Source of the DNA: Cellulosimicrobium marinum
GTDB lineage: Bacteria; Actinomycetota; Actinomycetes; Actinomycetales; Cellulomonadaceae
Length of the DNA stretch: 64,000 nucleotides
Direction: 5' to 3'
Assembly (NCBI RefSeq): GCF_020551945.1
Contig: NZ_JAJBZH010000006.1
Coordinates: 124,001 to 188,000, forward strand
Position 1 is the first letter of the stretch. Each line of letters starts with the position of its first letter. The notes under the pieces are model-generated. The model ran no database searches, had not been told where the DNA came from, and was given only the letters and a program-made list of their open reading frames with translations. Shown here one piece after another: positions 1 to 64,000 of the stretch. Both the position numbers and the translations under genes were made by a program.

Positions 1-536
1 GCCCGCGTCCGTCGCTGCAGGAACGCATCGAGAACGGCGAGCTCACCGACGACGAGCTCGCCGAGCGGGCACGGGAGACGGTGCTGCGGATCCTCACCGC
101 CGCCCCGAAGAGCCGGGCCGAGCTCGCGCAGTCGCTCGCCCGCAAGGGCTACCCCGAACACGTCGTCCTGCCCCTGCTCGACCGCTACGAGGAGGTCGGC
201 CTCGTCGACGACACCCAGTACGCCGAGATGATCGTGCGCACCCGGCACGCCGAACGGGGCCTGTCACGTCGTGCGATCGCCGTCGAGCTGCGCCGCCGCG
301 GGATCGACGACGAGACCTCCGCGTCGGCCCTCGACCAGGTCGACGACGACTCCGAGACCGAGGCCGCGCACGACCTCGCCCGCGCGCGCCTGCGGCGCAC
401 CGTCGGGCTGGACCGCGACGTGCGCGTCCGCCGGGCCGTCGGCGCGCTCGCGCGCAAGGGGTACGCCCCCGGAGTCGCGTTCGAGGTCGTCCAGCAGGAG
501 CTCGACCGTGAGGACGCCGACACGCCCGACGCGTGA
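1..536 (+). CDS. recX: Regulatory protein RecX (5' end outside the window)
   Basis: Open from base 3 to the TGA at 534-536, 177 residues visible; the start lies upstream of the window. The protein is a run of short three-helix repeats rich in Arg, Glu and Leu, with the RecX-typical stretches RKGYPEHVV near the start and ARKGYAPGVAFEVV near the end. RecX proteins bind RecA filaments and damp recombinase activity, and recX usually follows recA directly, so recA is expected just left of the window. A GTG at 81 is internal because the homology begins before it. A small hairpin at 558-572 separates it from the convergent gluD. Confident family call; length cannot be judged. Confidence 0.93.
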   Translation, partial: PRPSLQERIENGELTDDELAERARETVLRILTAAPKSRAELAQSLARKGYPEHVVLPLLDRYEEVGLVDDTQYAEMIVRTRHAERGLSRRAIAVELRRRGIDDETSASALDQVDDDSETEAAHDLARARLRRTVGLDRDVRVRRAVGALARKGYAPGVAFEVVQQELDREDADTPDA

Positions 537-557
537 GCCGGAGCGAGCATGGCCCCT

Positions 558-572
558 TTCCGGCGGCCGGAA
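558..572. terminator. Hairpin between convergent recX and gluD
   Basis: TTCCGG (558-563), loop CGG, CCGGAA (567-572): a 6-bp perfect stem in the 48-base gap between two convergent stop codons. There is no long U tract, as usual in high-GC actinobacteria, so the terminator role is inferred from position. Confidence 0.45.
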
Positions 573-584
573 CCCTTCCGGCTC

Positions 585-1472
585 TCAGGCGGCAGCGGGT
601 CCGGCGGTTCCGGCAGCGGTCGCCGCGGGGTTGCCGATCCCCGCGCCGGCTGTGGTGGTCCCCGACGTGCGGCCCTTGAGGAAGCGCGACAGCCACTGCG
701 CGACGGTCGTGAGCAACCAGTTGATGACGATGAAGATCACCGCGGCCACCGTGAGCGTCTGCAGGTTGTTGCCGTTGCCGTTGCCGAAGATCTGCGCGGC
801 GCGCAGCAGCTCGTTGTAGACGATGATCTGGCCGAGCGCGGTGTCCTTGAGCACGACGACGAGCTGCGACACCAGGGCGGGCAGCATCGCGATGAGGGCC
901 TGCGGGAGCTGGATCGAGCGGAGGGTCTGCCCCCGCGTGAGGCCCACGGCGAGTCCCGCCTCGGACTGCCCGCGGGGCAGGTTCCCCACGCCTGACCGGA
1001 CGAGCTCGGCGATGACGGCGCCGTTGTAGAGGATCAGCGCGATGACGACGGCGAGGAACGAGGGCTGGCTGACCTGGTTGAACCCGAGGAGGAGCCAGAA
1101 GAAGATCATGAGGAGCAGGACCGGCACGGCACGGAAGAACTCGACGACGGTCCCGCTGAGCCAACGCAGGACGCGTGAGTGCGACAGCCGGCCGATGCCG
1201 AGGAGCAGGCCGAGCGCGACGGCGCCGACGACGGCGAACGCGGCGGCACGGAGCGTGTTCTGCAGGCCGGGGAGGAAGTAGTTCTCCCACGCGTTCGCGG
1301 TGAACACGGGACCCCAGAGGTTCCACGAGAGCTGGCCCTTGCGGTCGAGCTCGAGGAGCACGAGGGCGGCGATGCCGAGCACGACGAGCGCACCGACGAC
1401 GTTGCCGATCGCGATGGCCCGCCGGGCGCGCGGGCCGGGGGCGTCGAAGAGGACGGACTGCTGGGAGCTCAT
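585..1472 (-). CDS. gluD: Glutamate-type ABC transporter permease, second subunit
   Basis: 295 residues, ATG at 1472. Hydrophobic polytopic protein with the HisM/ArtM-type permease architecture: an N-terminal segment (VVGALVVLGIAALVLLEL) near residues 22-40, several further membrane segments, and the cytoplasmic EAA loop with its conserved Gly in the stretch SEAGLAVGLTRGQTLR. It should pair with GluC to form the channel that GluA energises. Its start overlaps the gluC stop by four bases (ATGA), so the two permeases are translationally coupled. The C-terminal Ala/Gly/Thr-rich tail after the last membrane segment is low complexity. The symbol follows the gluABCD order of Corynebacterium; substrate is inferred. 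Confidence 0.9.
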   Translation of the reverse strand: MSSQQSVLFDAPGPRARRAIAIGNVVGALVVLGIAALVLLELDRKGQLSWNLWGPVFTANAWENYFLPGLQNTLRAAAFAVVGAVALGLLLGIGRLSHSRVLRWLSGTVVEFFRAVPVLLLMIFFWLLLGFNQVSQPSFLAVVIALILYNGAVIAELVRSGVGNLPRGQSEAGLAVGLTRGQTLRSIQLPQALIAMLPALVSQLVVVLKDTALGQIIVYNELLRAAQIFGNGNGNNLQTLTVAAVIFIVINWLLTTVAQWLSRFLKGRTSGTTTAGAGIGNPAATAAGTAGPAAA

Positions 1473-2158
1473 CGGCGCACCGCCAGACGGGTCGAGAGGG
1501 ACGTGGTGAGCAGCCCGATCGGGATGACGAGGATGACGTAGCCGATCGCGAAGATGAAGAAGATGACGAAGATGTAGCTCGAGTTGAACTCGATCATCGT
1601 GCGCATGAGGCTCGACGTCTCGGTCGTCACGCTCGCCGCGGCTGCGACGGTCGAGTTCTTGAGCAGCGCGATGAGCGTGTTGCCGAGCGGCGCGATCGCG
1701 CCGCGGAACGCCTGCGGGAGGATGATGAGCCGCGCGGCGGGCAGGAACGACAGCCCGATCGCGCGCGCCGCCTCGGCCTGGCCGAGCGGCACGGTATTGA
1801 CTCCCGACCGGATCGCCTCGCACACGAAGGCGGCGTGGTACACGGTGAGGCCGACGACGGCGAACCGGAAGAAGTTGGACGCGAAGTCCTCGGCGAGGCT
1901 GATCTGGAGCTGCGTCCAGATGCCGAGCACCATGACCGTCATGATCACCGTGAGCGGCGTGTTGCGGAGCACGTTGACGTACGCCGTGCCCGCCCACTGC
2001 AGGCTCGCGATGGGCGAGATGCGCATGAGGGCGAGGAGCGTCCCGAGCAGGAGCGAGAAGATCGCGGCCCAGAACGTGAGCTGGATGTTGACCCAGAAGG
2101 CGCCGACGACGTCGTACTGCGCGAACAGGTCGCCGATCTGGGACAGGTAGTCACCCAC
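1469..2158 (-). CDS. gluC: Glutamate-type ABC transporter permease, first subunit
   Basis: 229 residues, GTG at 2158 preceded by a GGAGG at 2169-2173. This is the HisQ/GltK-like permease with about five membrane segments and an EAA loop (QAEAARAIGLSFLPAARLIILPQ). An ATG at 2168 is out of frame and closes within a few codons, supporting the GTG start. It is separated from gluB by 107 bases that contain a stable hairpin, and overlaps gluD by four bases. Polar amino acid uptake through the cytoplasmic membrane is the family role; glutamate or aspartate is the most likely substrate, from the SBP and gene order. Confidence 0.9.
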   Translation of the reverse strand: MGDYLSQIGDLFAQYDVVGAFWVNIQLTFWAAIFSLLLGTLLALMRISPIASLQWAGTAYVNVLRNTPLTVIMTVMVLGIWTQLQISLAEDFASNFFRFAVVGLTVYHAAFVCEAIRSGVNTVPLGQAEAARAIGLSFLPAARLIILPQAFRGAIAPLGNTLIALLKNSTVAAAASVTTETSSLMRTMIEFNSSYIFVIFFIFAIGYVILVIPIGLLTTSLSTRLAVRR

Positions 2159-2220
2159 GGTGCGTCATCCTCCGGGTGGGTTCGGCGGCCTCGTCGGGAC
2201 GGGGACCGCGTCGGGGACGG

Positions 2221-2256
2221 GCGAGGGGAGCGGCGCGCGGGCGCCGCCCCCCTCGC
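2221..2256 (-). terminator. Hairpin between gluB and gluC (partial terminator or 3' stabiliser)
   Basis: GCGAGGGG (2221-2228) pairs with CCCCTCGC (2249-2256) and, after one mismatch, GCGGCG (2230-2235) pairs with CGCCGC (2242-2247). It lies 10 bases after the gluB stop on the transcribed strand. Such hairpins after the binding-protein gene are commonly used to keep binding protein in excess over permease; that role is inferred. Confidence 0.55.
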
Positions 2257-2265
2257 GTGTCCGGG

Positions 2266-3135
2266 TCAGGCGCAGGCGTCGACCGACGGCGGGTTCTCGC
2301 TCGAGTTCGGCGTGTACCCGGTGCCCTCGGTGTTGGCCGCGACGGCCTCCTCCCAGGAACCGTCCTCGATCATCTCCTCGATCGCGGCGTTGACGTCCTC
2401 GCAGATCTCGTTGTCCTGCGGGAGGCCCACGCCGTAGCGCTCGGTGGAGAACGGCGCGCCGACGACCTTGACCTTGCCCTGGTTCGCGGGCTGGGCCGCG
2501 AGACCGGCGAGGATGATGTCGTCGGTGGTGACGGCGTCGACCTGGCCCGCGGTGAGGGCGGTGACGCACTCGGCGTACCCGGGGCGCTCGAGGAGCTGGG
2601 CGCCCGCGGCGTACTCGTCCTTGATGCGCTGGGCCGACGTGGAGCCGGTCACCGAGCACAGGTTCTTGCCCTCGAGCGACTCGGGGCCGGTGATGTCGGT
2701 GTTGTCCTCGGCGACGAGGAGGTCCTGGCCGGCGACGAAGTACGGCCCGGCGAACGCGACCGTCTCCTTGCGCTCGTCGGTGATCGAGTAGGTCGCGAAG
2801 ATCATGTCGACCTGGCCGGTCTGCAGGAGCGTCTCGCGCTGCGCGGACGGGGCCTCGACCCACTCGATCTGGTCGGCGGAGTAGCCGAGCTTCTCGGCGA
2901 CGTAGGTCGCGACGTCGACGTCGAACCCCGTGTACTCGCTCCCGTCCTGGTACCCCAGCCCGGGCTGGTCGAACTTGATGCCGATGGTGATGCCGCCCTC
3001 GGCCCCACCGCCCTCGGTGGCCGTGTCGGTCCCGGTGTCCTCGCCGTCGCCGCCGACCTCGCCGCCGCCGCACGCGGCGAGCGTGAGAGCGGTGAGCGCT
3101 GCCAGGACGGTGGCACCTGCGTGTCGTGTGCGCAT
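2266..3135 (-). CDS. gluB: Glutamate-binding lipoprotein of the ABC importer
   Basis: 289 residues, ATG at 3135. The first 21 residues are a lipoprotein signal with lipobox LAAC and Cys22 as the lipidation site, then a Gly/Glu/Thr-rich linker, then a type II periplasmic-binding (SBP_bac_3) fold: FDVDVATYVAEKLGY, the EAPSAQRETLLQTGQVDMI stretch and the C-terminal NAAIEEMIEDGSW helix are typical. It captures the amino acid outside the membrane and delivers it to GluCD. Membrane-anchored because there is no periplasm. The hairpin just after its stop may raise its expression over the permeases. Family certain; glutamate specificity by gene order. Confidence 0.93.
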   Translation of the reverse strand: MRTRHAGATVLAALTALTLAACGGGEVGGDGEDTGTDTATEGGGAEGGITIGIKFDQPGLGYQDGSEYTGFDVDVATYVAEKLGYSADQIEWVEAPSAQRETLLQTGQVDMIFATYSITDERKETVAFAGPYFVAGQDLLVAEDNTDITGPESLEGKNLCSVTGSTSAQRIKDEYAAGAQLLERPGYAECVTALTAGQVDAVTTDDIILAGLAAQPANQGKVKVVGAPFSTERYGVGLPQDNEICEDVNAAIEEMIEDGSWEEAVAANTEGTGYTPNSSENPPSVDACA

Positions 3136-3214
3136 CGTTCCTACCCTTCGTGAGTGGTGGCCGCCCGCCCGAGGTGGTTCCTCGCGGGGCGCCCGGTATG
3201 GGGAGTGTCGGACG

Positions 3215-4054
3215 TCAGTGGGTGAGGATCTTCGACAGGAAGTCCTTCGCGCGCTCGCTCCTGGGCGCGGTGAAGAACTGCTCGGGGTGGGCCTCCTCGA
3301 CGATCTGGCCGTCGGCCATGAAGACGACGCGGTTCGCGGCCTTGCGCGCGAACCCCATCTCGTGGGTGACGACGATCATCGTCATGCCCTCCTTGGCGAG
3401 CGCGACCATGACGTCGAGGACCTCGTTGATCATCTCCGGGTCGAGGGCCGAGGTCGGCTCGTCGAAGAGCATGACCTTGGGCCGCATCGCGAGGGCGCGC
3501 GCGATGGCGACGCGCTGCTGCTGCCCGCCGGAGAGCTGGGCGGGCATCTTGCCCGCCTGGTTCTTCACGCCGACCCGGTCGAGCAGGGCGAGGGCGCGCT
3601 CCTTGGCGTCCTTCGACCTCTCGCGGCGCACCTTCACGGGGCCGAGCGTGACGTTCTCGAGGATCGTCTTGTGCGCGAAGAGGTTGAACGCCTGGAAGAC
3701 CATCCCGACGTCCGACCGCAGCCGGGCGAGGGCCTTGCCCTCCTCGGGGAGCTGCTGGCCGTCGACGCGGATCTCGCCGGAGTCGATCGTCTCGAGGCGG
3801 TTGATCGCGCGGCACAGGGTCGACTTCCCGGAGCCGGACGGCCCGATGACCACGAGCACCTCGCCGCGGCGCACGGTGAGGTTGATGTCCTGCAGCACGT
3901 GCAGGTCGCCGAAGTGCTTGTTGACGTCGACGAGCTCGACGAGCGGCTCGCCCAGCGACGCGTCGTCGGGCGCGGGTGCGTCGTGGGCGTCGGGGGGCGT
4001 GCCGGCGTCCGACGGCACGACGCCGTCGGACGACGTGGGGGAGTCGTCGACCAT
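3215..4054 (-). CDS. gluA: Glutamate-type ABC transporter ATP-binding protein
   Basis: 279 residues from ATG 4054. After about 30 acidic, Pro-rich residues comes an ABC ATPase domain: Walker [10 protein letters not shown], signature LSGGQQQR, Walker [13 protein letters not shown] and the switch His in VVTHEMGFA. It drives GluBCD. The reading frame extends to 4102, but a TATGTT box lies exactly six bases before ATG 4054 with no Shine-Dalgarno, so a leaderless mRNA starting at the ATG is the best reading. It is the first gene of the leftward operon and is divergent from miaB across about 100 bases that hold an inverted repeat. Confidence 0.93.
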
Positions 4055-4060
4055 TTTTCG

Positions 4061-4066
4061 AACATA
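4061..4066 (-). promoter_or_regulatory. -10 box of leaderless gluA promoter
   Basis: TATGTT on the minus strand, six bases before the gluA ATG. No convincing -35 is seen. The spacing would place the transcript start on the start codon. Confidence 0.6.
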
Positions 4067-4074
4067 GGGGGCAT

Positions 4075-4116
4075 CTGTTGCGGGCGCCACCGAATCGCGC
4101 AACAGCCAGGCAACAG
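4075..4116. promoter_or_regulatory. Inverted repeat between gluA and miaB, candidate operator
   Basis: CTGTTGCG (4075-4082) and CGCAACAG (4098-4105) are perfect 8-bp inverted arms 15 bases apart, and a third CAACAG half follows at 4111-4116. The array lies upstream of the gluA -10 box in the divergent promoter gap. No known regulator is assigned. Confidence 0.4.
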
Positions 4117-4155
4117 TTCAGTAACACCCGTGGCCGCGCCGTACCCTGGACGGTG

Positions 4156-5778
4156 ATGTCCACGATCGCTCCCGCCCCGCTCCCCGCCGCCTCCCCGGAC
4201 GGCGAGGCCCGCACGTACGTCGTGCGCACGCTCGGCTGCCAGATGAACGTCCACGACTCCGAGCACATGGCCGGGATGCTCGAGCAGGCCGGGTACACGC
4301 GCGCGAGCGCGGCCGACGAGGCCGCGAACCGCGCCGACGTCGTCGTGATCAACACGTGCGCGGTGCGCGAGAACGCGGCGACGCGCCTGTACGGCAACCT
4401 GGGTCAGCTCGCGTCGGTCAAGGCGCAGCGCCCCGGCATGCAGATCGCGGTCGGCGGGTGCCTGGCGCAGAAGGACCGCGGCACGATCGTCGACAAGGCG
4501 CCGTGGGTCGACGTGGTGTTCGGCACGCACAACCTCGACGCGCTGCCGGTCCTGCTGGAGCGGGCCCGGCACAACGAGGCGGCGCAGGTGGAGATCGCCG
4601 AGTCGTTGCAGGTCTTCCCGTCGACGCTGCCGACCAAGCGCGAGTCGGTCTACGCCGGCTGGGTGTCGATCAGCGTCGGGTGCAACAACACGTGCACGTT
4701 CTGCATCGTGCCGCACCTGCGCGGCAAGGAGCGCGACCGTCGTCCGGGCGAGGTCCTCGCGGAGGTGGGCGCGCTCGTCGACGCGGGCGCCATCGAGGTG
4801 ACGCTGCTGGGCCAGAACGTCAACAGCTACGGCGTCGAGTTCGGCGACCGCGGCGCCTTCGCGAAGCTGCTGCGCGCGTGCGGCGGGATCGACGGGCTGG
4901 AGCGCGTGCGCTTCACCTCGCCGCACCCTGCCGCGTTCACCGACGACGTGATCGCCGCGATGGCCGAGACGCCGAACGTCATGCCCCAGCTCCACATGCC
5001 GCTGCAGTCCGGCTCCGACCGGGTGCTGCGGGCGATGCGCCGCTCGTACCGCTCCGAGCGGTTCCTCGGCATCCTCGACCGCGTGCGGGCCGTCATGCCC
5101 GACGCCGCGATCACCACCGACGTCATCGTGGGCTTCCCCGGCGAGACGGAGGAGGACTTCGCCGAGACCCTGCGGGTGGTCGAGGCCTCGCGCTTCTCCT
5201 CGGCGTTCATGTTCCAGTACTCGCCCCGCCCGGGGACGCCCGCGGCCACCATGGACGGCCAGCTGCCCAAGGAGGTCGTGCAGGAGCGCTTCGAGCGCCT
5301 CCAGGCGCTCCAGGACCGCGTCGCGGGCGAGGAGTCGGCGCGGCAGGTCGGCCGGACGGTCGACGTCCTCGTCGGCGAGGGCGCGGGCCGCAAGGACGGC
5401 GCGACCCACCGGCTCACCGGCCGCGCGCCGGACAACCGCCTCGTCCACCTCGCCCTGCCGTCCGGCGTGACGCCGGTGCCCGACGACGGCGGCGCGCCCG
5501 TGCGCGCCGGCGACCCCCGCCTGGCCGAGCAGCCCGACGCGCGCCTGCCGCGGCCGGGCGACGTCGTCACCGTGGAGGTCACGCGGTCGGCGCCGCACCA
5601 CCTCATCGCCGACTCCGCGGCGTCGGGCGGGACCTTCGCCGTGCGGCGCACTCGCGCGGGCGACGCGTGGGTGCGGCGCGAGACCGCGCGCCTGGGCGGG
5701 GGCGACGACCACGGGCACGGCGGCGGGGCCCCGGCGGGCGGCCCGGTCGTCCTGGGCCTGCCGACGCTGCGCGCCTGA
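4156..5778 (+). CDS. miaB: tRNA-2-methylthio-N6-dimethylallyladenosine synthase MiaB
   Basis: 540 residues from ATG 4156 (GTG 4153 would add one). The N-terminal MTTase domain has Cys28, Cys68 and Cys102 for the auxiliary cluster; the radical-SAM domain has Cys176, Cys180 and Cys183 in CNNTCTFC; a C-terminal TRAM-like region ([18 protein letters not shown]) follows. It adds the methylthio group to i6A37 of tRNAs reading UNN codons, completing the work of MiaA encoded 3 kb downstream. A TACCCT box lies eight bases before the ATG. The TRAM part is interrupted by a Pro/Asp-rich insertion and a Gly/His-rich tail. Just after its stop come five TGACG repeats. Confidence 0.97.
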
Positions 5779-5834
5779 CGCGGCCCACGTGACGCGGACG
5801 AACTGACGGACGGTCTGACGCGGACGGGCTGACG
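5776..5834. repeat. TGACG repeats with about 14-base period starting at the miaB stop
   Basis: TGACG occurs at 5776, 5790, 5804, 5816 and 5830, mostly within a unit like TGACGCGGACGGGC. The first TGA is the miaB stop codon. The copies put stop codons in all three forward frames. Confidence 0.6.
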
Positions 5835-5859
5835 AGGACCTCGGGGACCTCGGGGACCG

Positions 5860-6378
5860 TCAGCCCGCGTCGTCGACCACGCCGGGCGGCAGCGTCGCTC
5901 CCACGGCGTGGAAGAGCTGCACGGCGGTCCCCAGGCCGCAGGAGACCGTCTGCGCGAGCTGCGCGTCGGTGACCCCGCGCTCGAAGTCGACCGACACCTC
6001 GGCGTAGACGGCGAGCCGCCCCGCCTCCTCGCGGACGTACACCTTCGGCCAGATGCGCTCGCGGTTCCAGTCGTTGACCGCCTGGAGCGTCGCGAGGCGC
6101 GCGTCCACCGGCAGGGTGGTGGACCAGCGGCCGCGCACCTGCAGCACCTCGGACCGGTCGCCGAGCAGGAGGAACCAGAAGCGGTGACCGTCCCACGTCC
6201 CGGTGATGTCCCCGTCGTCGTCCACGCGGAAGTGGTACCCGCGGCGCGTCAGGTGGTCGCCCACGCGGGACATCGTCAGGGTGCGCGGCAGCTCCGGCGG
6301 GGCCGGGGAGGCGTCCGCGGACTTGGGGCGGCGGTTGCCGAAGAGGCGGGCGAACCAGCCCGTGCGCGCCTCGCTCAC
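5860..6378 (-). CDS. YbjN domain protein (second of a pair)
   Basis: 172 residues, GTG at 6378 overlapping the stop of the upstream gene by four bases. The YbjN fold (type III secretion chaperone-like alpha/beta sandwich) is visible as the RGYHFRVDDDGDITGTWDGHRFWF strand region, then WNRERIWPKVYVREE and an acidic TDAQLAQTVSCGLGTAVQLFHAV C-terminal helix. Actinobacterial YbjN proteins are usually encoded as tandem pairs; their molecular role is not established. It resembles its neighbour (WDGHRFWFLLLGDRSEVLQVRG versus a matching stretch there), so the two look like an old duplication. Start is set by the coupling. Confidence 0.85.
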   Translation of the reverse strand: MSEARTGWFARLFGNRRPKSADASPAPPELPRTLTMSRVGDHLTRRGYHFRVDDDGDITGTWDGHRFWFLLLGDRSEVLQVRGRWSTTLPVDARLATLQAVNDWNRERIWPKVYVREEAGRLAVYAEVSVDFERGVTDAQLAQTVSCGLGTAVQLFHAVGATLPPGVVDDAG

Positions 6379-6941
6379 GGTGCCTGCCTCGCCGGGTCCG
6401 GGTAGAACTCGTCGAGCGCGTCGAAGAACATCGAGCCGGTGCCCAGCCCGCACTGCAGGAGCTGGTCGAGCTGGTCGTCCGTCACGCCGTGCTCGAGGTC
6501 GACCGTCACCTCCGTGAACACCTGCACCATGCCGTTGTCGCGCACGCGCGTGTACGTCTTGGGCCAGATGCGGTCGGCGTTCCACTCGTTGCAGAACTCC
6601 AGCACCTCCTCGAGGCGCTCGATCGCGAGGTCGCGGTTCCACTGGCCGCGCACCTGGAGGATCTCGTCGTTGTTGCCGAAGAGCAGGAAGTAGAACAGCC
6701 GGCCGTGCCACAGCCCGCCGACGTCGCCGTCCGAGTCCACGAAGTAGCTGTAGCCGCTGTCCGTGATCCACTGGACGACGCGGTCGAGCGCGAGCGGCGC
6801 CGGGGCGCCCGTCGCGGTGGCGACCTGCCCGAGCTCGCGCGCGAGCACCTCCTCGACCTGCGACCGCAGGTCCTCGTCCGACGTCCCGCCGCCCGCCGCG
6901 TCGTCGCGCCGGTCGTCCTCTCGCTCCCCGAAGAACCTCAC
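6375..6941 (-). CDS. YbjN domain protein (first of a pair)
   Basis: 188 residues from GTG 6941, chosen because a TACGGT box lies exactly six bases upstream, as in other leaderless genes here. An acidic N-terminus (EREDDRRDD) precedes the YbjN domain: GYSYFVDSDGDVGGLW, FGNNDEILQVRGQW, FCNEWNADRIWPKTYT and a C-terminal VTDDQLDQLLQCGLGTG helix. It starts the two-gene leftward unit with the coupled YbjN gene. Function unknown; in enterobacteria YbjN overproduction affects motility and stress traits, but nothing here supports carrying that over. It is divergent from the next gene across 66 bases. Confidence 0.85.
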   Translation of the reverse strand: MRFFGEREDDRRDDAAGGGTSDEDLRSQVEEVLARELGQVATATGAPAPLALDRVVQWITDSGYSYFVDSDGDVGGLWHGRLFYFLLFGNNDEILQVRGQWNRDLAIERLEEVLEFCNEWNADRIWPKTYTRVRDNGMVQVFTEVTVDLEHGVTDDQLDQLLQCGLGTGSMFFDALDEFYPDPARQAP

Positions 6942-6947
6942 CGTCCC

Positions 6948-6953
6948 ACCGTA
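6948..6953 (-). promoter_or_regulatory. -10 box of leaderless ybjN-pair promoter
   Basis: TACGGT on the minus strand, six bases before GTG 6941. Confidence 0.6.
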
Positions 6954-6995
6954 CTCGGGGCGCCCGGCCACGTCGTCCCGCGGCGCGTCGCTCGC

Positions 6996-7001
6996 TACGG
7001 T
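6996..7001 (+). promoter_or_regulatory. -10 box, leaderless promoter of the 7008 gene
   Basis: TACGGT followed by exactly six bases and GTG 7008; no Shine-Dalgarno. Confidence 0.6.
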
Positions 7002-7007
7002 GTGGGC

Positions 7008-7577
7008 GTGCTCACCCGTGCCGTCGTGCTGCCCGCCACGCCCCTGCTCGTCCCGGGCGCCGCCGGGCGCGCCGACGTCCTCGTGGCGACGCGGCAGGAC
7101 GTCCTCGCCGCGCTGCGCCCGCTCGTCGGTCACGACGTCGTGGTCCTCGCGGCGGGGTCGCACGGGGCCGGGGTGGTCCGCGGCGCACGGCGCGCGACCC
7201 TCGCGGCGGCGGGCGTCGCGGACGCGCGGCTCGGGGACGGGTGGCGCCCCGGCCCCGCCGACGCCGGGCAGGAGACCTCCGTCGCGGCGGGCACCGGCGC
7301 GTCCGTGGCGCTGCTCGCGCTCGCCGCCGCGGGGGTCGGCCGCCCCGCCGACCTCGTCGAGCTGGGCGGGGCCGTCCCGCCCGGCGAGGCCCGCGCCGTG
7401 GGGGACGCCCTGCGCACCGGTGACGCCGCCGTCGTCGTCGCCGCCGACCCGCGGTCGGCGCCCCTGGGCCACGCCGTCCGGGCCCTGGTCGACGCCGCGT
7501 GGTCGACCGACGAGGTCACCTCGCCGCACCCGGACGGCGGCCCGCCGTACGCCGTCGTGGTCCACCGCGCCGGGTAG
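7008..7577 (+). CDS. Conserved protein of the miaB-miaA region, class III extradiol dioxygenase-like
   Basis: 189 residues from GTG 7008 (GTG 7002 is an in-frame alternative), start chosen from the leaderless box. It opens with VLPATPLLVPGAAGRADVL and contains DVVVLAAGSHGAGVVRGARR and a Gly/Ala-rich core. Actinobacteria, including mycobacteria, carry a comparable alanine-rich protein between miaB and miaA that annotation pipelines label as class III extradiol dioxygenase subunit B-like. I see no complete set of metal ligands, so enzymatic activity is not supported. Gene position suggests a link to tRNA modification or neighbouring metabolism. It ends ten bases before miaA. Confidence 0.75.
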   Translation: MLTRAVVLPATPLLVPGAAGRADVLVATRQDVLAALRPLVGHDVVVLAAGSHGAGVVRGARRATLAAAGVADARLGDGWRPGPADAGQETSVAAGTGASVALLALAAAGVGRPADLVELGGAVPPGEARAVGDALRTGDAAVVVAADPRSAPLGHAVRALVDAAWSTDEVTSPHPDGGPPYAVVVHRAG

Positions 7578-7580
7578 CGT
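7575..7580 (+). promoter_or_regulatory. -10 box, leaderless promoter of miaA
   Basis: TAGCGT, seven bases before GTG 7588; it overlaps the stop codon of the upstream gene (7575-7577). Confidence 0.55.
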
Positions 7581-7587
7581 GCTGCGC

Positions 7588-8634
7588 GTGACGCACCCGC
7601 CCGCCGGACAGACCGCCCGACTGCCCGACCGTTCGCTGACCGTCGTCGCCGTCGTCGGACCGACCGCGACCGGCAAGTCCGACCTCGCGCTCGACCTCGC
7701 CGAGCGCCTCGGCACGCCCACGGCCCCCGCCGAGATCGTCAACGCCGACGCCTACCAGCTCTACCGCGGCATGGACGTGGGCACGGCGAAGGTCCCCGTG
7801 GGCGAGCGGCGCGGCGTCGTGCACCACCTGCTCGACGTGCTGGACCCCGCGCAGGACGCGTCCGTCGCGCGGTACCAGGAGGAGGCGCGCGCGGTCCTCG
7901 ACGCGGTCGCCGCGCGCGGCGCGCGGGCCGTCGTCGTCGGCGGGTCCGGGCTCTACGTGCGCGCCCTCCTCGACGACATGCGCTTCCCGGGGACCGACCC
8001 GCAGGTCCGGGCCGCCCTGGAGGGGCGTGCCGAGCGCGAGGGCACGCGCGCCCTGCACGACGAGCTCGCCCGGCTCGACCCCGCCGCGGCCACGAGCATC
8101 GACCCCGCGAACACCCGCCGCGTCGTGCGTGCCCTGGAGGTCGTCGAGCTCACCGGGGAGCCGTTCAGCGCGAACCTGCCGCGCGAGGCGTACGTGCGCC
8201 CCACGGTGCAGATCGGGCTCGACTGCGACCGGGCGGTCCTCGACGCACGGGTCGAGAACCGGGTCGCCCGCATGTGGGAGCTCGGGCTCGTCGACGAGGT
8301 ACGTCGTGTCGAGGCGGCCGGGATGGGCCGCACCGCGCGGCGCGCCGTCGGCTACGCGGAGGTCCTGGAGCACCTGCACGGCACGGCCACCGAGGAGGCG
8401 GCGCGCTCCGCCGTCACGGCGAACACGCGCCGTCTGGCCCGCAAGCAGATGGGCTGGTTCGGGCGGGACCCGCGCCTGCACTGGCTCGACGCGCAGTCGC
8501 CGACGCTGGTCGACGACGCGCTCGCGCACGTCGAGGCCGCGGACACCCGCCCGCCCGAGCCTCCCGCGCCCGACGGGCGCGACCCGGACGCGGCGGACAC
8601 CACGGCCCGCGTGCGCCGTAGTCTGGGCTCATGA
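7588..8634 (+). CDS. miaA: tRNA dimethylallyltransferase MiaA
   Basis: 348 residues from GTG 7588. P-loop GPTATGKSDLAL, the conserved NADAYQLYRGMDVGTAK substrate region, GGSGLYVRALL, and the C-terminal helical part ending in NTRRLARKQMGWFGRD, all standard for MiaA. It transfers the dimethylallyl group to N6 of A37; MiaB then thiomethylates it. The start follows a TAGCGT box with a seven-base gap. The stop overlaps the dapF start (ATGA). An Asp/Pro-rich tail of about 40 residues follows the last conserved helix. Confidence 0.96.
   Translation: MTHPPAGQTARLPDRSLTVVAVVGPTATGKSDLALDLAERLGTPTAPAEIVNADAYQLYRGMDVGTAKVPVGERRGVVHHLLDVLDPAQDASVARYQEEARAVLDAVAARGARAVVVGGSGLYVRALLDDMRFPGTDPQVRAALEGRAEREGTRALHDELARLDPAAATSIDPANTRRVVRALEVVELTGEPFSANLPREAYVRPTVQIGLDCDRAVLDARVENRVARMWELGLVDEVRRVEAAGMGRTARRAVGYAEVLEHLHGTATEEAARSAVTANTRRLARKQMGWFGRDPRLHWLDAQSPTLVDDALAHVEAADTRPPEPPAPDGRDPDAADTTARVRRSLGS
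8619..8624 (+). promoter_or_regulatory. -10 box, internal leaderless promoter of dapF
   Basis: TAGTCT inside the miaA 3' end, six bases before the dapF ATG, suggesting dapF can be transcribed separately from miaA. Confidence 0.5.
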
Positions 8635-9605
8635 CGCGCACCCGGTTCACCAAGGGTCACGGGACCCGCAACGACTTCGTGCTGCTCGCCGACACGAAGG
8701 GTGAGCTGGACCTCACGCCCGAGCTCGTCCGCGCCCTCGCGGACCGTCGCGGCGGCGTCGGCGGGGACGGCGTCATCCGCCTCGTCCCGACCGCTCTCGT
8801 CCCCGAGTCGCACGACGTGCTCGCGCAGGACCCGCACGCGATCTGGTTCATGGACTACCGCAACGCCGACGGCTCCGTCGCGGAGATGTGCGGCAACGGC
8901 GTCCGCGTCTTCGCGGCGTTCGCCGAGAGCCTCGGGCTCGTGAGCTTCGCCGGCGGCACCGAGGTCCCCGTCGGGACGCGCGCGGGCGTCAAGCGCGTGC
9001 GCAAGGAGGACGACGGCTGGTACGCCGTCGACATGAGCGCCTGGTACCTGCCGGGCGGGCGCGAGGCGCTGCGCGCCGGGTTCGACGCCACCGTCGTCGT
9101 GCGCGGGTGGGACGTCCCCCGGCCCGCGCTCGGCGTCGACCTCGGCAACCCGCACACGGTCCTCGCCCTGGCCCGCGAAGAGCTCCTCGAGGACGCCGAC
9201 CTCACGGCCGCCCCCGTCGTCGAGCCGGTGCCGCCGCGCGGGACGAACGTCGAGCTCGTCGTACCGCTCGGCGAGACCGTCGAGCCCGACGGCACCCTCG
9301 TCGGACGCGTGCGCATGCGCGTCCACGAGCGAGGCGTCGGGGAGACCCCGTCGTGCGGGACCGGCGCCTGCGCCGCCGCGCTCGCCGTGCGCGTGTGGGG
9401 CGGCTCCGACGCCCCCGACACCTGGTACGTCGAGGTGCCCGGCGGCACCGTGCGCGTGCGCGCCCTCCCCGACGACCACGTCGAGCTCGCCGGGCCGGCA
9501 GAGCTGGTGCACTCCGGCGAGATCGACCTCGCGCGCCTCGTGCCCCCGGCGCCGGCGCCCGTCCCGCCGCCCCCCGCGGCGCAGGACGAGCCCGCCGCCG
9601 TCTGA
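8631..9605 (+). CDS. dapF: Diaminopimelate epimerase DapF
   Basis: 324 residues. The two catalytic cysteines are present: Cys87 in MCGNGVR and Cys242 in SCGTGAC, with the two-lobed epimerase repeats around them. It converts LL- to meso-diaminopimelate for lysine synthesis, and in DAP-type walls for peptidoglycan. ATG 8631 overlaps the miaA stop. It is longer than the roughly 275-residue enteric enzyme, with an Ala/Pro-rich C-terminal tail. Its stop is only four bases from the stop of the convergent methyltransferase. The MurE found downstream does not carry the usual DAP motif, so DapF may serve lysine synthesis mainly. Confidence 0.97.
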   Translation: MTRTRFTKGHGTRNDFVLLADTKGELDLTPELVRALADRRGGVGGDGVIRLVPTALVPESHDVLAQDPHAIWFMDYRNADGSVAEMCGNGVRVFAAFAESLGLVSFAGGTEVPVGTRAGVKRVRKEDDGWYAVDMSAWYLPGGREALRAGFDATVVVRGWDVPRPALGVDLGNPHTVLALAREELLEDADLTAAPVVEPVPPRGTNVELVVPLGETVEPDGTLVGRVRMRVHERGVGETPSCGTGACAAALAVRVWGGSDAPDTWYVEVPGGTVRVRALPDDHVELAGPAELVHSGEIDLARLVPPAPAPVPPPPAAQDEPAAV

Positions 9606-9609
9606 CGGA

Positions 9610-10260
9610 TCAGGCCGACGGCGCCCCGACCGTCAGCACGCGGAAGCCCTTGGCGCTCGCGGCCCGCGAGACCTCGGCCCCCGGCAGCACCGGGGCCAGG
9701 TGCTCGACCAGCCACCGCTGCAGCGAGTCGGCACCGAGGTTGCGCTGCACCACGAGGTGCGCGACCGCGCCCGGCGCGAGGCGCGGCAGCCAGCGCAGCA
9801 GCATGCCGTGCAGCACCTCCTTGCCCACGCGGATCGGCGGGTTCGACCACAGCGCGGCGAACGCGACGTCGTCGGGCACCTCGTCCGGCGTCACGGCGCG
9901 CACCCCGGCGAGGCCGAGGCGGTCGGCGTTGCGCCGCACGAGGTCGAGCGCGCGCTCGTTGACGTCCACGGCCCACACGGTGGCACCGGGCGCCTCGAGC
10001 GCCATGGTGATCGCCACCGGGCCCCAGCCGCACCCGAGGTCCAGCAGGTGCGCGCCCGCCCCGTCGCCGGGCAGGACGTCGTCCAGCGCGGGGGTCGTCC
10101 GCAGCAGCACCTGCGTGCCGAGGTCGAGCCGGCCGGGGGAGAAGACGCCGCCCGCGACCTCCACCTCGACGTCGCGCCCCGCGAGGCGGACGGCGATCGT
10201 GCGCCGCTCGGACGCCGAGGCGGGCCGCGCGGTGAAGTAGTGGTCGTGCTCGTCGCTCAC
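9610..10260 (-). CDS. Class I SAM methyltransferase, RsmC/RlmG-like
   Basis: 216 residues from GTG 10260. Motif I DLGCGWGPVAITMA, acidic motif II AVDVNERALDLVRRN and motif IV SNPPIRVG (NPPx, typical of enzymes methylating exocyclic amines of bases) place it with the RsmC/RlmG small methyltransferase group. It has only the catalytic half of E. coli RsmC, as usual for the actinobacterial form. An N-terminal HYFTARPASASERR stretch is also typical. A TAGGAT box lies eight bases upstream. The exact rRNA or tRNA target cannot be told from sequence. Confidence 0.85.
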   Translation of the reverse strand: MSDEHDHYFTARPASASERRTIAVRLAGRDVEVEVAGGVFSPGRLDLGTQVLLRTTPALDDVLPGDGAGAHLLDLGCGWGPVAITMALEAPGATVWAVDVNERALDLVRRNADRLGLAGVRAVTPDEVPDDVAFAALWSNPPIRVGKEVLHGMLLRWLPRLAPGAVAHLVVQRNLGADSLQRWLVEHLAPVLPGAEVSRAASAKGFRVLTVGAPSA

Positions 10261-10268
10261 GAGGCGTG

Positions 10269-10274
10269 ATCCTA
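10269..10274 (-). promoter_or_regulatory. -10 box of the methyltransferase gene
   Basis: TAGGAT on the minus strand, eight bases before GTG 10260. Confidence 0.5.
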
Positions 10275-10390
10275 TGTCGCGGCGCCGGACCGTGGAATCC
10301 GTTGGCCGCGGGACGATTTCGCGTGCCACGCTTGTTCCACGAGAGGACGGCGGGTGCCGTCCTGCCAGGACCCCGGACGGAAGGCGGCAC

Positions 10391-11938
10391 ATGACCCAGA
10401 CCCCTGCGAACCCCACGACGGCTCGGAGCGAGCCGGCCGACGCGCCGCGGGACATCGCGAGCGACGTCGTGGCACGGGTGCTCGCACGGGCCGGGACGGC
10501 GCGCGCCGAGGGCGGCACGGTCCACGCGGAGCACGACGGCGACCAGCTCGACCTCGCCGAGCGTGCGTCGCTGCGGCGCGTCGCCGGGCTGTCGACCGAG
10601 CTCCAGGACGTCACCGAGGTCGAGTACCGTCAGCTCCGGCTCGAGAAGGTCGTCCTCGTCGGGCTGTGGAGCCCGTCGTCCGACCCGCGCGAGGACGGCG
10701 CCGCGACGAGCGCGGTCGAGGCCGAGGTCTCGCTGCGCGAGCTCGCCGCCCTCGCCGAGACCGCCGGGTCCCAGGTGCTCGACGGCCTGCTCCAGCGCCG
10801 CGCCAAGCCCGACCCCGGCACCTACCTCGGGTCCGGCAAGGCGGAGCAGCTCGCGGAGATCGTCGCGGCCAGCGGCGCCGACACGGTCGTCGTCGACGGC
10901 GAGCTGGCCCCGTCCCAGCGCCGCGCGCTGGAGGACATCGTCAAGGTCAAGGTCGTCGACCGCACCGCGCTGATCCTCGACATCTTCGCCCAGCACGCCA
11001 AGTCCCGGGAGGGTAAGGCCCAGGTCGAGCTCGCCCAGCTCGAGTACCTCCTGCCGCGCCTGCGCGGCTGGGGCGAGTCGATGTCCCGCCAGGCGGGCGG
11101 TCAGGTCGGCGGCGCCGGCGCGGGCATGGGGTCGCGCGGTCCCGGTGAGACGAAGATCGAGCTGGACCGGCGGCGCATCCGCAACCGGATGGCGAAGCTG
11201 CGCCGCGAGATCGCGGCGATGGCCCCCGGACGCGAGACCAAGCGCTCGTCGCGCAAGCGGCACGCGGTCCCGTCCGTCGCGATCGCGGGCTACACCAACG
11301 CGGGCAAGTCGAGCCTGCTCAACGCGATCACCGGCGCCGGCGTGCTCGTCGAGAACGCGCTGTTCGCGACCCTCGACCCGACCGTGCGGCGCACCCGCAC
11401 GGAGGACGGGCGCGTGTACACCCTCGCGGACACCGTCGGGTTCGTCCGCGCGCTGCCGCACCAGCTCGTCGAGGCGTTCCGCTCGACGCTCGAGGAGGTC
11501 GGGGACGCCGACCTGCTCCTGCACGTCGTCGACGCGTCCCACCCCGACCCCGAGGGTCAGATCGCCGCGGTCCGCCACGTCCTCGCCGACATCCCGGGCG
11601 TCGAGGACGTCCCCGAGGTCGTCGTGCTCAACAAGGCCGACGTCGCCGACCCCGAGGTCGTCGACCGGATCCGGCGGCGCGAGCGGCGCACCGTCGTCGT
11701 CTCCGCGCACACCGGCGAGGGGATCGAGGCGCTGCGCGCCCTCATCGCCGACGAGCTCCCGCGCCCCGACGTCGCGATCGACGTCGTCGTCCCCTACTCG
11801 CGCGGTGACCTCGTGCACCGCGTCCACACCGAGGGTGAGATCGACCACGAGGAGCACACGCCCGAGGGGACCCTGCTCCGCGGACGCGTCGCCGAGGCGC
11901 TCGCCGCCGAGCTCGCCGGGGCCGCGGCCGGCGCCTGA
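10391..11938 (+). CDS. hflX: GTPase HflX
   Basis: 515 residues from ATG 10391, preceded by a purine-rich GGAAGG. The frame is open from 10274, but that region reads as leader. The N-terminal HflX domain (DTVVVDGELAPSQRRALED), the Gly-rich linker near MGSRGPGETKIELDRRRIR, and the G domain with G1 GYTNAGKSS, G3 DTVGF, G4 NKAD are all present. HflX binds the 50S subunit and rescues or splits stalled ribosomes under stress. The actinobacterial enzyme carries a longer N-terminal extension than E. coli, as here. Followed 76 bases later by the DinG-like helicase. Confidence 0.96.
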   Translation: MTQTPANPTTARSEPADAPRDIASDVVARVLARAGTARAEGGTVHAEHDGDQLDLAERASLRRVAGLSTELQDVTEVEYRQLRLEKVVLVGLWSPSSDPREDGAATSAVEAEVSLRELAALAETAGSQVLDGLLQRRAKPDPGTYLGSGKAEQLAEIVAASGADTVVVDGELAPSQRRALEDIVKVKVVDRTALILDIFAQHAKSREGKAQVELAQLEYLLPRLRGWGESMSRQAGGQVGGAGAGMGSRGPGETKIELDRRRIRNRMAKLRREIAAMAPGRETKRSSRKRHAVPSVAIAGYTNAGKSSLLNAITGAGVLVENALFATLDPTVRRTRTEDGRVYTLADTVGFVRALPHQLVEAFRSTLEEVGDADLLLHVVDASHPDPEGQIAAVRHVLADIPGVEDVPEVVVLNKADVADPEVVDRIRRRERRTVVVSAHTGEGIEALRALIADELPRPDVAIDVVVPYSRGDLVHRVHTEGEIDHEEHTPEGTLLRGRVAEALAAELAGAAAGA

Positions 11939-12002
11939 GCACCTCGACCGGGCGCCCGTCCACAGGGCGCCCGGCCACCGGGGCGACGTCGGGGTCCGAC
12001 CG

Positions 12003-12008
12003 TAGACT
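12003..12008 (+). promoter_or_regulatory. -10 box, leaderless promoter of the DinG-like helicase
   Basis: TAGACT, six bases before GTG 12015. The same box with a near-identical spacer is found before the PPOX gene at 62492. Confidence 0.6.
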
Positions 12009-12014
12009 CGGCGG

Positions 12015-14135
12015 GTGCCCCCCGTCCCGCCCCTCGCCGCCCGTGCTCCCGACGACGCGCCGCAGGAGGGCGCGGGCACCCGGGACGCCGCGTCGCTCGC
12101 GGGCGTGCCGGACGTCGACGCGCTCCTCGACCTCGCGGTCGGCCGCCTCGGGGGAGCGCGCCGCGACGGGCAGCACCAGATGGCGCGCGCCGTCGCGGGG
12201 TCGATCGGGAGCGGCGAGCACCTCGTCGTGCAGGCCGGCACGGGCACGGGGAAGTCGCTCGGCTACCTCGTGCCCGCCGTGCGGCATGCCGTCGCGACGG
12301 ACGAGCGCGTCGTCGTCTCGACGGCGACGCTCGCCCTCCAGCGCCAGGTCATCACGCGCGACCTCCCGCTCGTCGCCGAGGCGATCGGCACCGAGCTCCC
12401 GCGCCCCGCGTCGATCGCGCTCCTCAAGGGCTGGCACAACTACGTGTGCGTCCACAAGGTCGCCGGCGGGTACCCGGTCGACGAACCGACGCTCTTCGAC
12501 CTCCCCGGCGAGTCGGGCGGCGCGACCGACCACCCCTCCGCCCGGACCGAGAGCGGGGCGACGGCGTCCCTCGGCGAGCAGGTCGTCCGCGTGCGCGAGT
12601 GGGCGCAGGACACCCCGAGCGGGGACCGCGACGACCTCGTGCCCGGCGTGAGCGACAAGGCGTGGCGCCAGGTCTCGGTCACCGCGCTGGAGTGCCTGGG
12701 CCAACGGTGCCCGCTGCTCGCCGAGTGCTTCCCCGAGAAGGCGCGCGCCGCCGCGCGCGAGGCCGACGTCGTCGTGACGAACCACGCGATGCTCGGCATC
12801 GCGGCGATGGGCTCCCCGGGGGTGCTGCCCGAGCACGACGTGCTGGTCGTCGACGAGGCCCACGAGCTCGCCGACCGCGTGACGGCCGCGGCGACGGTCG
12901 ACCTCTCGGTCCCCGCCATCGAGGGAGCCGCGCGGCTCGCGCGTCGGCACGGCGGCGTCACCACCGACCTGCTGGACGCCGCGTCCGCGACGTTCGGCGG
13001 GGTCGTCGGGTCGCTGCCCGCCGAGCGCTTCCCGGACGGTCTGCCCGACGGCGCCCGGGACGCCGTCGCCGCCGTGCGCGACGGCGCCCGCGAGGTCCTC
13101 TCGCGGCTCAAGCCCGAGACCGGTGCGACGAAGCCCGCGACGCCCGACACCGGCCTGAAGATGGCCCAGTCCGCGATGCTCCAGCTCTTCGAGATCGCCG
13201 AGCGCATGGCGGCCGACCCCACCGGTCACGACGTCCTGTGGTGCTCGCGGCCGGGCGAGGGCGGCTGGGCCGGGGACCGGTTCGGCGACGGAGCGAGCCG
13301 CCTCCACGCGGCGCCCCTCGGCGTCGCCGGCCTCATCCGGACGCACCTGCTCACCGAGCGCACGGGGGTCTTCACGTCGGCGACGCTCGCGCTCGGCGGC
13401 GCGTTCGACGCCGTGGCGCGCTCCTTCGGGCTCGGCACGGCGGGGTCCGAGGAGGAGAAGCCGCCGCCGTGGCGCGGGCTCGACGTCGGCAGCCCCTTCG
13501 ACTACCGGCGGCAGGGCATCCTCTACGTCGCGAAGCACCTCCCGACACCCGGGCGCGAGGCAGCGACCGAGCACCAGCTCGACGAGATCGCCGCGCTCGT
13601 CGAGGCAGCCGGTGGCCGCACGCTCGGGCTCTTCTCGTCGCGTCGCGCCGCCGTGGCCGCCGCCGAGGCGATGCGCGAGCGCCTCGACGTGCCCGTGCTG
13701 TGCCAGGGCGACGACCAGCTTCCCACCCTCGTGCGCCAGTTCGCCGACGACCCGGCGACGTGCCTGTTCGGGACGCTGTCCCTGTGGCAGGGCGTCGACG
13801 TGCCGGGCCCGTCCTGCCAGCTCGTCCTCATCGACCGCATCCCGTTCCCGCGCCCCGACGACCCGGTGCGCTCGGCGCGGGCGCGCGCGGTCGAGGCCGC
13901 CGGGGGCAACGGCTTCATGCAGGTGTCCGCGACGCACGCGGCGCTGCTGCTCGCCCAGGGCGCCGGCCGCCTCGTGCGCTCGACGAGCGACCGGGGCGTC
14001 GTCGCCGTGCTCGACCCGCGCCTCGTCACCGCGCGCTACGGCACCTTCCTCACCCGGTCCATGCCGGACTTCTGGCAGACCACCGACCGGGAGGTCGCCA
14101 CCGGTGCGCTGCGCCGCCTCGTCGCCCTAGGCTGA
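12015..14135 (+). CDS. ATP-dependent DNA helicase, DinG/XPD family
   Basis: 706 residues from GTG 12015. Walker A GTGTGKS near residue 80, DEAH box VVDEAHELADR, and helicase motif VI QGAGRLVRSTSDRG. Four cysteines between motifs I and II (one in VCVHK, then CLGQRC and CPLLAEC) fit the 4Fe-4S cluster of the XPD/DinG group. These 5'-3' helicases unwind D-loops and other structures at stalled forks. Despite the DinG name no LexA box is seen at its promoter. Leaderless start inferred from the TAGACT box. Annotated in related genomes simply as ATP-dependent DNA helicase. Confidence 0.92.
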   Translation: MPPVPPLAARAPDDAPQEGAGTRDAASLAGVPDVDALLDLAVGRLGGARRDGQHQMARAVAGSIGSGEHLVVQAGTGTGKSLGYLVPAVRHAVATDERVVVSTATLALQRQVITRDLPLVAEAIGTELPRPASIALLKGWHNYVCVHKVAGGYPVDEPTLFDLPGESGGATDHPSARTESGATASLGEQVVRVREWAQDTPSGDRDDLVPGVSDKAWRQVSVTALECLGQRCPLLAECFPEKARAAAREADVVVTNHAMLGIAAMGSPGVLPEHDVLVVDEAHELADRVTAAATVDLSVPAIEGAARLARRHGGVTTDLLDAASATFGGVVGSLPAERFPDGLPDGARDAVAAVRDGAREVLSRLKPETGATKPATPDTGLKMAQSAMLQLFEIAERMAADPTGHDVLWCSRPGEGGWAGDRFGDGASRLHAAPLGVAGLIRTHLLTERTGVFTSATLALGGAFDAVARSFGLGTAGSEEEKPPPWRGLDVGSPFDYRRQGILYVAKHLPTPGREAATEHQLDEIAALVEAAGGRTLGLFSSRRAAVAAAEAMRERLDVPVLCQGDDQLPTLVRQFADDPATCLFGTLSLWQGVDVPGPSCQLVLIDRIPFPRPDDPVRSARARAVEAAGGNGFMQVSATHAALLLAQGAGRLVRSTSDRGVVAVLDPRLVTARYGTFLTRSMPDFWQTTDREVATGALRRLVALG

Positions 14136-14161
14136 GGCGAACCCACCGAGACGGAGGCGCG

Positions 14162-15181
14162 ATGACCGACGCAGGCACGACCCCCTCGCCCGTTGCGGGC
14201 CCGGCGGGGGACCCCACACCGCCGCGACCCGGGGCACGCACGACGAAGCTCGCGATCGTCGGGGCGGGCGCCGTCGGCTCGACGCTGGCGTACGCGGCCC
14301 TCATGCGCGGTGCCGCGCGCACGGTCGCGATGCTCGACGTCAACCGGCCGAAGGTCGAGGCCGAGGTGCTGGACCTCCAGCACGGGATCCAGTTCATGCC
14401 GATGGCGCGCGTCGAGGGGTCGGACGACGTCGCCGTGTGCGAGGGCGCGGACGTCGTCGTCGTGACCGCGGGCGCGAAGCAGAAGCAGGGCCAGACCCGG
14501 CTCGACCTCGCCGAGGGCACGATCGGCCTCATGCGCACCATCCTCCCCGGGCTGGTGGACGTCGCGCCGGACGCGGTCTACGTCATGGTGACCAACCCCG
14601 TGGACATCGTCACGTACGCGGCGCTCACGTTCTCCGGCCTCCCGCCCGAGCGGCTGTTCGGCAGCGGCACCGTGCTCGACTCGTCGCGGCTGCGGTTCCT
14701 CGTGGCGCAGCACTGCGGGGTCGCGGTGCAGAACGTCCACGCCTACATCGCGGGCGAGCACGGCGACAGCGAGATCCCGCTGTGGAGCTCGGCGACGATC
14801 GGGGGCGTCCCGCTGCTCGAGTGGCCCGGGATCGCGGGGCACCCCCCGCTCTCGGCGGACACGCGGGAGGAGATCGCCCGCGAGGTGGTCCAGTCCGCGT
14901 ACCGGATCATCGAGGGCAAGGGCGCGACGAACTACGCCGTCGGGCTCGCGGGCACGCGCATCATCGAGGCGATCCTCGACGACGAGCACCGGCTGCTGCC
15001 CGTCTCGACCCTGCTCGACGGCGACTACGGGCTGGACGACGTGTGCCTGTCCCTGCCGACCCTCGTCGGCCGTCACGGCGCCACGGAGCGCGTCGAGGTC
15101 CCGCTCTCCGACGCGGAGCTCGCCGGCCTGCGGGCCTCCGCCGACTCCCTGCGTGCCGTCGCCCGGCGGTTCGGGCTGTAG
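14162..15181 (+). CDS. ldh: L-lactate dehydrogenase
   Basis: 339 residues from ATG 14162 with a GGAGG seven bases upstream. NAD-binding GAGAVGSTLAYA, the coenzyme-discriminating Asp in AMLDVNR, the VTNPVDIVTY strand, and the catalytic His in EHGDSEIPLW identify an NAD-dependent L-LDH. It reduces pyruvate to lactate to recycle NADH in fermentation. About 28 Pro/Gly-rich residues precede the Rossmann fold. A strong bidirectional terminator follows at once and separates it from lexA. Confidence 0.96.
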   Translation: MTDAGTTPSPVAGPAGDPTPPRPGARTTKLAIVGAGAVGSTLAYAALMRGAARTVAMLDVNRPKVEAEVLDLQHGIQFMPMARVEGSDDVAVCEGADVVVVTAGAKQKQGQTRLDLAEGTIGLMRTILPGLVDVAPDAVYVMVTNPVDIVTYAALTFSGLPPERLFGSGTVLDSSRLRFLVAQHCGVAVQNVHAYIAGEHGDSEIPLWSSATIGGVPLLEWPGIAGHPPLSADTREEIAREVVQSAYRIIEGKGATNYAVGLAGTRIIEAILDDEHRLLPVSTLLDGDYGLDDVCLSLPTLVGRHGATERVEVPLSDAELAGLRASADSLRAVARRFGL

Positions 15182-15194
15182 CGAGCGCAGGACG

Positions 15195-15233
15195 GCACGA
15201 GGGCCGGTGGTCGTCGACCACCGGCCCTCGTGC
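15195..15233. terminator. Bidirectional terminator between ldh and lexA
   Basis: A perfect 17-bp inverted repeat: arms 15195-15211 and 15217-15233 with a 5-base centre. It starts 14 bases after the ldh stop and ends nine bases before the lexA stop on the other strand. Confidence 0.9.
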
Positions 15234-15241
15234 GTCGTCCG

Positions 15242-15970
15242 TCAGAGGCTGCGCAGCACCGACACGACGCGCCCGAGGACCTGTGCGTCGTCCCCGACGA
15301 TCGGCTCGTACGCCGGGTTGTGCGGCATGAGCCACACGTGCCCGTCGGTGCGCTTGAAGGTCTTCACCGTCGCCTCGCCGTCGATCATGGCCGCGACGAT
15401 CTCGCCGTTCTCGGCGACCGGCTGACGCCGCACGACGACCCAGTCGCCGTCGCAGATCGCCGCGTCGACCATCGAGTCGCCCTGGACGCGCAGGAGGAAC
15501 AGCTCGCCGTCGCCGACGAGCTGACGCGGCAGGGGGAACACGTCCTCGACGACCTGCTCGGCCAGGATCGGTCCGCCGGCGGCGATGCGTCCCACGACGG
15601 GCACGTACGAGGGCGCCGGGTGGGCCTCGTCCACGGACGCCGCGTGGGAGCGGGCGGGGGAGCGCTCGACCGTCCGTGAGTCGTCGGGCTGGACCACCTC
15701 GATCGCCCGAGGGCGGTTCGGGTCGCGGCGCAGGAAACCCTTGCGCTCGAGGGTCGTGAGCTGGTGCTTGACGGAGGAGGGGCTCGTGAGACCGACGGCC
15801 TCGCCGATCTCGCGCATGCTCGGCGGGTAACCCCGCTGGTCGACGCACGAGCGGATCGTCTCGAGCACCAGGCGCTGGCGCGGCGTGAGCCCGTCACCGC
15901 CCGCCGTGCCGTCGGGGAGCTCGCGCACCTCGGCGAGCCTGCCGCCCGACTCCCTGCCACGTCCCGCCAT
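15242..15970 (-). CDS. lexA: LexA repressor
   Basis: 242 residues from ATG 15970, which has a GGAG nine bases upstream. The winged helix-turn-helix ([26 protein letters not shown]) recognises SOS boxes; the S24 peptidase-like domain has the Ala131-Gly132 cleavage bond in GRIAAGGP, Ser166 in GDSM and Lys203 in ATVKTF, so autocleavage should work. The frame continues to ATG 16120, adding 50 low-complexity residues; a CATGTT inside the SOS box would put the transcript start there. I prefer 15970 by family length. Autoregulation is shown by the LexA boxes upstream. Confidence 0.95.
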
Positions 15971-16123
15971 CGTCGTCTCCGCCCTCGTCGCCTCGTCGCC
16001 TCGCGGTCGCCGGCCCGTGGTCCGCCGCCCTGCCGTCGGTGCGCGTGGTGCCGTCGCCACGTGGCCGCGGGACATGTCCGGCGAACCGACCTGCCCCCAG
16101 GCTAGGGGAGAGGGCGCCATGAA

Positions 16124-16139
16124 TCAAACATGTGTTCGA
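16124..16139. promoter_or_regulatory. LexA (SOS) box 1, at the lexA promoter
   Basis: Minus-strand reading TCGAACACATGTTTGA, a near-perfect match to the actinobacterial LexA palindrome TCGAAC-N4-GTTCGA. It overlaps the likely lexA -10 region. Confidence 0.85.
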
Positions 16140-16176
16140 GGAACGCTCGACCGTGTCGGTGAAACGTGATAGACCT

Positions 16177-16207
16177 TCGTACAGACGTTCGACGTACACG
16201 TGTTCGA
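16177..16207. promoter_or_regulatory. LexA box 2 and a weaker adjoining box 3, at the LysM gene promoter
   Basis: TCGTACAGACGTTCGA (16177-16192) matches the palindrome at 11 of 12 positions. The next 16 bases (16192-16207) end in GTTCGA with a weaker left half. They lie about 100 bases before the LysM gene ATG. Confidence 0.7.
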
Positions 16208-16291
16208 CCCGGCGAGGGTCGACGACGAGCCCGCGAGGTCCGGGCGACCGGGGAAGGCGCCCGGGCCGCGCGCGGTGGAACGGAGGGACCG

Positions 16292-16729
16292 ATGATCGGC
16301 ACGGCGGTCGACAGCTGGACGGGCGGCACGGCATCCGAGGGTGTGCGAGCGCGCGAGCCCTGGACGCGTCACGGCGGCTCGACGGGAGGCCGGGGCGAGG
16401 ATGAGGCGTCGACGCGCGCGCCGCGGCGCGACGGGTCGGGGCCGCTACGCCTCACGCGGCGGGGGCGCGTCGTGGTCGCTCTTCTCGCCCTCGCGGTGTT
16501 CCTGCTCGTCGTCCGCGTGGGCGCGGCGGTCGCCGGGCAGCCCGGCGAGCCGGTGGAGGTGCGCGTCCACGTGGTCGCGGCCGGCGAGACGCTCTGGGAG
16601 CACGCGAGTGCGGTCGCCGCGCCGGGAGAGGACGTCCGTGACGTCGTGGCCCGGCTCGCCGAGCTCAACGAGCTCTCGTCGACGGGTCTCGTGGCAGGGC
16701 AGCGCCTGCTCCTGCCCGTGGGCGACTGA
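16292..16729 (+). CDS. LysM membrane protein divergent from lexA, likely SOS division inhibitor
   Basis: 145 residues from ATG 16292, with a GGAGGG close upstream; the frame extends to 16166 but without a ribosome site. A charged cytoplasmic N-terminus, one membrane helix (VVVALLALAVFLLVVRVGA) and a C-terminal LysM domain (HVVAAGETLWEHAS to GQRLLLPVGD). LysM binds peptidoglycan. The position divergent from lexA with LexA boxes between is that of Bacillus yneA, Corynebacterium divS and mycobacterial Rv2719c, which delay division during SOS. Sequence similarity among these is weak, so the role is inferred mainly from context and architecture. No hydrolase motif was recognised. Confidence 0.85.
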   Translation: MIGTAVDSWTGGTASEGVRAREPWTRHGGSTGGRGEDEASTRAPRRDGSGPLRLTRRGRVVVALLALAVFLLVVRVGAAVAGQPGEPVEVRVHVVAAGETLWEHASAVAAPGEDVRDVVARLAELNELSSTGLVAGQRLLLPVGD

Positions 16730-16781
16730 GCGCTCGGGCGTGGGGCGCGGGTGACGTGCCTCACGGAGTCGTGGCCAGGGC

Positions 16782-16811
16782 TTGCCACGGCGAGTGAGGT
16801 GGGCCTAAGTT
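16782..16811 (+). promoter_or_regulatory. Promoter of the candidate RNA upstream of nrdR
   Basis: TTGCCA (16782-16787), 18-base spacer, TAAGTT (16806-16811). It sits about 50 bases after the LysM gene with no ORF following. Confidence 0.45.
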
Positions 16812-16814
16812 AGT

Positions 16815-16965
16815 GTCACCTCACACGCCGGGCTGGGGGGCCGGGCGAGAGGTGAGCCGCTGCATGCGGCTCGGAGCACGTCGACGCGCACGAGGCGAGT
16901 CGTCGCGCGTGATGGGGACGGGGGCGTCCCGGCGGGGGCGACCGGAGAACCGGTCGCCCCCGTCC
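16815..16965 (+). ncRNA. Candidate structured small RNA or leader between the LysM gene and nrdR
   Basis: About 150 bases with no credible ORF, a promoter at one end and a terminator-like hairpin at the other. Inside, TCACCTC (16816-16822) can pair with GAGGTGA (16849-16855), and GAGCCGC (16854-16860) with GCGGCTC (16866-16872). I do not recognise a known RNA family; cobalamin riboswitch core sequences are not present. Confidence 0.4.
16933..16962 (+). terminator. Hairpin ending the candidate RNA
   Basis: Perfect 13-bp arms (16933-16945 and 16950-16962) around an AGAA loop, 107 bases before the nrdR ATG and upstream of the nrdR promoter. Confidence 0.7.
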
Positions 16966-16988
16966 TGCTGCCCGGGGTGTCGACCACC

Positions 16989-17018
16989 TTGCACCCACCC
17001 GGTGCCGCGGCATACTTT
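16989..17018 (+). promoter_or_regulatory. nrdR promoter with an inverted repeat across it
   Basis: TTGCAC (16989-16994), 18 bases, TACTTT (17013-17018). The arms ACCCGGTGCC (16997-17006) and GGCACCGGGT (17029-17038) form a perfect 10-bp inverted repeat that brackets the -10 box. Confidence 0.55.
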
Positions 17019-17068
17019 CGACGCGCCGGGCACCGGGTGCTCGCGCCCGTCCCCGGAGGAGAGCTGCC

Positions 17069-17674
17069 ATGCACTGCCCGTTCTGCCGTCACGCGGACTC
17101 CCGAGTCGTGGACTCGCGCACCTCCGACGACGGTGCTTCGATCCGTCGCCGCCGTCAGTGCCCGCAGTGCCAGCGACGGTTCACCACGGTCGAGACGGCG
17201 AGCCTGTCCGTGGTCAAGCGCTCCGGCGTCACCGAACCGTTCTCGCGCGAGAAGATCGTCAACGGCGTCCGCAAGGCGTGCCAGGGTCGTCCCGTCAACG
17301 AGGACGACCTCGCCCTCCTCGCGCAGCGCGTGGAGGAGACCATCCGCGCGAGCGGCAGCGCCGAGCTCGACGCCTACGAGATCGGCCTCGCCATCCTCGG
17401 ACCGCTGCGCGAGCTCGACGAGGTCGCCTACCTGCGGTTCGCGAGCGTCTACCAGGCTTTCGACTCCCTCGAGGACTTCGAGAGCGCGATCACGTCGCTG
17501 CGGGTCGAGAACGCGGAGCGCGACGCGGCACGCGCAGGCGACGGTGACGACGGCGCAGCGGCCGACGGCCCCGAGGGCGGCGTTGTCGACGGTGACGGCA
17601 GGCGTGGGGAGGGCGCGGCGCCCGCGCGACGTGCGGACGCCGCCGACCCGTCCTCAGAGGTCGCTGGAGCGTGA
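17069..17674 (+). CDS. nrdR: Transcriptional repressor NrdR
   Basis: 201 residues from ATG 17069 with GGAGGAG upstream. An N-terminal zinc ribbon (CPFC and CPQC) is followed by an ATP-cone domain ([24 protein letters not shown]). NrdR senses dATP/ATP and represses ribonucleotide reductase genes. It is about 45 residues longer than the usual 150-160, owing to an acidic Gly/Ala/Asp-rich tail. Many actinobacteria have a B12-dependent reductase next to nrdR; none is adjacent here. The last 21 bases overlap the end of the convergent aldo/keto reductase gene. Confidence 0.96.
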
Positions 17675-18703
17675 CGCCCAGAGGTTGATCCCGGTGTCGA
17701 CCGGGATCGCGTCGACCGCCCGCAGCTCCTCGTCGCTCAGCGGCGGTGCGTCCAGTGCCGCGAGGTTCGCGTCGAGCTGTCGTACGGAGCTCGCACCGAC
17801 GAGGACCGTCGTGACGCGCGGGTTGCGCAGGGCCCACACGAGGGCCGTCGCGGCGAGCGTGCGGCCCTGCGCGCGGGCGAGCCCGTCGAGGTGCCGCACG
17901 CGCTCGAGGTTCGCCGGGGACAGGTACTCGGGTCGCAGCGGTCCGCCGCGCGCGGCGCGGGAATCGTCGGGCGTCCCGTGCAGGTACTTGTCCGTGAGCA
18001 TCCCCTGCGCGAGCGGGGAGAAGGCGACGACGCCGAGACCGGCCTCGCCCGCGACGTCGAGCACGCTCCCGGCGTCGGCGTCGGGCTCCTCGATCCACCG
18101 GTTGAGCATCGAGTAGGAGACCTGGGTGACGGCCAGGTCGATGCCCAGGTCGGCTGCGACGCTCAGCGCCTCGCGGGTGCGCCGCGCGGAGTAGGACGAG
18201 ATGCCGACGTGGCGCGCGCGTCCCGACCGGACGGCCGTCGCGAGCGCGCCGACGGTCTCGGTGAGCGGCGTCGTCGGGTCGAACCGGTGGCTGTAGAAGA
18301 TGTCGACGTGGTCGACGCCGAGGCGGCGCAACGACGCGTCGAGCGAGGCGAGGAGGTACTTGCGGGACCCGCCCTCCCCGTAGGGCCCCGGTCCCATCCG
18401 GTAGCCGGCCTTCGTCGTCACGACGAGCTCGTCGCGCACGGGGCGCAGGTCCCGGGCGAGGAGGCGACCGAACGACTCCTCGGCGGCCCCTCCGGGCGGG
18501 CCGTAGTTGTTCGCGAGGTCGAGGTGCGTGACGCCGCGGTCCACGGCGTGGAGCACGATCTCGCGCTGCGTCGCGACGGGGTCCGCCTCGCCGAAGTTCT
18601 GCCACAGCCCCAGGGACAGGGTCGGCAGGGTCAGGCCGGACCGGCCGAGCCGGCGCTGGGGGACCCCCGGCGTGGGGGGCGAGGGCGACGGTTGCGTGGG
18701 CAC
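17654..18703 (-). CDS. Aldo/keto reductase, YghZ/Kv-beta-like
   Basis: 349 residues; GTG 18703 is chosen because TAGCGT lies seven bases before it, with GTG 18709 as alternative. [18 protein letters not shown] at the start, catalytic Asp and Tyr in [16 protein letters not shown], Lys in VVTTKAGY, His in [10 protein letters not shown], and a C-terminal NADPH-binding [12 protein letters not shown]. The [18 protein letters not shown] stretch is characteristic of the YghZ (L-glyceraldehyde 3-phosphate reductase) subgroup, which can detoxify methylglyoxal. Physiological substrate unknown. Overlaps nrdR by 21 bases tail to tail. Confidence 0.92.
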
Positions 18704-18710
18704 GGTCACG

Positions 18711-18716
18711 ACGCTA
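18711..18716 (-). promoter_or_regulatory. -10 box of the aldo/keto reductase gene
   Basis: TAGCGT on the minus strand, seven bases before GTG 18703. Confidence 0.5.
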
Positions 18717-18839
18717 CCCGAGGGTGCTCCTCGACCGGGCGGAATCAGGTGGCGTCCCGGGCCTCGGCAGGGGAGGCTGACGGCAGGGCCCGCACGGCGG
18801 TCCCGTCGCACCACGCCCCCGAGGACGAGGAGACACGCC

Positions 18840-19031
18840 ATGGCGTCCGACCAGCAACGATCCGCCGAGACCGCGCCGAGCGAGGAGGCCAAGGCGAAGT
18901 TCCGCGAGGCGCTCGACCGCAAGAACGCCGCGCGGCACCGCACGGCCGACGGCGAGACCAACACGGGGTCGGTGCACGGTTCGGAGACCGTCGGTCCCGT
19001 CCAGCGCACCTTTCGCCGCAAGTCCGGCTGA
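18840..19031 (+). CDS. Small DUF5302-type protein
   Basis: 63 residues from ATG 18840, preceded by GAGGAG. Highly charged, rich in Ala, Glu, Lys and Arg, with EEAKAKFREALDRKN in the middle and VQRTFRRKSG at the end. This composition and size match the DUF5302 family of small actinobacterial proteins of unknown role. Divergent from the aldo/keto reductase and ended by a strong hairpin. Confidence 0.75.
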   Translation: MASDQQRSAETAPSEEAKAKFREALDRKNAARHRTADGETNTGSVHGSETVGPVQRTFRRKSG

Positions 19032-19068
19032 AGGTCCGGCCGAGCCCACGCCCCGGCGACATGTGACC

Positions 19069-19100
19069 GAGGCTGCGACCCCGTACCGGGTCGCAGCCTC
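19069..19100. terminator. Bidirectional terminator after the DUF5302 gene and the PPOX gene
   Basis: 13-bp perfect stem (19069-19081 with 19088-19100), 6-base loop, extended outward by a further imperfect stem to 19058 and 19111. The extension runs over the last codons of the convergent PPOX gene. Confidence 0.85.
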
Positions 19101-19102
19101 CG

Positions 19103-19537
19103 TCACGTGTCCGTCGTCCCGTGCGGCGCGAGCCGGAAGCGCCGGCCCGTGACGTCGTGCGCGGCGACCGCCACCCACTCCTCCGTGGGGACGTCGACGA
19201 CGGGGACGAGCGGCGGCCCGACGCGCTCCTCGGCCTCGACCTGCTCGGCCGTCTCGAGGCGTCGGGCCGTACCCCGCACCACCACGCTCCAGGCGGTGCC
19301 GTCGGAAATGCCGTCCCACTCGAGGGCGACCCGGTCGTTCGTCACGAGCGTCGCGAGCTTGGTCCCGGGCACCATGCGGAAGACGAGGGTGTCGTCGTGC
19401 GCCCGGACGGTCACGGGGAAGATGTCGGGCTCGCCCCGCACGCTCACGGCGAGGCGTGCGACGTGCGTCCCGGCGACCAGCGCCCTGCACGCGGGCTGGT
19501 CCAGCACCTCGACGGGGTCCTCCGTGTATCCGGTCAT
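19103..19537 (-). CDS. Pyridoxamine 5'-phosphate oxidase-related flavin-binding protein
   Basis: 144 residues, ATG 19537. A split beta-barrel: LVAGTHVARLAVSVRGEPDIFPVTV, then VFRMVPGTKLATLVTNDRVALEWDGI and a SVVVRGTARRLE strand. This is the pattern of small PPOX-like proteins in which the GTK region binds FMN phosphate. Substrate unknown; F420 is also possible in actinobacteria. A large palindrome lies between its promoter side and serA. Confidence 0.85.
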   Translation of the reverse strand: MTGYTEDPVEVLDQPACRALVAGTHVARLAVSVRGEPDIFPVTVRAHDDTLVFRMVPGTKLATLVTNDRVALEWDGISDGTAWSVVVRGTARRLETAEQVEAEERVGPPLVPVVDVPTEEWVAVAAHDVTGRRFRLAPHGTTDT

Positions 19538-19572
19538 GCTCCATCGTGGCGCCGCAGGGCCCGGGGACGCAG

Positions 19573-19608
19573 GGAGCGAAGGTCCCCCGGCCGGGGGACC
19601 TTCGCTCC
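19573..19608. terminator. 36-base perfect palindrome downstream of serA
   Basis: Arms 19573-19590 and 19591-19608 are exact reverse complements (18 bp, no spacer). It starts 20 bases after the serA stop on the transcribed strand, so it reads as the serA terminator. Confidence 0.85.
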
Positions 19609-19627
19609 GTGAGGCGCGTCGGCCTGC

Positions 19628-20827
19628 TCAGTCGAGGACGCGCAGGGCGATCGTCTGCTCCATGCCCGCGAGGGCGTCGACGACGGCCCGGTCCACGCGC
19701 GCGCCGACGTCCGTGACCACGTAGCCGAGGTCGCCCCGCGTCGCGAGGAGCTGGCCCTCGATGTTGGTGCCGTGCTCGGCGAGGGTCGCGTTGACCGCGG
19801 CGAGCACGCCGGGGGTGTTGCGGTGCAGGTGCGTGATCCGCGTGATGCCCGTGGTGTGCTCGAGCGCGAGGTTGGGGACGTTGACGCTCAGCGTCGTCGA
19901 CCCGGTCGTCAGGTAGTCGCGCAGCTTGGCGGAGACGAACTGGCCGATCGACTCCTGCGCCTCCTCCGTCGAGCCGCCGATGTGCGGCGTGAGGATGACG
20001 TTCGGCAGGCCGCGCAGCTCCGAGTGGAACGAGTCGCCCTTGCGCTTCGGCTCCTCGGGGAAGACGTCGACCGCCGCGCCCGCGACGTGGCCCGCGAGGA
20101 TCGACTCGCGCAGCGCGTCGTAGTCGACGACGAACCCGCGCGACAGGTTGAGGAAGATCGAGCCCGGACGCATGCGGGCGAACTGCTTCGCGCCGAACAT
20201 GCCCGCGTTGCCCTGGCGCCCGTCCACGTGCAGCGTGACGACGTCCGCCGTCTCGAGGAGCTCGTCGAGGGTGTCCATGCGGCGCGCGTTGCCGAGGGCC
20301 AGCTTCTCGGCGGTGTCGTAGAAGACCACGGACATGCCGAGGTTCTCCGCGACGACCGACAGCTGCGTGCCGATGTTGCCGTACCCGACGATGCCCAGGG
20401 TGCGCCCGCGGACCTCGTGCGCACCCTCGGCGGACTTGTCCCACACGCCGTCGTGCAGCGCGCGGTCGCGCTCGGTGAGCCGGCGCGTCAGGGCGATGAT
20501 CTCGGCGAGCGCGAGCTCGACGACGGAGCGCGTGTTCTGGAACGGGGCGTTGAACACCGCGACGCCCTGCGTCGCGGCGGAACGCAGGTCGATCTGGTTG
20601 GTGCCGATGCAGAACGCCCCGAGAGCCATGAGGTCGGGAGCGTTCTCCAGGACGTGCGCGGTGACGTTCGTCTTGGACCGGATGCCGAGCAGGTGGACAC
20701 CCTGGAGGGCGTCGACGAGCTCGGACTCGTCGAGCGCGCCGGTGCGGACGGTGACGTCGATCCCCGCGGCCTCGAGGTTCGAGGCGGCGAGCGGGTGGAG
20801 GTTCTCGAGGAGGAGGGCGCGTAGCAC
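19628..20827 (-). CDS. serA: D-3-phosphoglycerate dehydrogenase SerA
   Basis: 399 residues from GTG 20827. Substrate-binding N-terminus (GIRSKTNVTAHVLE), Rossmann GYGNIGTQ, the NLSRGFVVDYDAL and TPHIGGSTEEAQ catalytic region with the His, and a C-terminal ACT domain (NTPGVLAAVNATLAEHGTNIEG). Length and layout match the E. coli type rather than the longer mycobacterial one with an extra domain. It commits 3-phosphoglycerate to serine; the ACT domain suggests serine feedback. No in-frame ATG exists nearby; an ATG at 20836 is out of frame. Confidence 0.96.
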   Translation of the reverse strand: MLRALLLENLHPLAASNLEAAGIDVTVRTGALDESELVDALQGVHLLGIRSKTNVTAHVLENAPDLMALGAFCIGTNQIDLRSAATQGVAVFNAPFQNTRSVVELALAEIIALTRRLTERDRALHDGVWDKSAEGAHEVRGRTLGIVGYGNIGTQLSVVAENLGMSVVFYDTAEKLALGNARRMDTLDELLETADVVTLHVDGRQGNAGMFGAKQFARMRPGSIFLNLSRGFVVDYDALRESILAGHVAGAAVDVFPEEPKRKGDSFHSELRGLPNVILTPHIGGSTEEAQESIGQFVSAKLRDYLTTGSTTLSVNVPNLALEHTTGITRITHLHRNTPGVLAAVNATLAEHGTNIEGQLLATRGDLGYVVTDVGARVDRAVVDALAGMEQTIALRVLD

Positions 20828-20928
20828 GTCTCCATGGTGCGCCCGTCCCAGGGCGCGGACCAAACGGGTCTTGACCCTCGGGACGAGCCGACGGCGCTGC
20901 GCGGCGGCCGGGCGGCCGCGTCGGGGGG

Positions 20929-23160
20929 TCAGCCCGTCGCGCTCCCGAGCCCCTCGGGCAGGGGGCCGTGGTGCACGACCACGAGCCGCTGGGTCGGCCG
21001 GGTCATCGCGACGTAGAGGTCCGAGTCGCCCGACACCGCGGCGGCCACGCGCTCCGGCTCGACGAGCACGACGGCGTCGAACTCCAGGCCCTTCGCCTGG
21101 ACCGGGTCGAGGACCACCACCGGGGCCTCGGGGTCGTCGGGACGCTCGCCCGTGAGCGGTCCGAGCTGCGCGCGCAGCCGGGGCACGTCCGTGTGCGCGG
21201 CGACGACGGCCACGCGCCCGGCCCCGGCCGCGACGAAGGCGTCGCGGGCCCGCTCCGCCTGTTCCCGGACGGCCGGGCCGACGTCCTCGGGCGTGCCGAC
21301 GGTCACGACGCGCAGCGCGTCGGGGACGTCCCGGGCCGAGCGCAGCGGCGAGACGGGGAGCCCGGCGCGTGCGGCCACCTCGCGTGCGGTGTCCGCGACC
21401 GAGGCCGGCGTCCGGTAGTTGACCGTCAGCTCGGCGAGACGCCAGCCGTCGCGCAGCACCGGGTCGAGCGCCGAGGCCCAGTCGCGCGCACCGGCGGGGG
21501 ACGACGTCTGCGCCACGTCGCCCACCACCGTGAACGAGCGCGTCGGGCACCGCCGCACGAGCATCCGCCACGCCATCGCCGACAGCTCCTGCGCCTCGTC
21601 CACGACGACGTGGCCGTAGGTCCAGCTCCGGTCCTGCGCGGCGCGCTCGGCCGTCGTGAGACGCGGGCCGCTCGTCGAGAAGCGGTCGGCGAGCACCTCG
21701 GCGTCGACGATGCCCCCGCCCGCCCCGCTCGACGCGAGCACCTGCCGGGCGTACTCCAGGTCCTGGGCGCGCTGCGCGGTGCGTGCCGCCGCCTCGGCCC
21801 GGGCGGCCTGGTCGTCCTCGCCGAGGAGCTCGGCGGCCTCGTCGAGCAGGGGCACGTCGGCCGGCGACCAGGGCGCCCCGGGCTCGCGCGCGAGCAGGCG
21901 CCGGTCCGCCGCGGAGAGCTCGGGCGCGGCCTCTGCGAGGCGGTGCGGCTTGGTGTACAGGTCCTCGACGAGCCGCTGGGGCGTGAGCGGGAACCAGGCG
22001 AGGTTGAGGGCGACGCGCACGTCGCGGTGCGCGCGCAGGTCCTCCAGGACGAGGGCGCGGTCCTCGGCCACGAGCGGCTCGCCGAGCCGCGCCGCGTACT
22101 GGTCCGCCAGGCGCGCGAGCATGTCGCGGACGAACGCGACCCGGGCGAGGTTGTGCGGCTTGTGGGTGCGGCGGGCCTTGGCGATCGCGTCCCGCACGTC
22201 GCGACGTCGCACGAGCAGGTCGTGGCCGTCGATCCGGACGGGCACGTCGCGGGCCGGGACGCGCTCGCGGGCGCGCACGGCACGCCGCACGACCTGTGCC
22301 ATCACCGCGCGGCCCTTGACCTCGGCGGACCGCGGGTCCTCCTCGGCCCTCGCGACGACACCCGGCACGAGGTCCGCGACCGTCGTGCTCACCACGCCCG
22401 TCTCGCCGAGCGACGGCAGGACCTGGTCGATGTAGCGCAGGAAGGAGTGGCTCGGCCCGACGAGCAGGACCCCCGAGCGTTCCAGCACGCGCCGGTGCGC
22501 GTAGAGCAGGTAGGCCGCGCGGTGCAGCGCGACCGCCGTCTTGCCCGTCCCGGGACCGCCCTGCACGACGAGCGCACCCGCGAGCCCGGACCGGATCACC
22601 GCGTCCTGCTCGGCCTGGATCGTCGCCACGATGTCGCCCATGCGCCCGGTGCGCCCCGCGGCCATCGCCGCGAGCAGCGCGCCCTCCCCGGACAACGTCG
22701 ACGCCGTCACGTCGTCGGACGCGTCGAGGTCGAGCAGCTCGTCCTCGACGCCGGTCACCTCGCGCCGGACCGTGACGAGGTGCCGACGGCGCACGACCCC
22801 GTCCGGGTGCGCGGCCGTCGCGCGGTAGAAGGCCTGCGCCGCCGGGGCGCGCCAGTCCGTGAGCAGGGAGGTGTGCTCCGCGTCGGTCAGGCCGAGCCGG
22901 CCGACGTAGCGGCGGGTGCCGTCGTCGAGGTCGAGGCGACCGAACGCGAGCCGGTCCTCCACGGCGTCGAGCTGTGCGGCGCGGTCCTCGTAGAGCGTCG
23001 CGAACGCGTCGCGCTCGCTGCGGTTCTGCGGCGACCCCGACGGGCCGGACCGTCGCACCTGCGCCAGCCGGGCGCGGGTCGTGCGCCGCAGCTCGTCGAG
23101 GCGTGCGTAGAGGGTGTCCACGACCTCCTGCTCGAGCCGGAGCTCGTCGATGCGTCCCAC
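20929..23160 (-). CDS. UvrD/Rep-like superfamily 1 helicase of HelD/HelR type
   Basis: 743 residues from GTG 23160 (AGGGA upstream); ATG 23226 is an alternative that adds 22 residues. A coiled-coil N-terminus (LEQEVVDTLYARLDELRRTTRARL), split ATPase with Walker A GGPGTGKTAVAL, Walker B VVVDEAQELSAMAW, and C-terminal VQAKGLEFDAVVLVEPE and YVAMTRPTQRLVVVHHG. This is the layout of HelD, an RNA-polymerase-binding recycling factor; actinobacterial HelR members of the group free polymerase from rifampicin. Whether this protein binds RNA polymerase cannot be proved from sequence. It is divergent from the PP2C-kinase operon. Confidence 0.88.
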   Translation of the reverse strand: MGRIDELRLEQEVVDTLYARLDELRRTTRARLAQVRRSGPSGSPQNRSERDAFATLYEDRAAQLDAVEDRLAFGRLDLDDGTRRYVGRLGLTDAEHTSLLTDWRAPAAQAFYRATAAHPDGVVRRRHLVTVRREVTGVEDELLDLDASDDVTASTLSGEGALLAAMAAGRTGRMGDIVATIQAEQDAVIRSGLAGALVVQGGPGTGKTAVALHRAAYLLYAHRRVLERSGVLLVGPSHSFLRYIDQVLPSLGETGVVSTTVADLVPGVVARAEEDPRSAEVKGRAVMAQVVRRAVRARERVPARDVPVRIDGHDLLVRRRDVRDAIAKARRTHKPHNLARVAFVRDMLARLADQYAARLGEPLVAEDRALVLEDLRAHRDVRVALNLAWFPLTPQRLVEDLYTKPHRLAEAAPELSAADRRLLAREPGAPWSPADVPLLDEAAELLGEDDQAARAEAAARTAQRAQDLEYARQVLASSGAGGGIVDAEVLADRFSTSGPRLTTAERAAQDRSWTYGHVVVDEAQELSAMAWRMLVRRCPTRSFTVVGDVAQTSSPAGARDWASALDPVLRDGWRLAELTVNYRTPASVADTAREVAARAGLPVSPLRSARDVPDALRVVTVGTPEDVGPAVREQAERARDAFVAAGAGRVAVVAAHTDVPRLRAQLGPLTGERPDDPEAPVVVLDPVQAKGLEFDAVVLVEPERVAAAVSGDSDLYVAMTRPTQRLVVVHHGPLPEGLGSATG

Positions 23161-23312
23161 GCTGTCCCTTCGTCCGCGCTCGGCCGCCGCGCCGGGCGTG
23201 CCCCGGCTCGCGACGCGGCCGTCCATTATGGCGCACCCCGGCACGCACGAGGACGTCCCGCCCCCGGACGGGCGCGCCGCCCGCGCTCCGTGGCGGGTCG
23301 GCCGCGTCCCGC

Positions 23313-23318
23313 TAGGAT
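23313..23318 (+). promoter_or_regulatory. -10 box before the 9-codon leader and PP2C gene
   Basis: TAGGAT, eight bases before ATG 23327. Confidence 0.5.
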
Positions 23319-23326
23319 CGGGGGCC

Positions 23327-23356
23327 ATGGCGACCAGTGGGGTGCGGGCGTCGTGA
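23327..23356 (+). CDS. Possible 9-codon leaderless leader ORF coupled to the PP2C gene
   Basis: ATG 23327 follows TAGGAT and encodes MATSGVRAS before TGA. The stop overlaps the GTG 23353 start of the next gene as GTGA. It is either a coupling leader or a chance ORF. Confidence 0.4.
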   Translation: MATSGVRAS

Positions 23357-24690
23357 CCGGGCAGGACCGGCACGTGCCCGCGGCGAGCACGACTCCCGGC
23401 GCGTCGGGCGCCCGGGCCGGGGCGGGGCTCACGGCCCCCTCGCCGGCGGTCCTCGCCCCCACCGACGTGCTGCACATCCTCCTCGTCGAGGACGACGACG
23501 GCGACGCGGTCCTCGTCGAGGAGCTCCTCGCGGACGCGAGCCTCAAGGTCGAGCTGCACCGTGCGACGACGCTGGACCTGGCGATCGAGACCCTGCCGGC
23601 CCGACACGTCGACTGCGTCCTCCTCGACCTCGGGCTGCCCGACTCCGTGGGGCTCGGCGGCGTCGAGCGACTGCGTGCCGGGACGAGCCCGCCCGCGCTC
23701 GTCGTGCTCACGGGCCACTCGGGGATCGACCTCGGCGTCCAGGCGGTCGCGGCCGGTGCCGACGACTACCTCGTCAAGGGTGAGGTCGACGCCGACCTGC
23801 TGGGGCGCTCCGTGCGGTACGCCGTGCAGCGCCGCAAGTCGGAGGAGCAGCAGCGGGCGCTCTACCGCAGCGAGGTCCGGGCGGCCGAGACGACCCGGCT
23901 CGAGCGGGCGCTCCTGCCGACCCCGCTCGTCGAGGACGAGCGGCTCGCGGTGATGGTGGGCTACGTCCCCGGCGGGAACGGGCTCCTGGGGGGCGACTTC
24001 TACGACGCCGTGGAGCGTCCGGACGGCTCCGTGCTGTGCATCGTGGGCGACGTCGCCGGCCACGGCCCCGACGAGGCCGCCCTCGGGGCGACGTTGCGCA
24101 CGGCCTGGCGCACCCTCGTGCTGTCCGACACCGAGCCCGCCGACATCCTGCCCCTCCTGGAACGCGTCCTCGTGCCCGAGCGAGCCCGGCCGGAGGTCTT
24201 CGTCACGCTGTGCCAGGTGGTCGTCGACCCCGCCCGACGCCGCGCCGACCTCTACCTCGCGGGTCACCTCGCGCCGCTGCTCCTCCAGGACACCGTGACG
24301 GAGGTGGTCCCCCGGGCGCGCGGGCGGGCGCTGGGGATCCCGGTCACCGGGGGGTGGACGGCTCAGCCCGTCGAGCTCGGCGGGCGCTGGGCCCTCATGC
24401 TGTACACCGACGGCCTCGTCGAGGCGACGCTCGCCGGGTCGGGCACCGCGCCCGCGGGCCGGCCCGAGCGGATCGGCGCCGACGGCCTGCGCCGGGTCGT
24501 CGACGAGGCGCTGCGCGACGGGGGCACGGACGGCGTCGTGGAGCGCGTGTTCCGGCGTGTGCGGGACCTGCACGGCGGTCCGCTCGCCGACGACGCCGCG
24601 CTGCTCGTCGTCGGCTGGGCGGGCGACGACTCCGTCACGCCCGCCGAGCGCACGGCCACCCTCGCCGACTCCGACGAGTGGGCCCGGTGA
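23353..24690 (+). CDS. Response regulator fused to PP2C/SpoIIE phosphatase (RsbU-like)
   Basis: 445 residues from GTG 23353. After a 35-residue Ala/Pro-rich start comes a receiver domain ([14 protein letters not shown], phospho-acceptor Asp92 in LLDLGLPDS, Lys in DDYLVKGEV), a linker helix, then a PP2C domain with [15 protein letters not shown] and [10 protein letters not shown] metal ligands. Such proteins dephosphorylate anti-sigma antagonists in partner-switching cascades when the receiver is phosphorylated. No anti-sigma factor or antagonist is encoded next to it. It starts a three-gene operon with GTGA and ATGA overlaps. Confidence 0.92.
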
Positions 24691-26315
24691 GCGCGGGGCG
24701 CCGCGCCCCGACGCTGCGTCGTCGGCTCGGCTGGGCGCTCGTCGTGGCGGGCGTGATCGTCCTCGGCGTGGTCACGACGTCGGCGGTCGCCCTGTCCCGC
24801 GTCCTCACCCTCCAGGAGCAGATCACCGGCCCGTACTTCGAGGCCGTCTCGAGCGCCGACTCCGCGTTCGTGGCCCTGATCGACGCCGAGTCGGCACTCC
24901 GGTCCTACGTCGCGACCGGCGACGAGACGGCGCTGGAGGCCTACGGGCGGGCGATGGGCTCCGACACCCTGCTCGACGGCGCCGACCCCGGACGCCTCGA
25001 CGCGCTGGCCCCGGACCCCGAGCTGCGGGGTGCGGTCGACGACGCGGTCGACGCGATCGGGGTCTGGGTGGACGAGTTCGTCCAGCCTGCTCTCGTCACG
25101 ACGCAGCGCGAGGGCCCGGGCTCGGTGACCGTCACCGAGCGCGCGCAGGGCCTCGCGCTGTTCGCGGACGCGCGGGCCGCCGCCGGGACCTACGTCGACG
25201 AGCTGCGCGAGCACCGCGCGGAGGCCGTCGAGGCCCTCGACCGGTGGAGCAGGGTCCTGTTCGGCAGCGTCCTGGTCCTGGTGGGCGCCGCGCTGGCCGT
25301 CGGCATCATCCTCTGGGTGTGCCTCGAGCGGTGGGTCACCGACCCCCTCGCGCTCCTCGCGCACCGCGTCCGCCGGGTGAGCTCGGGACGGCTCGACGAG
25401 CCGGTCGTCACGTCCGGTCCCGCCGAGATCGCCGACCTCGCGCACGACGTCGAGCACATGCGCGTCGAGCTGGTCGACCAGGTGGCGCAGATCCGGGCGT
25501 CGCACGCCGACGCGGCGCGTTCGCACGCTCTCCTCGAGGAGCAGGCGAACGAGCTCGAGCGGTCCAACCGCGATCTGGAGCAGTTCGCGTACGTGGCCTC
25601 CCACGACCTCCAGGAACCGTTGCGCAAGGTCGCGAGCTTCACGCAGCTGCTGAAGAAGCGCTACGGGGGCGAGCTCGACGACCGCGCCGACCAGTACATC
25701 GACTTCGCCGTGGACGGCGCGAAGCGCATGCAGCGCCTGATCCAGGACCTGCTGGGGTTCTCGCGGGTCGGCCGCACGGGCACCGAGCGGGTGGACGTCG
25801 ACCTGGAGTCGACCCTCGAGACGGTCCTGTCGGACCTGTCCGAGGCGCTCGCGGCCGCGGGGGCGACCGTCACGCACGACCCGCTCCCCACCGTGGTGGG
25901 CGAGCAGGCGCTCCTCCAGCAGCTCCTCGCCAACCTCGTCGGCAACGCCGTGAAGTTCCGCTCGCCCGACCGCGCCCCTGTGGTGCACGTCGGTGTGCTC
26001 GCGCACGACACGCACTGGGAGATCTCGGTCGCGGACAACGGCATCGGGATCGACCCGCAGTACGCGGAGCGCGTCTTCGTCATCTTCCAGCGGCTGCACG
26101 CCAAGGACGTCTACGAGGGGACGGGGATCGGGCTCGCCCTGTGCAAGCGCATCGTCGAGTACCACGGGGGGCGCATCTGGATCGACCCGCGCGAGGGCGG
26201 CACGACGGTCCGGTTCACGCTCGCGCACGCGTACGTGCACGCCCAGGTCGGCTACGCTCGGCCCGAGCACGGTGCCTCGCGCACGGGCCACGACCACGAG
26301 GAGACCTCTGCATGA
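24687..26315 (+). CDS. CHASE3-type membrane sensor histidine kinase
   Basis: 542 residues from GTG 24687, overlapping the PP2C stop. Membrane helix near 15-35, an extracellular helical CHASE3-like domain ([18 protein letters not shown]), a second helix ([20 protein letters not shown]), HAMP, coiled coil, HisKA with His306 in [12 protein letters not shown], and HATPase with [17 protein letters not shown] and [14 protein letters not shown]. The IFQRLHAKD stretch is typical of phytochrome-class kinases that partner with Rcp1-type regulators. It should phosphorylate the adjacent receivers. Signal unknown. Confidence 0.93.
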
Positions 26316-26752
26316 GCCACGGCACCAAGCCCATCGACGTGCTGCTCGTCGAGGACGACCCGGGCGACGTGCTCATGACGCGCGAGGCCTTCGAGGACCA
26401 CAAGGTGACGAACCGCCTCTCCGTCGTCTCCGACGGGGTGAGCGCGCTCGCGTTCCTCCGCAAGGAGGGCGAGCACGCCGACGCCCCGACCCCGGACCTC
26501 ATCCTGCTCGACCTCAACCTCCCCCGCATGGACGGGCGCGAGGTGCTCGCCGAGCTCAAGGCGGACGACGCGCTGCGCAAGATCCCGGTCGTCGTGCTCA
26601 CGACCTCCGAGGCGGAGGAGGACGTGGTGCGCAGCTACTCGCTCCACGCCAACGCGTACGTGACGAAGCCGGTCGACTTCGACCGCTTCATCGACGTGGT
26701 CCGTCAGATCGACGACTTCTTCGTCTCGGTCGTCCGGCTGCCCGGGCGCTGA
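26312..26752 (+). CDS. Single-domain response regulator, Rcp1-like
   Basis: 146 residues, ATG 26312 overlapping the kinase stop (ATGA). Receiver only: [17 protein letters not shown], Asp67 in [11 protein letters not shown], Thr and Ser in [12 protein letters not shown], Lys in [10 protein letters not shown]. No output domain, as in Rcp1 partners of phytochrome-class kinases. It probably acts as a phosphate shuttle or by binding a partner protein, possibly competing with the receiver of the PP2C protein. Confidence 0.93.
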
Positions 26753-26846
26753 CGGGAAGGTTCTCCCGCGTCGGCGCGTTGTCACCACAGGCGCCGGCCC
26801 GGCACGGTGCCCCCCAGCGCGACGCCGGACACCACGAGGAGGACGG

Positions 26847-27773
26847 ATGCTCGACCCCAGCCAGCTCTACGACCTCGACCAGGACGCGGTGGCGCGCCTG
26901 TGGCCGAGCCCGCCGGAACCCGGTGCGGGTCCGGTGCTGGTGCACGCCGTCGCCGGGTTCGTGGACGCGGGCAGCGCGGGCGAGCTCGCCGTCGAGCACC
27001 TCCTGGAGCTCGGCGAGGTCACCCGGGTCGCGACGTTCGACGTCGACCAGCTGCTCGACTACCGCTCGAAGCGCGCGACGATGACCTTCAGCAGCGACCA
27101 CTGGTCCGACTACGACGAGCCGTACCTGGTCGTGGACCACGTGCGTGACGCGGCCGGCACGGGGTTCCTGCTCCTGCACGGCGCCGAGCCGGACGTGCAG
27201 TGGGAGCGTGTCGTGGCGGCGCTGCGCGACCTCGTCGACCTGCTCGGCGTCTCGCTCACGGTCGGGGTGCACGGGATCCCGATGGGCGTGCCCCACACGC
27301 GTCCGACCTCGGTGACGGCGCACGGCACCCGCCCGGAGCTGCTCGGCGAGCACACCTCGTGGTTCGGCACGGTCAAGGTGCCCGCGAGCCTCGCCGCCCT
27401 GCTCGAGCTGCGCCTCGGCCGGGCCGGGCACGACGCGGTGGGCTACACCGTGCACGTCCCGCACTACCTCGCGCAGTCCTCCTACGCCCCCGCGGCGGTG
27501 GCGGCGCTCGAGCACGTGCAGCGTCTCACCGGCCTCGAGCTCCGGACGGACGGGCTGGAGGAGGCCGCGCAGGAGGCCACCGCCGAGGTGGAGCGTCAGG
27601 TCCGGGACTCCGAGGAAGTCGCGTCGGTGGTGCGCGCGCTCGAGGAGCAGTACGACGCGTTCGCCCGGGCGGTCGGTCGCACGAGCCTGCTGGCGGAGTC
27701 CGCGCCCATCCCGACGGCGGACGAGCTGGGTGCGGAGTTCGAGCGCTTCCTCGCCCAGCAGTCGGGCGACTGA
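26847..27773 (+). CDS. PAC2 family protein
   Basis: 308 residues, ATG 26847 with GGAGGA upstream. N-terminal PAC2 fold: [44 protein letters not shown], and [11 protein letters not shown], then a C-terminal helical stretch ([10 protein letters not shown]-like). PAC2 proteins share the fold of eukaryotic proteasome assembly chaperones; in actinobacteria the function is unsettled. Not obviously coupled to the preceding regulator gene (94-base gap). Confidence 0.88.
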
Positions 27774-27781
27774 GGCCGTCT

Positions 27782-27797
27782 CCGCCCGTCCGGGCGG
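27782..27797 (+). terminator. Short hairpin after the PAC2 gene
   Basis: CCGCCC (27782-27787), loop GTCC, GGGCGG (27792-27797), eight bases after the stop. Short but fully G-C. Confidence 0.45.
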
Positions 27798-27846
27798 TCC
27801 GTTCGTCCGGAAATATCCTCCCAGGACACCGCGATTCACCGTGGCG

Positions 27847-27867
27847 TGGCACACACCTGCCGTGCCA
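27847..27867. promoter_or_regulatory. Inverted repeat in the long leader of the cold-shock gene
   Basis: TGGCAC (27847-27852) and GTGCCA (27862-27867), nine bases apart, about 130 bases before the csp ATG. Could be an operator or the base of an RNA hairpin. The 224-base gap before csp has no ORF worth calling. Confidence 0.35.
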
Positions 27868-27997
27868 GACTGTGACGCGTCGTAGCGATCTCCAGGCGCA
27901 CGCTCTCGGGTGCCGGACGTGCGGTACGGCGCTCGGGGGTGGACGAAGGGTCCGCTCGGAAGATGTCCCCGGATGGACAGAAGGTCAGAGGAAGAGC

Positions 27998-28201
27998 ATG
28001 GCGCAGGGTTCTGTGAAGTGGTTCAACGCCGAGAAGGGCTACGGGTTCATCGCCCAGGACGGCGGCGGCGCCGACGTCTTCGTCCACTACTCGGCGATCG
28101 AGACCCAGGGGTACCGCACGCTCGACGAGGCGCAGCGGGTCGAGTTCGAGATCACCCAGGGCCCCAAGGGCCCGCAGGCGGAGCAGGTCCGCCCGCTCTG
28201 A
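27998..28201 (+). CDS. Cold-shock protein, CspA family
   Basis: 67 residues, ATG 27998 with GAGGAAGAG upstream. Single OB-fold with RNP1 KGYGFIAQ and RNP2 VFVHYSAI; acts as an RNA chaperone. The long untranslated leader is common for csp genes and is where cold regulation usually acts. Two hairpins follow the stop. Confidence 0.96.
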
Positions 28202-28206
28202 CGGCG

Positions 28207-28275
28207 TGCGCGGGCGGTACGCCGCCCTCGCACCTCGTCCGCAGGAGCCGTGCCCGGTCCGTCCGGTGCACGGCT
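28207..28275. terminator. Tandem hairpins between convergent csp and the spermidine-synthase-like gene
   Basis: First: GGGCGG (28212-28217), loop TACG, CCGCCC (28222-28227), flanked by TGCG/CGCA. Second: AGCCGTGC (28246-28253) with GCACGGCT (28268-28275). Confidence 0.7.
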
Positions 28276-28307
28276 TCTGTGCGTCCGCCTGCCGTGCGCG
28301 TCACGCG

Positions 28308-29300
28308 TCACGAAGGCGGCGACGAGGTGCGCGACGGCGCGTGCGACGGGTCCGGGACGTCGTCGGGCCGTGCGGGCGCCGGCGGGTCGTCGATCGGGCG
28401 CGCCGTGCCCACGAATGCCGCGAGGTCGTGCCCGACGAGCACGCTGGCGGGCTGGGGCAGCGCGCGGGCGGCGCGGGCGAGCGCGGGCCCGGCGAGGTCC
28501 GGCGCCCGCTCGCCCGGCCGGGATGCCGCGAGGACGAGGTTGCCGTAGCGGCGGCCCTTGAGCTGGCCGGGCTCGGCGAGGACGGCGAGGCGGGCGTCGT
28601 AGGGCGTCGAGGCGCCCCCCCGGTCGTCGGCGCTGACGAGCGCGAGGGTCGCCAGCTCGCGCCGCACGGTCCCCAGCGGCGGACGGTCGGCGCAGTTCAC
28701 GAGGTAGATGCCGCCCGGGCGCAGCACGCGGCGCACCGCGGCGGCGGTCCCGGCCGTCGTGAGGTGCTCCGGGGTCGCGTCGCCCGCGAAGACGTCCCGG
28801 ACGACGACGTCGAACGACGCGTCGCCGAAGGACTCCAGGACCGCGCGGGCGTCTCCCGTCCGCAGCCGCAGGCGGGGCGACCGGGGGAGGGCGAACCACT
28901 CGCGGACGAGCTCGAGGAGCCGGGCGTCGAGGTCGACGCCGACCTGGGCCGACCCCGGTCGGGTGTGCTCGACCCAGCGTGCGAGGCTGCACCCGGCCGC
29001 GCCGAGGTGGAGCACCCGCAGGGGTCCGGCGGGAAGGAGGTCGACGACGGCCGCCATCTGCTGCATGTACTCGAACCCGAGGAACCCGGGGTCGTCGAGG
29101 TCCAGGTGGGAGCTGGGGACGCCGTTGACGTAGAGCGTGACGGCGCGGGGGGCGTCCGGGTCCGCCTCGACGCGTGCGGTGCCCGTGGCGATCGGGACGG
29201 GGCCGTCGGGGAGCGCGGGAGCGGCGGCCGGGCCGCGACGTCTCCCGGGTGTGGGTGGCGTGGTGGACCCTGGGACGGGTCGACGCGAACGGCGGGCCAT
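28308..29300 (-). CDS. Spermidine-synthase-like methyltransferase-fold protein
   Basis: 330 residues from ATG 29300, leaderless by the TACGGT box six bases upstream. An N-terminal strand motif (VNGVPSSHLDLDDPGFLGFEYMQQM) and a Rossmann core VLHLGAAGCSLARWVEH, GVDLDARLLELVREWF, DVVVRDVFAGDATPEHL. The typical polyamine-synthase GGGDG is replaced by LGAAGC, so true spermidine synthesis is doubtful; this subgroup is annotated as spermidine synthase or fused MFS/spermidine synthase-like protein. No speD neighbour. Pro-rich tail. Confidence 0.85.
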   Translation of the reverse strand: MARRSRRPVPGSTTPPTPGRRRGPAAAPALPDGPVPIATGTARVEADPDAPRAVTLYVNGVPSSHLDLDDPGFLGFEYMQQMAAVVDLLPAGPLRVLHLGAAGCSLARWVEHTRPGSAQVGVDLDARLLELVREWFALPRSPRLRLRTGDARAVLESFGDASFDVVVRDVFAGDATPEHLTTAGTAAAVRRVLRPGGIYLVNCADRPPLGTVRRELATLALVSADDRGGASTPYDARLAVLAEPGQLKGRRYGNLVLAASRPGERAPDLAGPALARAARALPQPASVLVGHDLAAFVGTARPIDDPPAPARPDDVPDPSHAPSRTSSPPS

Positions 29301-29306
29301 GCGCCC

Positions 29307-29312
29307 ACCGTA
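29307..29312 (-). promoter_or_regulatory. -10 box of the spermidine-synthase-like gene
   Basis: TACGGT on the minus strand, six bases before ATG 29300. Confidence 0.6.
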
Positions 29313-29330
29313 GTGCGGGGTCGCGGGACG

Positions 29331-29359
29331 TTGACACTATCGAACAGGTGTTCGATAGT
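29331..29359 (+). promoter_or_regulatory. SOS promoter of the HEPN-dinB operon
   Basis: TTGACA (29331-29336), 17 bases, GATAGT (29354-29359). A perfect LexA palindrome TCGAACAGGTGTTCGA (29340-29355) fills the spacer and reaches the -10, the classical position for tight repression. Start of transcription is expected near 29366. Confidence 0.88.
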
Positions 29360-29377
29360 GAGTCCGGGAGGTGTCGC

Positions 29378-29821
29378 ATGGCGAACGTCGCGAACGGCAG
29401 GGTTCCGTCGGTCGTGCCGGTGGACGTCGGCAGGCTGCTCGCGCGCGCGGACGCGGAGCTCGTCGCCGCGACGTCCGCGACGGACCCCGCGGAGCGGTTC
29501 CTGCACGCGCACCTCGGCGCGCTGCGCGCGGCGGCCGCGGTGGTCGCGCTGCGTGCGCGTCCCCAGCGCCGGGGACGTGCCCGCGCCGTGTGGGACCAGC
29601 TGGCCGACGCCGAGCCGTCGTTGGCCGCGTGGACCACGTACTTCGCGGGGGGTGCGCGGGTGCGCGCCGCGCTCGACACGGGTCGGCTCGACACGGTCGA
29701 CGCCCGGCGCGCGGACGAGCTGCTCGCGTGCGCGGAGGACTTCCGTGACGAGGTCGCGATGCTCGTCGACCCTGCCGCCGGTTTCGCCGTGCTCCCGGTA
29801 CCGAGGACGGTGGCGTCGTGA
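29378..29821 (+). CDS. SAV_6107-type HEPN-domain protein, SOS-regulated
   Basis: 147 residues from ATG 29378 with GGGAGG upstream. All-helical: VGRLLARADAELVAATSATDPAERFLHAHLGALRA, a second helix pair, and AWTTYFAGGARVRAAL. This fits the SAV_6107 HEPN family of actinobacteria. Other HEPN proteins are RNases with an R-x4-6-H motif; RFLHAH here formally fits R-x4-H, but catalysis is unproven. The LexA box in its promoter and the coupled dinB downstream indicate a role in the DNA-damage response. No antitoxin-like partner is seen. Confidence 0.82.
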   Translation: MANVANGRVPSVVPVDVGRLLARADAELVAATSATDPAERFLHAHLGALRAAAAVVALRARPQRRGRARAVWDQLADAEPSLAAWTTYFAGGARVRAALDTGRLDTVDARRADELLACAEDFRDEVAMLVDPAAGFAVLPVPRTVAS

Positions 29822-29886
29822 CCGGGGCCGGCGCGGTGCGTGCGACCGCCGTCGCGCCGCGACACGCCCCGCGCCGGGCGACATGA
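29818..29886 (+). CDS. Possible 22-codon relay ORF between the HEPN gene and dinB
   Basis: GTG 29818 overlaps the HEPN stop (GTGA) and its own TGA (29884-29886) overlaps the dinB start (ATGA). The peptide is rich in Ala, Arg and Pro. dinB has no clear ribosome site, so this ORF may carry ribosomes across the gap. Confidence 0.4.
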   Translation: MTGAGAVRATAVAPRHAPRRAT

Positions 29887-31139
29887 GCCGGGGCCCCCGC
29901 GCGACCGTCCGCCGGGACTGGGGCGACGACGAGGAGGGGTGCTCCATCCTCCACGTCGACATGGACGCGTTCTTCGCCTCGGTCGAGCTCGCGCGGCGCC
30001 CGGAGCTGCGCGGCCGGCCGGTGATCGTCGGCGGTGCGGAGCGCGGTGTCGTCCTCGCGGCGACGTACGAGGCGCGGGCGTACGGGGTGCACTCGGCGAT
30101 GCCCATGGTCCAGGCGCGACGGGCCTGCCCGCAGGCCGTCGTCGTGCCGCCCGACCACCGGCGCTACCACGAGGTGTCGCGCTCGGTGATGGCGATGCTC
30201 GGGGAGGTCACCGCCCTCGTCGAGCAGGTGAGCGTCGACGAGGCGTTCCTCGACGTGAGCGGAGCCCGCCGCAGGGTCGGGCCGCCCTCCGTGATCGGCG
30301 CCGCCCTGCGCCACCGGGTCCAGGCGGAGCACGGGATCACCTGCTCCGTGGGGATCGCGACGACGAAGTTCGTCGCCAAGGTCGCCTCGACGCACGCCAA
30401 GCCGGACGGCATGCTGCTCGTCCCGGCCACCGCGACCGTGCCGTTCCTGCGGGAGCTGCCGGTCGGGGCGCTGTGGGGCGTGGGGGAGAAGACGGAGGGC
30501 GTGCTCGCGCGCTGGGGGATCCGGACGGTGGCCGAGCTCGCCGACACCGACGTGCGCGTGCTGCAGGCGGCCGTCGGGACGGTCACGGGTGCCCACCTCC
30601 ACGACCTCGCCTGGGGTCGCGACCCACGCCCGGTGCGCCCCGAGCGGGCGGAGCGCTCCGTCGGCGCCGAGACGACGTTCGACCACGACCTGCGGGACCT
30701 GGACGCCGTCCAGGCGAAGGTCCTCGAGCTCGCGGACCGCTGCGCGGGACGGCTGCGCGCGCAGGAGGTCGTGGCGCGCACCGTGAGCGTCAAGGTCCGC
30801 ACGAGCGACTTCCGGACCGTGACGCGCAGCCGCACCCTCGGTGCACCGACGGACGTCGCGCGCGAGCTCTACCTCGTCGCGCGCGAGCTCGTCGCGGGGG
30901 TGGACCTGCACGGGCTCGCGGTGCGCCTCGTCGGCGTCCGGGCCGAGGGCCTCGCGCCGCGCGACGAGACCGCCGTCCAGCCGACGCTGGACGAGGCGGT
31001 CGACGAGCGCGGGGACGCCCGGCGCCGCGCGGAGGCGGCGATGGACGCGGTCCGGGGCCGGTTCGGGGTGAGATCCATCGCGTTGGGACCCCGCGAGGCC
31101 CGCTCGACTACCATGCCCGCAGATGTCGATCTATCCTGA
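29883..31139 (+). CDS. dinB: DNA polymerase IV (Y family)
   Basis: 418 residues from ATG 29883. Catalytic Asp26 in HVDMDAFFASVE, Asp119-Glu120 in SVDEAFLD, the YEARAYGVHSAMP steric stretch, KFVAKVAS and a little-finger domain (SVKVRTSDFRTVTRSRTL). It copies past damaged bases at the cost of accuracy. It shares the LexA-controlled promoter of the HEPN gene. No standard beta-clamp pentapeptide was recognised at the C-terminus by eye. The start is fixed by ATGA overlap with the relay ORF, upstream of the conserved region by about 20 residues. Confidence 0.94.
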   Translation: MSRGPRATVRRDWGDDEEGCSILHVDMDAFFASVELARRPELRGRPVIVGGAERGVVLAATYEARAYGVHSAMPMVQARRACPQAVVVPPDHRRYHEVSRSVMAMLGEVTALVEQVSVDEAFLDVSGARRRVGPPSVIGAALRHRVQAEHGITCSVGIATTKFVAKVASTHAKPDGMLLVPATATVPFLRELPVGALWGVGEKTEGVLARWGIRTVAELADTDVRVLQAAVGTVTGAHLHDLAWGRDPRPVRPERAERSVGAETTFDHDLRDLDAVQAKVLELADRCAGRLRAQEVVARTVSVKVRTSDFRTVTRSRTLGAPTDVARELYLVARELVAGVDLHGLAVRLVGVRAEGLAPRDETAVQPTLDEAVDERGDARRRAEAAMDAVRGRFGVRSIALGPREARSTTMPADVDLS

Positions 31140-31176
31140 GGGTGACACTCGACCACCGCGGAGAAACGGGGTGCTC

Positions 31177-31566
31177 ATGCCTCTGTCGGAGTACGAGCAG
31201 CGGGTTCTGGAGCAGATGGAGCGCGCGCTCACCTCGGACGACCCGCGGCTGGCGAACACGCTGCAGTCGCCGCGCCGTCGTTCGGCGCTGCGTTTCGTCC
31301 TGGCCGGCGTCGGAGTCGTCGGCGGCCTGCTGCTCCTCGTCCTCGGCGCGGCCACGTCCATGACGTGGCTCGGCGTCGTCGGCTTCGTCCTGATGTTCGT
31401 CGGCGTGGTGCTGGTCTTCCAGGCGCCTCGGTCCCGCAAGGGGCCCGTCGGGACCGTCGCTGCCGACGGGACGGTGCGGCCCGCGCCTGCCGCACCGCCG
31501 CGCAAGGCGTTCCTCAGCCGGCTCGAAGAGCGCTGGGAGCGCCGTCGCGAGCAGGGCGGTCGCTGA
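31177..31566 (+). CDS. DUF3040 membrane protein
   Basis: 129 residues from ATG 31177 (MPLSEYEQRVLEQMERAL is the usual DUF3040 start; GTG 31171 is an in-frame alternative). Two adjacent membrane helices (FVLAGVGVVGGLLLLVLGAA and WLGVVGFVLMFVGVVLVFQA) and a basic C-terminal tail. These small proteins regularly sit just upstream of mraZ in actinobacteria. Function unknown. Its final 53 bases overlap the 3' end of the convergent transglutaminase gene. Confidence 0.88.
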   Translation: MPLSEYEQRVLEQMERALTSDDPRLANTLQSPRRRSALRFVLAGVGVVGGLLLLVLGAATSMTWLGVVGFVLMFVGVVLVFQAPRSRKGPVGTVAADGTVRPAPAAPPRKAFLSRLEERWERRREQGGR

Positions 31567-33793
31567 GCGCCAGCCGCGCACCGACGACGACGGCCTCGAC
31601 CAGCTCGCCCAGCCTGTCCGGCGCGAGCGACGGGGCCGTCGTTCGCGCGTAGCGCACGCGCTCGACCTCTTCGCACAGCGTCACGAGCGCGGACAGCGCC
31701 TCGTCGCCGAGCGGGTCGCCGCTCCTCTCCACGACAGCTGCGTTGACGGCCGTCGGGACCTGCCGCGGCGTGGCGGACGCCGGCCACCCGACGTCGAGGG
31801 CGGACAGGCGCCCGCCCAGCTCGGTCCAGGCGCCCTCCGCGTCCTGGGTGCCACCCCTGCTCGAACGGCGGCGCGCGAGGACCCAGGCCGTGACGGCGAG
31901 GCCGAGCACGACCAGGGCGGCGAGGACGAGGATCCACGGCACGCCGTCGTCCTGCGAGGTCGTCGTCACCGCCGACGGCCCGGTCGTCGCCGTCGTCGGC
32001 GTCGGTTCCGCCGACGGCGTGACGGCCTCGCCCGGGGTCTGCGCGTCCTCCGGCAGGGGGAACCCGGGCGCCCCGGCGTCCCCGACCGGGATCGCCCAGC
32101 GGGGTGCGGCACCGGTCTGCTGCGCGGGGGTCGGTTCGAACCGCACCCAGCCCTGACCCGGGAAGTAGAGCTCCGGCCACGCGTGGGAGTCCTGGCCCGT
32201 GACCTCGAAGCTGTCGTCGCCCACCTCGGTCCCGGGGAGGAAGCCCACCCCGAGGCGCGCGGGGATACCGAGGGACCGGGCCATCATCGTCATCGACGTC
32301 GCGAACTGGACGCAGTACCCCGTCCGGTGCTGGAGGAAGTCCCACACGGCGTCGCCGGTCTCGCCCGCGGGTACCTGGGTCGAGTACGTGAACGTGGTCG
32401 TGTCCCGGAAGAACGTCTGCAGGGCCAGCGCCTGGTCGTACCGGGTCGCGGCGTCCCCGGCCACCTGGGCGGCGAGCTCGCGGATCTCCTGCTCGTGCAC
32501 GGAGGCCGGGACGTCGAGGTAGTTCGGGTCGTCCGGGTCGGCGCCGCGCGCCTCGCGCAGCGTCTCGGCGTCGAGCGGTCGCGGGTACACGGTGACGCCG
32601 TACCGGGTGCCGGCCGACGTCGGCCGGTCGCCGACGACCTCGTCGCGGACCGGGTCGTACCGCCAGGCGCCGTCGCTGTCGAGGCTCCGCGGCTCGGTCG
32701 GCACGGGCAGCTTGGCGTCGCGCAGCGACTCGATGGTGACGTCGACGTCGGCGGGCTCGCCCGGGTCGGTCTCCTCGGGCCAGAGCAGCGCGCCCGGGTC
32801 CTCCACGGGGTCGCCGGAGCGATCCGCTCCGCGGCGCCAGTTCGTCCCGTCGAAGCCGGTCAGCGTGAAGACGCGCAGGGGCCCGAGCTCGGCCGCGTCG
32901 GTGCGGTAGCGCAGGACCACCTGGTCCGAGCGTTCGGCGAGGTCGCGCCGCATGTCCAGGTCGTCGGAGAGGCGCACGGTCTCCCCGGTCGAGGCGAAGA
33001 GCCTCGACCACGACGACGACGCGACCTCCGGGAGGTTGGCGCTCGCCCCGGAGACACCGAGCCCGACGACGGCCACCGCCAGCGCGGTGGCTGCCGCGGC
33101 GGCGGCGCGGAGGCCGCCTGCCGTCCGGTGCGACGACGACGGCGCGGCGGCGCGCCGTGCGGTGCGGTGCGGGTTGTCGACGGCGAGGAGCAGGACGAGG
33201 GCCGCGACCGTCAGCACGAACGGCACGGCGGGGACGTCGCCGACGATGACGAGCCCGGGGACCCACAGGGCGAGCAGGGGAAGCCCGGTCGCCGCGGCGA
33301 TGCGCAGGCCGCCGGCGAGCAGGTCCGCCACCAGGAAGACGACGACGGTGCCGCCCACGGCGAGCAGCTCGATCGGCAGGCTCGGGCCGATGGGGGCGAC
33401 CTCGGCGAGGGTGAGCTCGCGGGCCGTCACCAGGCGGGAGGCGAGGCGATCGGCGTTGGAGAGGCCGATGAGGACCGAGAAGCGGTCGGTGGGTCCGCCG
33501 TAGAGGCCGAGCAGGCCCCAGGCGCCGACGAGCAGGCCGGCGGCGGAGGGGAGGAGAGCGGCGGGGGGCGCGAGCGTCTCCCCGCGGGAGGTCGCGGACC
33601 GCTCGAGGAGCCAGCGCGTCACGCCGGTGACGACGGCGAGGACGAGGACCGTGCGCACGCCGGTGCGGGTCCAGTCACCGGGACCGATCACGGCACCCAG
33701 GGCGTGCATGGACGCGAGGACGGCGACGGTGACGCACGCGGTCGTGGCCAGCGTGCGGCGCCCAGGTGCGCCCGTGGTCCTCGGTGAGCTCAT
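31514..33793 (-). CDS. Transglutaminase-like membrane protein
   Basis: 759 residues, ATG 33793 overlapping the DUF58 stop (ATGA). Five or more N-terminal membrane helices, a DUF3488-type extracellular region, then the transglutaminase core: Cys in RTGYCVQFATSMTMMARSLGIPAR, His in DSHAWPELYF and a following Asp-like position, then a Pro/Thr linker, a further membrane helix (WILVLAALVVLGLAVTAWVLA) and a cytoplasmic tail. It belongs to the MoxR-DUF58-transglutaminase trio whose substrate is unknown; cell-envelope or chaperone-related roles have been suggested. Confidence 0.9.
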   Translation of the reverse strand: MSSPRTTGAPGRRTLATTACVTVAVLASMHALGAVIGPGDWTRTGVRTVLVLAVVTGVTRWLLERSATSRGETLAPPAALLPSAAGLLVGAWGLLGLYGGPTDRFSVLIGLSNADRLASRLVTARELTLAEVAPIGPSLPIELLAVGGTVVVFLVADLLAGGLRIAAATGLPLLALWVPGLVIVGDVPAVPFVLTVAALVLLLAVDNPHRTARRAAAPSSSHRTAGGLRAAAAAATALAVAVVGLGVSGASANLPEVASSSWSRLFASTGETVRLSDDLDMRRDLAERSDQVVLRYRTDAAELGPLRVFTLTGFDGTNWRRGADRSGDPVEDPGALLWPEETDPGEPADVDVTIESLRDAKLPVPTEPRSLDSDGAWRYDPVRDEVVGDRPTSAGTRYGVTVYPRPLDAETLREARGADPDDPNYLDVPASVHEQEIRELAAQVAGDAATRYDQALALQTFFRDTTTFTYSTQVPAGETGDAVWDFLQHRTGYCVQFATSMTMMARSLGIPARLGVGFLPGTEVGDDSFEVTGQDSHAWPELYFPGQGWVRFEPTPAQQTGAAPRWAIPVGDAGAPGFPLPEDAQTPGEAVTPSAEPTPTTATTGPSAVTTTSQDDGVPWILVLAALVVLGLAVTAWVLARRRSSRGGTQDAEGAWTELGGRLSALDVGWPASATPRQVPTAVNAAVVERSGDPLGDEALSALVTLCEEVERVRYARTTAPSLAPDRLGELVEAVVVGARLALSDRPARDGAPSALRAG

Positions 33794-35130
33794 CGCGATC
33801 CCTCCACGAGACGGGTCCAGGCGCGGTCGAGCGGGGTGTCGGCGTCGACGAGCACCACGTGCCACCCGGTCGCGCGCAACGCGGCGACGGTGTCCTGCGC
33901 CTCCGCCTGCTGGGAGGACGTGGTCCGCGGGCGCACCACCATCGCCCAGTGCAGGGTGTCGCCCGCCATGGACGCCACGGTGCTGCGGGCGACAGGACCC
34001 AGCGGGCCCAGCAGGGCGAACGTGACCTCACCGGGTCGGCGCGCGGCCCGCAGCGCCTCGGCGGTCGCGGCCGCCGCCCGGTCCGTCTCGCTCAGCCCGT
34101 GGTGGCCCTGGAGGTCGACGGTGGCGTCGAGCACGTCGGCCGGGCCCTCGCCCGCACGGTTGGTGGTGAACCCGGTCGTGTCGAGGACGGGGGCCAGGGA
34201 GGTCGGCACGAGCCGCACCGGGTGCCCTGCCTGGAGGAGCGAGACGCCGACCGACGCGGCCGCCTCCACCGCCCACTCGCCGTCGGCCAGGGCGTGCGCC
34301 CCCGGGTGGTCGAGGCCGGGGTGGGGGAGCAGCCCGCGGTCGAGCAGCACGCTCACGGGCGGCAGGCTCGCGCTCTCGTCCGCGCGGACCATGAGCTGGC
34401 CGTGGCGCGCCGCGCTCGCCCAGTGCACGCGCCGGGGGTCGTCGCCGGCGACGTAGTCCCGCAGGACGGAGTCGTCGCTGGACGACAGGCGGGCACCCGT
34501 CGTCGACCGCTCCTGCTCTCCGAACGCGCGCGTGCCGCGCACCGGGAGCTCGACGGTGCGGGGCCAGACCGCGACCGAGGTCGCGTCGCCGAGCTCCTGG
34601 GTCGCGCTCACGAGCCCGAACGCGTCCACCCGGGTGGTGAGCAGCGGGCCGAGCGGCCAGCGCCCGCGCCGCAGGGGCCGCAGCCGGTAGCGGACCGCGA
34701 TGTGGTCCTCGCGGGTGACCACCTGCGCCCGCAGGGAGCCGTGGTCGCACAGCTCGTGCGCCGCCTGCTCGCTGATGCGCAGGCGCGCGAGCGTGCCCGC
34801 GGTGCCGGCGGACCGTCGTGATCCCGACACGGTGAGCCGTGCGGTGGTCACCTGACCCCGGGTCGCGGGGTTGGGCTGGACGCGCCGCGCGACCCGCAGG
34901 GCGCCCCGGCCGCGGTCGATGCGGTGCGCGGTCATCCAGCACCAGGCCGAGACGACGACGAGGACGGCCGCGGCGCCGAGGCCGACCACGTCGGGAAGGC
35001 CCAGGGTGATCCCGACGGCCGCGAGGACGCCGCCGGTGACGAGCAGGCCGGTCCCGCGACGGGTGGGGCGAGCGCGCGTGAGCCGCCGGGCGAGGCTGCG
35101 CCGGCGTACGGGGACCGGGCGAGCCGGCAC
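33790..35130 (-). CDS. DUF58 (vWA-like) protein
   Basis: 446 residues from GTG 35130, five bases after the moxR stop. Two closely spaced membrane helices near residues 25-65, a beta-rich part, then the DUF58 signature DYVAGDDPRRVHWASAARHGQLMVR and a vWA-like domain with VSVLLDRGLLPH. DUF58 proteins are partners of MoxR AAA ATPases. Middle gene of the coupled trio. Confidence 0.9.
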   Translation of the reverse strand: MPARPVPVRRRSLARRLTRARPTRRGTGLLVTGGVLAAVGITLGLPDVVGLGAAAVLVVVSAWCWMTAHRIDRGRGALRVARRVQPNPATRGQVTTARLTVSGSRRSAGTAGTLARLRISEQAAHELCDHGSLRAQVVTREDHIAVRYRLRPLRRGRWPLGPLLTTRVDAFGLVSATQELGDATSVAVWPRTVELPVRGTRAFGEQERSTTGARLSSSDDSVLRDYVAGDDPRRVHWASAARHGQLMVRADESASLPPVSVLLDRGLLPHPGLDHPGAHALADGEWAVEAAASVGVSLLQAGHPVRLVPTSLAPVLDTTGFTTNRAGEGPADVLDATVDLQGHHGLSETDRAAAATAEALRAARRPGEVTFALLGPLGPVARSTVASMAGDTLHWAMVVRPRTTSSQQAEAQDTVAALRATGWHVVLVDADTPLDRAWTRLVEGSR

Positions 35131-35131
35131 G

Positions 35132-36145
35132 TCAGCGCCGCTCTGCGGAGTCCCGGGCCGGGACCGGGGTCTGGGCCACGACCGAGCGGACGACGGCAGC
35201 CGCGTCCTGCCCGGCGAGACGTGTCTCGGTCGTGATGACGAGGCGGTGGGCGAGGACGGGCACGGCGAGGAACTGGACGTCGTCGGGCAGGACGTGGTCG
35301 CGGCCCGACATCGCGGCGAGGGCCTTCGCGGCACGCAGGAGCTGGAGCGAGGTCCGGGGCGACGCGCCCAGGCGCAGCGCCGGGTGCTGTCGCGTCGCGG
35401 TGACGACGTCGAGGACGTAGCGCTTGACGGCGAGGGAGGCGTGCACCGCTCGGACGACGCGGGCGAAGCGCAGGACGGCGTCGCCGGTCGTGACCGGGCG
35501 CAGGTGCGCGAGGGGGTTGTCGGCCTCCTGCCGCTCGAGCATCCGGAGCTCGGCGTCGACGTCCGGGTAGCCCACGGTGAGGCGGGCCATGAAGCGGTCG
35601 CGCTGGGCCTCGGGCAGCGGGTACGTGCCCTCCATCTCGACGGGGTTCTGCGTCGCCACGACGAGGAACGGGTCCGGGAGTGCGTGGGTGGTGCCGTCGA
35701 CCGTCGTCTGCCCCTCCTCCATGCACTCGAGGAGGGCGGACTGGGTCTTGGGGGAGGCGCGGTTGATCTCGTCGCCGATGACGATGTTCGCGAACACGGG
35801 TCCCGGGCGGAACTCGAACTCGTGGTTCGCCGCGCGGTAGATGTTCACGCCGGTCAGGTCGCTCGGGAGCAGGTCGGGGGTGAACTGGATGCGCCCGACC
35901 TGGCAGTCGATGGTCCGGGCGAGCGCCTTCGCGAGCGTCGTCTTGCCGACGCCGGGGACGTCCTCGAGGAGGAGGTGGCCCTGGGCGAGGAGGACGGCGA
36001 CCGTGGTCGTGACGAGGTCGGGCCGGCCCGTCACCACCGACTCGATGCCCGAGCGGATGCGCGCGGTCGTCTCGACGAGCTCGTCGAGGCCGGCGAGCGC
36101 GTCGCCCTCGTCCGGCGGGGCGACAGGGGCGATGTCGGGCAGCAC
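35132..36145 (-). CDS. MoxR-family AAA ATPase
   Basis: 337 residues from GTG 36145 with GGAGG upstream. Walker A EDVPGVGKTTLAKALA, Walker B VIGDEINRASPKTQSALLECMEE, sensor 1 VVATQNPVEMEGTYPLPEAQ and the C-terminal lid. MoxR ATPases act as chaperones that activate or assemble partner complexes with vWA proteins. First gene of the leftward trio; a TAGGCT near 36206-36211 (minus strand) is a possible -10. Confidence 0.93.
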   Translation of the reverse strand: MLPDIAPVAPPDEGDALAGLDELVETTARIRSGIESVVTGRPDLVTTTVAVLLAQGHLLLEDVPGVGKTTLAKALARTIDCQVGRIQFTPDLLPSDLTGVNIYRAANHEFEFRPGPVFANIVIGDEINRASPKTQSALLECMEEGQTTVDGTTHALPDPFLVVATQNPVEMEGTYPLPEAQRDRFMARLTVGYPDVDAELRMLERQEADNPLAHLRPVTTGDAVLRFARVVRAVHASLAVKRYVLDVVTATRQHPALRLGASPRTSLQLLRAAKALAAMSGRDHVLPDDVQFLAVPVLAHRLVITTETRLAGQDAAAVVRSVVAQTPVPARDSAERR

Positions 36146-36374
36146 GGTGACCTCCGTCGTCGACGACGCTTCGCTGCGGCGAGGGATGCCGCAGGTGGGG
36201 ACGAGCCTAGTTGACGCGCGGGCAGGGTCCGCGCGCCCGCCCGTCGTCCGGGACGGCGACCTCGGGACGGCGCCCTCGTGACGGTGGCCCGTGCTGCGGC
36301 GCGACGCGCGGTGGGGCCCTCTCCCCTCCACCGCCCTCCATGCACGCTGACCTGCGGAGATCCTGCGAAGACGG

Positions 36375-36404
36375 GTGAACTTCCTCGATTTCGCCGCGTA
36401 CGGT
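36375..36404 (+). promoter_or_regulatory. mraZ promoter
   Basis: GTGAAC (36375-36380), 18 bases, TACGGT (36399-36404). Transcription should begin near 36411, giving a 50-base mraZ leader. The rest of the 315-base gap between moxR and mraZ shows nothing else recognisable. Confidence 0.6.
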
Positions 36405-36438
36405 GGAGGGATGTGGAGTACCGTGGAGGAACTGGGAG
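36403..36438 (+). promoter_or_regulatory. MraZ operator: four repeats with 10-base period
   Basis: GTGGAG at 36403, 36413 and 36423, then TGGGAG at 36433, each exactly 10 bases apart. They overlap the -10 box and the likely transcript start. MraZ is known to bind tandem TGGG-like repeats with this spacing before its own operon. Confidence 0.85.
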
Positions 36439-36460
36439 CGGGAGGGGAGGTGCCAGGTGC

Positions 36461-36937
36461 ATGTCCGGCTTCGTGGACGACGTCCTCGGCGGTTCCTCGA
36501 GCCTGCTCCTCGGGACCTTCACCCCTCGTCTGGACGACAAGGGGAGGCTCATCCTCCCCGCGAAGTTCAGGCCCCGGCTGGCTCCGGGTCTCGTCATGAC
36601 GCGGGGGCAGGAGCGTTGCCTGTTCCTGCTGCCGATGGACGAGTTCCGGCGCATGTACGACCAGATCCGGCAGGCGCCGGTGACGAGCAAGCAGGCGCGC
36701 GACTACCTGCGGGTGTTCCTGTCGGGCGCGAGCGACGAGATCCCGGACAAGCAGGGCCGGGTCTCGATCCCCGCACCCCTGCGGGCGTACGCGGGACTGG
36801 ACCGCGACGTCGCGGTGATCGGCGCGGGGACCCGCGTCGAGATCTGGGACGCCGAGGCCTGGGAGACCTACCTCGCGGAGCAGGAGTCGGCGTACGCCGA
36901 CACCGCGGAGGAGGTGTTCCCGGACCTGCGCTTCTAG
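36461..36937 (+). CDS. mraZ: Transcriptional regulator MraZ
   Basis: 158 residues from ATG 36461 with GGGAGGGGAGG upstream. Two AbrB-like repeats with the DxxxR signatures DDKGRLILP and DKQGRVSIP. It forms a ring that binds tandem operators and represses the dcw operon, mraZ and rsmH included. The usual MraZ starts at about the FLGTFTPRL position; here a 15-residue [11 protein letters not shown]-type extension precedes it and no in-frame start exists closer. Confidence 0.95.
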
Positions 36938-37030
36938 GACGGGACCGGGTCCCCGTCCGGTGAGGTCTCCTCCCGCCCGGTCTGGCGCACTTCCCCGGCG
37001 CCAGAAAGGACGCGGAGGGAGACCTGACCG
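36938..37030 (+). ncRNA. mraW-type structured leader RNA before rsmH
   Basis: In the 165-base mraZ-rsmH gap, AGGTCTCC (36963-36970) pairs with GGAGACCT (37018-37025); inside, TCTGGCGC (36981-36988) pairs with GCGCCAGA (36998-37005) around the loop ACTTCCCCG. GGACGGG/CCCGTCC at 36937-36958 forms another hairpin right after mraZ. Position and appearance fit the actinobacterial mraW RNA motif, a conserved RNA of unknown mechanism found before this gene. Family assignment is from memory of the motif, not a covariance search. Confidence 0.6.
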
Positions 37031-37102
37031 GACGGTCCGGCCGGCCGAAGGACGGGCGACGAGCGAGAGCGACGAGGACCAGGGACGAGCGGAGGAGGAA
37101 CG

Positions 37103-38122
37103 ATGAGCACGACGCCCGACGACGCGGCCGAGCGCCACGTCCCCGTCCTCCTGCAGCGCTGCGTCGACCTCCTCGCTCCCGCCCTGGCGGAGCCCGGGGC
37201 CGTCCTCGTGGACTGCACGCTCGGGATGGGCGGCCACACGGAGGCCGTGCTGGAGCAGGTCCCCACCGCGCGGGTCGTCGGGATCGACCGCGACCCGGCG
37301 GCCATCGAGCGGGCGTCTCGTCGGCTCGCGCGGTTCGGCGAGCGCTTCCGCGCCGTGCACGCCGTCTACGACGAGATCGAGGACGTCGTGGGTGACGTCG
37401 TGGGCGGGCCGGTCCAGGGCGTCCTCATGGACCTCGGTGTGTCCTCGCTGCAGATCGACGAGCGCGAGCGGGGCTTCTCCTACGCGCAGGACGCACCGCT
37501 GGACATGCGGATGGACCCGACGACGGGGCCCACCGCCGCGGACGTGCTGAACACCTACGACGAGCGCGCGCTGACGCGCGTGCTGCGCGAGTACGGCGAG
37601 GAGCGGTTCGCCCAGCGCATCGCGCGGGCCGTGGTGCGGCGCCGGGAGACCGAGCCGTGGTCGCGCAGCGCGGACCTCGTCGACCTCGTCCGGGCGTCCA
37701 TCCCGGCCGCCACGCGGACGACGGGCGGGAACCCTGCGAAGCGCACGTTCCAGGCGCTGCGGATCGAGGTGAACGGCGAGCTCGAGGTCCTGGCCCGGGC
37801 GGTCCCGGCGGCGGTCGACGTCCTGGCCGTCGGGGGGCGCCTCGTCGTGGAGTCGTACCACTCCCTCGAGGACCGGCTGGTCAAGCGCGAGCTCGCGCTC
37901 GGCGCCACGGTCGACGTCCCCCCGGGGATGCCCGTGGTGCCGGACGACGCCCAGCCGTACCTGCGGCTCCTCACCCGCGGCGCCGAGGAGGCGCCGCCCG
38001 ACGAGCGCGAGACCAACCCGCGATCCGCCTCCGTCCGTCTGCGGGCGGCGGAGCGCACCCGACCGACGCCGCAGCACCGCCGCCCCCACGCCCGCACCGA
38101 CCGACCGAGGGAGACACGATGA
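37103..38122 (+). CDS. rsmH: 16S rRNA (cytosine1402-N4)-methyltransferase RsmH
   Basis: 339 residues, ATG 37103 with GGAGGAGGAA upstream. Start [16 protein letters not shown] motif [39 protein letters not shown] and [14 protein letters not shown] are all signature RsmH (MraW) stretches. It methylates C1402 in the ribosomal P site. Basic Arg/Pro-rich tail. Overlaps the ftsL start (ATGA). Confidence 0.97.
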
Positions 38123-38571
38123 GCGCACTGAGGTCCACGGCGGCCGCCCGTCCGGCCGCGCGCGCGGCTCGCCCCGCCGTCGAGCACGCCCGGCGGCCGT
38201 CGCTCACCGCGCTGCCCGGCGGCGCGGAGGAGCGCAGGTCACGTCTCGAGGTGGTGCGCGCGCCGCTGCAGGCGCGGTCGCGCGTCCCGTTCCTCGTCCT
38301 GTGCATGTCGGTGCTGGGTCTCGCGCTCCTGTGTGCTCTCCTGGTCAACACGACGATGGCGCAGAACTCCTACGAGATGTCGGAGCTGCGGCGGGAGGTG
38401 GGACAGGTGCGTCAGGACACCCAGCGGCTGCAGGCGCAGGTCCGCGAGGCGGAGGCCGCGCTGCCCGAGACGGCGCGCTCGTTCGGCATGGTCGAGGCGG
38501 AGAACCCGGCGATGGTGCGCCTCGCCGACGGTTCCGTCGTCGGCGCGGCCGAGGAGGGGGCCGGCCAGTGA
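38119..38571 (+). CDS. ftsL: FtsL-like septum protein
   Basis: 150 residues. Ala/Arg-rich cytoplasmic part, one membrane helix ([20 protein letters not shown]) near residues 56-75, then an extracellular coiled coil ([32 protein letters not shown]). This bitopic leucine-zipper layout and the place between rsmH and ftsI define FtsL. It joins FtsQ and FtsB to activate FtsW-FtsI. Coupled to both neighbours by four-base overlaps. Confidence 0.9.
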
Positions 38572-40676
38572 CCGGGGGCGCGGGAGAGCGCGGGCGCGCA
38601 GCCCGTCCTGCCGCGTCCCGCGCTTCCGCGTCGTCCCGCGCCGCGTCTGCCCGGACGACGACGTCGCGCGGGACGACCTCCCGCACGGCCGCGACCCGCA
38701 CGGCGGCACCTCGCACGGCGGCACCTCGCACGGCAGCACCTCGCACGGCGGCGCCCCGCACCGGGGCGCCGCGGCCCGCGTCGACGCGCTCGGCCTCCGC
38801 CCGGTCCGGTCCGCGGGGGGCGACGGCGCGTCCGGCGCGCTCCGCCGCGCCGGCGCGACGGGCCGGGGGCGGGGCACAGCCTCCGTCCCGGCCGACCCGT
38901 CGCGCGCGCGTGCCGCGCGAGCCGGGCAGGCCGGAGCAGCGGCAGCGGTGGCTCATGGGGGTCGCGACCCTCGTGGTGCTGCTCTTCGTCGCCCAGCTCG
39001 TCAACGTCCAGGTGATCAAGGGGCCGCAGCTCGCCGCCGACGCGCGCGACGAGCGGCTTCGCAGCTCGACGACGCTCGCGCACCGCGGGGACGTGACCGA
39101 CGCGGACGGGGTCGTGCTGGCGACGTCCGTCGACCGGTACACCATCGGGGCCGACCGCACCGCCATCCAGGCGTTCACGCCGGGCAGCCGCACGCTCGAG
39201 GACGGGACCCCGCTGGAGGACGACGGTGCGCTGGGCGTGGCCAAGCTCCTCGCCCCGGTCCTCGGGGAGCCGGCGCTCGAGCTCGCCGCGCGGCTCAACG
39301 GGACGGGGTACGTCGTGCTCGCGAAGGAGGTCACGCCGGACGTGCAGCGCGAGATCGTGGACCTGCGCCTGTCGGCGTACATCCGGAGCGACCCGACGAG
39401 CGAGCGGTCGTACCCGGCGGGGACGGTCGCGGGGAACCTCGTCGGCTACGTGGACGCGGAGCAGACCGGCAGGGGCGGCATCGAGGCGGCGTACGACGAC
39501 GTCCTCGCCGGGACGCCGGGGTCACGCCAGTGCGAGGCGGGTCTCGGCGGCCAGCTCATCCCGACGGGGCAGTGCGACACGGTCCCGGCGGTGCCGGGCG
39601 AGAGCGTGCGCCTGACGATCGAGCGGGACGTGCAGTGGAAGGCGCAGGACTCGGTCGACCGCGCGGTGCGCGAGACGGGGGCCGACTTCGGCATCGGGAT
39701 CGTCCAGGACACGCGCACGGGGGAGATCGTCGCGCTCGCCGACTCGGGCACGGTCAACCCGAACGACCGCAGCACGGACGCGGTCGCCCGACCCAGCCGG
39801 GCGGTGTCGAACATCTTCGACCCGGGGTCCACCGGCAAGGTGATCACCATGGCGGCCGCGCTCGAGGGCGGCTTCGCGGACGCGGGGACGCAGTTCGAGG
39901 TGCCGTACCTCTACACGACCCCGAACGGGCAGACGTTCCGCGACTCGCACGACCACCCCGTGCAGCGCCTCACGCTCGCGGGGGTGCTCGCGGAGTCCTC
40001 GAACACGGGCACGGTGCAGGTGGGGGAGCGGATCCCGAAGCAGGTGCGGTACGACTACCTCCACAAGTTCGGCTTCGGGCAGTACACGGGGCTCGGGCTG
40101 CCGGGAGAGTCGGCGGGCATCCTGCACCCGGCCGACGCCTGGGACGGGCGGACGGAGTACGCGGTGCTGTTCGGCCAGAGCGTCTCGGTCAACGCCGTGC
40201 AGGCCGCGAGCGTGTTCTCGACGGTGGCGAACGGCGGTCTGCGCGCGACGCCGCGGCTCGTCGCCGGCACGACCGACACGGACGGCACGTTCACGCCGGC
40301 GGAGACCACCGAGCCGACGCGCGTGGTGTCGCAGGAGACGGCCGACACCGTGCTGCGAATGATGGAGTCGGTCGTCGAGGAGGGGACGGGCGGGGCGGCC
40401 GCGGTCCCGGGGTACCGGATCGCGGGCAAGACGGGGACCGCGGAGGCCGCGGGCGCCGACGGTCGGCTCTCGGGGATCATGGCGTCCTTCATCGGTGTGG
40501 CCCCGGCGGACGACCCCCGCTACACCGTCGGGGTGTTCCTCAAGAACCCGCGCACGTCGATCTACGGCGGCGTGGTCGCGGCGCCGGTGTTCAGCGAGAT
40601 CATGGGGTTCACGCTCGAGCACCAGGGCGTCGCGCCGAGCACGGAGGAGTACGTGCCGCTCCCCACCACGTGGTGA
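38568..40676 (+). CDS. ftsI: Penicillin-binding protein FtsI (PBP3-type transpeptidase)
   Basis: 702 residues from GTG 38568. About 125 Ala/Arg/Thr-rich cytoplasmic residues, a membrane helix (WLMGVATLVVLLFVAQLVN), a pedestal domain, and a transpeptidase with Ser421 and Lys424 (STGK), Ser477-Asn479 (SSN) and KTG at 621. Cross-links septal peptidoglycan with FtsW. The N-terminal part has a run of about six RTAAP-like pentapeptides from a 15-base DNA tandem repeat, so its length may vary between strains. Confidence 0.95.
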   Translation: MTGGAGERGRAARPAASRASASSRAASARTTTSRGTTSRTAATRTAAPRTAAPRTAAPRTAAPRTGAPRPASTRSASARSGPRGATARPARSAAPARRAGGGAQPPSRPTRRARVPREPGRPEQRQRWLMGVATLVVLLFVAQLVNVQVIKGPQLAADARDERLRSSTTLAHRGDVTDADGVVLATSVDRYTIGADRTAIQAFTPGSRTLEDGTPLEDDGALGVAKLLAPVLGEPALELAARLNGTGYVVLAKEVTPDVQREIVDLRLSAYIRSDPTSERSYPAGTVAGNLVGYVDAEQTGRGGIEAAYDDVLAGTPGSRQCEAGLGGQLIPTGQCDTVPAVPGESVRLTIERDVQWKAQDSVDRAVRETGADFGIGIVQDTRTGEIVALADSGTVNPNDRSTDAVARPSRAVSNIFDPGSTGKVITMAAALEGGFADAGTQFEVPYLYTTPNGQTFRDSHDHPVQRLTLAGVLAESSNTGTVQVGERIPKQVRYDYLHKFGFGQYTGLGLPGESAGILHPADAWDGRTEYAVLFGQSVSVNAVQAASVFSTVANGGLRATPRLVAGTTDTDGTFTPAETTEPTRVVSQETADTVLRMMESVVEEGTGGAAAVPGYRIAGKTGTAEAAGADGRLSGIMASFIGVAPADDPRYTVGVFLKNPRTSIYGGVVAAPVFSEIMGFTLEHQGVAPSTEEYVPLPTTW
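38682..38771 (+). repeat. 15-base tandem repeat inside ftsI
   Basis: Six units like CGCACGGCGGCACCT; three are identical or differ by one base, the outer ones are degenerate. In frame, encoding repeats of Arg-Thr-Ala-Ala-Pro. Confidence 0.85.
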
Positions 40677-40767
40677 ACGTCACCGACGGCGCCCGCCTCG
40701 CGCGTGGAGGTCCGGTGAAGCGCGTTCGCGCCTCCCGCACCTGGCCGTGGGGCGGGCACGGGCACGG

Positions 40768-40773
40768 TAGGTT
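40768..40773 (+). promoter_or_regulatory. -10 box, leaderless murE promoter
   Basis: TAGGTT, six bases before GTG 40780, in the 103-base gap after ftsI. Marks a second transcription entry to the dcw operon. Confidence 0.6.
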
Positions 40774-40779
40774 CTACAC

Positions 40780-42450
40780 GTGACAACCCCGATCGACCGC
40801 ATTCGTCCCGCCGTGTCCGCACCCCGCACGGTCGGCGACGCGGCGGCCCGGTTCGGGCTCGCGCCCGTCCGGGGGACGGGCTCCGGCGCGGACCTGCGCG
40901 AGGTCGAGGTCTCGTCCGTGGCGTCGGACGACCGGACGGTCGCCGAGGGTGACCTCTTCGTGGCCCTGCCCGGCGCGCGCGCGCACGGCGCGACGTTCGC
41001 GGCGCGTGCGGTCGAGCGCGGCGCGCGCGCCGTCCTCACCGACGCGGAGGGCTCCCGGCTCCTCGACGGCTGCCCGGTCCCCGTCCTGGTCGCCGACGAC
41101 CCGCGCGCCCTCCTGGGGCCGCTCGCCGCCTGGGTCTACCACCAGCCCGCCGAGCGCCTGGCGACCTTCGGCGTCACGGGGACCAACGGGAAGACGACGA
41201 CGACCTACCTGCTCGACCACGCGCTGCGCTCCCTCGGGTGGACGGGCGGCCTCATCGGGACGGTCGAGATGCGTTCGGGCGACCGCGTGCTGCCGAGCCG
41301 ACTCACGACCCCCGAGGCGGCCGACCTGCAGGCCCTGCTCGCCGCGATGCGCGAGGACGGGGTGCACACGCTCGCGATGGAGGTCTCGTCGCACGCCCTC
41401 GCGCTGCACCGCGTCGACGGGCTCGTGTTCGACGTCGTGGGGTTCACCAACCTCAGCCAGGACCACCTCGACTTCCACGGCGACCTGCACGCGTACTTCG
41501 ACGCCAAGGCGCAGCTCTTCACGCCGGCGCACGCCCGGCGCGGGGTCGTCGTGGTCGACGACCCGTGGGGCGAGCGGATGGTCGAGGCGGCCCGCGTCCC
41601 GGTCGCGACGCTGCGGGTGCGCCCCGACGTCGCGGGAGACCCGGCCGGCGCCCGGCCGGAGGCCGACTGGACGGTGACGGACACGGACGTCGCACCCGAC
41701 GGCGGGACCGGCTTCGTGGTCCGCCACCGTGACGGGCGGTCCGTGCGGACCGCGACCGCGCTCCCGGGCCCCTTCAACCTGGCCAACGCCGCCCTGGCGG
41801 TCGTCATGGTGCTCGAGGGCGGCACCGACCCGCGCGACCTCGAGGCGTCGCTCGCCGCCACGGGCGGCCTCGCGCCCGCCGTGCCGGGTCGCATGGAGGT
41901 CGTCTCCGAGCCGCCGCACGCCCCCCGCGTGGTCGTGGACTTCGCCCACAACCCCGACGCCCTCGCCCTCGCGCTCGACGCGCTGCGCCCGACGACGCCC
42001 GGCCGGCTCGTCGTCGTGTTCGGCGCCACCGGGGACCGGGACCGTGGCAAGCGCCCCACGATGGGTGCCGTCGCGGTCGACGGTGCCGACGTCGTCGTCG
42101 TGACGGACGACGACCCGCACGGCGAGGACCCCGCGGCCATCCGCGCCGAGGTGCTCCCCGGCGCGCTGGCCGCGCGCGACGCCGCCGCCGCCGGGCCCGA
42201 GGCGCGGGACGTCGTCGTCCGGGAGGTCGCGCCGCGCGCCCGCGCCATCCACGAGGCCGTCGCCGCCGCCGGTCCGCTCGACACGGTCCTCGTCGCCGGT
42301 CGCGGGCACGAGGTGTGGCAGGAGATCGCCGGCGTCGACCACCCGCTCGACGACCGGGTCGAGGCGCGCGCAGCGCTCGCGGCCCGCGGAGCACCCCAGG
42401 ACACGCAGGCGGGCACGCCCGCGCACGACGAGAAGGAGCACCACGCATGA
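40780..42450 (+). CDS. murE: UDP-MurNAc-tripeptide synthetase MurE
   Basis: 556 residues from GTG 40780. Mur ligase ATP site [12 protein letters not shown] near residue 134, substrate region [15 protein letters not shown], carbamoyl-lysine region, [13 protein letters not shown]. It adds the third residue of the stem peptide. In DAP-adding enzymes the selectivity motif is DNPR; here the aligned stretch is TDDDPHGED (442-450), so the substrate is probably not meso-DAP but lysine or ornithine, as in many Micrococcales. The alignment was by eye. Confidence 0.94.
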
Positions 42451-43853
42451 TCGACCTCACGGCGGCCGAGGTCGCCGCGGCGACCGGGGGACGGCTGCAC
42501 GCCGACCCGGACGTGCGGGTGACCGGGCCGGTGGTCGTCGACTCCCGGCGCGTCGAGCCCGGTGCGCTGTTCGTCGCGCTGCCCGGCGAGCACGTCGACG
42601 GGCACGACTTCGCGCCCGCCGCGGTCGCCGACGGCGCGACCCTGGTCCTCGCGGCCCGCGAGCTGGACCAGCCGTGCGTCGTCGTCGACGACGTGCAGGC
42701 GGCGCTCGGCGATCTCGCGCGCCACGTCCTGGCGACGCTGCGGGCGCGGGGCCCGCTGCGCGTGGTCGGCGTCACCGGGTCGGTCGGCAAGACGACGACG
42801 AAGGACCTCCTCGGTCAGCTGCTGCGGCCCGAGGGGCCGACGGTCGTGCCCCGCGGGTCGTTCAACAACGAGATCGGGCTGCCCCTCACCGTCCTCGAGG
42901 CGGACGAGGACACCCGGTTCCTCGTCCTGGAGATGGGGGCGAGCGGCGTCGGGCACCTGGCCTACCTGACCCGGCTCGCACCGCCGGACGTGTCCGTGGT
43001 CCTCGTCGTGGGCAGCGCGCACCTCGGCGAGTTCGGCGGGATCGAGGCGGTCGCCCGCGCGAAGGCGGAGATCGTCGAAGGACTCGCGCCCGGCGGGACG
43101 GCCGTCCTCAACGCCGACGACCTGCGGGTCACCGCGATGGCGGACGTCGCGCCCGGGGACGTCGTGCGCTTCGGCACGATCCCGAGCGCGGACGTGCGGG
43201 CCGAGGACCTGAGGATCGACCGCGCCGGTCGTGCGTCGTTCGTCCTGCGGGTGCGCGACGGCGGGCAGGAGAGCGGCGTGCCGGTGACGCTCGGGCTCGT
43301 GGGGGAGCACCACGTGACGAACGCCCTCGCCGCGGCCACGGCCGCGCTGCGCCTGGGCGTCCGCCCGCAGGACGTGGCCGCCCGCCTGTCGGACGCGCGC
43401 GCGCTCAGCCCGCACCGGATGCAGGTGACGGACCGCGCCGACGGCATCACGGTGATCGACGACTCCTACAACGCGAACCCGGACTCGATGCGGGCCGCGC
43501 TCAAGGCCCTGGCCGTCGTCGCGGGCCGCGACCGCCGGTCGGTCGCCGTGCTCGGCGAGATGCTGGAGCTCGGTGACGACTCGCGCGTCGCGCACGACGA
43601 CATCGGTCGGCTCGTGGTCCGATTGAACGTCAAGCTGCTCGTCGTGGTGGGCGAGGGGGCCGTCGGCATCCACGACGGCGCGACCCAGGAGGGCTCCTGG
43701 GGCGAGGAGACCCGGTTCGTGCCCGACGTGGAGGCCGCTGCCGCGCTGCTGCGCGACGAGCTGCGGGAAGGGGACGTGGTGCTGGTGAAGGCCTCCAACG
43801 GGTCCGGGCTCTGGCGTCTCGGCGACGAGCTCGCCGCAGGGGGCGCCGCGTGA
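42447..43853 (+). CDS. murF: UDP-MurNAc-tripeptide:D-Ala-D-Ala ligase MurF
   Basis: 468 residues, ATG 42447 overlapping the murE stop. [53 protein letters not shown] are hallmark MurF stretches. It adds D-Ala-D-Ala, finishing the pentapeptide. Coupled to murE and mraY by four-base overlaps. Confidence 0.97.
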
Positions 43854-44932
43854 TCGCCGTCCTCGTCGCCGCCGGCGTCTCGCTGCTCGTCGCCCTCTTC
43901 GGCACGCCCCTGTTCATCCGGTTCCTCGTGCACCGCAACTACGGTCAGTTCGTCCGGCAGGACGGGCCCACCGCGCACTTCACGAAGCGCGGCACGCCGA
44001 CCATGGGCGGCGTGGTCATCATCGGCGCCACGCTCGTGGGCTGGGCGATGTCCTACGTGGTGTCGGGCCGCTTCCCGAGCGTCTCCGCGCTGCTCGTCCT
44101 GTTCCTCATGACCGGGCTGGGCCTCGTCGGGTTCCTCGACGACTTCACGAAGATCCGCAAGCAGCGCAGCCTCGGGCTGACGGCGCGGGCCAAGATCGTC
44201 GGTCAGGGCGCCGTGGGCATCACGTTCGCGATCCTCGCGCTCCAGTTCCCCAACGAGCACGGGCGGACGCCGGCCTCGACCCGCATCTCGTTCCTGCGGG
44301 ACACGAACCTCGACCTCGCGTTCGCGGGGGTCACGGTCGGGCTGATCCTCTTCGTCATCTGGGCGAACTTCCTCATCACCGCGTGGTCGAACGCCGTGAA
44401 CCTCACCGACGGCCTCGACGGCCTCGCGACCGGCGTCTCCCTCGTCGTGTTCGGCGCCTACATCCTCGTGGGGATCTGGCAGCTCAACCAGACGTGCCAG
44501 CGGATCGCGTCGGCGGGGCCGAGCTGCTACGAGGTGCGCGACCCGCAGGACCTCGCGATCGTCGCGGCCGCGATCATGGGCGCGTGCTTCGGCTTCCTGT
44601 GGTGGAATGCCAGCCCCGCCAAGATCTTCATGGGCGACACGGGCTCCCTCGCCCTCGGCGGCGCGCTCGCCGGCCTGTCGATCCTGTCCCGCACGGAGAT
44701 CCTCGCCGCGATCATCGGCGGCCTCTTCGTCATCATCGTCATGTCGGACATCATCCAGATCGGCTTCTTCAAGATGACGGGGCGGCGCGTGTTCAAGATG
44801 GCGCCGCTGCACCACCACTTCGAGCTGTCGGGCTGGGGAGAGGTGACGATCGTCATCCGGTTCTGGCTCATCGCCGGCCTGTTCGCGGCGCTCGGCATGG
44901 GGATCTTCTACGCCGAGTGGGTGGTCGGGTAG
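43850..44932 (+). CDS. mraY: Phospho-MurNAc-pentapeptide translocase MraY
   Basis: 360 residues, GTG 43850. Ten-helix membrane enzyme with GTPTMGGVV, the FLDDFTK Asp pair, [25 protein letters not shown] and the HHHFE loop ([12 protein letters not shown]). It moves phospho-MurNAc-pentapeptide onto undecaprenyl phosphate to make lipid I. Stop TAG shares one base with the murD GTG. Confidence 0.97.
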
Positions 44933-46380
44933 TGGCGCGCGACCGCCACGACCTCGCCGAACCGCTCGGGGACGCCCGCGTCGTCGTCGCCGGGCTCGGC
45001 GTCTCGGGCCGGGCCGCGGCGTCGGCCCTGCGCCCCCGCGCGGCGGACGTCGTCACGCTCGACGACCGCGCGGACGACGCGGACGTGCGCGACGCCGCCC
45101 AGGTGGACCTCGACGCGACCGACCTCGTCGTCGTCTCCCCGGGGTGGGCCCCGAGCCACCCCCTCCTCGTCGCCGCGGCGGAGCGCGGCGTGCCCGTGTG
45201 GAGCGAGGTCGAGCTCGCGTGGCGGCTGCGCGTCGCCGGTCCCACGGGCGCCACGGCGCCGTGGCTGGCCGTCACCGGCACCAACGGCAAGACGACGACC
45301 GTCGAGATGCTCGACACGATCCTGCGCACCGCGGGCCTGCGCGCGGCGGCCGTCGGGAACGTCGGCACGCCCGTCGTCGAGGCGGCGCTCGACCCGTCGC
45401 TGGAGGTCCTCGCGGTCGAGCTGTCGAGCTTCCAGCTCCACTTCACGCACACGACGTCACCCGAGGCAGGAGCGGTGCTCAACGTCGCCCCCGACCACCT
45501 CGACTGGCACGGCGGCATCGACGCCTACGCGGCCGACAAGGGCCGGGTCTTCGAGGACGCCCGGATCGCGTGCGTCTACAACACGGCGGACCCGCGCACC
45601 CGCGCGCTCGTCGAGGACGCCGACGTCGTGGAGGGCGCGCGCGCCGTCGGGTTCACCCTCGGCGCGCCGGGGCGAGGCGAGCTCGGCGTGATCGAGGGCG
45701 TGCTCGTCGACCGGGCCTTCCACGCGCCGTCGGACGCCCGGGACCGGCACACGTGGGCGGCGGAGCTCGCGACGCTCGACGACCTCGGGCACCTCGCCGG
45801 AGCGGACGGCCGCGTCCCGTCGCACGTCGTCGCGAACGCGCTCGCGGCCGCGGCGCTCGCCCGCGCCCACGGCGTGGCACCCGCCGCCGTCCGCGACGGG
45901 CTGCGGGCGTTCCGCACGGGGTCGCACCGGATCGAGCAGGTCGCCGTCGTGGACGGCGCCGCGTACGTCGACGACTCGAAGGCGACGAACGCGCACGCCG
46001 CGTCGGCCTCCCTCGCCGCCTTCGCGCCCGGCACGGTCGTGTGGGTCGCCGGCGGCCTCGCCAAGGGCGCCTCGTTCGACGACCTCGTGGCCGCACGGTC
46101 CGACCGGCTGCGCGCCGTCGTGCTCATCGGGGTCGACGCCGAGCCCTTCGCCGGGGCGCTCGCCCGACACGCGCCCGATATCCCGGTGGTGCGCGTCGAC
46201 CCTGGCGACACTGGGACGGTGATGACCCGCGCCGTCGACTCCGCCCGCCGCCTCGCCCGGCCCGGCGACACGGTGCTGCTCGCGCCCGCGGGGGCGTCGA
46301 TGGACCAGTTCCGCTCCTACGCCGCGCGCGGCGAGGCGTTCGCCGAGGCCGCCCGGGCCCTGCGGTCCGGGGACGGGTAG
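44932..46380 (+). CDS. murD: UDP-MurNAc-L-Ala:D-Glu ligase MurD
   Basis: 482 residues from GTG 44932. N-terminal Rossmann part (VVVAGLGVSGRAAASAL), VVVSPGWAPSHPLL, ATP site [50 protein letters not shown]. Adds D-Glu to UDP-MurNAc-L-Ala. Slightly longer than usual, typical for actinobacteria. Confidence 0.97.
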   Translation: MARDRHDLAEPLGDARVVVAGLGVSGRAAASALRPRAADVVTLDDRADDADVRDAAQVDLDATDLVVVSPGWAPSHPLLVAAAERGVPVWSEVELAWRLRVAGPTGATAPWLAVTGTNGKTTTVEMLDTILRTAGLRAAAVGNVGTPVVEAALDPSLEVLAVELSSFQLHFTHTTSPEAGAVLNVAPDHLDWHGGIDAYAADKGRVFEDARIACVYNTADPRTRALVEDADVVEGARAVGFTLGAPGRGELGVIEGVLVDRAFHAPSDARDRHTWAAELATLDDLGHLAGADGRVPSHVVANALAAAALARAHGVAPAAVRDGLRAFRTGSHRIEQVAVVDGAAYVDDSKATNAHAASASLAAFAPGTVVWVAGGLAKGASFDDLVAARSDRLRAVVLIGVDAEPFAGALARHAPDIPVVRVDPGDTGTVMTRAVDSARRLARPGDTVLLAPAGASMDQFRSYAARGEAFAEAARALRSGDG

Positions 46381-46383
46381 CCC

Positions 46384-47655
46384 ATGACGCAGACGGCGAG
46401 CGGACGCGGCACCCCCCGGACGGTGGGCGACCGCGCGGCCCGCGACCGACCGTGGCTGGGCCAGTGGGACAGCTCGGTCACGAGCTACTACCTCCTCGTG
46501 GGGGCGACGACGCTGCTCGTGGTGATCGGCATCGTCATGGTGTTCTCCAGCTCCGCGGTCACCCAGATCGCCGCAGGCAACTCCCCGTTCGACGTCCTGC
46601 TCGAGCAGGGCCAGTTCGTCCTCATCGGCCTGCCCGCGCTGCTGGTGGCCGCCCGGCTGCCCGTGCGCTGGTACAAGGCGCTCGCGTGGCCCCTGCTCGC
46701 CGTCTCCGTCGGTCTGCTCGTCGCGGTGCTCTTCGTCGGCGCGAGCCGGGGCGGCAACACCGGGTGGATCGACCTCGGTGTCTTCTCCTTCCAGCCGTCC
46801 GAGATCGCGAAGCTCGCCCTCGCGCTGTGGCTCGCGCTCGTGCTGGGACGCAAGCAGCACCTCCTGGGCCGGTGGTCCCACGTCGTCGTCCCGGCCGTGC
46901 CGGGTGCCGTCCTCGTCGTGGGCCTCGTCCTCGCCGGCCACGACCTCGGCACGGCCCTCGTCATCATGCTCCTCGTCGCGGGCGCGCTCTTCGTCTCCGG
47001 GGCGAGCACCCGGCTGCTCGCGCTCGGCGCCGCAGCCGCGGCGTTCGTCGTGGGCTACGCGTTCATCCTCAACCAGACGGGCGGCGACCGGCTCGGTCGC
47101 ATCATGGCGACCTACGGCGAGTGCACCGACGTGCAGGGGGAGTGCTACCAGCCGTTGCACGGCATGTGGGCGCTCGGGACGGGTGGTCTGACGGGTGTCG
47201 GCCTGGGGGCCAGCCGCGAGAAGTGGAGCTACCTGCCCGAGGCGCACAACGACTACATCTTCGCCGTGATCGGGGAGGAGCTCGGCCTCCTCGGGACCCT
47301 GCTCGTGCTCGGTCTCTTCGTCGTGCTCGGGGTCGCGATGAGCCGCATCGTGCGCCGCCACCCCGACCCGTTCGTCAAGATCGCGACGGCGGCGATCGCG
47401 TGCTGGGTCGTCGGTCAGGCGTTCATCAACATCGGCGTCGTCATCGGGCTGCTCCCGGTGATCGGCGTCCCCCTGCCGCTCGTGTCCGCGGGTGGCACGG
47501 CCCTCATCATGACGATGGCCGCGCTCGGCGTGGTCATCTCGTTCGCCCGGACGGAGCCCGGGGCGGCCGAGGCGCTCGCCGCACGCGGCAGCGTCGTGCG
47601 CCGGTCGCTCGCGGTCGTCGGGCGGGCGGCCAGACCGCGCCGGCGCACGACCTGA
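46384..47655 (+). CDS. ftsW: Septal peptidoglycan polymerase FtsW (SEDS)
   Basis: 423 residues, ATG 46384. About ten membrane helices; WIDLGVFSFQPSEIAKLALALWLA holds the conserved SEDS motif, followed by GHDLGTALVIMLL with its functional Asp, EAHNDYIFAVIGEELG and PVIGVPLPLVSAGGTALI. Polymerises lipid II with FtsI. Basic cytoplasmic ends. Confidence 0.97.
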   Translation: MTQTASGRGTPRTVGDRAARDRPWLGQWDSSVTSYYLLVGATTLLVVIGIVMVFSSSAVTQIAAGNSPFDVLLEQGQFVLIGLPALLVAARLPVRWYKALAWPLLAVSVGLLVAVLFVGASRGGNTGWIDLGVFSFQPSEIAKLALALWLALVLGRKQHLLGRWSHVVVPAVPGAVLVVGLVLAGHDLGTALVIMLLVAGALFVSGASTRLLALGAAAAAFVVGYAFILNQTGGDRLGRIMATYGECTDVQGECYQPLHGMWALGTGGLTGVGLGASREKWSYLPEAHNDYIFAVIGEELGLLGTLLVLGLFVVLGVAMSRIVRRHPDPFVKIATAAIACWVVGQAFINIGVVIGLLPVIGVPLPLVSAGGTALIMTMAALGVVISFARTEPGAAEALAARGSVVRRSLAVVGRAARPRRRTT

Positions 47656-47748
47656 GCGGGCGACACCTCGCCCCGGCCCACGACCGGGCCCCCTGACCAG
47701 GACCACGACAGCACGCGGCGATGCCGCACAGGAAGGACGACGAGCTAC

Positions 47749-48885
47749 GTGACGACGATCGGATCGGTGGTGCTCGCGGGCGGCGGGACGGCGGGGCACG
47801 TGAACCCGCTCCTCGCGGTGGCGGACGAGCTGCGGGCGCGCGAGCCGGGCCTGGTGGTGACCGCGCTGGGCGTCGCGGGCGGGCTCGAGGACGACCTGGT
47901 GCCCGCGCGCGGCTACCCGCTGCGCCACGTGCCCCGGGTGCCGCTGCCGCGGCGCCCCAGCGCCGAGTGGATCAACCTGCCCGGCCGCTTCAAGGCCGCC
48001 GTCGACGCCGCGGGCGCGGCGATCGACGAGACCCGTGCCCGCGCCGTCGTCGGGTTCGGCGGCTACGTGTCCACGCCGGCCTACGTCGCGGCGCACCGCC
48101 GCGGCGTCCCGGTGGTCGTGCACGAGCAGAACGCCCGTCCGGGCCTGGCCAACCGCGCGGGCGCGCGCTGGGCGTCACGGGTGGGCGTGACCTTCCCCGG
48201 GACCCCGCTCAAGGGCGGCGTGGTCACGGGGCTGCCGCTGCGCAGCGAGATCGCCGACCTCGTCGCGGCCCGCGCCGCCGACCCCGCGGGCGTCCGCGCA
48301 CGTGCGGCGTCCGCGCTCGGCCTCGACCCCGCCGTGCGCACGCTCCTCGTCACCGGCGGGTCGCTCGGGGCGCAGAGCCTCAACACGGCGGTGTCGGGCG
48401 CGGCGGCCGACCTGCTCGGGTCCGGTGCACAGGTGCTCCACCTCACCGGGAAGGGCAAGGACGGGCCCGTGCGCGACGCGGTCGCGTCCGCGGGCGGGAA
48501 CGGTGCCCGCTACGAGGTCCTCGAGTACCTCCCCGAGATGCAGCTCGGGCTCGCCGTCGCCGACCTGGTCGTGTGCCGGGCCGGTGCCGGGACGGTCGGC
48601 GAGCTCGCGGCGCTGGGCATCCCGGCCGTGTACGTCCCGCTGCCCATCGGCAACGGGGAGCAGCGTCTCAACGCCGCACCGGTCGTCGACGCGGGCGGCG
48701 GGCTCCTCGTGGACGACGCCGCGCTCGACGCCGGGTGGGTGGCGCACCACGTCCCCGCCCTCCTCCAGGACGCCTCCCGGCTCGGGGCGATGGCCGACGC
48801 GGCCGGTGCCGCGGGGGTCCGCGACGGGGCTGCGCGGGTCGCCGACCTCGTCGCGCAGGCCGTCGCCGAGAGCGACCGGTCGTGA
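47749..48885 (+). CDS. murG: Lipid II synthase MurG
   Basis: 378 residues from GTG 47749 with AGGAAGGA upstream. Glycosyltransferase family 28: GGGTAGHVNPLLAVADEL, GFGGYVSTPAYVAA, HEQNARPGLANR, TGGSLGAQSLN, CRAGAGTVGELAALGIPAVYVPLP. Transfers GlcNAc to lipid I at the inner membrane face. Overlaps murC (GTGA). Confidence 0.97.
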   Translation: MTTIGSVVLAGGGTAGHVNPLLAVADELRAREPGLVVTALGVAGGLEDDLVPARGYPLRHVPRVPLPRRPSAEWINLPGRFKAAVDAAGAAIDETRARAVVGFGGYVSTPAYVAAHRRGVPVVVHEQNARPGLANRAGARWASRVGVTFPGTPLKGGVVTGLPLRSEIADLVAARAADPAGVRARAASALGLDPAVRTLLVTGGSLGAQSLNTAVSGAAADLLGSGAQVLHLTGKGKDGPVRDAVASAGGNGARYEVLEYLPEMQLGLAVADLVVCRAGAGTVGELAALGIPAVYVPLPIGNGEQRLNAAPVVDAGGGLLVDDAALDAGWVAHHVPALLQDASRLGAMADAAGAAGVRDGAARVADLVAQAVAESDRS

Positions 48886-50327
48886 GCAGGCCGTCCGACG
48901 TCCCGCGCCTCGCGGACCTCGGGACCGTGCACCTCGTCGGCGTCGGCGGGGCCGGGATGTCGGTCGTCGCGCGGCTGCTCGTCGCGCGTGGGCTGGACGT
49001 CCAGGGCTCCGACGCCCGGGACGGCGAGACCCTCGCAGCGCTGCGCGCCGACGGCGTGCGCACCTGGGTGGGGCACGACGCCGCGCACGTCACCGGGGCG
49101 GACACGCTCGTCGTGTCGAGCGCGGTCCGCGCGTCGAACCCCGAGCTCGCGGAGGCGCGCTCGCGGGGACTGCGCGTCCTGCACCGGTCGCAGGCGCTCG
49201 CGGCGCTCATGGCGGACGGGCGTGCCGTCGCGGTCGCCGGGGCGCACGGCAAGACGACGACGTCGGCCATGATCGCGACGACGCTACGGGGTACGGGGCA
49301 GGACCCGTCGTTCGCGGTGGGCGGGACCGTGCTCACCGCCGCAGGCCCGGTCCCGGGCGGGCACCTCGGGAGCGGCGACGTGCTCGTCGCCGAGGCCGAC
49401 GAGTCGGACGGGTCGTTCCTCAACTACGCGCCCGACGTCGCGGTCGTGACCAACGTCGAGCCCGACCACCTGGACCACTACGGGTCCCGTGAGGCGTTCG
49501 AGCAGGCGTTCGTCGACTTCGCCGCCCGGATCCGCCCGGGCGGGACGCTCGTCGCGTGCGCCGACGACCCCGGGTCCCGCGCCCTGGCGGCCGCCCACGT
49601 CGCGGCGGGCGGCGCCGTCGTCACCTACGGGACGTCCGCGGACGCCGACGTCCGGGTGGCCGACGTCGAGGCCGTCGGGGCCGACGGCGCGCGCGGGGGC
49701 GTGCGTGCCGTGCTCTCGGGTGCGGTCGGGGGCGTGGGGCTCGGGACCGTCGAGCTCGTCCTGCGCGTCCCCGGGGCCCACAACGCGCTCAACGCGACGG
49801 CCGCGGTGGTCACCGCCGTGCTGCTCGGCGTCGACCCGGCGGCTGCCGCGTCCGCCGCTCACGACTTCCTCGGCACCGGGCGCCGGTTCGAGCCGCGCGG
49901 AGAGGCGGGCGGGGTGCGGGTGGTCGACGACTACGCCCACCACCCGACGGAGATCGCCGCGCTCCTCGCGGCGGCGCGCCCGGTCGCGGGCGACGGGCGC
50001 GTCCTCGTGCTCTTCCAGCCGCACCTGTACTCGCGGACCCGGGCGTTCGCGCGCGAGTTCGCGGACGCCCTCGGGGCGGCGGACCGTGTGGTGGTCACGG
50101 GCGTGTACGCGGCACGCGAGGACCTCGACCCGGAGGTGGACGCCCGCACGATCGCCGACCTCGTCCGGCCCGGGGTCGCGGACGCGGTCGAGGACCGGCT
50201 CGCCGCGGCGCGCCACGTCACAGGTCTGGCACGGCCCGGCGACCTCGTGCTCACCGTCGGGGCCGGCGACGTGACGGAGCTCGGGCCCGTGATCCTCGAC
50301 ACGCTCGCCGGGTCGGACGTGCGCTGA
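48882..50327 (+). CDS. murC: UDP-MurNAc:L-Ala ligase MurC
   Basis: 481 residues from GTG 48882. VHLVGVGGAGMSVVARLL, ATP site AGAHGKTTTSAMIA, EADESDGSFLNYAP, NVEPDHLDHYG, VVDDYAHHPTEIAALL, FQPHLYSRTRAF. First Mur ligase, adding L-Ala. The stop shares one base with the ftsQ ATG. Confidence 0.97.
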   Translation: MSRPSDVPRLADLGTVHLVGVGGAGMSVVARLLVARGLDVQGSDARDGETLAALRADGVRTWVGHDAAHVTGADTLVVSSAVRASNPELAEARSRGLRVLHRSQALAALMADGRAVAVAGAHGKTTTSAMIATTLRGTGQDPSFAVGGTVLTAAGPVPGGHLGSGDVLVAEADESDGSFLNYAPDVAVVTNVEPDHLDHYGSREAFEQAFVDFAARIRPGGTLVACADDPGSRALAAAHVAAGGAVVTYGTSADADVRVADVEAVGADGARGGVRAVLSGAVGGVGLGTVELVLRVPGAHNALNATAAVVTAVLLGVDPAAAASAAHDFLGTGRRFEPRGEAGGVRVVDDYAHHPTEIAALLAAARPVAGDGRVLVLFQPHLYSRTRAFAREFADALGAADRVVVTGVYAAREDLDPEVDARTIADLVRPGVADAVEDRLAAARHVTGLARPGDLVLTVGAGDVTELGPVILDTLAGSDVR

Positions 50328-51382
50328 TGCGGCCGCCGCCCCGTCCCCGCCCGCCCCGCCCTCCGCGCGCGACGCCCGGCGTGTCCTCGGGCGCGCCCGT
50401 GGCCGGTACCCGTGGCCCGTCCGACGCCGGCCCGGCGGCGCATGGCGGTCAGGGACGGGACGCGACGGGAGAGGGCGGTGCGCCGCGCACGGGGGCGGTC
50501 CCGCGCGCGACGGCGTCGACGGACGTCGTGACGACGTCGGTCCCGCGCGTCGCTCCCACGCGGAAGGCGGCCCCCGGGCGGACGGGCACGGTCCCGCGAG
50601 TGACTGCACGGACCACCGGTGCGGTGCCGCGGCCGGCCGACGGCGGCGTGGTCTCGCACGGGATGGCCCGGCGCCTCGCCGAGCGCGACGCCATGCGGCG
50701 CCACCGCGCGCTGCGGCTCGTCGCCTGGTGGACCGCCGGGGTTGTCGTCATGGCCGGTCTGGTGTGGGTGGCCTTCTTCTCCCCGGTGCTCGGCCTGCGG
50801 ACGCAGGACGTGACGATCAGCGGGGAGGGCACGGTCGTCGACCCGGTGCAGGTTGCCGCCCTCGTGGCGGCGGAGGAGGGCACGCCGCTGCCGCGCCTGG
50901 ACACCGTGGCGCTGCGCGACGAGGTCCTCGCGCTCAACGGCGTCCGGGACGTGGAGATCCGGCGCACGTGGCCCCACGGGCTGGACGTGCGGCTGGAGTC
51001 GCGCGAGCCGGTCGCGGCGGTGCCCGTCGACGACGGGTTCGCGCTCCTCGACGCGGACGGCGTACGGGTCCGCACGGACCCGGCGGTGCCCGACGAGCTC
51101 CCCGAGGTGGAGGTGCCGCTCGACGACGTGGACGCGCTCGACGCCGCGCTCGTGCTGCTCAACGCGCTGCCCCCGGACCTCGGGGCCGAGGTCGCCGAGG
51201 TGTCGGCGGAGACGCGGGACGCGGTGGTGATGCGCCTGCGCGACGGGGCGACGGTGGAGTGGGGGAGCGCGGAGGACGCGGCGCTCAAGGTGCGGGTGCT
51301 GGAGACGCTGCGGAGCGTGCCCGAGAACGCGGAGGCGACGGTCTTCGACGTCTCGGCGCCCACGCTGCCGGTGACGCGGTAG
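50327..51382 (+). CDS. ftsQ: Cell division protein FtsQ
   Basis: 351 residues, ATG 50327. A 130-residue Pro/Thr/Arg-rich cytoplasmic region, one membrane helix (LVAWWTAGVVVMAGLVWVAFF), then POTRA (VTISGEGTVVDPVQVAALV, WPHGLDVRLESREPVAAVP) and beta domains. Scaffold of the FtsQLB complex. The N-terminal region is much longer than in E. coli, as in other actinobacteria. Followed by the ftsZ leader. Confidence 0.94.
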   Translation: MRPPPRPRPPRPPRATPGVSSGAPVAGTRGPSDAGPAAHGGQGRDATGEGGAPRTGAVPRATASTDVVTTSVPRVAPTRKAAPGRTGTVPRVTARTTGAVPRPADGGVVSHGMARRLAERDAMRRHRALRLVAWWTAGVVVMAGLVWVAFFSPVLGLRTQDVTISGEGTVVDPVQVAALVAAEEGTPLPRLDTVALRDEVLALNGVRDVEIRRTWPHGLDVRLESREPVAAVPVDDGFALLDADGVRVRTDPAVPDELPEVEVPLDDVDALDAALVLLNALPPDLGAEVAEVSAETRDAVVMRLRDGATVEWGSAEDAALKVRVLETLRSVPENAEATVFDVSAPTLPVTR

Positions 51383-51458
51383 CGGGCGTGGTGCGCCGGA
51401 CCGGGACCGGACCGGAGAACCGGCGCGAGCACGATCGCCGACACGCGCGGGCGGGTCG

Positions 51459-51487
51459 TTGATGAAGGGAATGTCGGCCCCTACCGT
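51459..51487 (+). promoter_or_regulatory. ftsZ promoter
   Basis: TTGATG (51459-51464), 17 bases, TACCGT (51482-51487), the clearest -35/-10 pair in the window. Transcription is expected to start at or near ATG 51494, about 77 bases before ftsZ. Confidence 0.75.
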
Positions 51488-51493
51488 CGACAC

Positions 51494-51526
51494 ATGGCAC
51501 CACCTGACATAACTCTAACCCTCTAG
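51494..51526 (+). CDS. Possible leaderless 10-codon leader ORF before ftsZ
   Basis: ATG 51494 lies six bases after TACCGT and encodes [10 protein letters not shown], then TAG. It uses ATA and CTA, very rare codons in such a GC-rich genome. The TAG is the first three bases of a hairpin loop. Coding or not, the arrangement looks regulatory. Confidence 0.4.
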
Positions 51527-51534
51527 TTGAGGGT
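51518..51534 (+). promoter_or_regulatory. Hairpin in the ftsZ leader
   Basis: ACCCTC (51518-51523), loop TAGTT, GAGGGT (51529-51534), followed by further AGGT/AGGGT copies up to 51547. It lies 36 bases before the ftsZ GTG and could act at the RNA level or as a protein-binding site. Confidence 0.5.
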
Positions 51535-51570
51535 GAAGGTTCAGGGTCTGACAGATCGAGAGGCATCGAC

Positions 51571-52917
51571 GTGGCAACTCCGCAGAACTACCTGGCCGTG
51601 ATCAAGGTGGTCGGCATCGGCGGCGGTGGCGTGAACGCCGTCAACCGGATGATCGAGGTCGGCCTCAAGGGCGTCGAGTTCATCGCCATCAACACCGACG
51701 CGCAGGCCCTGCTGATGTCGGACGCCGACGTCAAGCTCGACGTCGGCCGCGAGCTGACGCGCGGGCTCGGGGCGGGCGCCGACCCGGAGGTGGGCAAGAA
51801 GGCCGCCGAGGACCACGCCGAGGAGATCGAGGACGTCCTGCGGGGCGCCGACATGGTCTTCGTCACGGCGGGCGAGGGCGGTGGCACGGGCACCGGCGGC
51901 GCGCCCGTCGTCGCCCGGATCGCGCGGTCGCTCGGCGCGCTGACCGTCGGTGTCGTCACCCGTCCGTTCACGTTCGAGGGCCGCCGCCGCTCGGTCCAGG
52001 CGGACCAGGGCATCGAGAACCTGCGCAACGAGGTCGACACCCTCATCGTCATCCCCAACGACCGCCTCCTGTCGATGTCCGACCGCAACGTCAGCGCGCT
52101 GCAGGCCTTCCACCAGGCCGACCAGGTGCTGCTGTCCGGTGTGCAGGGCATCACGGACCTCATCACGACGCCCGGTCTCATCAACCTCGACTTCGCGGAC
52201 GTGAAGTCCGTCATGCAGGGCGCCGGCAGCGCGCTCATGGGCATCGGGTCGGCGCGGGGCGAGGACCGTGCCGTGCAGGCCGCGGAGCTCGCGATCTCGT
52301 CGCCGCTCCTGGAGGCGAGCATCGACGGGGCCCACGGCGTGCTGCTGTCGATCCAGGGCGGCTCCGACCTGGGCCTCTTCGAGATCAACGAGGCCGCCCG
52401 CCTCGTCCACGAGGCCGCGCACACCGAGGCGAACATCATCTTCGGCGCAGTGATCGACGACGCGCTGGGCGACGAGGTCCGGGTGACCGTGATCGCGGCC
52501 GGCTTCGACGGCGGCGCGCCCCAGGTGCGTGCGGACGGCCGAGGTCTCGGCCAGGTCGCCGGGTCGCCGCAGCGGCCCGCCACGAGCGCCGTCCCGGTGG
52601 TTCCGGGCGCCCGCCCGGCCACGGTGCCGGGGGCGACCACGGGCGCGCACACCCTGCCCCGCCCGGTCGTGCCGATCGCGACCGACGGCGACGACGTCCC
52701 CGTGACGCTCGACGGCGGGAGCGGGCCCGTCCCCGTCCAGCCGCCCGCACCCGCGCCGACGTTCACGGTCGTCGGGTCCGAGCAGCCCGCCAACCACAAC
52801 GCCGAGCCGGCCGCGGGCGGGCAGAACCCCGGCGTCGAGGTGCCCCCGCGCATCTACGACGAGGAGCCCGCGCGTCGCAAGGTCGAGGAGCTCGACGTGC
52901 CCGACTTCCTCAAGTGA
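51571..52917 (+). CDS. ftsZ: Cell division GTPase FtsZ
   Basis: 448 residues from GTG 51571, GAGAGG upstream. Tubulin-like GTPase with [11 protein letters not shown], the [10 protein letters not shown] signature, NTDAQAL, and the T7-loop region [10 protein letters not shown] Pro/Ala-rich linker leads to the C-terminal peptide [10 protein letters not shown], which binds SepF and other partners. Forms the Z ring. It has its own promoter and leader and overlaps pgeF (GTGA). Confidence 0.98.
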
Positions 52918-53705
52918 CGGCCCGGCCGGCGCCCGCCGAGGGCGCGGTCCTGCCCGTGCTCGAGGCGGACCTCGGTCCCGGCGTCCGCGCCGGGTTCACG
53001 ACCCGCGCCGGAGGCGTGTCGCCGGTCCCGTGGGACAGCCTCGACCTCGGGCTGGGGGTCGGCGACGAGCCGGAGCGGGTGCGGCGCAACCGTGCGCGCG
53101 TGGCGCAGTGGCTGGGGCGGCGGGTCGCCTTCGCGACGCAGGTCCACGGGACGCGGGTGCACGTGGTCGACGCCGCGTGGCCGGCCGGGTCGGCCGACGT
53201 GCCGGACTCGGTGGGCGAGGCCGACGCCCTCGTCACCCGGGGCGGCGCCGGGCTGGGCGTGCTCGTCGCGGACTGCGTCCCGGTTCTGCTGGCGGATCCC
53301 GTCGCGCGGGTCGTGGCGGTGGCGCACGCCGGCCGCCGGGGTGTCGCCGACGGCGTGGTCGCGCACGTCCTCGACGCCCTGGTCTCCGTGGGGGCCGACC
53401 TCGGGCAGGTGCGGGCCGCCGTCGGCCCGTCGGCCTGCGGCCGGTGCTACGAGGTTCCCGCCCCGATGCGCGACGCCCTCGCCGCGTCGCGCCCGGCGGC
53501 GTGGTCGACGACGCGGTGGGGGACCGCGGCGCTCGACCTCCCCGCCGCCGTGGAGGCGGACCTGCGGGCGGGAGGTGTCCCCGTGGTCGAGCGGTCCGGC
53601 GCCTGCACCCTGGAGGACGCGCGCTTCTTCTCCCACCGCCGGGCCGTCCGGGAGGGCGCGACGACCGGCCGCTTCGCCGGGGTCGTCGCGCTCGACGCGG
53701 CCTGA
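52914..53705 (+). CDS. pgeF: Peptidoglycan editing factor PgeF (laccase-domain, YfiH/YlmD)
   Basis: 263 residues from GTG 52914. [54 protein letters not shown] and [12 protein letters not shown] give the conserved His, Cys, His metal or catalytic set. PgeF removes mis-incorporated amino acids such as L-Ser from UDP-MurNAc precursors; older labels are polyphenol oxidase. In most actinobacteria yggS follows; here sepF comes next. Confidence 0.93.
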
Positions 53706-53835
53706 CGCGACCGGTCCCGGTTCACCCGGCCCGGGCGTGTCGCTCCCGACGCTCGCCGACCGCGCGGTTTAGCGTGGATCCACTGGTCCGACGACCGGTG
53801 TCCGACGGTGACGAGTGAGGACGGAGCCAAGGCCC

Positions 53836-54318
53836 ATGGCGGGAGCGCTGCGCAAGACCATGCTGTATCTGGGCCTCGCGGACGATCGTGGCGAGGTCGA
53901 GCAGGACGAGTACGTCGAGGACTACGACGAGACGGGGGCGGACGTGCCGCAGGACTACCAGGCCCAGGTGACCCCGCTGCACCGCGCGCTCGGTCCGCGC
54001 GAGGTGCCGCAGACCACCATGTCGGCCGCGGAGCTGCGGCGGATCACGACGGTGCACCCGCGCTCGTACAACGACGCGCGCGTGATCGGCGAGGCGTTCC
54101 GGGGCGGCACCCCGGTCATCATGAACCTCTCCGACATGGACGACGCGGACGCGAAGCGCCTCGTCGACTTCTCCGCCGGCCTGATCTTCGGGCTGCACGG
54201 GGCGATCGAGCGCGTCACCAACAAGGTCTTCCTCCTGTCCCCGGAGCACGTGGAGGTCACGGGCGAGGAGCAGGCGGCCCCGGCGGAGACGCGCGCGGGG
54301 TTCTACAACCAGAGCTGA
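53836..54318 (+). CDS. sepF: Cell division protein SepF
   Basis: 160 residues from ATG 53836, GGAG upstream; the frame also opens at GTG 53815. N-terminal amphipathic membrane-binding helix ([15 protein letters not shown]), acidic Tyr-rich linker (DEYVEDYDE), then the SepF domain ([45 protein letters not shown] region). Tethers FtsZ to the membrane; actinobacteria lack FtsA and ZipA. TAGCGT about 66 bases upstream may be its -10. Confidence 0.95.
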
Positions 54319-54474
54319 CTCCCCGCCCACGGCGCCCACCTCCGCCCGTGCACCCCTCACCGGGTGCGCGGGCGGAGGCGTTCGTGCCCGTCGCCCGCCC
54401 GCCGCCCGTCCGGAGTCCGTGAGAGCGTGTCGCGGCGGTCCTCGAGGCCCGCCGCGTCTGGCACAGTTGTCCCC

Positions 54475-54765
54475 GTGATCCTGGACCTCGTCACCGGCAT
54501 CCTCGCGTTCGTCCTGTGGCTCTACCTGCTGCTGCTCATCGGTCGCCTCGTCTTCGACTGGGTGCAGGTGTTCGCCCGCGACTGGCGACCCAAGGGGATC
54601 GTCCTCGTGCTGGCCGAGGTGATCTACACCGCGACCGACCCACCCCTGCGGCTCCTGCGCCGGGTGATCCCGCCGCTCAACCTCGGGCAGATCCGCCTCG
54701 ACCTCGGCTTCGTCGTGCTGTTCCTCGCGGTGACGATCGCCCTCCAGGTCGTGCAGAGCATCTGA
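54475..54765 (+). CDS. yggT: YggT family membrane protein
   Basis: 96 residues from GTG 54475. Two membrane helices at the ends (ILAFVLWLYLLLLIGRLVFDW and GFVVLFLAVTIALQVV) around ATDPPLRLLRRVIPP, which is the YggT hallmark. Located between sepF and divIVA as in most Gram-positives; needed for normal division or envelope in some species. No Shine-Dalgarno is obvious. Confidence 0.92.
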   Translation: MILDLVTGILAFVLWLYLLLLIGRLVFDWVQVFARDWRPKGIVLVLAEVIYTATDPPLRLLRRVIPPLNLGQIRLDLGFVVLFLAVTIALQVVQSI

Positions 54766-55019
54766 GCGCACGCTGAGACGCACGTCACCGGCGTCGAGGC
54801 GTGTCGCCGGGCGCGCCCGGTTCGTCCGGGTCGGGGCGTCCGACCTGCACGGTATCTCCGCGTGTCCTCCCCGATCCCCGCGGTCAGGGCGGGCAGGGTC
54901 GTCGCTCGCGGCGCGCTCGTGCGCCCCGCTCCCGCCCCTGCGGGGCAATCTCCGCTACTTTGGACTCTGGTGATCGCGAGGTCGCCCGGACCGACACGCA
55001 GAAGCAACGAGGTGAACCG

Positions 55020-55685
55020 ATGGCACTGCTCACTGCAGAAGACATCCTGAACAAGAAGTTCTCGGCGACGAAGTTCCGCGAAGGGTACGACGTCGAAGAG
55101 GTCGACGACTTCTTGGACGAGGTGGTGAGGACCCTCAACTCCGTCCAGGAGGAGAACGAGGACCTCAAGTCGAAGCTCGCCGCCGCGGAGCGTCGCGTCG
55201 CGGAGCTCAGCCGTGCCGACGCCTCCTCCGCCGCCGCGGTGCAGCCCGCCGTCGTCGACGCCCCGGCGGAGCCCGAGCCTGCACCCGCCGCGCCGATCTC
55301 GCAGGCCGTCGTGGCGAAGAACTCGGCAGAGCCCGAGTCTGCCACCGGGATGCTCCAGCTGGCCCAGAAGCTGCACGACGACTACGTGCGCTCCGGCCAG
55401 GAGGAGGGCGACCGCCTGATCGCCGAGGCGAAGGAGGAGGGCTCGCGGATCGTGAGCGAGGCCGAGGAGACGTCGCACCGCACGCTCTCCCAGCTGGAGC
55501 AGGAGCGGTCCCTCCTGGAGCGCAAGATCGACGAGCTGCGACTGTTCGAGCGCGACTACCGGACCCGCCTCAAGAGCTACCTGCAGAACCTCCTCGGCGA
55601 GGTGGACAACCGGGGCAGCGCGCTGCCGCCGCGCAGCAACGTCGCCGGTGCGGGCCGCACCAGCGACCTCGCGCCCGGTCTCTGA
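55020..55685 (+). CDS. divIVA: Polar growth and division protein DivIVA (Wag31)
   Basis: 221 residues from ATG 55020. N-terminal lipid-binding domain LTAEDILNKKFSATKFREGYDVEEVDDFLDEV, first coiled coil, a Pro/Ala linker of about 60 residues, and a long second coiled coil (QEEGDRLIAEAKEEGSRIVSEAEE). Localises to poles and septa and recruits wall synthesis. The frame is open further upstream, but the family start is exact here. Long 254-base 5' gap from yggT contains GCCCCG/CGGGGC (54923-54946), a weak hairpin, and TACTTT at 54956. Confidence 0.95.
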   Translation: MALLTAEDILNKKFSATKFREGYDVEEVDDFLDEVVRTLNSVQEENEDLKSKLAAAERRVAELSRADASSAAAVQPAVVDAPAEPEPAPAAPISQAVVAKNSAEPESATGMLQLAQKLHDDYVRSGQEEGDRLIAEAKEEGSRIVSEAEETSHRTLSQLEQERSLLERKIDELRLFERDYRTRLKSYLQNLLGEVDNRGSALPPRSNVAGAGRTSDLAPGL

Positions 55686-55705
55686 CCTCTCGCGTCGACC
55701 GTCCG

Positions 55706-55784
55706 GCAGCGGCCGGTACGCCGACCCGCCCGCCCGAACGCCCTCCGGGGTGCGGCGTGGTGTGTTGTGCGTACCGGCCGCTGC
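55706..55784. repeat. 15-bp perfect inverted repeat between divIVA and the DksA-like gene
   Basis: GCAGCGGCCGGTACG (55706-55720) and its reverse complement (55770-55784), 49 bases apart. The right arm fills the spacer of the next promoter. Confidence 0.8.
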
Positions 55785-55793
55785 GTCTACTCT
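55765..55793 (+). promoter_or_regulatory. Promoter of the DksA/TraR-like gene
   Basis: TTGTGC (55765-55770), 17 bases, TACTCT (55788-55793), about 28 bases before the ATG. Confidence 0.6.
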
Positions 55794-55820
55794 CGCGGCA
55801 CTCGATCCAGGAGGGGCGTC

Positions 55821-56282
55821 ATGACCAAGCTCACCACCGCGGCCAGGTCGGCCGTGCGCGAACGGTTCCCGAACCTCACGAAGGACGTGAAGTCCTTCCC
55901 CGTGCGGGACGGGGAGGAGCCCTGGACGCTGCGTGAGGCGGAAGAGCTCGCCGCCGAGCTCCTCGAGGAGAAGGACCGCCTCGAGGGTGAGCTCGCCGCG
56001 GCCGACGAGGAGCTCTCGAACCTGCTCCGCCACTCGGGCGACGGCGCCGGCGACGACCAGGCCGACTCCGGGTCGAGCGCGCTCGAGCGTGAGCAGGAGC
56101 TCACCCTCGTGAACAACGTGCGCGACCTTCTCGCCCAGACGACGCACGCCCTCGACCGCATCGCCGCGGGGACGTACGCCACCTGCGAGGCGACCGGCCT
56201 GCCGATCGGCAAGGCGCGCCTCCAGGCGTTCCCGCGCGCCAACCTCTCGGTCGAGGCCAAGCAGCGCGAGGAGCGGCGCTGA
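55821..56282 (+). CDS. DksA/TraR-like protein with a degenerate zinc finger
   Basis: 153 residues from ATG 55821 with a strong AGGAGGGG. Coiled-coil body (LREAEELAAELLEEKDRLEGELAAADEEL) and a C-terminal DksA region (LDRIAAGTYATCEATGLPIGKARLQAFPRANLSVEAKQREE). Only one Cys remains where canonical members have four in two CxxC pairs, so zinc binding is unlikely. Such proteins bind the RNA polymerase secondary channel; whether this one does is open. Conserved before lspA in actinobacteria. Confidence 0.87.
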   Translation: MTKLTTAARSAVRERFPNLTKDVKSFPVRDGEEPWTLREAEELAAELLEEKDRLEGELAAADEELSNLLRHSGDGAGDDQADSGSSALEREQELTLVNNVRDLLAQTTHALDRIAAGTYATCEATGLPIGKARLQAFPRANLSVEAKQREERR

Positions 56283-56342
56283 ACCACGCGGGACGGTCCC
56301 GCCGAGCCCGGCGGGCCTGAGCACGTGGCAGACTTGCGGCCG

Positions 56343-56975
56343 ATGTCCACGTCCTCCCGCCCCGAACCGGTCGACCCCTCGACCCCGCCGTCGACCGCGC
56401 CCGCACCCGGGCACCCAGGCCCCCGACGGCGGCTCGTCGCCTGGACGGTCGGCCTCGCGGCGCTCGTGCTCGCCCTCGACCAGCTGACGAAGTGGTGGGC
56501 CGAGTCCACGCTCGCGCTCGGTGACGAGCCGATCCCGCTGCTGGGCTCCCTCCTCGGGCTGCGCCTGCTCTACAACCCGGGTGCCGCGCTCTCCATCGCC
56601 ACCGGCATGACGTGGCTCCTCACCATCGTGGTGGTCGCCGTCGTCGTCGTGATCGTCCGCATGGTGGGTCGCATCGGCTCGCGCGGGTGGGCGGTCGCCC
56701 TCGGCCTCCTCCTCGGCGGCGCCGTCGGGAACCTGCTCGACCGGCTGTTCCGCGACCCCGGGTTCGCCCGCGGCCACGTCGTCGACTTCATCGACTACGC
56801 CGGCTTCTTCGTGGGCAACGTCGCGGACATCGCGATCGTCGCCGCCGCCGTGATGATCGCCGTGCTCTCGATCCTCGGGATCGCGCTCGACGGGACGCGC
56901 CACGGCACGACCGACGACGACGCCGTCCGCCCGGACGACGCGAACCGGACGGACGAGGCGAGGGACGGACGATGA
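56343..56975 (+). CDS. lspA: Prolipoprotein signal peptidase LspA
   Basis: 210 residues from ATG 56343 (GTG 56325 is an alternative). Four membrane helices, with [19 protein letters not shown] and the two catalytic Asp regions NLLDRLF and [18 protein letters not shown]. Cleaves signal peptides of lipoproteins such as GluB after lipidation. Acidic C-terminal tail. Overlaps rluD (ATGA). Confidence 0.95.
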
Positions 56976-57904
56976 GCCTGCGATCGCTCCCCGTCCCCGA
57001 CGGGCTCGCCGGCGACCGCGTCGACGCCGGTCTGTCGCGCCTCCTCGGCCTCTCCCGAACGCGGGCCGCGGAGCTCGCCGGCGCCGGTGCGGTCCTCCTC
57101 GACGGTCGCCCCGTCGGCAAGTCCGACCGGCTCGTCGCCGGCGCGTGGCTCGAGGTGGACGTGCCCGACGCCGCGCCCCCCGCCGCCGAGGTGGTGCCCG
57201 AGCCCGTCCCCGGCATGGGCATCGTCCACGACGACGACGACCTCGTCGTCGTCGACAAGCCCGTCGGCGTCGCCGCCCACCCCTCGCCCGGATGGACGGG
57301 GCCGACCGTCGTCGGGGCACTGGCCGCCGCCGGCTACCGCATCTCGACGTCCGGCGCGGCCGAGCGGCAGGGGGTCGTGCACCGGCTCGACGTCGGGACG
57401 TCGGGCCTCATGGTGGTCGCGAAGAGCGAGCACGCCTACACGGCCCTCAAGCGCGCGTTCAAGGAACGCACGGTCGACAAGGTCTACCACGCCCTCGTGC
57501 AGGGGCACCCCGAGCCGACGACGGGGACCATCGACGCACCGATCGGCCGGCACCCGAGCGCCGACTGGAAGTTCGCCGTCACCGCGGACGGCAAGCCGTC
57601 GGTGACGCACTACGAGGTGCTCGAGATGCTGCCCGCGGCGTCCCTCGTGGAGGTGCACCTGGAGACCGGGCGCACCCACCAGATCCGTGTCCACTTCTCC
57701 GCCGTGCGCCATCCCTGCGTCGGAGACCTCACCTACGGCGCCGACCCGGTCCTCGCCTCGCGCGTCGCGCTCTCCCGCCAGTGGCTGCACGCCGTGCGCC
57801 TCGGGTTCGAGCACCCCGGGACCGGCCGGTGGCTCGAGGTCGAGAGCTACTATCCCGACGACCTGTCCCACGCGCTCGACGTCGTCCGGGCGGCCTACTC
57901 GTGA
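56972..57904 (+). CDS. rluD: Pseudouridine synthase, RluD family
   Basis: 310 residues. N-terminal S4 domain ([28 protein letters not shown]), catalytic Asp in [16 protein letters not shown], and [12 protein letters not shown]. The RluA/RluD group modifies 23S rRNA uridines. lspA-rluD pairs are common across bacteria. Overlaps the GNAT start (GTGA). Confidence 0.94.
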
Positions 57905-58434
57905 CCGGTCCCCACGGCCCGGGCACACCCGAGACCTCACCTGCCGGAGGGCCGCCGCCGCTCATGGCGGAGCGCGTGCAGGACGCCGCGGGTCTCGCCG
58001 CCGCCCACGCGCTGCGGCTGGCGGTCTTCGTCGACGAGCAGCACGTGCCCGTCGAGGAGGAGATCGACGCGCTCGACACCGCCCCCACCACGACGCACGT
58101 GCTCGTGCGCGACGCCGGTGGCGCCGTCGTCGGGACGGGCCGCCTCCTCACCGACCCCGCGCACCCCGGCGAGGTCCACGTCGGCCGGGTCGCCGTCGCG
58201 GCGACCGCCCGGGGCACAGGGGCCGGCGCCGCGGTGATGCGCGCCCTGGAGGCGATCGCGCTCGCCGAGCACGCCGTGCCCGGCCCCGACGGTCGTCCGA
58301 CGGTCCACGTCGAGCTGTCCGCCCAGGTCCAGGCGGTCGGCTTCTACGAACGCCTCGGCTATACCGTCTCCGGTCCCGTGTACCTCGACGCCGGCATCGA
58401 CCACCGCGACGCCACGAAGACCCTCCAGGCGTGA
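57901..58434 (+). CDS. GNAT family N-acetyltransferase
   Basis: 177 residues from GTG 57901. [45 protein letters not shown] (acetyl-CoA loop) and [24 protein letters not shown] are typical of the YjcF/ElaA-like GNAT subgroup. Acceptor unknown. Last gene of the coupled lspA-rluD unit. Its TGA is the first of four 8-base repeats. Confidence 0.9.
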
Positions 58435-58463
58435 CGGCTTGACGGCTTGACGGCTTGACGGCC
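58432..58463. repeat. 8-base tandem repeat starting at the GNAT stop
   Basis: TGACGGCT three times then TGACGGCC. The period of 8 places TGA in all three forward frames. Confidence 0.9.
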
Positions 58464-58513
58464 TGGCGTGGCGGTCGCCTCTGCGCGCGGGGCCGGGGCC
58501 GCGCTCGGGCCTA

Positions 58514-58796
58514 CCCTCCGCGCCTCGTCCCTCGGCGCTCCCGCCAGGCCCGACCACGGCCCTTCGCACGGCCCCGACCCCGCGCGCTCGTCCTCGTCGC
58601 GCCTCTCCCGCCGGTCGGGACCTGGCCCTGTGAACGGCCCCGCGCGCTACGCACGCACGCCGCGCGGGATCTCCGTGCACCGTGAGCCGTGCACCGTGCA
58701 CCGTGCAGAGGCGACGGACGGGAAGAGCGGGGTGGTGGGTGGTGTCGCGGCTCGTGGCGGGCCTGGCGGGAGCGCCGAGGAACGAGGCGCGGAGGG
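58514..58796. repeat. 39-base inverted repeat pair in the dnaE upstream spacer
   Basis: 58514-58552 and 58758-58796 are reverse complements except for one base. The right copy lies inside the loop of a further inverted repeat (58727-58752 with 58799-58824). The 489-base spacer between the GNAT gene and dnaE has no credible gene; short ORFs there follow the repeats. Confidence 0.85.
58673..58707. repeat. 7-base tandem repeat
   Basis: Five consecutive units of CCGTGCA, the second being CCGTGAG. Confidence 0.9.
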
Positions 58797-58824
58797 AGAG
58801 CCGCGACACCATCCACCACCCCGC
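58727..58824. repeat. Long palindromic element with 26-bp arms
   Basis: Arms 58727-58752 and 58799-58824 match at 25 of 26 positions, with a 46-base centre. It could fold as a large hairpin in RNA or a cruciform, and looks like a dispersed palindromic element. Confidence 0.8.
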
Positions 58825-58911
58825 GGCGGCGACCACACGGATCCTCGGGCGACCCGGGGGGACGTGACCGACGCGTCGCGCGCGGTGGCCGCCGATGTCC
58901 GTGCCCGCGCC

Positions 58912-58917
58912 TAGGAT
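58912..58917 (+). promoter_or_regulatory. -10 box, leaderless dnaE promoter
   Basis: TAGGAT, six bases before ATG 58924. Confidence 0.6.
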
Positions 58918-58923
58918 CGACGC

Positions 58924-61900
58924 ATGCCGAGCACGACCGAGGACTTCGTCCATCTCCACGTCCACACCGAGTACTCGATGCTGGACGGTGCGGCGCGGAT
59001 CGGGGACCTGTTCGACGAGGTCGAGCGGCTCGGCCAGAAGGCCATCGCGACGACGGACCACGGGTACGTGTTCGGCGCGTTCGAGTTCTGGTCGAAGGCG
59101 CAGGCGAAGGGCATCAAGCCGATCATCGGCGTCGAGGCGTACGTCACGCCGGGGACGAGCCGGTTCGACCAGACGCGTGTGCGGTTCGGGGAGAAGGGGC
59201 AGGAGTCCGACGACGTGTCGGCGCGCGGCGCGTACACGCACATGACGCTGCTCGCGAAGGACAACGAGGGCCTGCACAACCTGTTCCGGGCGTCGTCGCT
59301 CGCGTCGCTCGACGGGCAGATGGGCAAGTGGCCGCGGATGGACCGCGACCTGCTGCAGCGGTACGGCAAGGGCCTGATCGCGACGAGCGGGTGCCCGTCG
59401 GGCGAGATCCAGACGCGGCTGCGGCTGGGGCAGTGGGACGAGGCGGTGCGGACCGCGGGCGAGCTGCAGGACATCTTCGGTCGCGACGGGTTCTTCGTCG
59501 AGCTCATGGACCACGGGCTGGAGATCGAGACGCGGGTCACGAAGGACCTGCTGCGCCTCGCGGAGACGATCGGCGCGCGGGTCGTCGCGACGAACGACCT
59601 CCACTACGTGCGCGAGGACGACGCGTCGAGCCAGGAGGCGTTGCTCGCGATCAACTCGGGGTCGACGCTGGACGACCCGGACCGGTTCAAGTTCGACGGC
59701 ACGGGGTACTACGTGAAGTCGGCGGCCGAGATGCGGCGGGTGTTCGCAGAGCTGCCGGAGGCGTGCGACAACACGCTGCTCATCGCGGAGCAGTGCGAGG
59801 TGTCCTTCAACACGAAGGCCAACTACATGCCGCGCTTCCCCGTGCCGGAGGGCGAGGACGAGACGAGCTGGTTCGTCAAGGAGATCGAGCGCGGCCTGCA
59901 CCGGCGCTACCCGGGCGGGATCCCGGAGGCGTCGCGCAAGCAGGCGGAGTACGAGACCGAGGTCATCGTCCAGATGGGTTTCCCGGGGTACTTCCTCGTG
60001 GTCGCCGACTTCATCAACTGGGCGAAGGAGCAGGGGATCCGGGTGGGGCCGGGCCGTGGGTCGGCGGCGGGGTCGATGGCGTCGTACCTCATGGGGATCA
60101 CGGAGCTCGACCCGCTCAAGCACGGTCTGATCTTCGAGCGCTTCCTCAACCCGGAGCGCGTGTCGATGCCCGACGTCGACGTCGACTTCGACGAGCGCCG
60201 GCGCGGTGAGGTCATCCGGTACGTCACGGAGAAGTACGGGGACGACCGGGTGGCGCAGATCGTCACGTACGGGACGATCAAGGCGAAGCAGGCGCTCAAG
60301 GACTCGTCGCGCCTCCTGGGCTTCCCGTTCGCGATGGGGGAGAAGCTCACGAAGGCGATGCCGCCGGCGGTGATGGGCAAGGACATCCCGTTGTCGGGCA
60401 TCTTCGACCCGAAGCACGAGCGGTACGCGGAGGCGGGGGAGTTCCGCCAGCTGCACGACACGGACCCCGAGGCGCAGCGCGTGGTGGAGCTGGCGCGCGG
60501 TATCGAGGGCCTGAAGCGCCAGTGGGGCGTGCACGCGGCGGGCGTCATCATGTCGAGCGACCCGCTGATCGACATCATCCCGATCATGCGGCGCCTGCAG
60601 GACGGCGCGGTGATCACGCAGTTCGACTACCCGACGTCCGAGGGGCTCGGCCTCATCAAGATGGACTTCCTGGGGCTGCGCAACCTCACGATCCTCGAGG
60701 ACGCGCTCGAGAACATCGAGATGAACGGCAAGGAACCCATCCAGATCGAGGCGCTCGAGCTCGACGACCGTGCGGCGTACGAGCTGCTGGCGCGTGGTGA
60801 CACGCTGGGCGTGTTCCAGCTCGACGGCGGTCCGATGCGCGCCCTGCTGCGCCAGATGCGTCCGGACAACTTCGAGGACATCTCCGCCGTCATCGCCCTG
60901 TATCGGCCGGGCCCGATGGGCATGAACTCGCACACGAACTACGCGCTGCGCAAGAACGGCCTGCAGAAGATCGAGCCGATCCACCCGGAGCTCGCGGAGC
61001 CTCTGGCGGAGGTCCTCGACGAGACGTACGGCCTCATCGTCTATCAGGAGCAGGTGCAGAAGGCCGCGCAGGTGCTCGCCGGGTACTCGCTCGGCCAGGC
61101 CGACCTGCTGCGGCGTGCGATGGGCAAGAAGAAGAAGGAGATCCTCGACAAGGAGTTCGTGCCCTTCCACGCGGGCATGAAGGAGCGGGGCTACAGCGAC
61201 GGTGCGATCCAGGCGGTGTGGGACACGCTCGTCCCGTTCGCGGGGTACGCGTTCAACAAGGCCCACTCGGCGGGCTACGGCCTCGTCTCGTACTGGACGG
61301 CGTTCCTCAAGGCGAACTACCCGACCGAGTACATGGCGGCGCTGCTCACGAGCGTGCGCGACGACAAGGACAAGTCGGCGCTGTACCTCAACGAGTGCCG
61401 CCGGATGCACATCACCGTCCTTCCTCCGGACGTGAACTCGTCAGCGGCGAACTTCACGGCCGTCGGGGACGACATCCGCTTCGGTCTCACCGCGGTGCGC
61501 AACGTGGGCCGCAACGTCGTGGACGCGATCGTCGCGACGCGCGAGTCGAAGGGCGAGTTCACGTCCTTCACGGACTTCCTCGACAAGGTCCCGGCGGTCG
61601 TGTGCAACAAGCGCACGATCGAGTCGCTGATCAAGGCCGGGGCGTTCGACTCCCTCGGGCACGGCCGCCGCGCGCTGCTCGTCGTCCACGAGCAGGCGGT
61701 GGACTCCGTCATCAGCGTCAAGCGCAAGGAGGCGGAGGGGCAGTTCGACCTCTTCGCCGACTTCGCCGCGCAGGACGACCCGTCGATGTCGTTCAGCGTG
61801 GACGTGCCGGACCTGCCGGACTGGGACAAGAAGCAGAGGCTCGCGTTCGAGCGCGAGATGCTCGGTCTGTACGTGTCGGACCACCCGCTGTCGGGGCTGG

Positions 61901-62457
61901 AGCACGTGCTCACCCGTGCGGCGGACACCGGGATCGCCGCGCTCATCGCGGACGAAGGACGCCCTGACGGGTCGACCGTGACGGTCGCGGGTCTGGTCAC
62001 CTCGCTGCAGCGCAAGATGAGCAAGAACGGCAACCCGTGGGCGGCGGTGACGATCGAGGACCTCGAGGGGGCCGTCGAGGTGATGTTCTTCGGCGAGACG
62101 TACCTCGCGTACTCGACGATCCTCGCGGAGGACCAGGTCGTCGTGCTGCGCGGCCGGGTGCGCCGACGGGACGACACCATGCAGCTCCAGGCGATGGAGG
62201 TCTCCCTGCCGGACGTCACGGTCGGTGCCGAGTCGCCGCTCGCCGTCCGTGTGCCGCACACGCGGTGCGTCGAGCCGGTCGTCGCCCGGCTGCGGGACGT
62301 CCTCGCGACGCACCCGGGTTCCGCCGAGGTGCACGTCCAGGTGCTCGAACCGGGCAAGACGACGGTGGTGCGGGCGGGCGACGCCCTGCGCGTGGAGAAG
62401 TCCCCGGCGCTCTTCGGCGACCTCAAGGCGCTGCTCGGGCCGTCGTGCCTCGTGTGA
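58924..62457 (+). CDS. dnaE: DNA polymerase III alpha subunit DnaE1
   Basis: 1177 residues from ATG 58924. PHP domain with HLHVHTEYSMLDG and TTDHGYVFG, metal ligands apparently intact, so proofreading in cis is possible as in mycobacteria. Palm: VGPGRGSAAGS, Asp417 and Asp419 in PDVDVDFDE, a third likely Asp at 581. Then beta-binding and helix-hairpin-helix parts, an OB fold (TVTVAGLVTSLQRKMSKNGNPWA) and a C-terminal domain. Main replicative polymerase. Leaderless start. Confidence 0.97.
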   Translation: MPSTTEDFVHLHVHTEYSMLDGAARIGDLFDEVERLGQKAIATTDHGYVFGAFEFWSKAQAKGIKPIIGVEAYVTPGTSRFDQTRVRFGEKGQESDDVSARGAYTHMTLLAKDNEGLHNLFRASSLASLDGQMGKWPRMDRDLLQRYGKGLIATSGCPSGEIQTRLRLGQWDEAVRTAGELQDIFGRDGFFVELMDHGLEIETRVTKDLLRLAETIGARVVATNDLHYVREDDASSQEALLAINSGSTLDDPDRFKFDGTGYYVKSAAEMRRVFAELPEACDNTLLIAEQCEVSFNTKANYMPRFPVPEGEDETSWFVKEIERGLHRRYPGGIPEASRKQAEYETEVIVQMGFPGYFLVVADFINWAKEQGIRVGPGRGSAAGSMASYLMGITELDPLKHGLIFERFLNPERVSMPDVDVDFDERRRGEVIRYVTEKYGDDRVAQIVTYGTIKAKQALKDSSRLLGFPFAMGEKLTKAMPPAVMGKDIPLSGIFDPKHERYAEAGEFRQLHDTDPEAQRVVELARGIEGLKRQWGVHAAGVIMSSDPLIDIIPIMRRLQDGAVITQFDYPTSEGLGLIKMDFLGLRNLTILEDALENIEMNGKEPIQIEALELDDRAAYELLARGDTLGVFQLDGGPMRALLRQMRPDNFEDISAVIALYRPGPMGMNSHTNYALRKNGLQKIEPIHPELAEPLAEVLDETYGLIVYQEQVQKAAQVLAGYSLGQADLLRRAMGKKKKEILDKEFVPFHAGMKERGYSDGAIQAVWDTLVPFAGYAFNKAHSAGYGLVSYWTAFLKANYPTEYMAALLTSVRDDKDKSALYLNECRRMHITVLPPDVNSSAANFTAVGDDIRFGLTAVRNVGRNVVDAIVATRESKGEFTSFTDFLDKVPAVVCNKRTIESLIKAGAFDSLGHGRRALLVVHEQAVDSVISVKRKEAEGQFDLFADFAAQDDPSMSFSVDVPDLPDWDKKQRLAFEREMLGLYVSDHPLSGLEHVLTRAADTGIAALIADEGRPDGSTVTVAGLVTSLQRKMSKNGNPWAAVTIEDLEGAVEVMFFGETYLAYSTILAEDQVVVLRGRVRRRDDTMQLQAMEVSLPDVTVGAESPLAVRVPHTRCVEPVVARLRDVLATHPGSAEVHVQVLEPGKTTVVRAGDALRVEKSPALFGDLKALLGPSCLV

Positions 62458-62479
62458 GGGGCGTCCCCACGGCCGCGCC

Positions 62480-62485
62480 TAGACT
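62480..62485 (+). promoter_or_regulatory. -10 box, leaderless promoter of the PPOX gene
   Basis: TAGACT, six bases before GTG 62492. Confidence 0.6.
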
Positions 62486-62491
62486 CGGCGC

Positions 62492-62896
62492 GTGATGCGA
62501 CTCAACCCTGAGCAGCGCGTGTTCGTCACCGAGCGGCACCTGGCCACCCTCACGACCCTGCGCGCCGACGGCACGCCCCACGTGGTGCCGGTGGCGTTCA
62601 CGTGGGACGACGAGGCGGGTGTCGTGCGGATCACGTGCAACCGCGGGTCGGTGAAGGCCCGCAACGCGCGGCGCGTCGGCGCGGAGGGCGCCCTGCCGCG
62701 TGCGGCGGTGTGCCAGGTCGACGGGGGCCGCTGGATCACCCTGGAGGGGACGGTCGAGGTGGTCGAGGACGAGGCGGAGATCGCGGACGCCGTCGAGCGG
62801 TACGGCCGTCGCTACCGGCAGCTCGGTCCGAACCCGGAGCGCGTGGTGCTGCGGCTCACGCCGGACCGCGTGATGGCCTCGACCTACATGGCCTGA
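62492..62896 (+). CDS. PPOX-class F420- or flavin-dependent protein
   Basis: 134 residues from GTG 62492 (ATG 62495 is the next codon). Split barrel: HLATLTTLRADGTPHVVPVAFTWDDEAGVVRI, CNRGSVKARNARRVG, WITLEGTVEVV, RVVLRLTPDRVMA. The GS-K-RN pattern is typical of F420-binding members of the family in actinobacteria. Substrate unknown. Its last codons are duplicated downstream. Confidence 0.85.
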   Translation: MMRLNPEQRVFVTERHLATLTTLRADGTPHVVPVAFTWDDEAGVVRITCNRGSVKARNARRVGAEGALPRAAVCQVDGGRWITLEGTVEVVEDEAEIADAVERYGRRYRQLGPNPERVVLRLTPDRVMASTYMA

Positions 62897-62918
62897 CGTG
62901 ACCTACATGGCCTGACGT
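62881..62918. repeat. 19-base direct repeat across the PPOX stop codon
   Basis: GACCTACATGGCCTGACGT at 62881-62899 and again at 62900-62918, exact. The duplication places TGA in all three forward frames within 22 bases. Confidence 0.9.
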
Positions 62919-62956
62919 CGGGCGACCAGTCCGGTGCCCGGGGTCAGACGATCGGG

Positions 62957-63190
62957 TCAGGCGACGGACGCGGCCTGGGTCCCGGCCGGGTGGTCGACCG
63001 TGACGACGTCGCCCCTGCGGAGCTGGCGGCCTCGTCGGGTGTCGATCTCGCCGTTCACCCGCACCTCGCCCTCGGCGACGAGCTCGCGTGCCTCGGCGCC
63101 GGACTCGGCGAGCCCGGCGAGCTTGAGGAACTGCCCCAGCCGGATGACGTCGTCGGAGATCTCGACGGGGGTGGCGTCCGTTGCGTCCAT
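62957..63190 (-). CDS. Small S4-domain RNA-binding protein
   Basis: 77 residues from ATG 63190. IRLGQFLKLAGLAESGAEARELVAEGEVRVNGEIDTRRGRQLRRGDVV is a complete S4 fold with its basic RNA-binding face. Stand-alone S4 proteins of this YbcJ/YaaA type bind rRNA or tRNA; the role of this one is unknown. GACGAT six bases upstream resembles the local leaderless box with one change. Divergent from hisD. Confidence 0.88.
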   Translation of the reverse strand: MDATDATPVEISDDVIRLGQFLKLAGLAESGAEARELVAEGEVRVNGEIDTRRGRQLRRGDVVTVDHPAGTQAASVA

Positions 63191-63295
63191 GCGCCCATCG
63201 TCCCATCCCGCGACGGGCACCCGACACCGGCCACGGCAGCAGAGGCGCGGCGCCCGGCAGGCGGAATCCTCTCGTCCGGCGCGGCCTCGCGCTCC

Positions 63296-63301
63296 TAGAC
63301 T
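63296..63301 (+). promoter_or_regulatory. -10 box, leaderless hisD promoter
   Basis: TAGACT, six bases before ATG 63308; third use of this exact hexamer in the window. Confidence 0.6.
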
Positions 63302-63307
63302 CGACCC

Positions 63308-64000
63308 ATGATCACCCGCATCGATCTTCGAGGCCGCACCCTGTCCGCGCGTGAGCTCGTCGAGGCCCTGCCCCGGGCGGAGCTCGGTGTGGAGGACGCG
63401 GCGCATCGGGTGGCCCCGATCCTCGACGCGGTGCGCTCCCGGGGGGCGGAGGCGCTGCGCGAGTACGCGGAGCGGTTCGACGGGGTCCGGCCCGAGCACC
63501 TGCGGGTCCCGGCACAGGCGCTCGCCACGGCGCTCGCCGAGCTCGACCCTGCCGTCCGGTCGGGGCTGGAGGAGGCAATCCGCCGGGTCCGGCTCGTGCA
63601 CGCGGCGCAGCGGCCGCGGGACTTCACGGTGCAGGTCGCCCCGGGTGCGCAGGTGCGCCAGCGCTGGGTGCCCGTCGGGCGCGTGGGTCTGTACGCGCCG
63701 GGAGGCCTCGCGGTGTACCCGTCGTCGGTCGTCATGAACGTCGTCGCGGCCCAGGAGGCGGGCGTCGAGAGCCTCGCGGTCGCGTCGCCGCCGCAGAAGG
63801 ACGCCGGTGGCCTGCCGCACCCGACCATCCTCGCCGCGTGCGCGCTGCTGGGCGTCGACGAGGTGTACGCGGCGGGCGGCGCCCAGGCCGTCGCGATGTT
63901 CGCCTACGGCGCGGTGGGCAGCGAGCCCCAGGACGGCGACGTGCTGTGCGAGCCCGTCGACGTCGTGACCGGCCCGGGCAACGTCTTCGTCGCGGCGGCC
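63308..64000 (+). CDS. hisD: Histidinol dehydrogenase HisD (3' end outside the window)
   Basis: 231 residues visible, still open at the window edge. [65 protein letters not shown] and [14 protein letters not shown] are signature HisD stretches. Oxidises L-histidinol to histidine in two NAD-linked steps with zinc. It probably opens a his operon to the right. Confidence 0.96.

Follow-up and report, generated by a model that had tools for sequence, protein, structure and literature searches.

This study revealed that, among the sampled families with genes for SAV_6107-type HEPN proteins (PF18726), most have a LexA box ahead of these genes, and that the predicted LexA regulation is, as far as DNA sequence can show, well supported. 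The place of the gene behind a DNA-damage switch in most of the sampled actinobacterial carriers, often beside error-prone polymerases, makes its product a probable contributor to emergency DNA repair that has been overlooked. One such gene was found ahead of dinB in the window, which is the whole stretch of 64,000 nucleotides of Cellulosimicrobium marinum that was analysed. The interpretation that we favour, tentatively and at slightly less than an even chance, is that the protein assists SOS translesion synthesis as a non-nucleolytic accessory, by a mechanism that we infer below.

The first-pass annotation had described the locus as an operon under SOS control, in which a SAV_6107 HEPN gene is followed by dinB, with a perfect LexA palindrome between the -35 and -10 elements. 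Both descriptions were borne out, down to the coordinates, by the box, the promoter and the profile matches (Table 1). A scan of positions 29250-31700 for sigma-70-type promoters found one site, TTGACA-17-GATAGT, compared with a mean of 0.0 in shuffled sequences. Its 17-nt spacer is mostly taken up by the LexA box, which extends two bases into the -10 hexamer; the sequence of positions 29330-29380 is GTTGACACTATCGAACAGGTGTTCGATAGTGAGTCCGGGAGGTGTCGCATG. In a pattern search of the 64-kb window, the box was the sole exact match to TCGAACN4GTTCGA, and boxes with one mismatch were found at 16124 and 16177, at the gene which we take, from its translation, to be lexA. The HEPN protein matches PF18726 over residues 31-126 with 96 bits (cut-off 27.2), and the profile search found this domain once in the window's genome. 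DinB exceeds the cut-offs of four NCBIfam Pol IV models, with a small margin for the model that scores highest (389.3 against 389). A terminator-like site was looked for in the 61-nt gap between the two genes and none was found.

Table 1. Features of the HEPN-dinB locus and its repressor gene in the window
Feature	Coordinates	Strand	Basis
-35 hexamer TTGACA	29331..29336	+	promoter scan
LexA/SOS box TCGAACAGGTGTTCGA	29340..29355	+	sequence and pattern search
-10 hexamer GATAGT	29354..29359	+	promoter scan
Probable ribosome-binding site GGGAGG	29366..29371	+	inference, read from sequence
SAV_6107-type HEPN gene, 147 aa	29378..29821	+	PF18726, E 2e-27
dinB, DNA polymerase IV, 418 aa	29883..31139	+	Pfam IMS 2.7e-52, IMS_C 9.9e-32
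DUF3040 gene, downstream neighbour	31177..31566	+	PF11239, 1.4e-26; start 31177 inferred, longest ORF from 31123
Divergent methyltransferase-like gene, upstream bound of the operon	28308..29300	-	profile search
Presumed lexA (longest ORF), repressor of the box	15242..16120	-	read from translation

Throughout the genome, 38 places match the box with at most one mismatch, 6 of them exactly, compared with 2 places for a reversed control. A one-mismatch box precedes recA, a gene named by reading its translation. An exact box lies about 2.5 kb before a dnaE2-like gene on contig 10, and an imuB-like gene occurs on the same stretch (L277, 539.5 bits), so the genome appears to contain a separate SOS imuB/dnaE2 locus. 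This distribution marks the box at 29340-29355 as the predicted SOS operator of this genome itself.

The conservation of the box was assessed in a main set of 120 HEPN loci from 119 genomes (one genome is represented twice) and 47 families, spread over genera, with regions of 3.6-13 kb each, some of them cut by contig ends. The loci were picked by genus and not by box, yet the choice was not blind, as boxes had already been suggested by the 1.5-kb flanks of 60 loci. Up to 500 bp from the operon head, the best box of the 120 loci is perfect in 88, has one mismatch in 19, two in 4 and three or more in 9; in the controls, 0.4% of 2400 windows contained a box with at most one mismatch. In the 1.6 kb ahead of HEPN, such a box was found in 110/120 loci, compared with 9/496 control windows, and 45 of the 47 families have at least one boxed HEPN locus. 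The ten unboxed loci comprise four of family f11, which show weak HEPN matches and in which dinB is still present, three of f22, one each of f1 and f37, and L193, one of two HEPN loci in a single f15 genome. Among the window's relatives (L076-L103), the box lies upstream of HEPN in 27/28 loci, with TTGAC at its left edge in most of them. Conservation of the pair and of the box in relatives, on which the first-pass annotation had staked its proposal, was found, and its idea of the HEPN protein as a damage-response partner is plausible.

Large families were thinned in the main set: the Streptomyces-type family f37 accounts for 36 of the 247 matches in the class and for 1 of the 120 loci, so the boxed share would be lower when counted by genome than by family. 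A second set of 80 named loci, which brings the total to 200 (L076-L275), contained [TC]GAACN4GTTC[GA] at -4000 to +500 of HEPN in 43 loci and not in 37. Thirty-three of these 37 are Streptomyces-type HEPN-MT-DUF3040 loci without a polymerase, in which the best box is never exact and has one mismatch in 1 locus, two in 13 and three or more in 19. Three of the 12 matches listed for this type lie at -191/-192, which resembles a decayed site and is not counted as support. In one genus, likely Corynebacterium, HEPN was found in 60/61 genomes. All of the 30 loci of this genus that were analysed contain DUF3040; the box has at most one mismatch in 11/30, at most two in 20/30 and at least three in 10/30, compared with at most two in 1.3% of 291 controls.

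With regard to the polymerases, the 200 loci were searched with profiles whose seeds had been identified through Pfam and NCBIfam. That SAV_6107 HEPN genes stand next to dinB or dnaE2 with LexA boxes was found to hold well beyond the window: besides the boxes counted above, an SOS-type polymerase is present in the HEPN gene run of 79 of the 120 loci in the main set. These runs contain a DnaE-like protein and DinB (40), DinB (23), a DnaE-like protein (9) or ImuA'-ImuB-DnaE2 (7), and the other 41 contain none, in part owing to short contigs. The common order, whole or partial, is YbaK (divergent), box, DUF6504, HEPN, DnaE-like, methyltransferase, DinB and DUF3040. In the DnaE-like protein, represented by that of L105, PHP, alpha NTPase and finger domains were recognised; its score falls short of the cut-off for the NCBI error-prone DnaE model (561 against 939) but exceeds that of the polc superfamily. 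In Cellulosimicrobium, Oerskovia, Isoptericola and Cellulomonas, the usual order is a divergent methyltransferase-like gene, box, HEPN, DinB and DUF3040. A few Cellulomonas loci (L100, L116, L117) are missing DinB and have kept HEPN and the box, and L088 has neither DinB nor box. The methyltransferase-like profile (MTw) was found beside HEPN in 9/9 f1 and 4/4 f13 loci, and DUF3040 adjoins HEPN or dinB in many loci. The median gap from the HEPN stop to the next profile start is 22.5 bp for DnaE-like (n=50) and 47 bp for DinB (n=17). The pairing with dinB recurs in relatives, but DinB is only one of several partners, the others being DnaE-like with DinB, ImuA'-ImuB-DnaE2 or none. In the interpretation that we favour, the window's locus would be an old actinobacterial SOS operon in a shortened version specific to this lineage, a suggestion that we regard as slightly less likely than not.

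Some of the linkage between HEPN and DinB reflects an inherited gene order beside DUF3040 and mraZ that the lineages share. It could be argued that this legacy of the mraZ cluster is the whole explanation, the box serving the operon and HEPN having no functional coupling to the polymerases. The recurrence in many families of the order YbaK, DUF6504-HEPN-DnaE-like-MT-DinB-DUF3040, whole or in part, would fit, as would the HEPN genes found there without a polymerase or near-exact box (L161, L207, L249 and the 33 Streptomyces-type loci). We nevertheless consider this explanation rather improbable, because ImuA'-ImuB-DnaE2 lies downstream of HEPN in four loci and upstream in three, so the linkage is not one frozen gene order, and because of where the box is kept. 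In the three upstream cases, one of which is cut before imuA, the box lies between dnaE2 and HEPN; with HEPN having its own box after dnaE2, these loci need not be one operon.

The box was found to follow HEPN rather than dinB. Thirty HEPN loci, with at least 4.5 kb of sequence downstream and 1.5 kb upstream, have no SOS-type polymerase within 5 kb as judged by our own profiles, and the box is kept in 25 of them, from 10/12 families. In contrast, of 30 dinB loci in 27 genomes without a PF18726 match, only 1 has a box with at most one mismatch within 1.4 kb upstream, although these genomes are mutually related and the dinB counts are therefore not independent events. Nine of the HEPN-less dinB loci are still followed by DUF3040, and among these only L318 is boxed. 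As HEPN occurs beside varied polymerases or none and keeps its box, what stays constant is the LexA control of HEPN and not the HEPN-DinB pair.

The retention of the box by HEPN genes without a neighbouring polymerase fits a function outside translesion synthesis equally well. The protein could be an SOS-induced effector in its own right, either RNase-like or a checkpoint arresting growth or division, with the polymerases merely sharing its box. The 25/30 boxed loci without a polymerase within 5 kb agree with this proposal, as does the home locus by DUF3040 and mraZ in a cell-division cluster. PADLOC, moreover, gave a weak match to PDC-M05B, a candidate phage-defence protein, for two relatives (E 8e-7 for L104) and none for the window's HEPN protein. 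However, polymerase modules that swap around HEPN are not expected of an unrelated effector, and a search of phages and plasmids with one query gave no HEPN match; a mobile or defence role was set aside. We regard such an effector as unlikely, albeit as an explanation to be taken seriously; its RNase variant is considered below with the structural model.

By profile search, PF18726 was found in 93/198 genomes of the order, 247/394 of the class (to judge by the named relatives, Actinomycetia) and 36/396 of the phylum sample, 21 of the last 36 belonging to the class or closer. The protein is thus dispensable, not having been found in 105/198 genomes of the order and 147/394 of the class. The remaining 15 matches of the phylum sample lie outside the class, and 5 of them score over the Pfam cut-off. 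Their regions (3.4-12 kb, several cut by contig ends) gave a HEPN profile match in 13 cases and no polymerase profile match, and the single region with a box of up to one mismatch, L316, is one in which the HEPN profile has no match. In the samples examined, boxed HEPN was therefore seen only within the window's class. Fusions of HEPN to the profiled neighbours were looked for in the 200 loci and none were found.

The HEPN protein is predicted to have the all-alpha HEPN fold. An AlphaFold2 model from 36 sequences, which replaced an earlier single-sequence model (pLDDT 67), reached a pLDDT of 89.6 and has helices at residues 15-33, 37-59, 71-78, 80-91, 93-100 and 109-130. The top VIA matches were 2hsb (Z 15.3, rmsd 2.3 over 117), the sacsin HEPN domain 3o10 (13.2), 1ufb (13.1) and 1wol (12.6), all HEPN by title except 1ufb; HEPN toxins scored about 9-10 and the first clearly different fold 8.7. 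Z values below about 13 can be common for helical bundles. Foldseek also placed HEPN domains first, with weak E-values (best 0.089, none below 0.001). Among the 120 aligned sequences, the most conserved residues are W72 (120), R50 (117), F122 (116), R96 (109), R40 (104) and H45 (95).

The R-x4-6-H motif of HEPN RNases usually sits in a late helix, and any such motif occurs in columns 85-130 in 16/120 sequences. The stretch RFLHAH, which the first-pass annotation had noted as fitting R-x4-H but perhaps by chance, begins helix 2 of the model, and its R40 and H45 occur together in 81/120 sequences; it was rejected as an RNase motif. R96 was also weighed as the counterpart of the catalytic Arg, an equivalence that we do not claim, since the structural comparison yielded aligned ranges only. 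The sections of the HEPN survey available to us mark the motif as 'No' for SAV_6107 and give no domain fusion for it (PMC3710099). Given this lack of conservation and the position in helix 2, an RNase activity appears unlikely, which argues against the RNase-like form of the effector, in spite of the RNase activity of other HEPN domains described in the same survey. The missing strict motif is still compatible with other RNase chemistry.

The relationship of HEPN domains to the substrate-binding domains of nucleotidyltransferases, known from the accessible parts of that survey (PMC3710099), would also allow the protein to be a sensor of a nucleotide or second messenger, tuning the SOS response through dNTPs or a cyclic nucleotide instead of acting as a polymerase adaptor. 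A nucleotidyltransferase-like chain, 3c18, is among the structural neighbours (Z 10.8), and the conserved R50, R96 and W72 could line a pocket, but no ligand-making enzyme was recognised beside HEPN in the window. We consider such a sensor very unlikely.

The C-terminal tail of the HEPN proteins was searched for a beta-clamp motif, with no enrichment (6/120 against a shuffle mean of 3.6); the motif is not universal among accessory subunits of translesion polymerases. Thirty-two of the 120 tails contain Q-x-x-L-P, with [LMI] allowed in the fourth position, compared with a shuffle mean of 1.7, a significance that the shuffles overstate because the tails are related by descent. This stretch was rejected as a clamp motif, as it departs from the consensus for clamp binding, and none of the 9 f1 tails contains even the looser Q-x-x-[LMIF].

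Published data on damage induction point in the same direction as the boxes. In the part of a Corynebacterium glutamicum study available to us (PMC5055667), cg2381, a 'conserved hypothetical protein', belongs to the LexA regulon and is induced by ciprofloxacin with an M value of 3.86, equal to that of recA, and cg2378 is mraZ. C. glutamicum matches PF18726 in our profile search of control genomes, and cg2381 is likely the orthologue of the window's HEPN gene, given its place next to mraZ. In Streptomyces venezuelae, dnaE2 and dinP are induced according to the accessible portion of a LexA study (PMC9380542), in which HEPN does not appear. The one paper found that names SAV_6107 does not link it to SOS, DUF6504 and PF18726 are not named in the literature searched, and HEPN is absent from the imuB/dnaE2 literature among the matches listed. 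For HEPN domains together with LexA, the SOS response or translesion synthesis, the matches listed contain one mention of a HEPN domain, in a paper on a Salmonella RNA repair operon.

Taken as an accessory of translesion synthesis, the HEPN protein could act as follows. RecA filaments on damaged DNA would trigger the cleavage of LexA and thereby free the box, and in the window HEPN would then be made together with DinB. As a protein without RNase chemistry, it may assist SOS gap filling and translesion synthesis, either as a small helical adaptor or as an accessory that binds nucleotides. It might recruit, license or switch off the polymerase, and it would work with whichever polymerase the lineage uses, including one encoded elsewhere. 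In a broader form, on which we are more hesitant and which we would put somewhat below an even chance, SAV_6107 HEPN might be a catalytically dead general component of actinobacterial SOS mutagenesis that serves DnaE-type polymerases, DinB and ImuB-DnaE2 and is widely kept as a LexA target within the class. The ways in which actinobacteria bring in and hold back error-prone polymerases matter for induced mutagenesis, and the search for further components of the complexes involved continues. The HEPN gene, boxed in 45/47 sampled families and found beside several polymerase modules, is a concrete and easily deleted candidate. If the accessory function is true, a HEPN domain would be used in DNA damage tolerance instead of RNA cutting or toxin systems.

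Compared with known systems, the HEPN loci resemble the ImuA'-ImuB-DnaE2 mutasome, itself part of the HEPN run in 7/120 loci, in that a damage-tolerance polymerase and helpers without catalytic activity stand behind a LexA box, but HEPN is neither RecA-like nor a Y-family protein, and in the window's genome imuB/dnaE2 form a locus of their own. The DnaE2B-ImuB-C-PolY-RecA modules of Actinobacteria (PMC12926913) likewise combine a DnaE-like protein, a Y-family polymerase and a small standalone protein, and they probably correspond to the DUF6504-HEPN-DnaE-DinB loci found here, although the main text, as available to us, does not contain the word HEPN. DUF6504 was considered as a candidate for ImuB-C and not adopted, the match being weak (hhalign probability 4, E 0.01); DUF6504 did not show up when two ImuB proteins were scanned with Pfam. 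The HEPN-MNT toxin-antitoxin system HepT/MntA shares the HEPN fold, with the toxins in the VIA range given above, whereas the window's family does not have a conserved R-x4-6-H, and no MNT nucleotidyltransferase lies beside HEPN in the window, where the neighbours are a methyltransferase and DinB. SRAP and ImuB-C, the SOS neighbours described in PMC3765255, are also small uncharacterised proteins, which came to notice because their genes are conserved next to various mutagenic polymerases; SRAP acts as an autopeptidase, and a beta-rich structure is predicted for ImuB-C, in contrast to the all-alpha HEPN, which the accessible part of that paper does not mention. Finally, YolD/YqjX of Gram-positive Y-family polymerases (PMC6511836, in the sections available) differ from HEPN in their predicted SH3-like barrel and in belonging to another host group, but they too are encoded by a small SOS-induced gene beside a polymerase, which is sometimes distant from the polymerase and has its own LexA site.

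The window also carries lexA (see the table), which was named, like recA, by reading the translation and lies 13 kb from the HEPN-dinB operon. Just beyond the window edge, recA is found with a LexA box containing one mismatch (L276:2568, a locus fetched from the same genome).

Coordinates of lexA in the window and of the LexA boxes in its upstream region
Feature	Coordinates	Strand	LexA boxes
lexA	15242-16120	-	one mismatch each, 16124-16139 and 16177-16192

Exact LexA boxes were found elsewhere in this genome. On contig 3, such a box (L278:1203) precedes a short ImuA'-like reading frame (ORF 1383-1697), and visual inspection of 9.5 kb of sequence at this locus revealed neither ImuB nor DnaE2. 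The frame looks like a remnant or a stray copy. Another exact box lies around the start of a gene that was named radical-SAM-like from its translation (contig 10:400522, locus L036). The DnaE2 encoded on contig 10 (86675-90661) aligns in three blocks, with extra sequence between them near query residues 530 and 870. As the alignment breaks again at about the same places in relatives of the family, variable insertions are suggested.

With regard to the HEPN proteins, a Q-x-x-L-P stretch recurs in the C-terminal tails at 32 of the 120 loci, and within this set none was seen in the tails of the window's own family; its interpretation as a clamp motif was rejected. One genome of family f15 possesses two SAV_6107 HEPN genes (L193, L194), one in the standard boxed operon and the other without a box and with a DUF6504 gene downstream. 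DUF6504 (PF20114) is the first gene in many such HEPN operons (e.g. L105:9389-9805).

Two HEPN proteins weakly match the PADLOC phage-defence candidate PDC-M05B, namely those of L104 (E 8e-7) and L105 (E 0.006). DUF6504 itself matches ImuB-C weakly (hhalign E 0.01), and may be a standalone ImuB-C domain.
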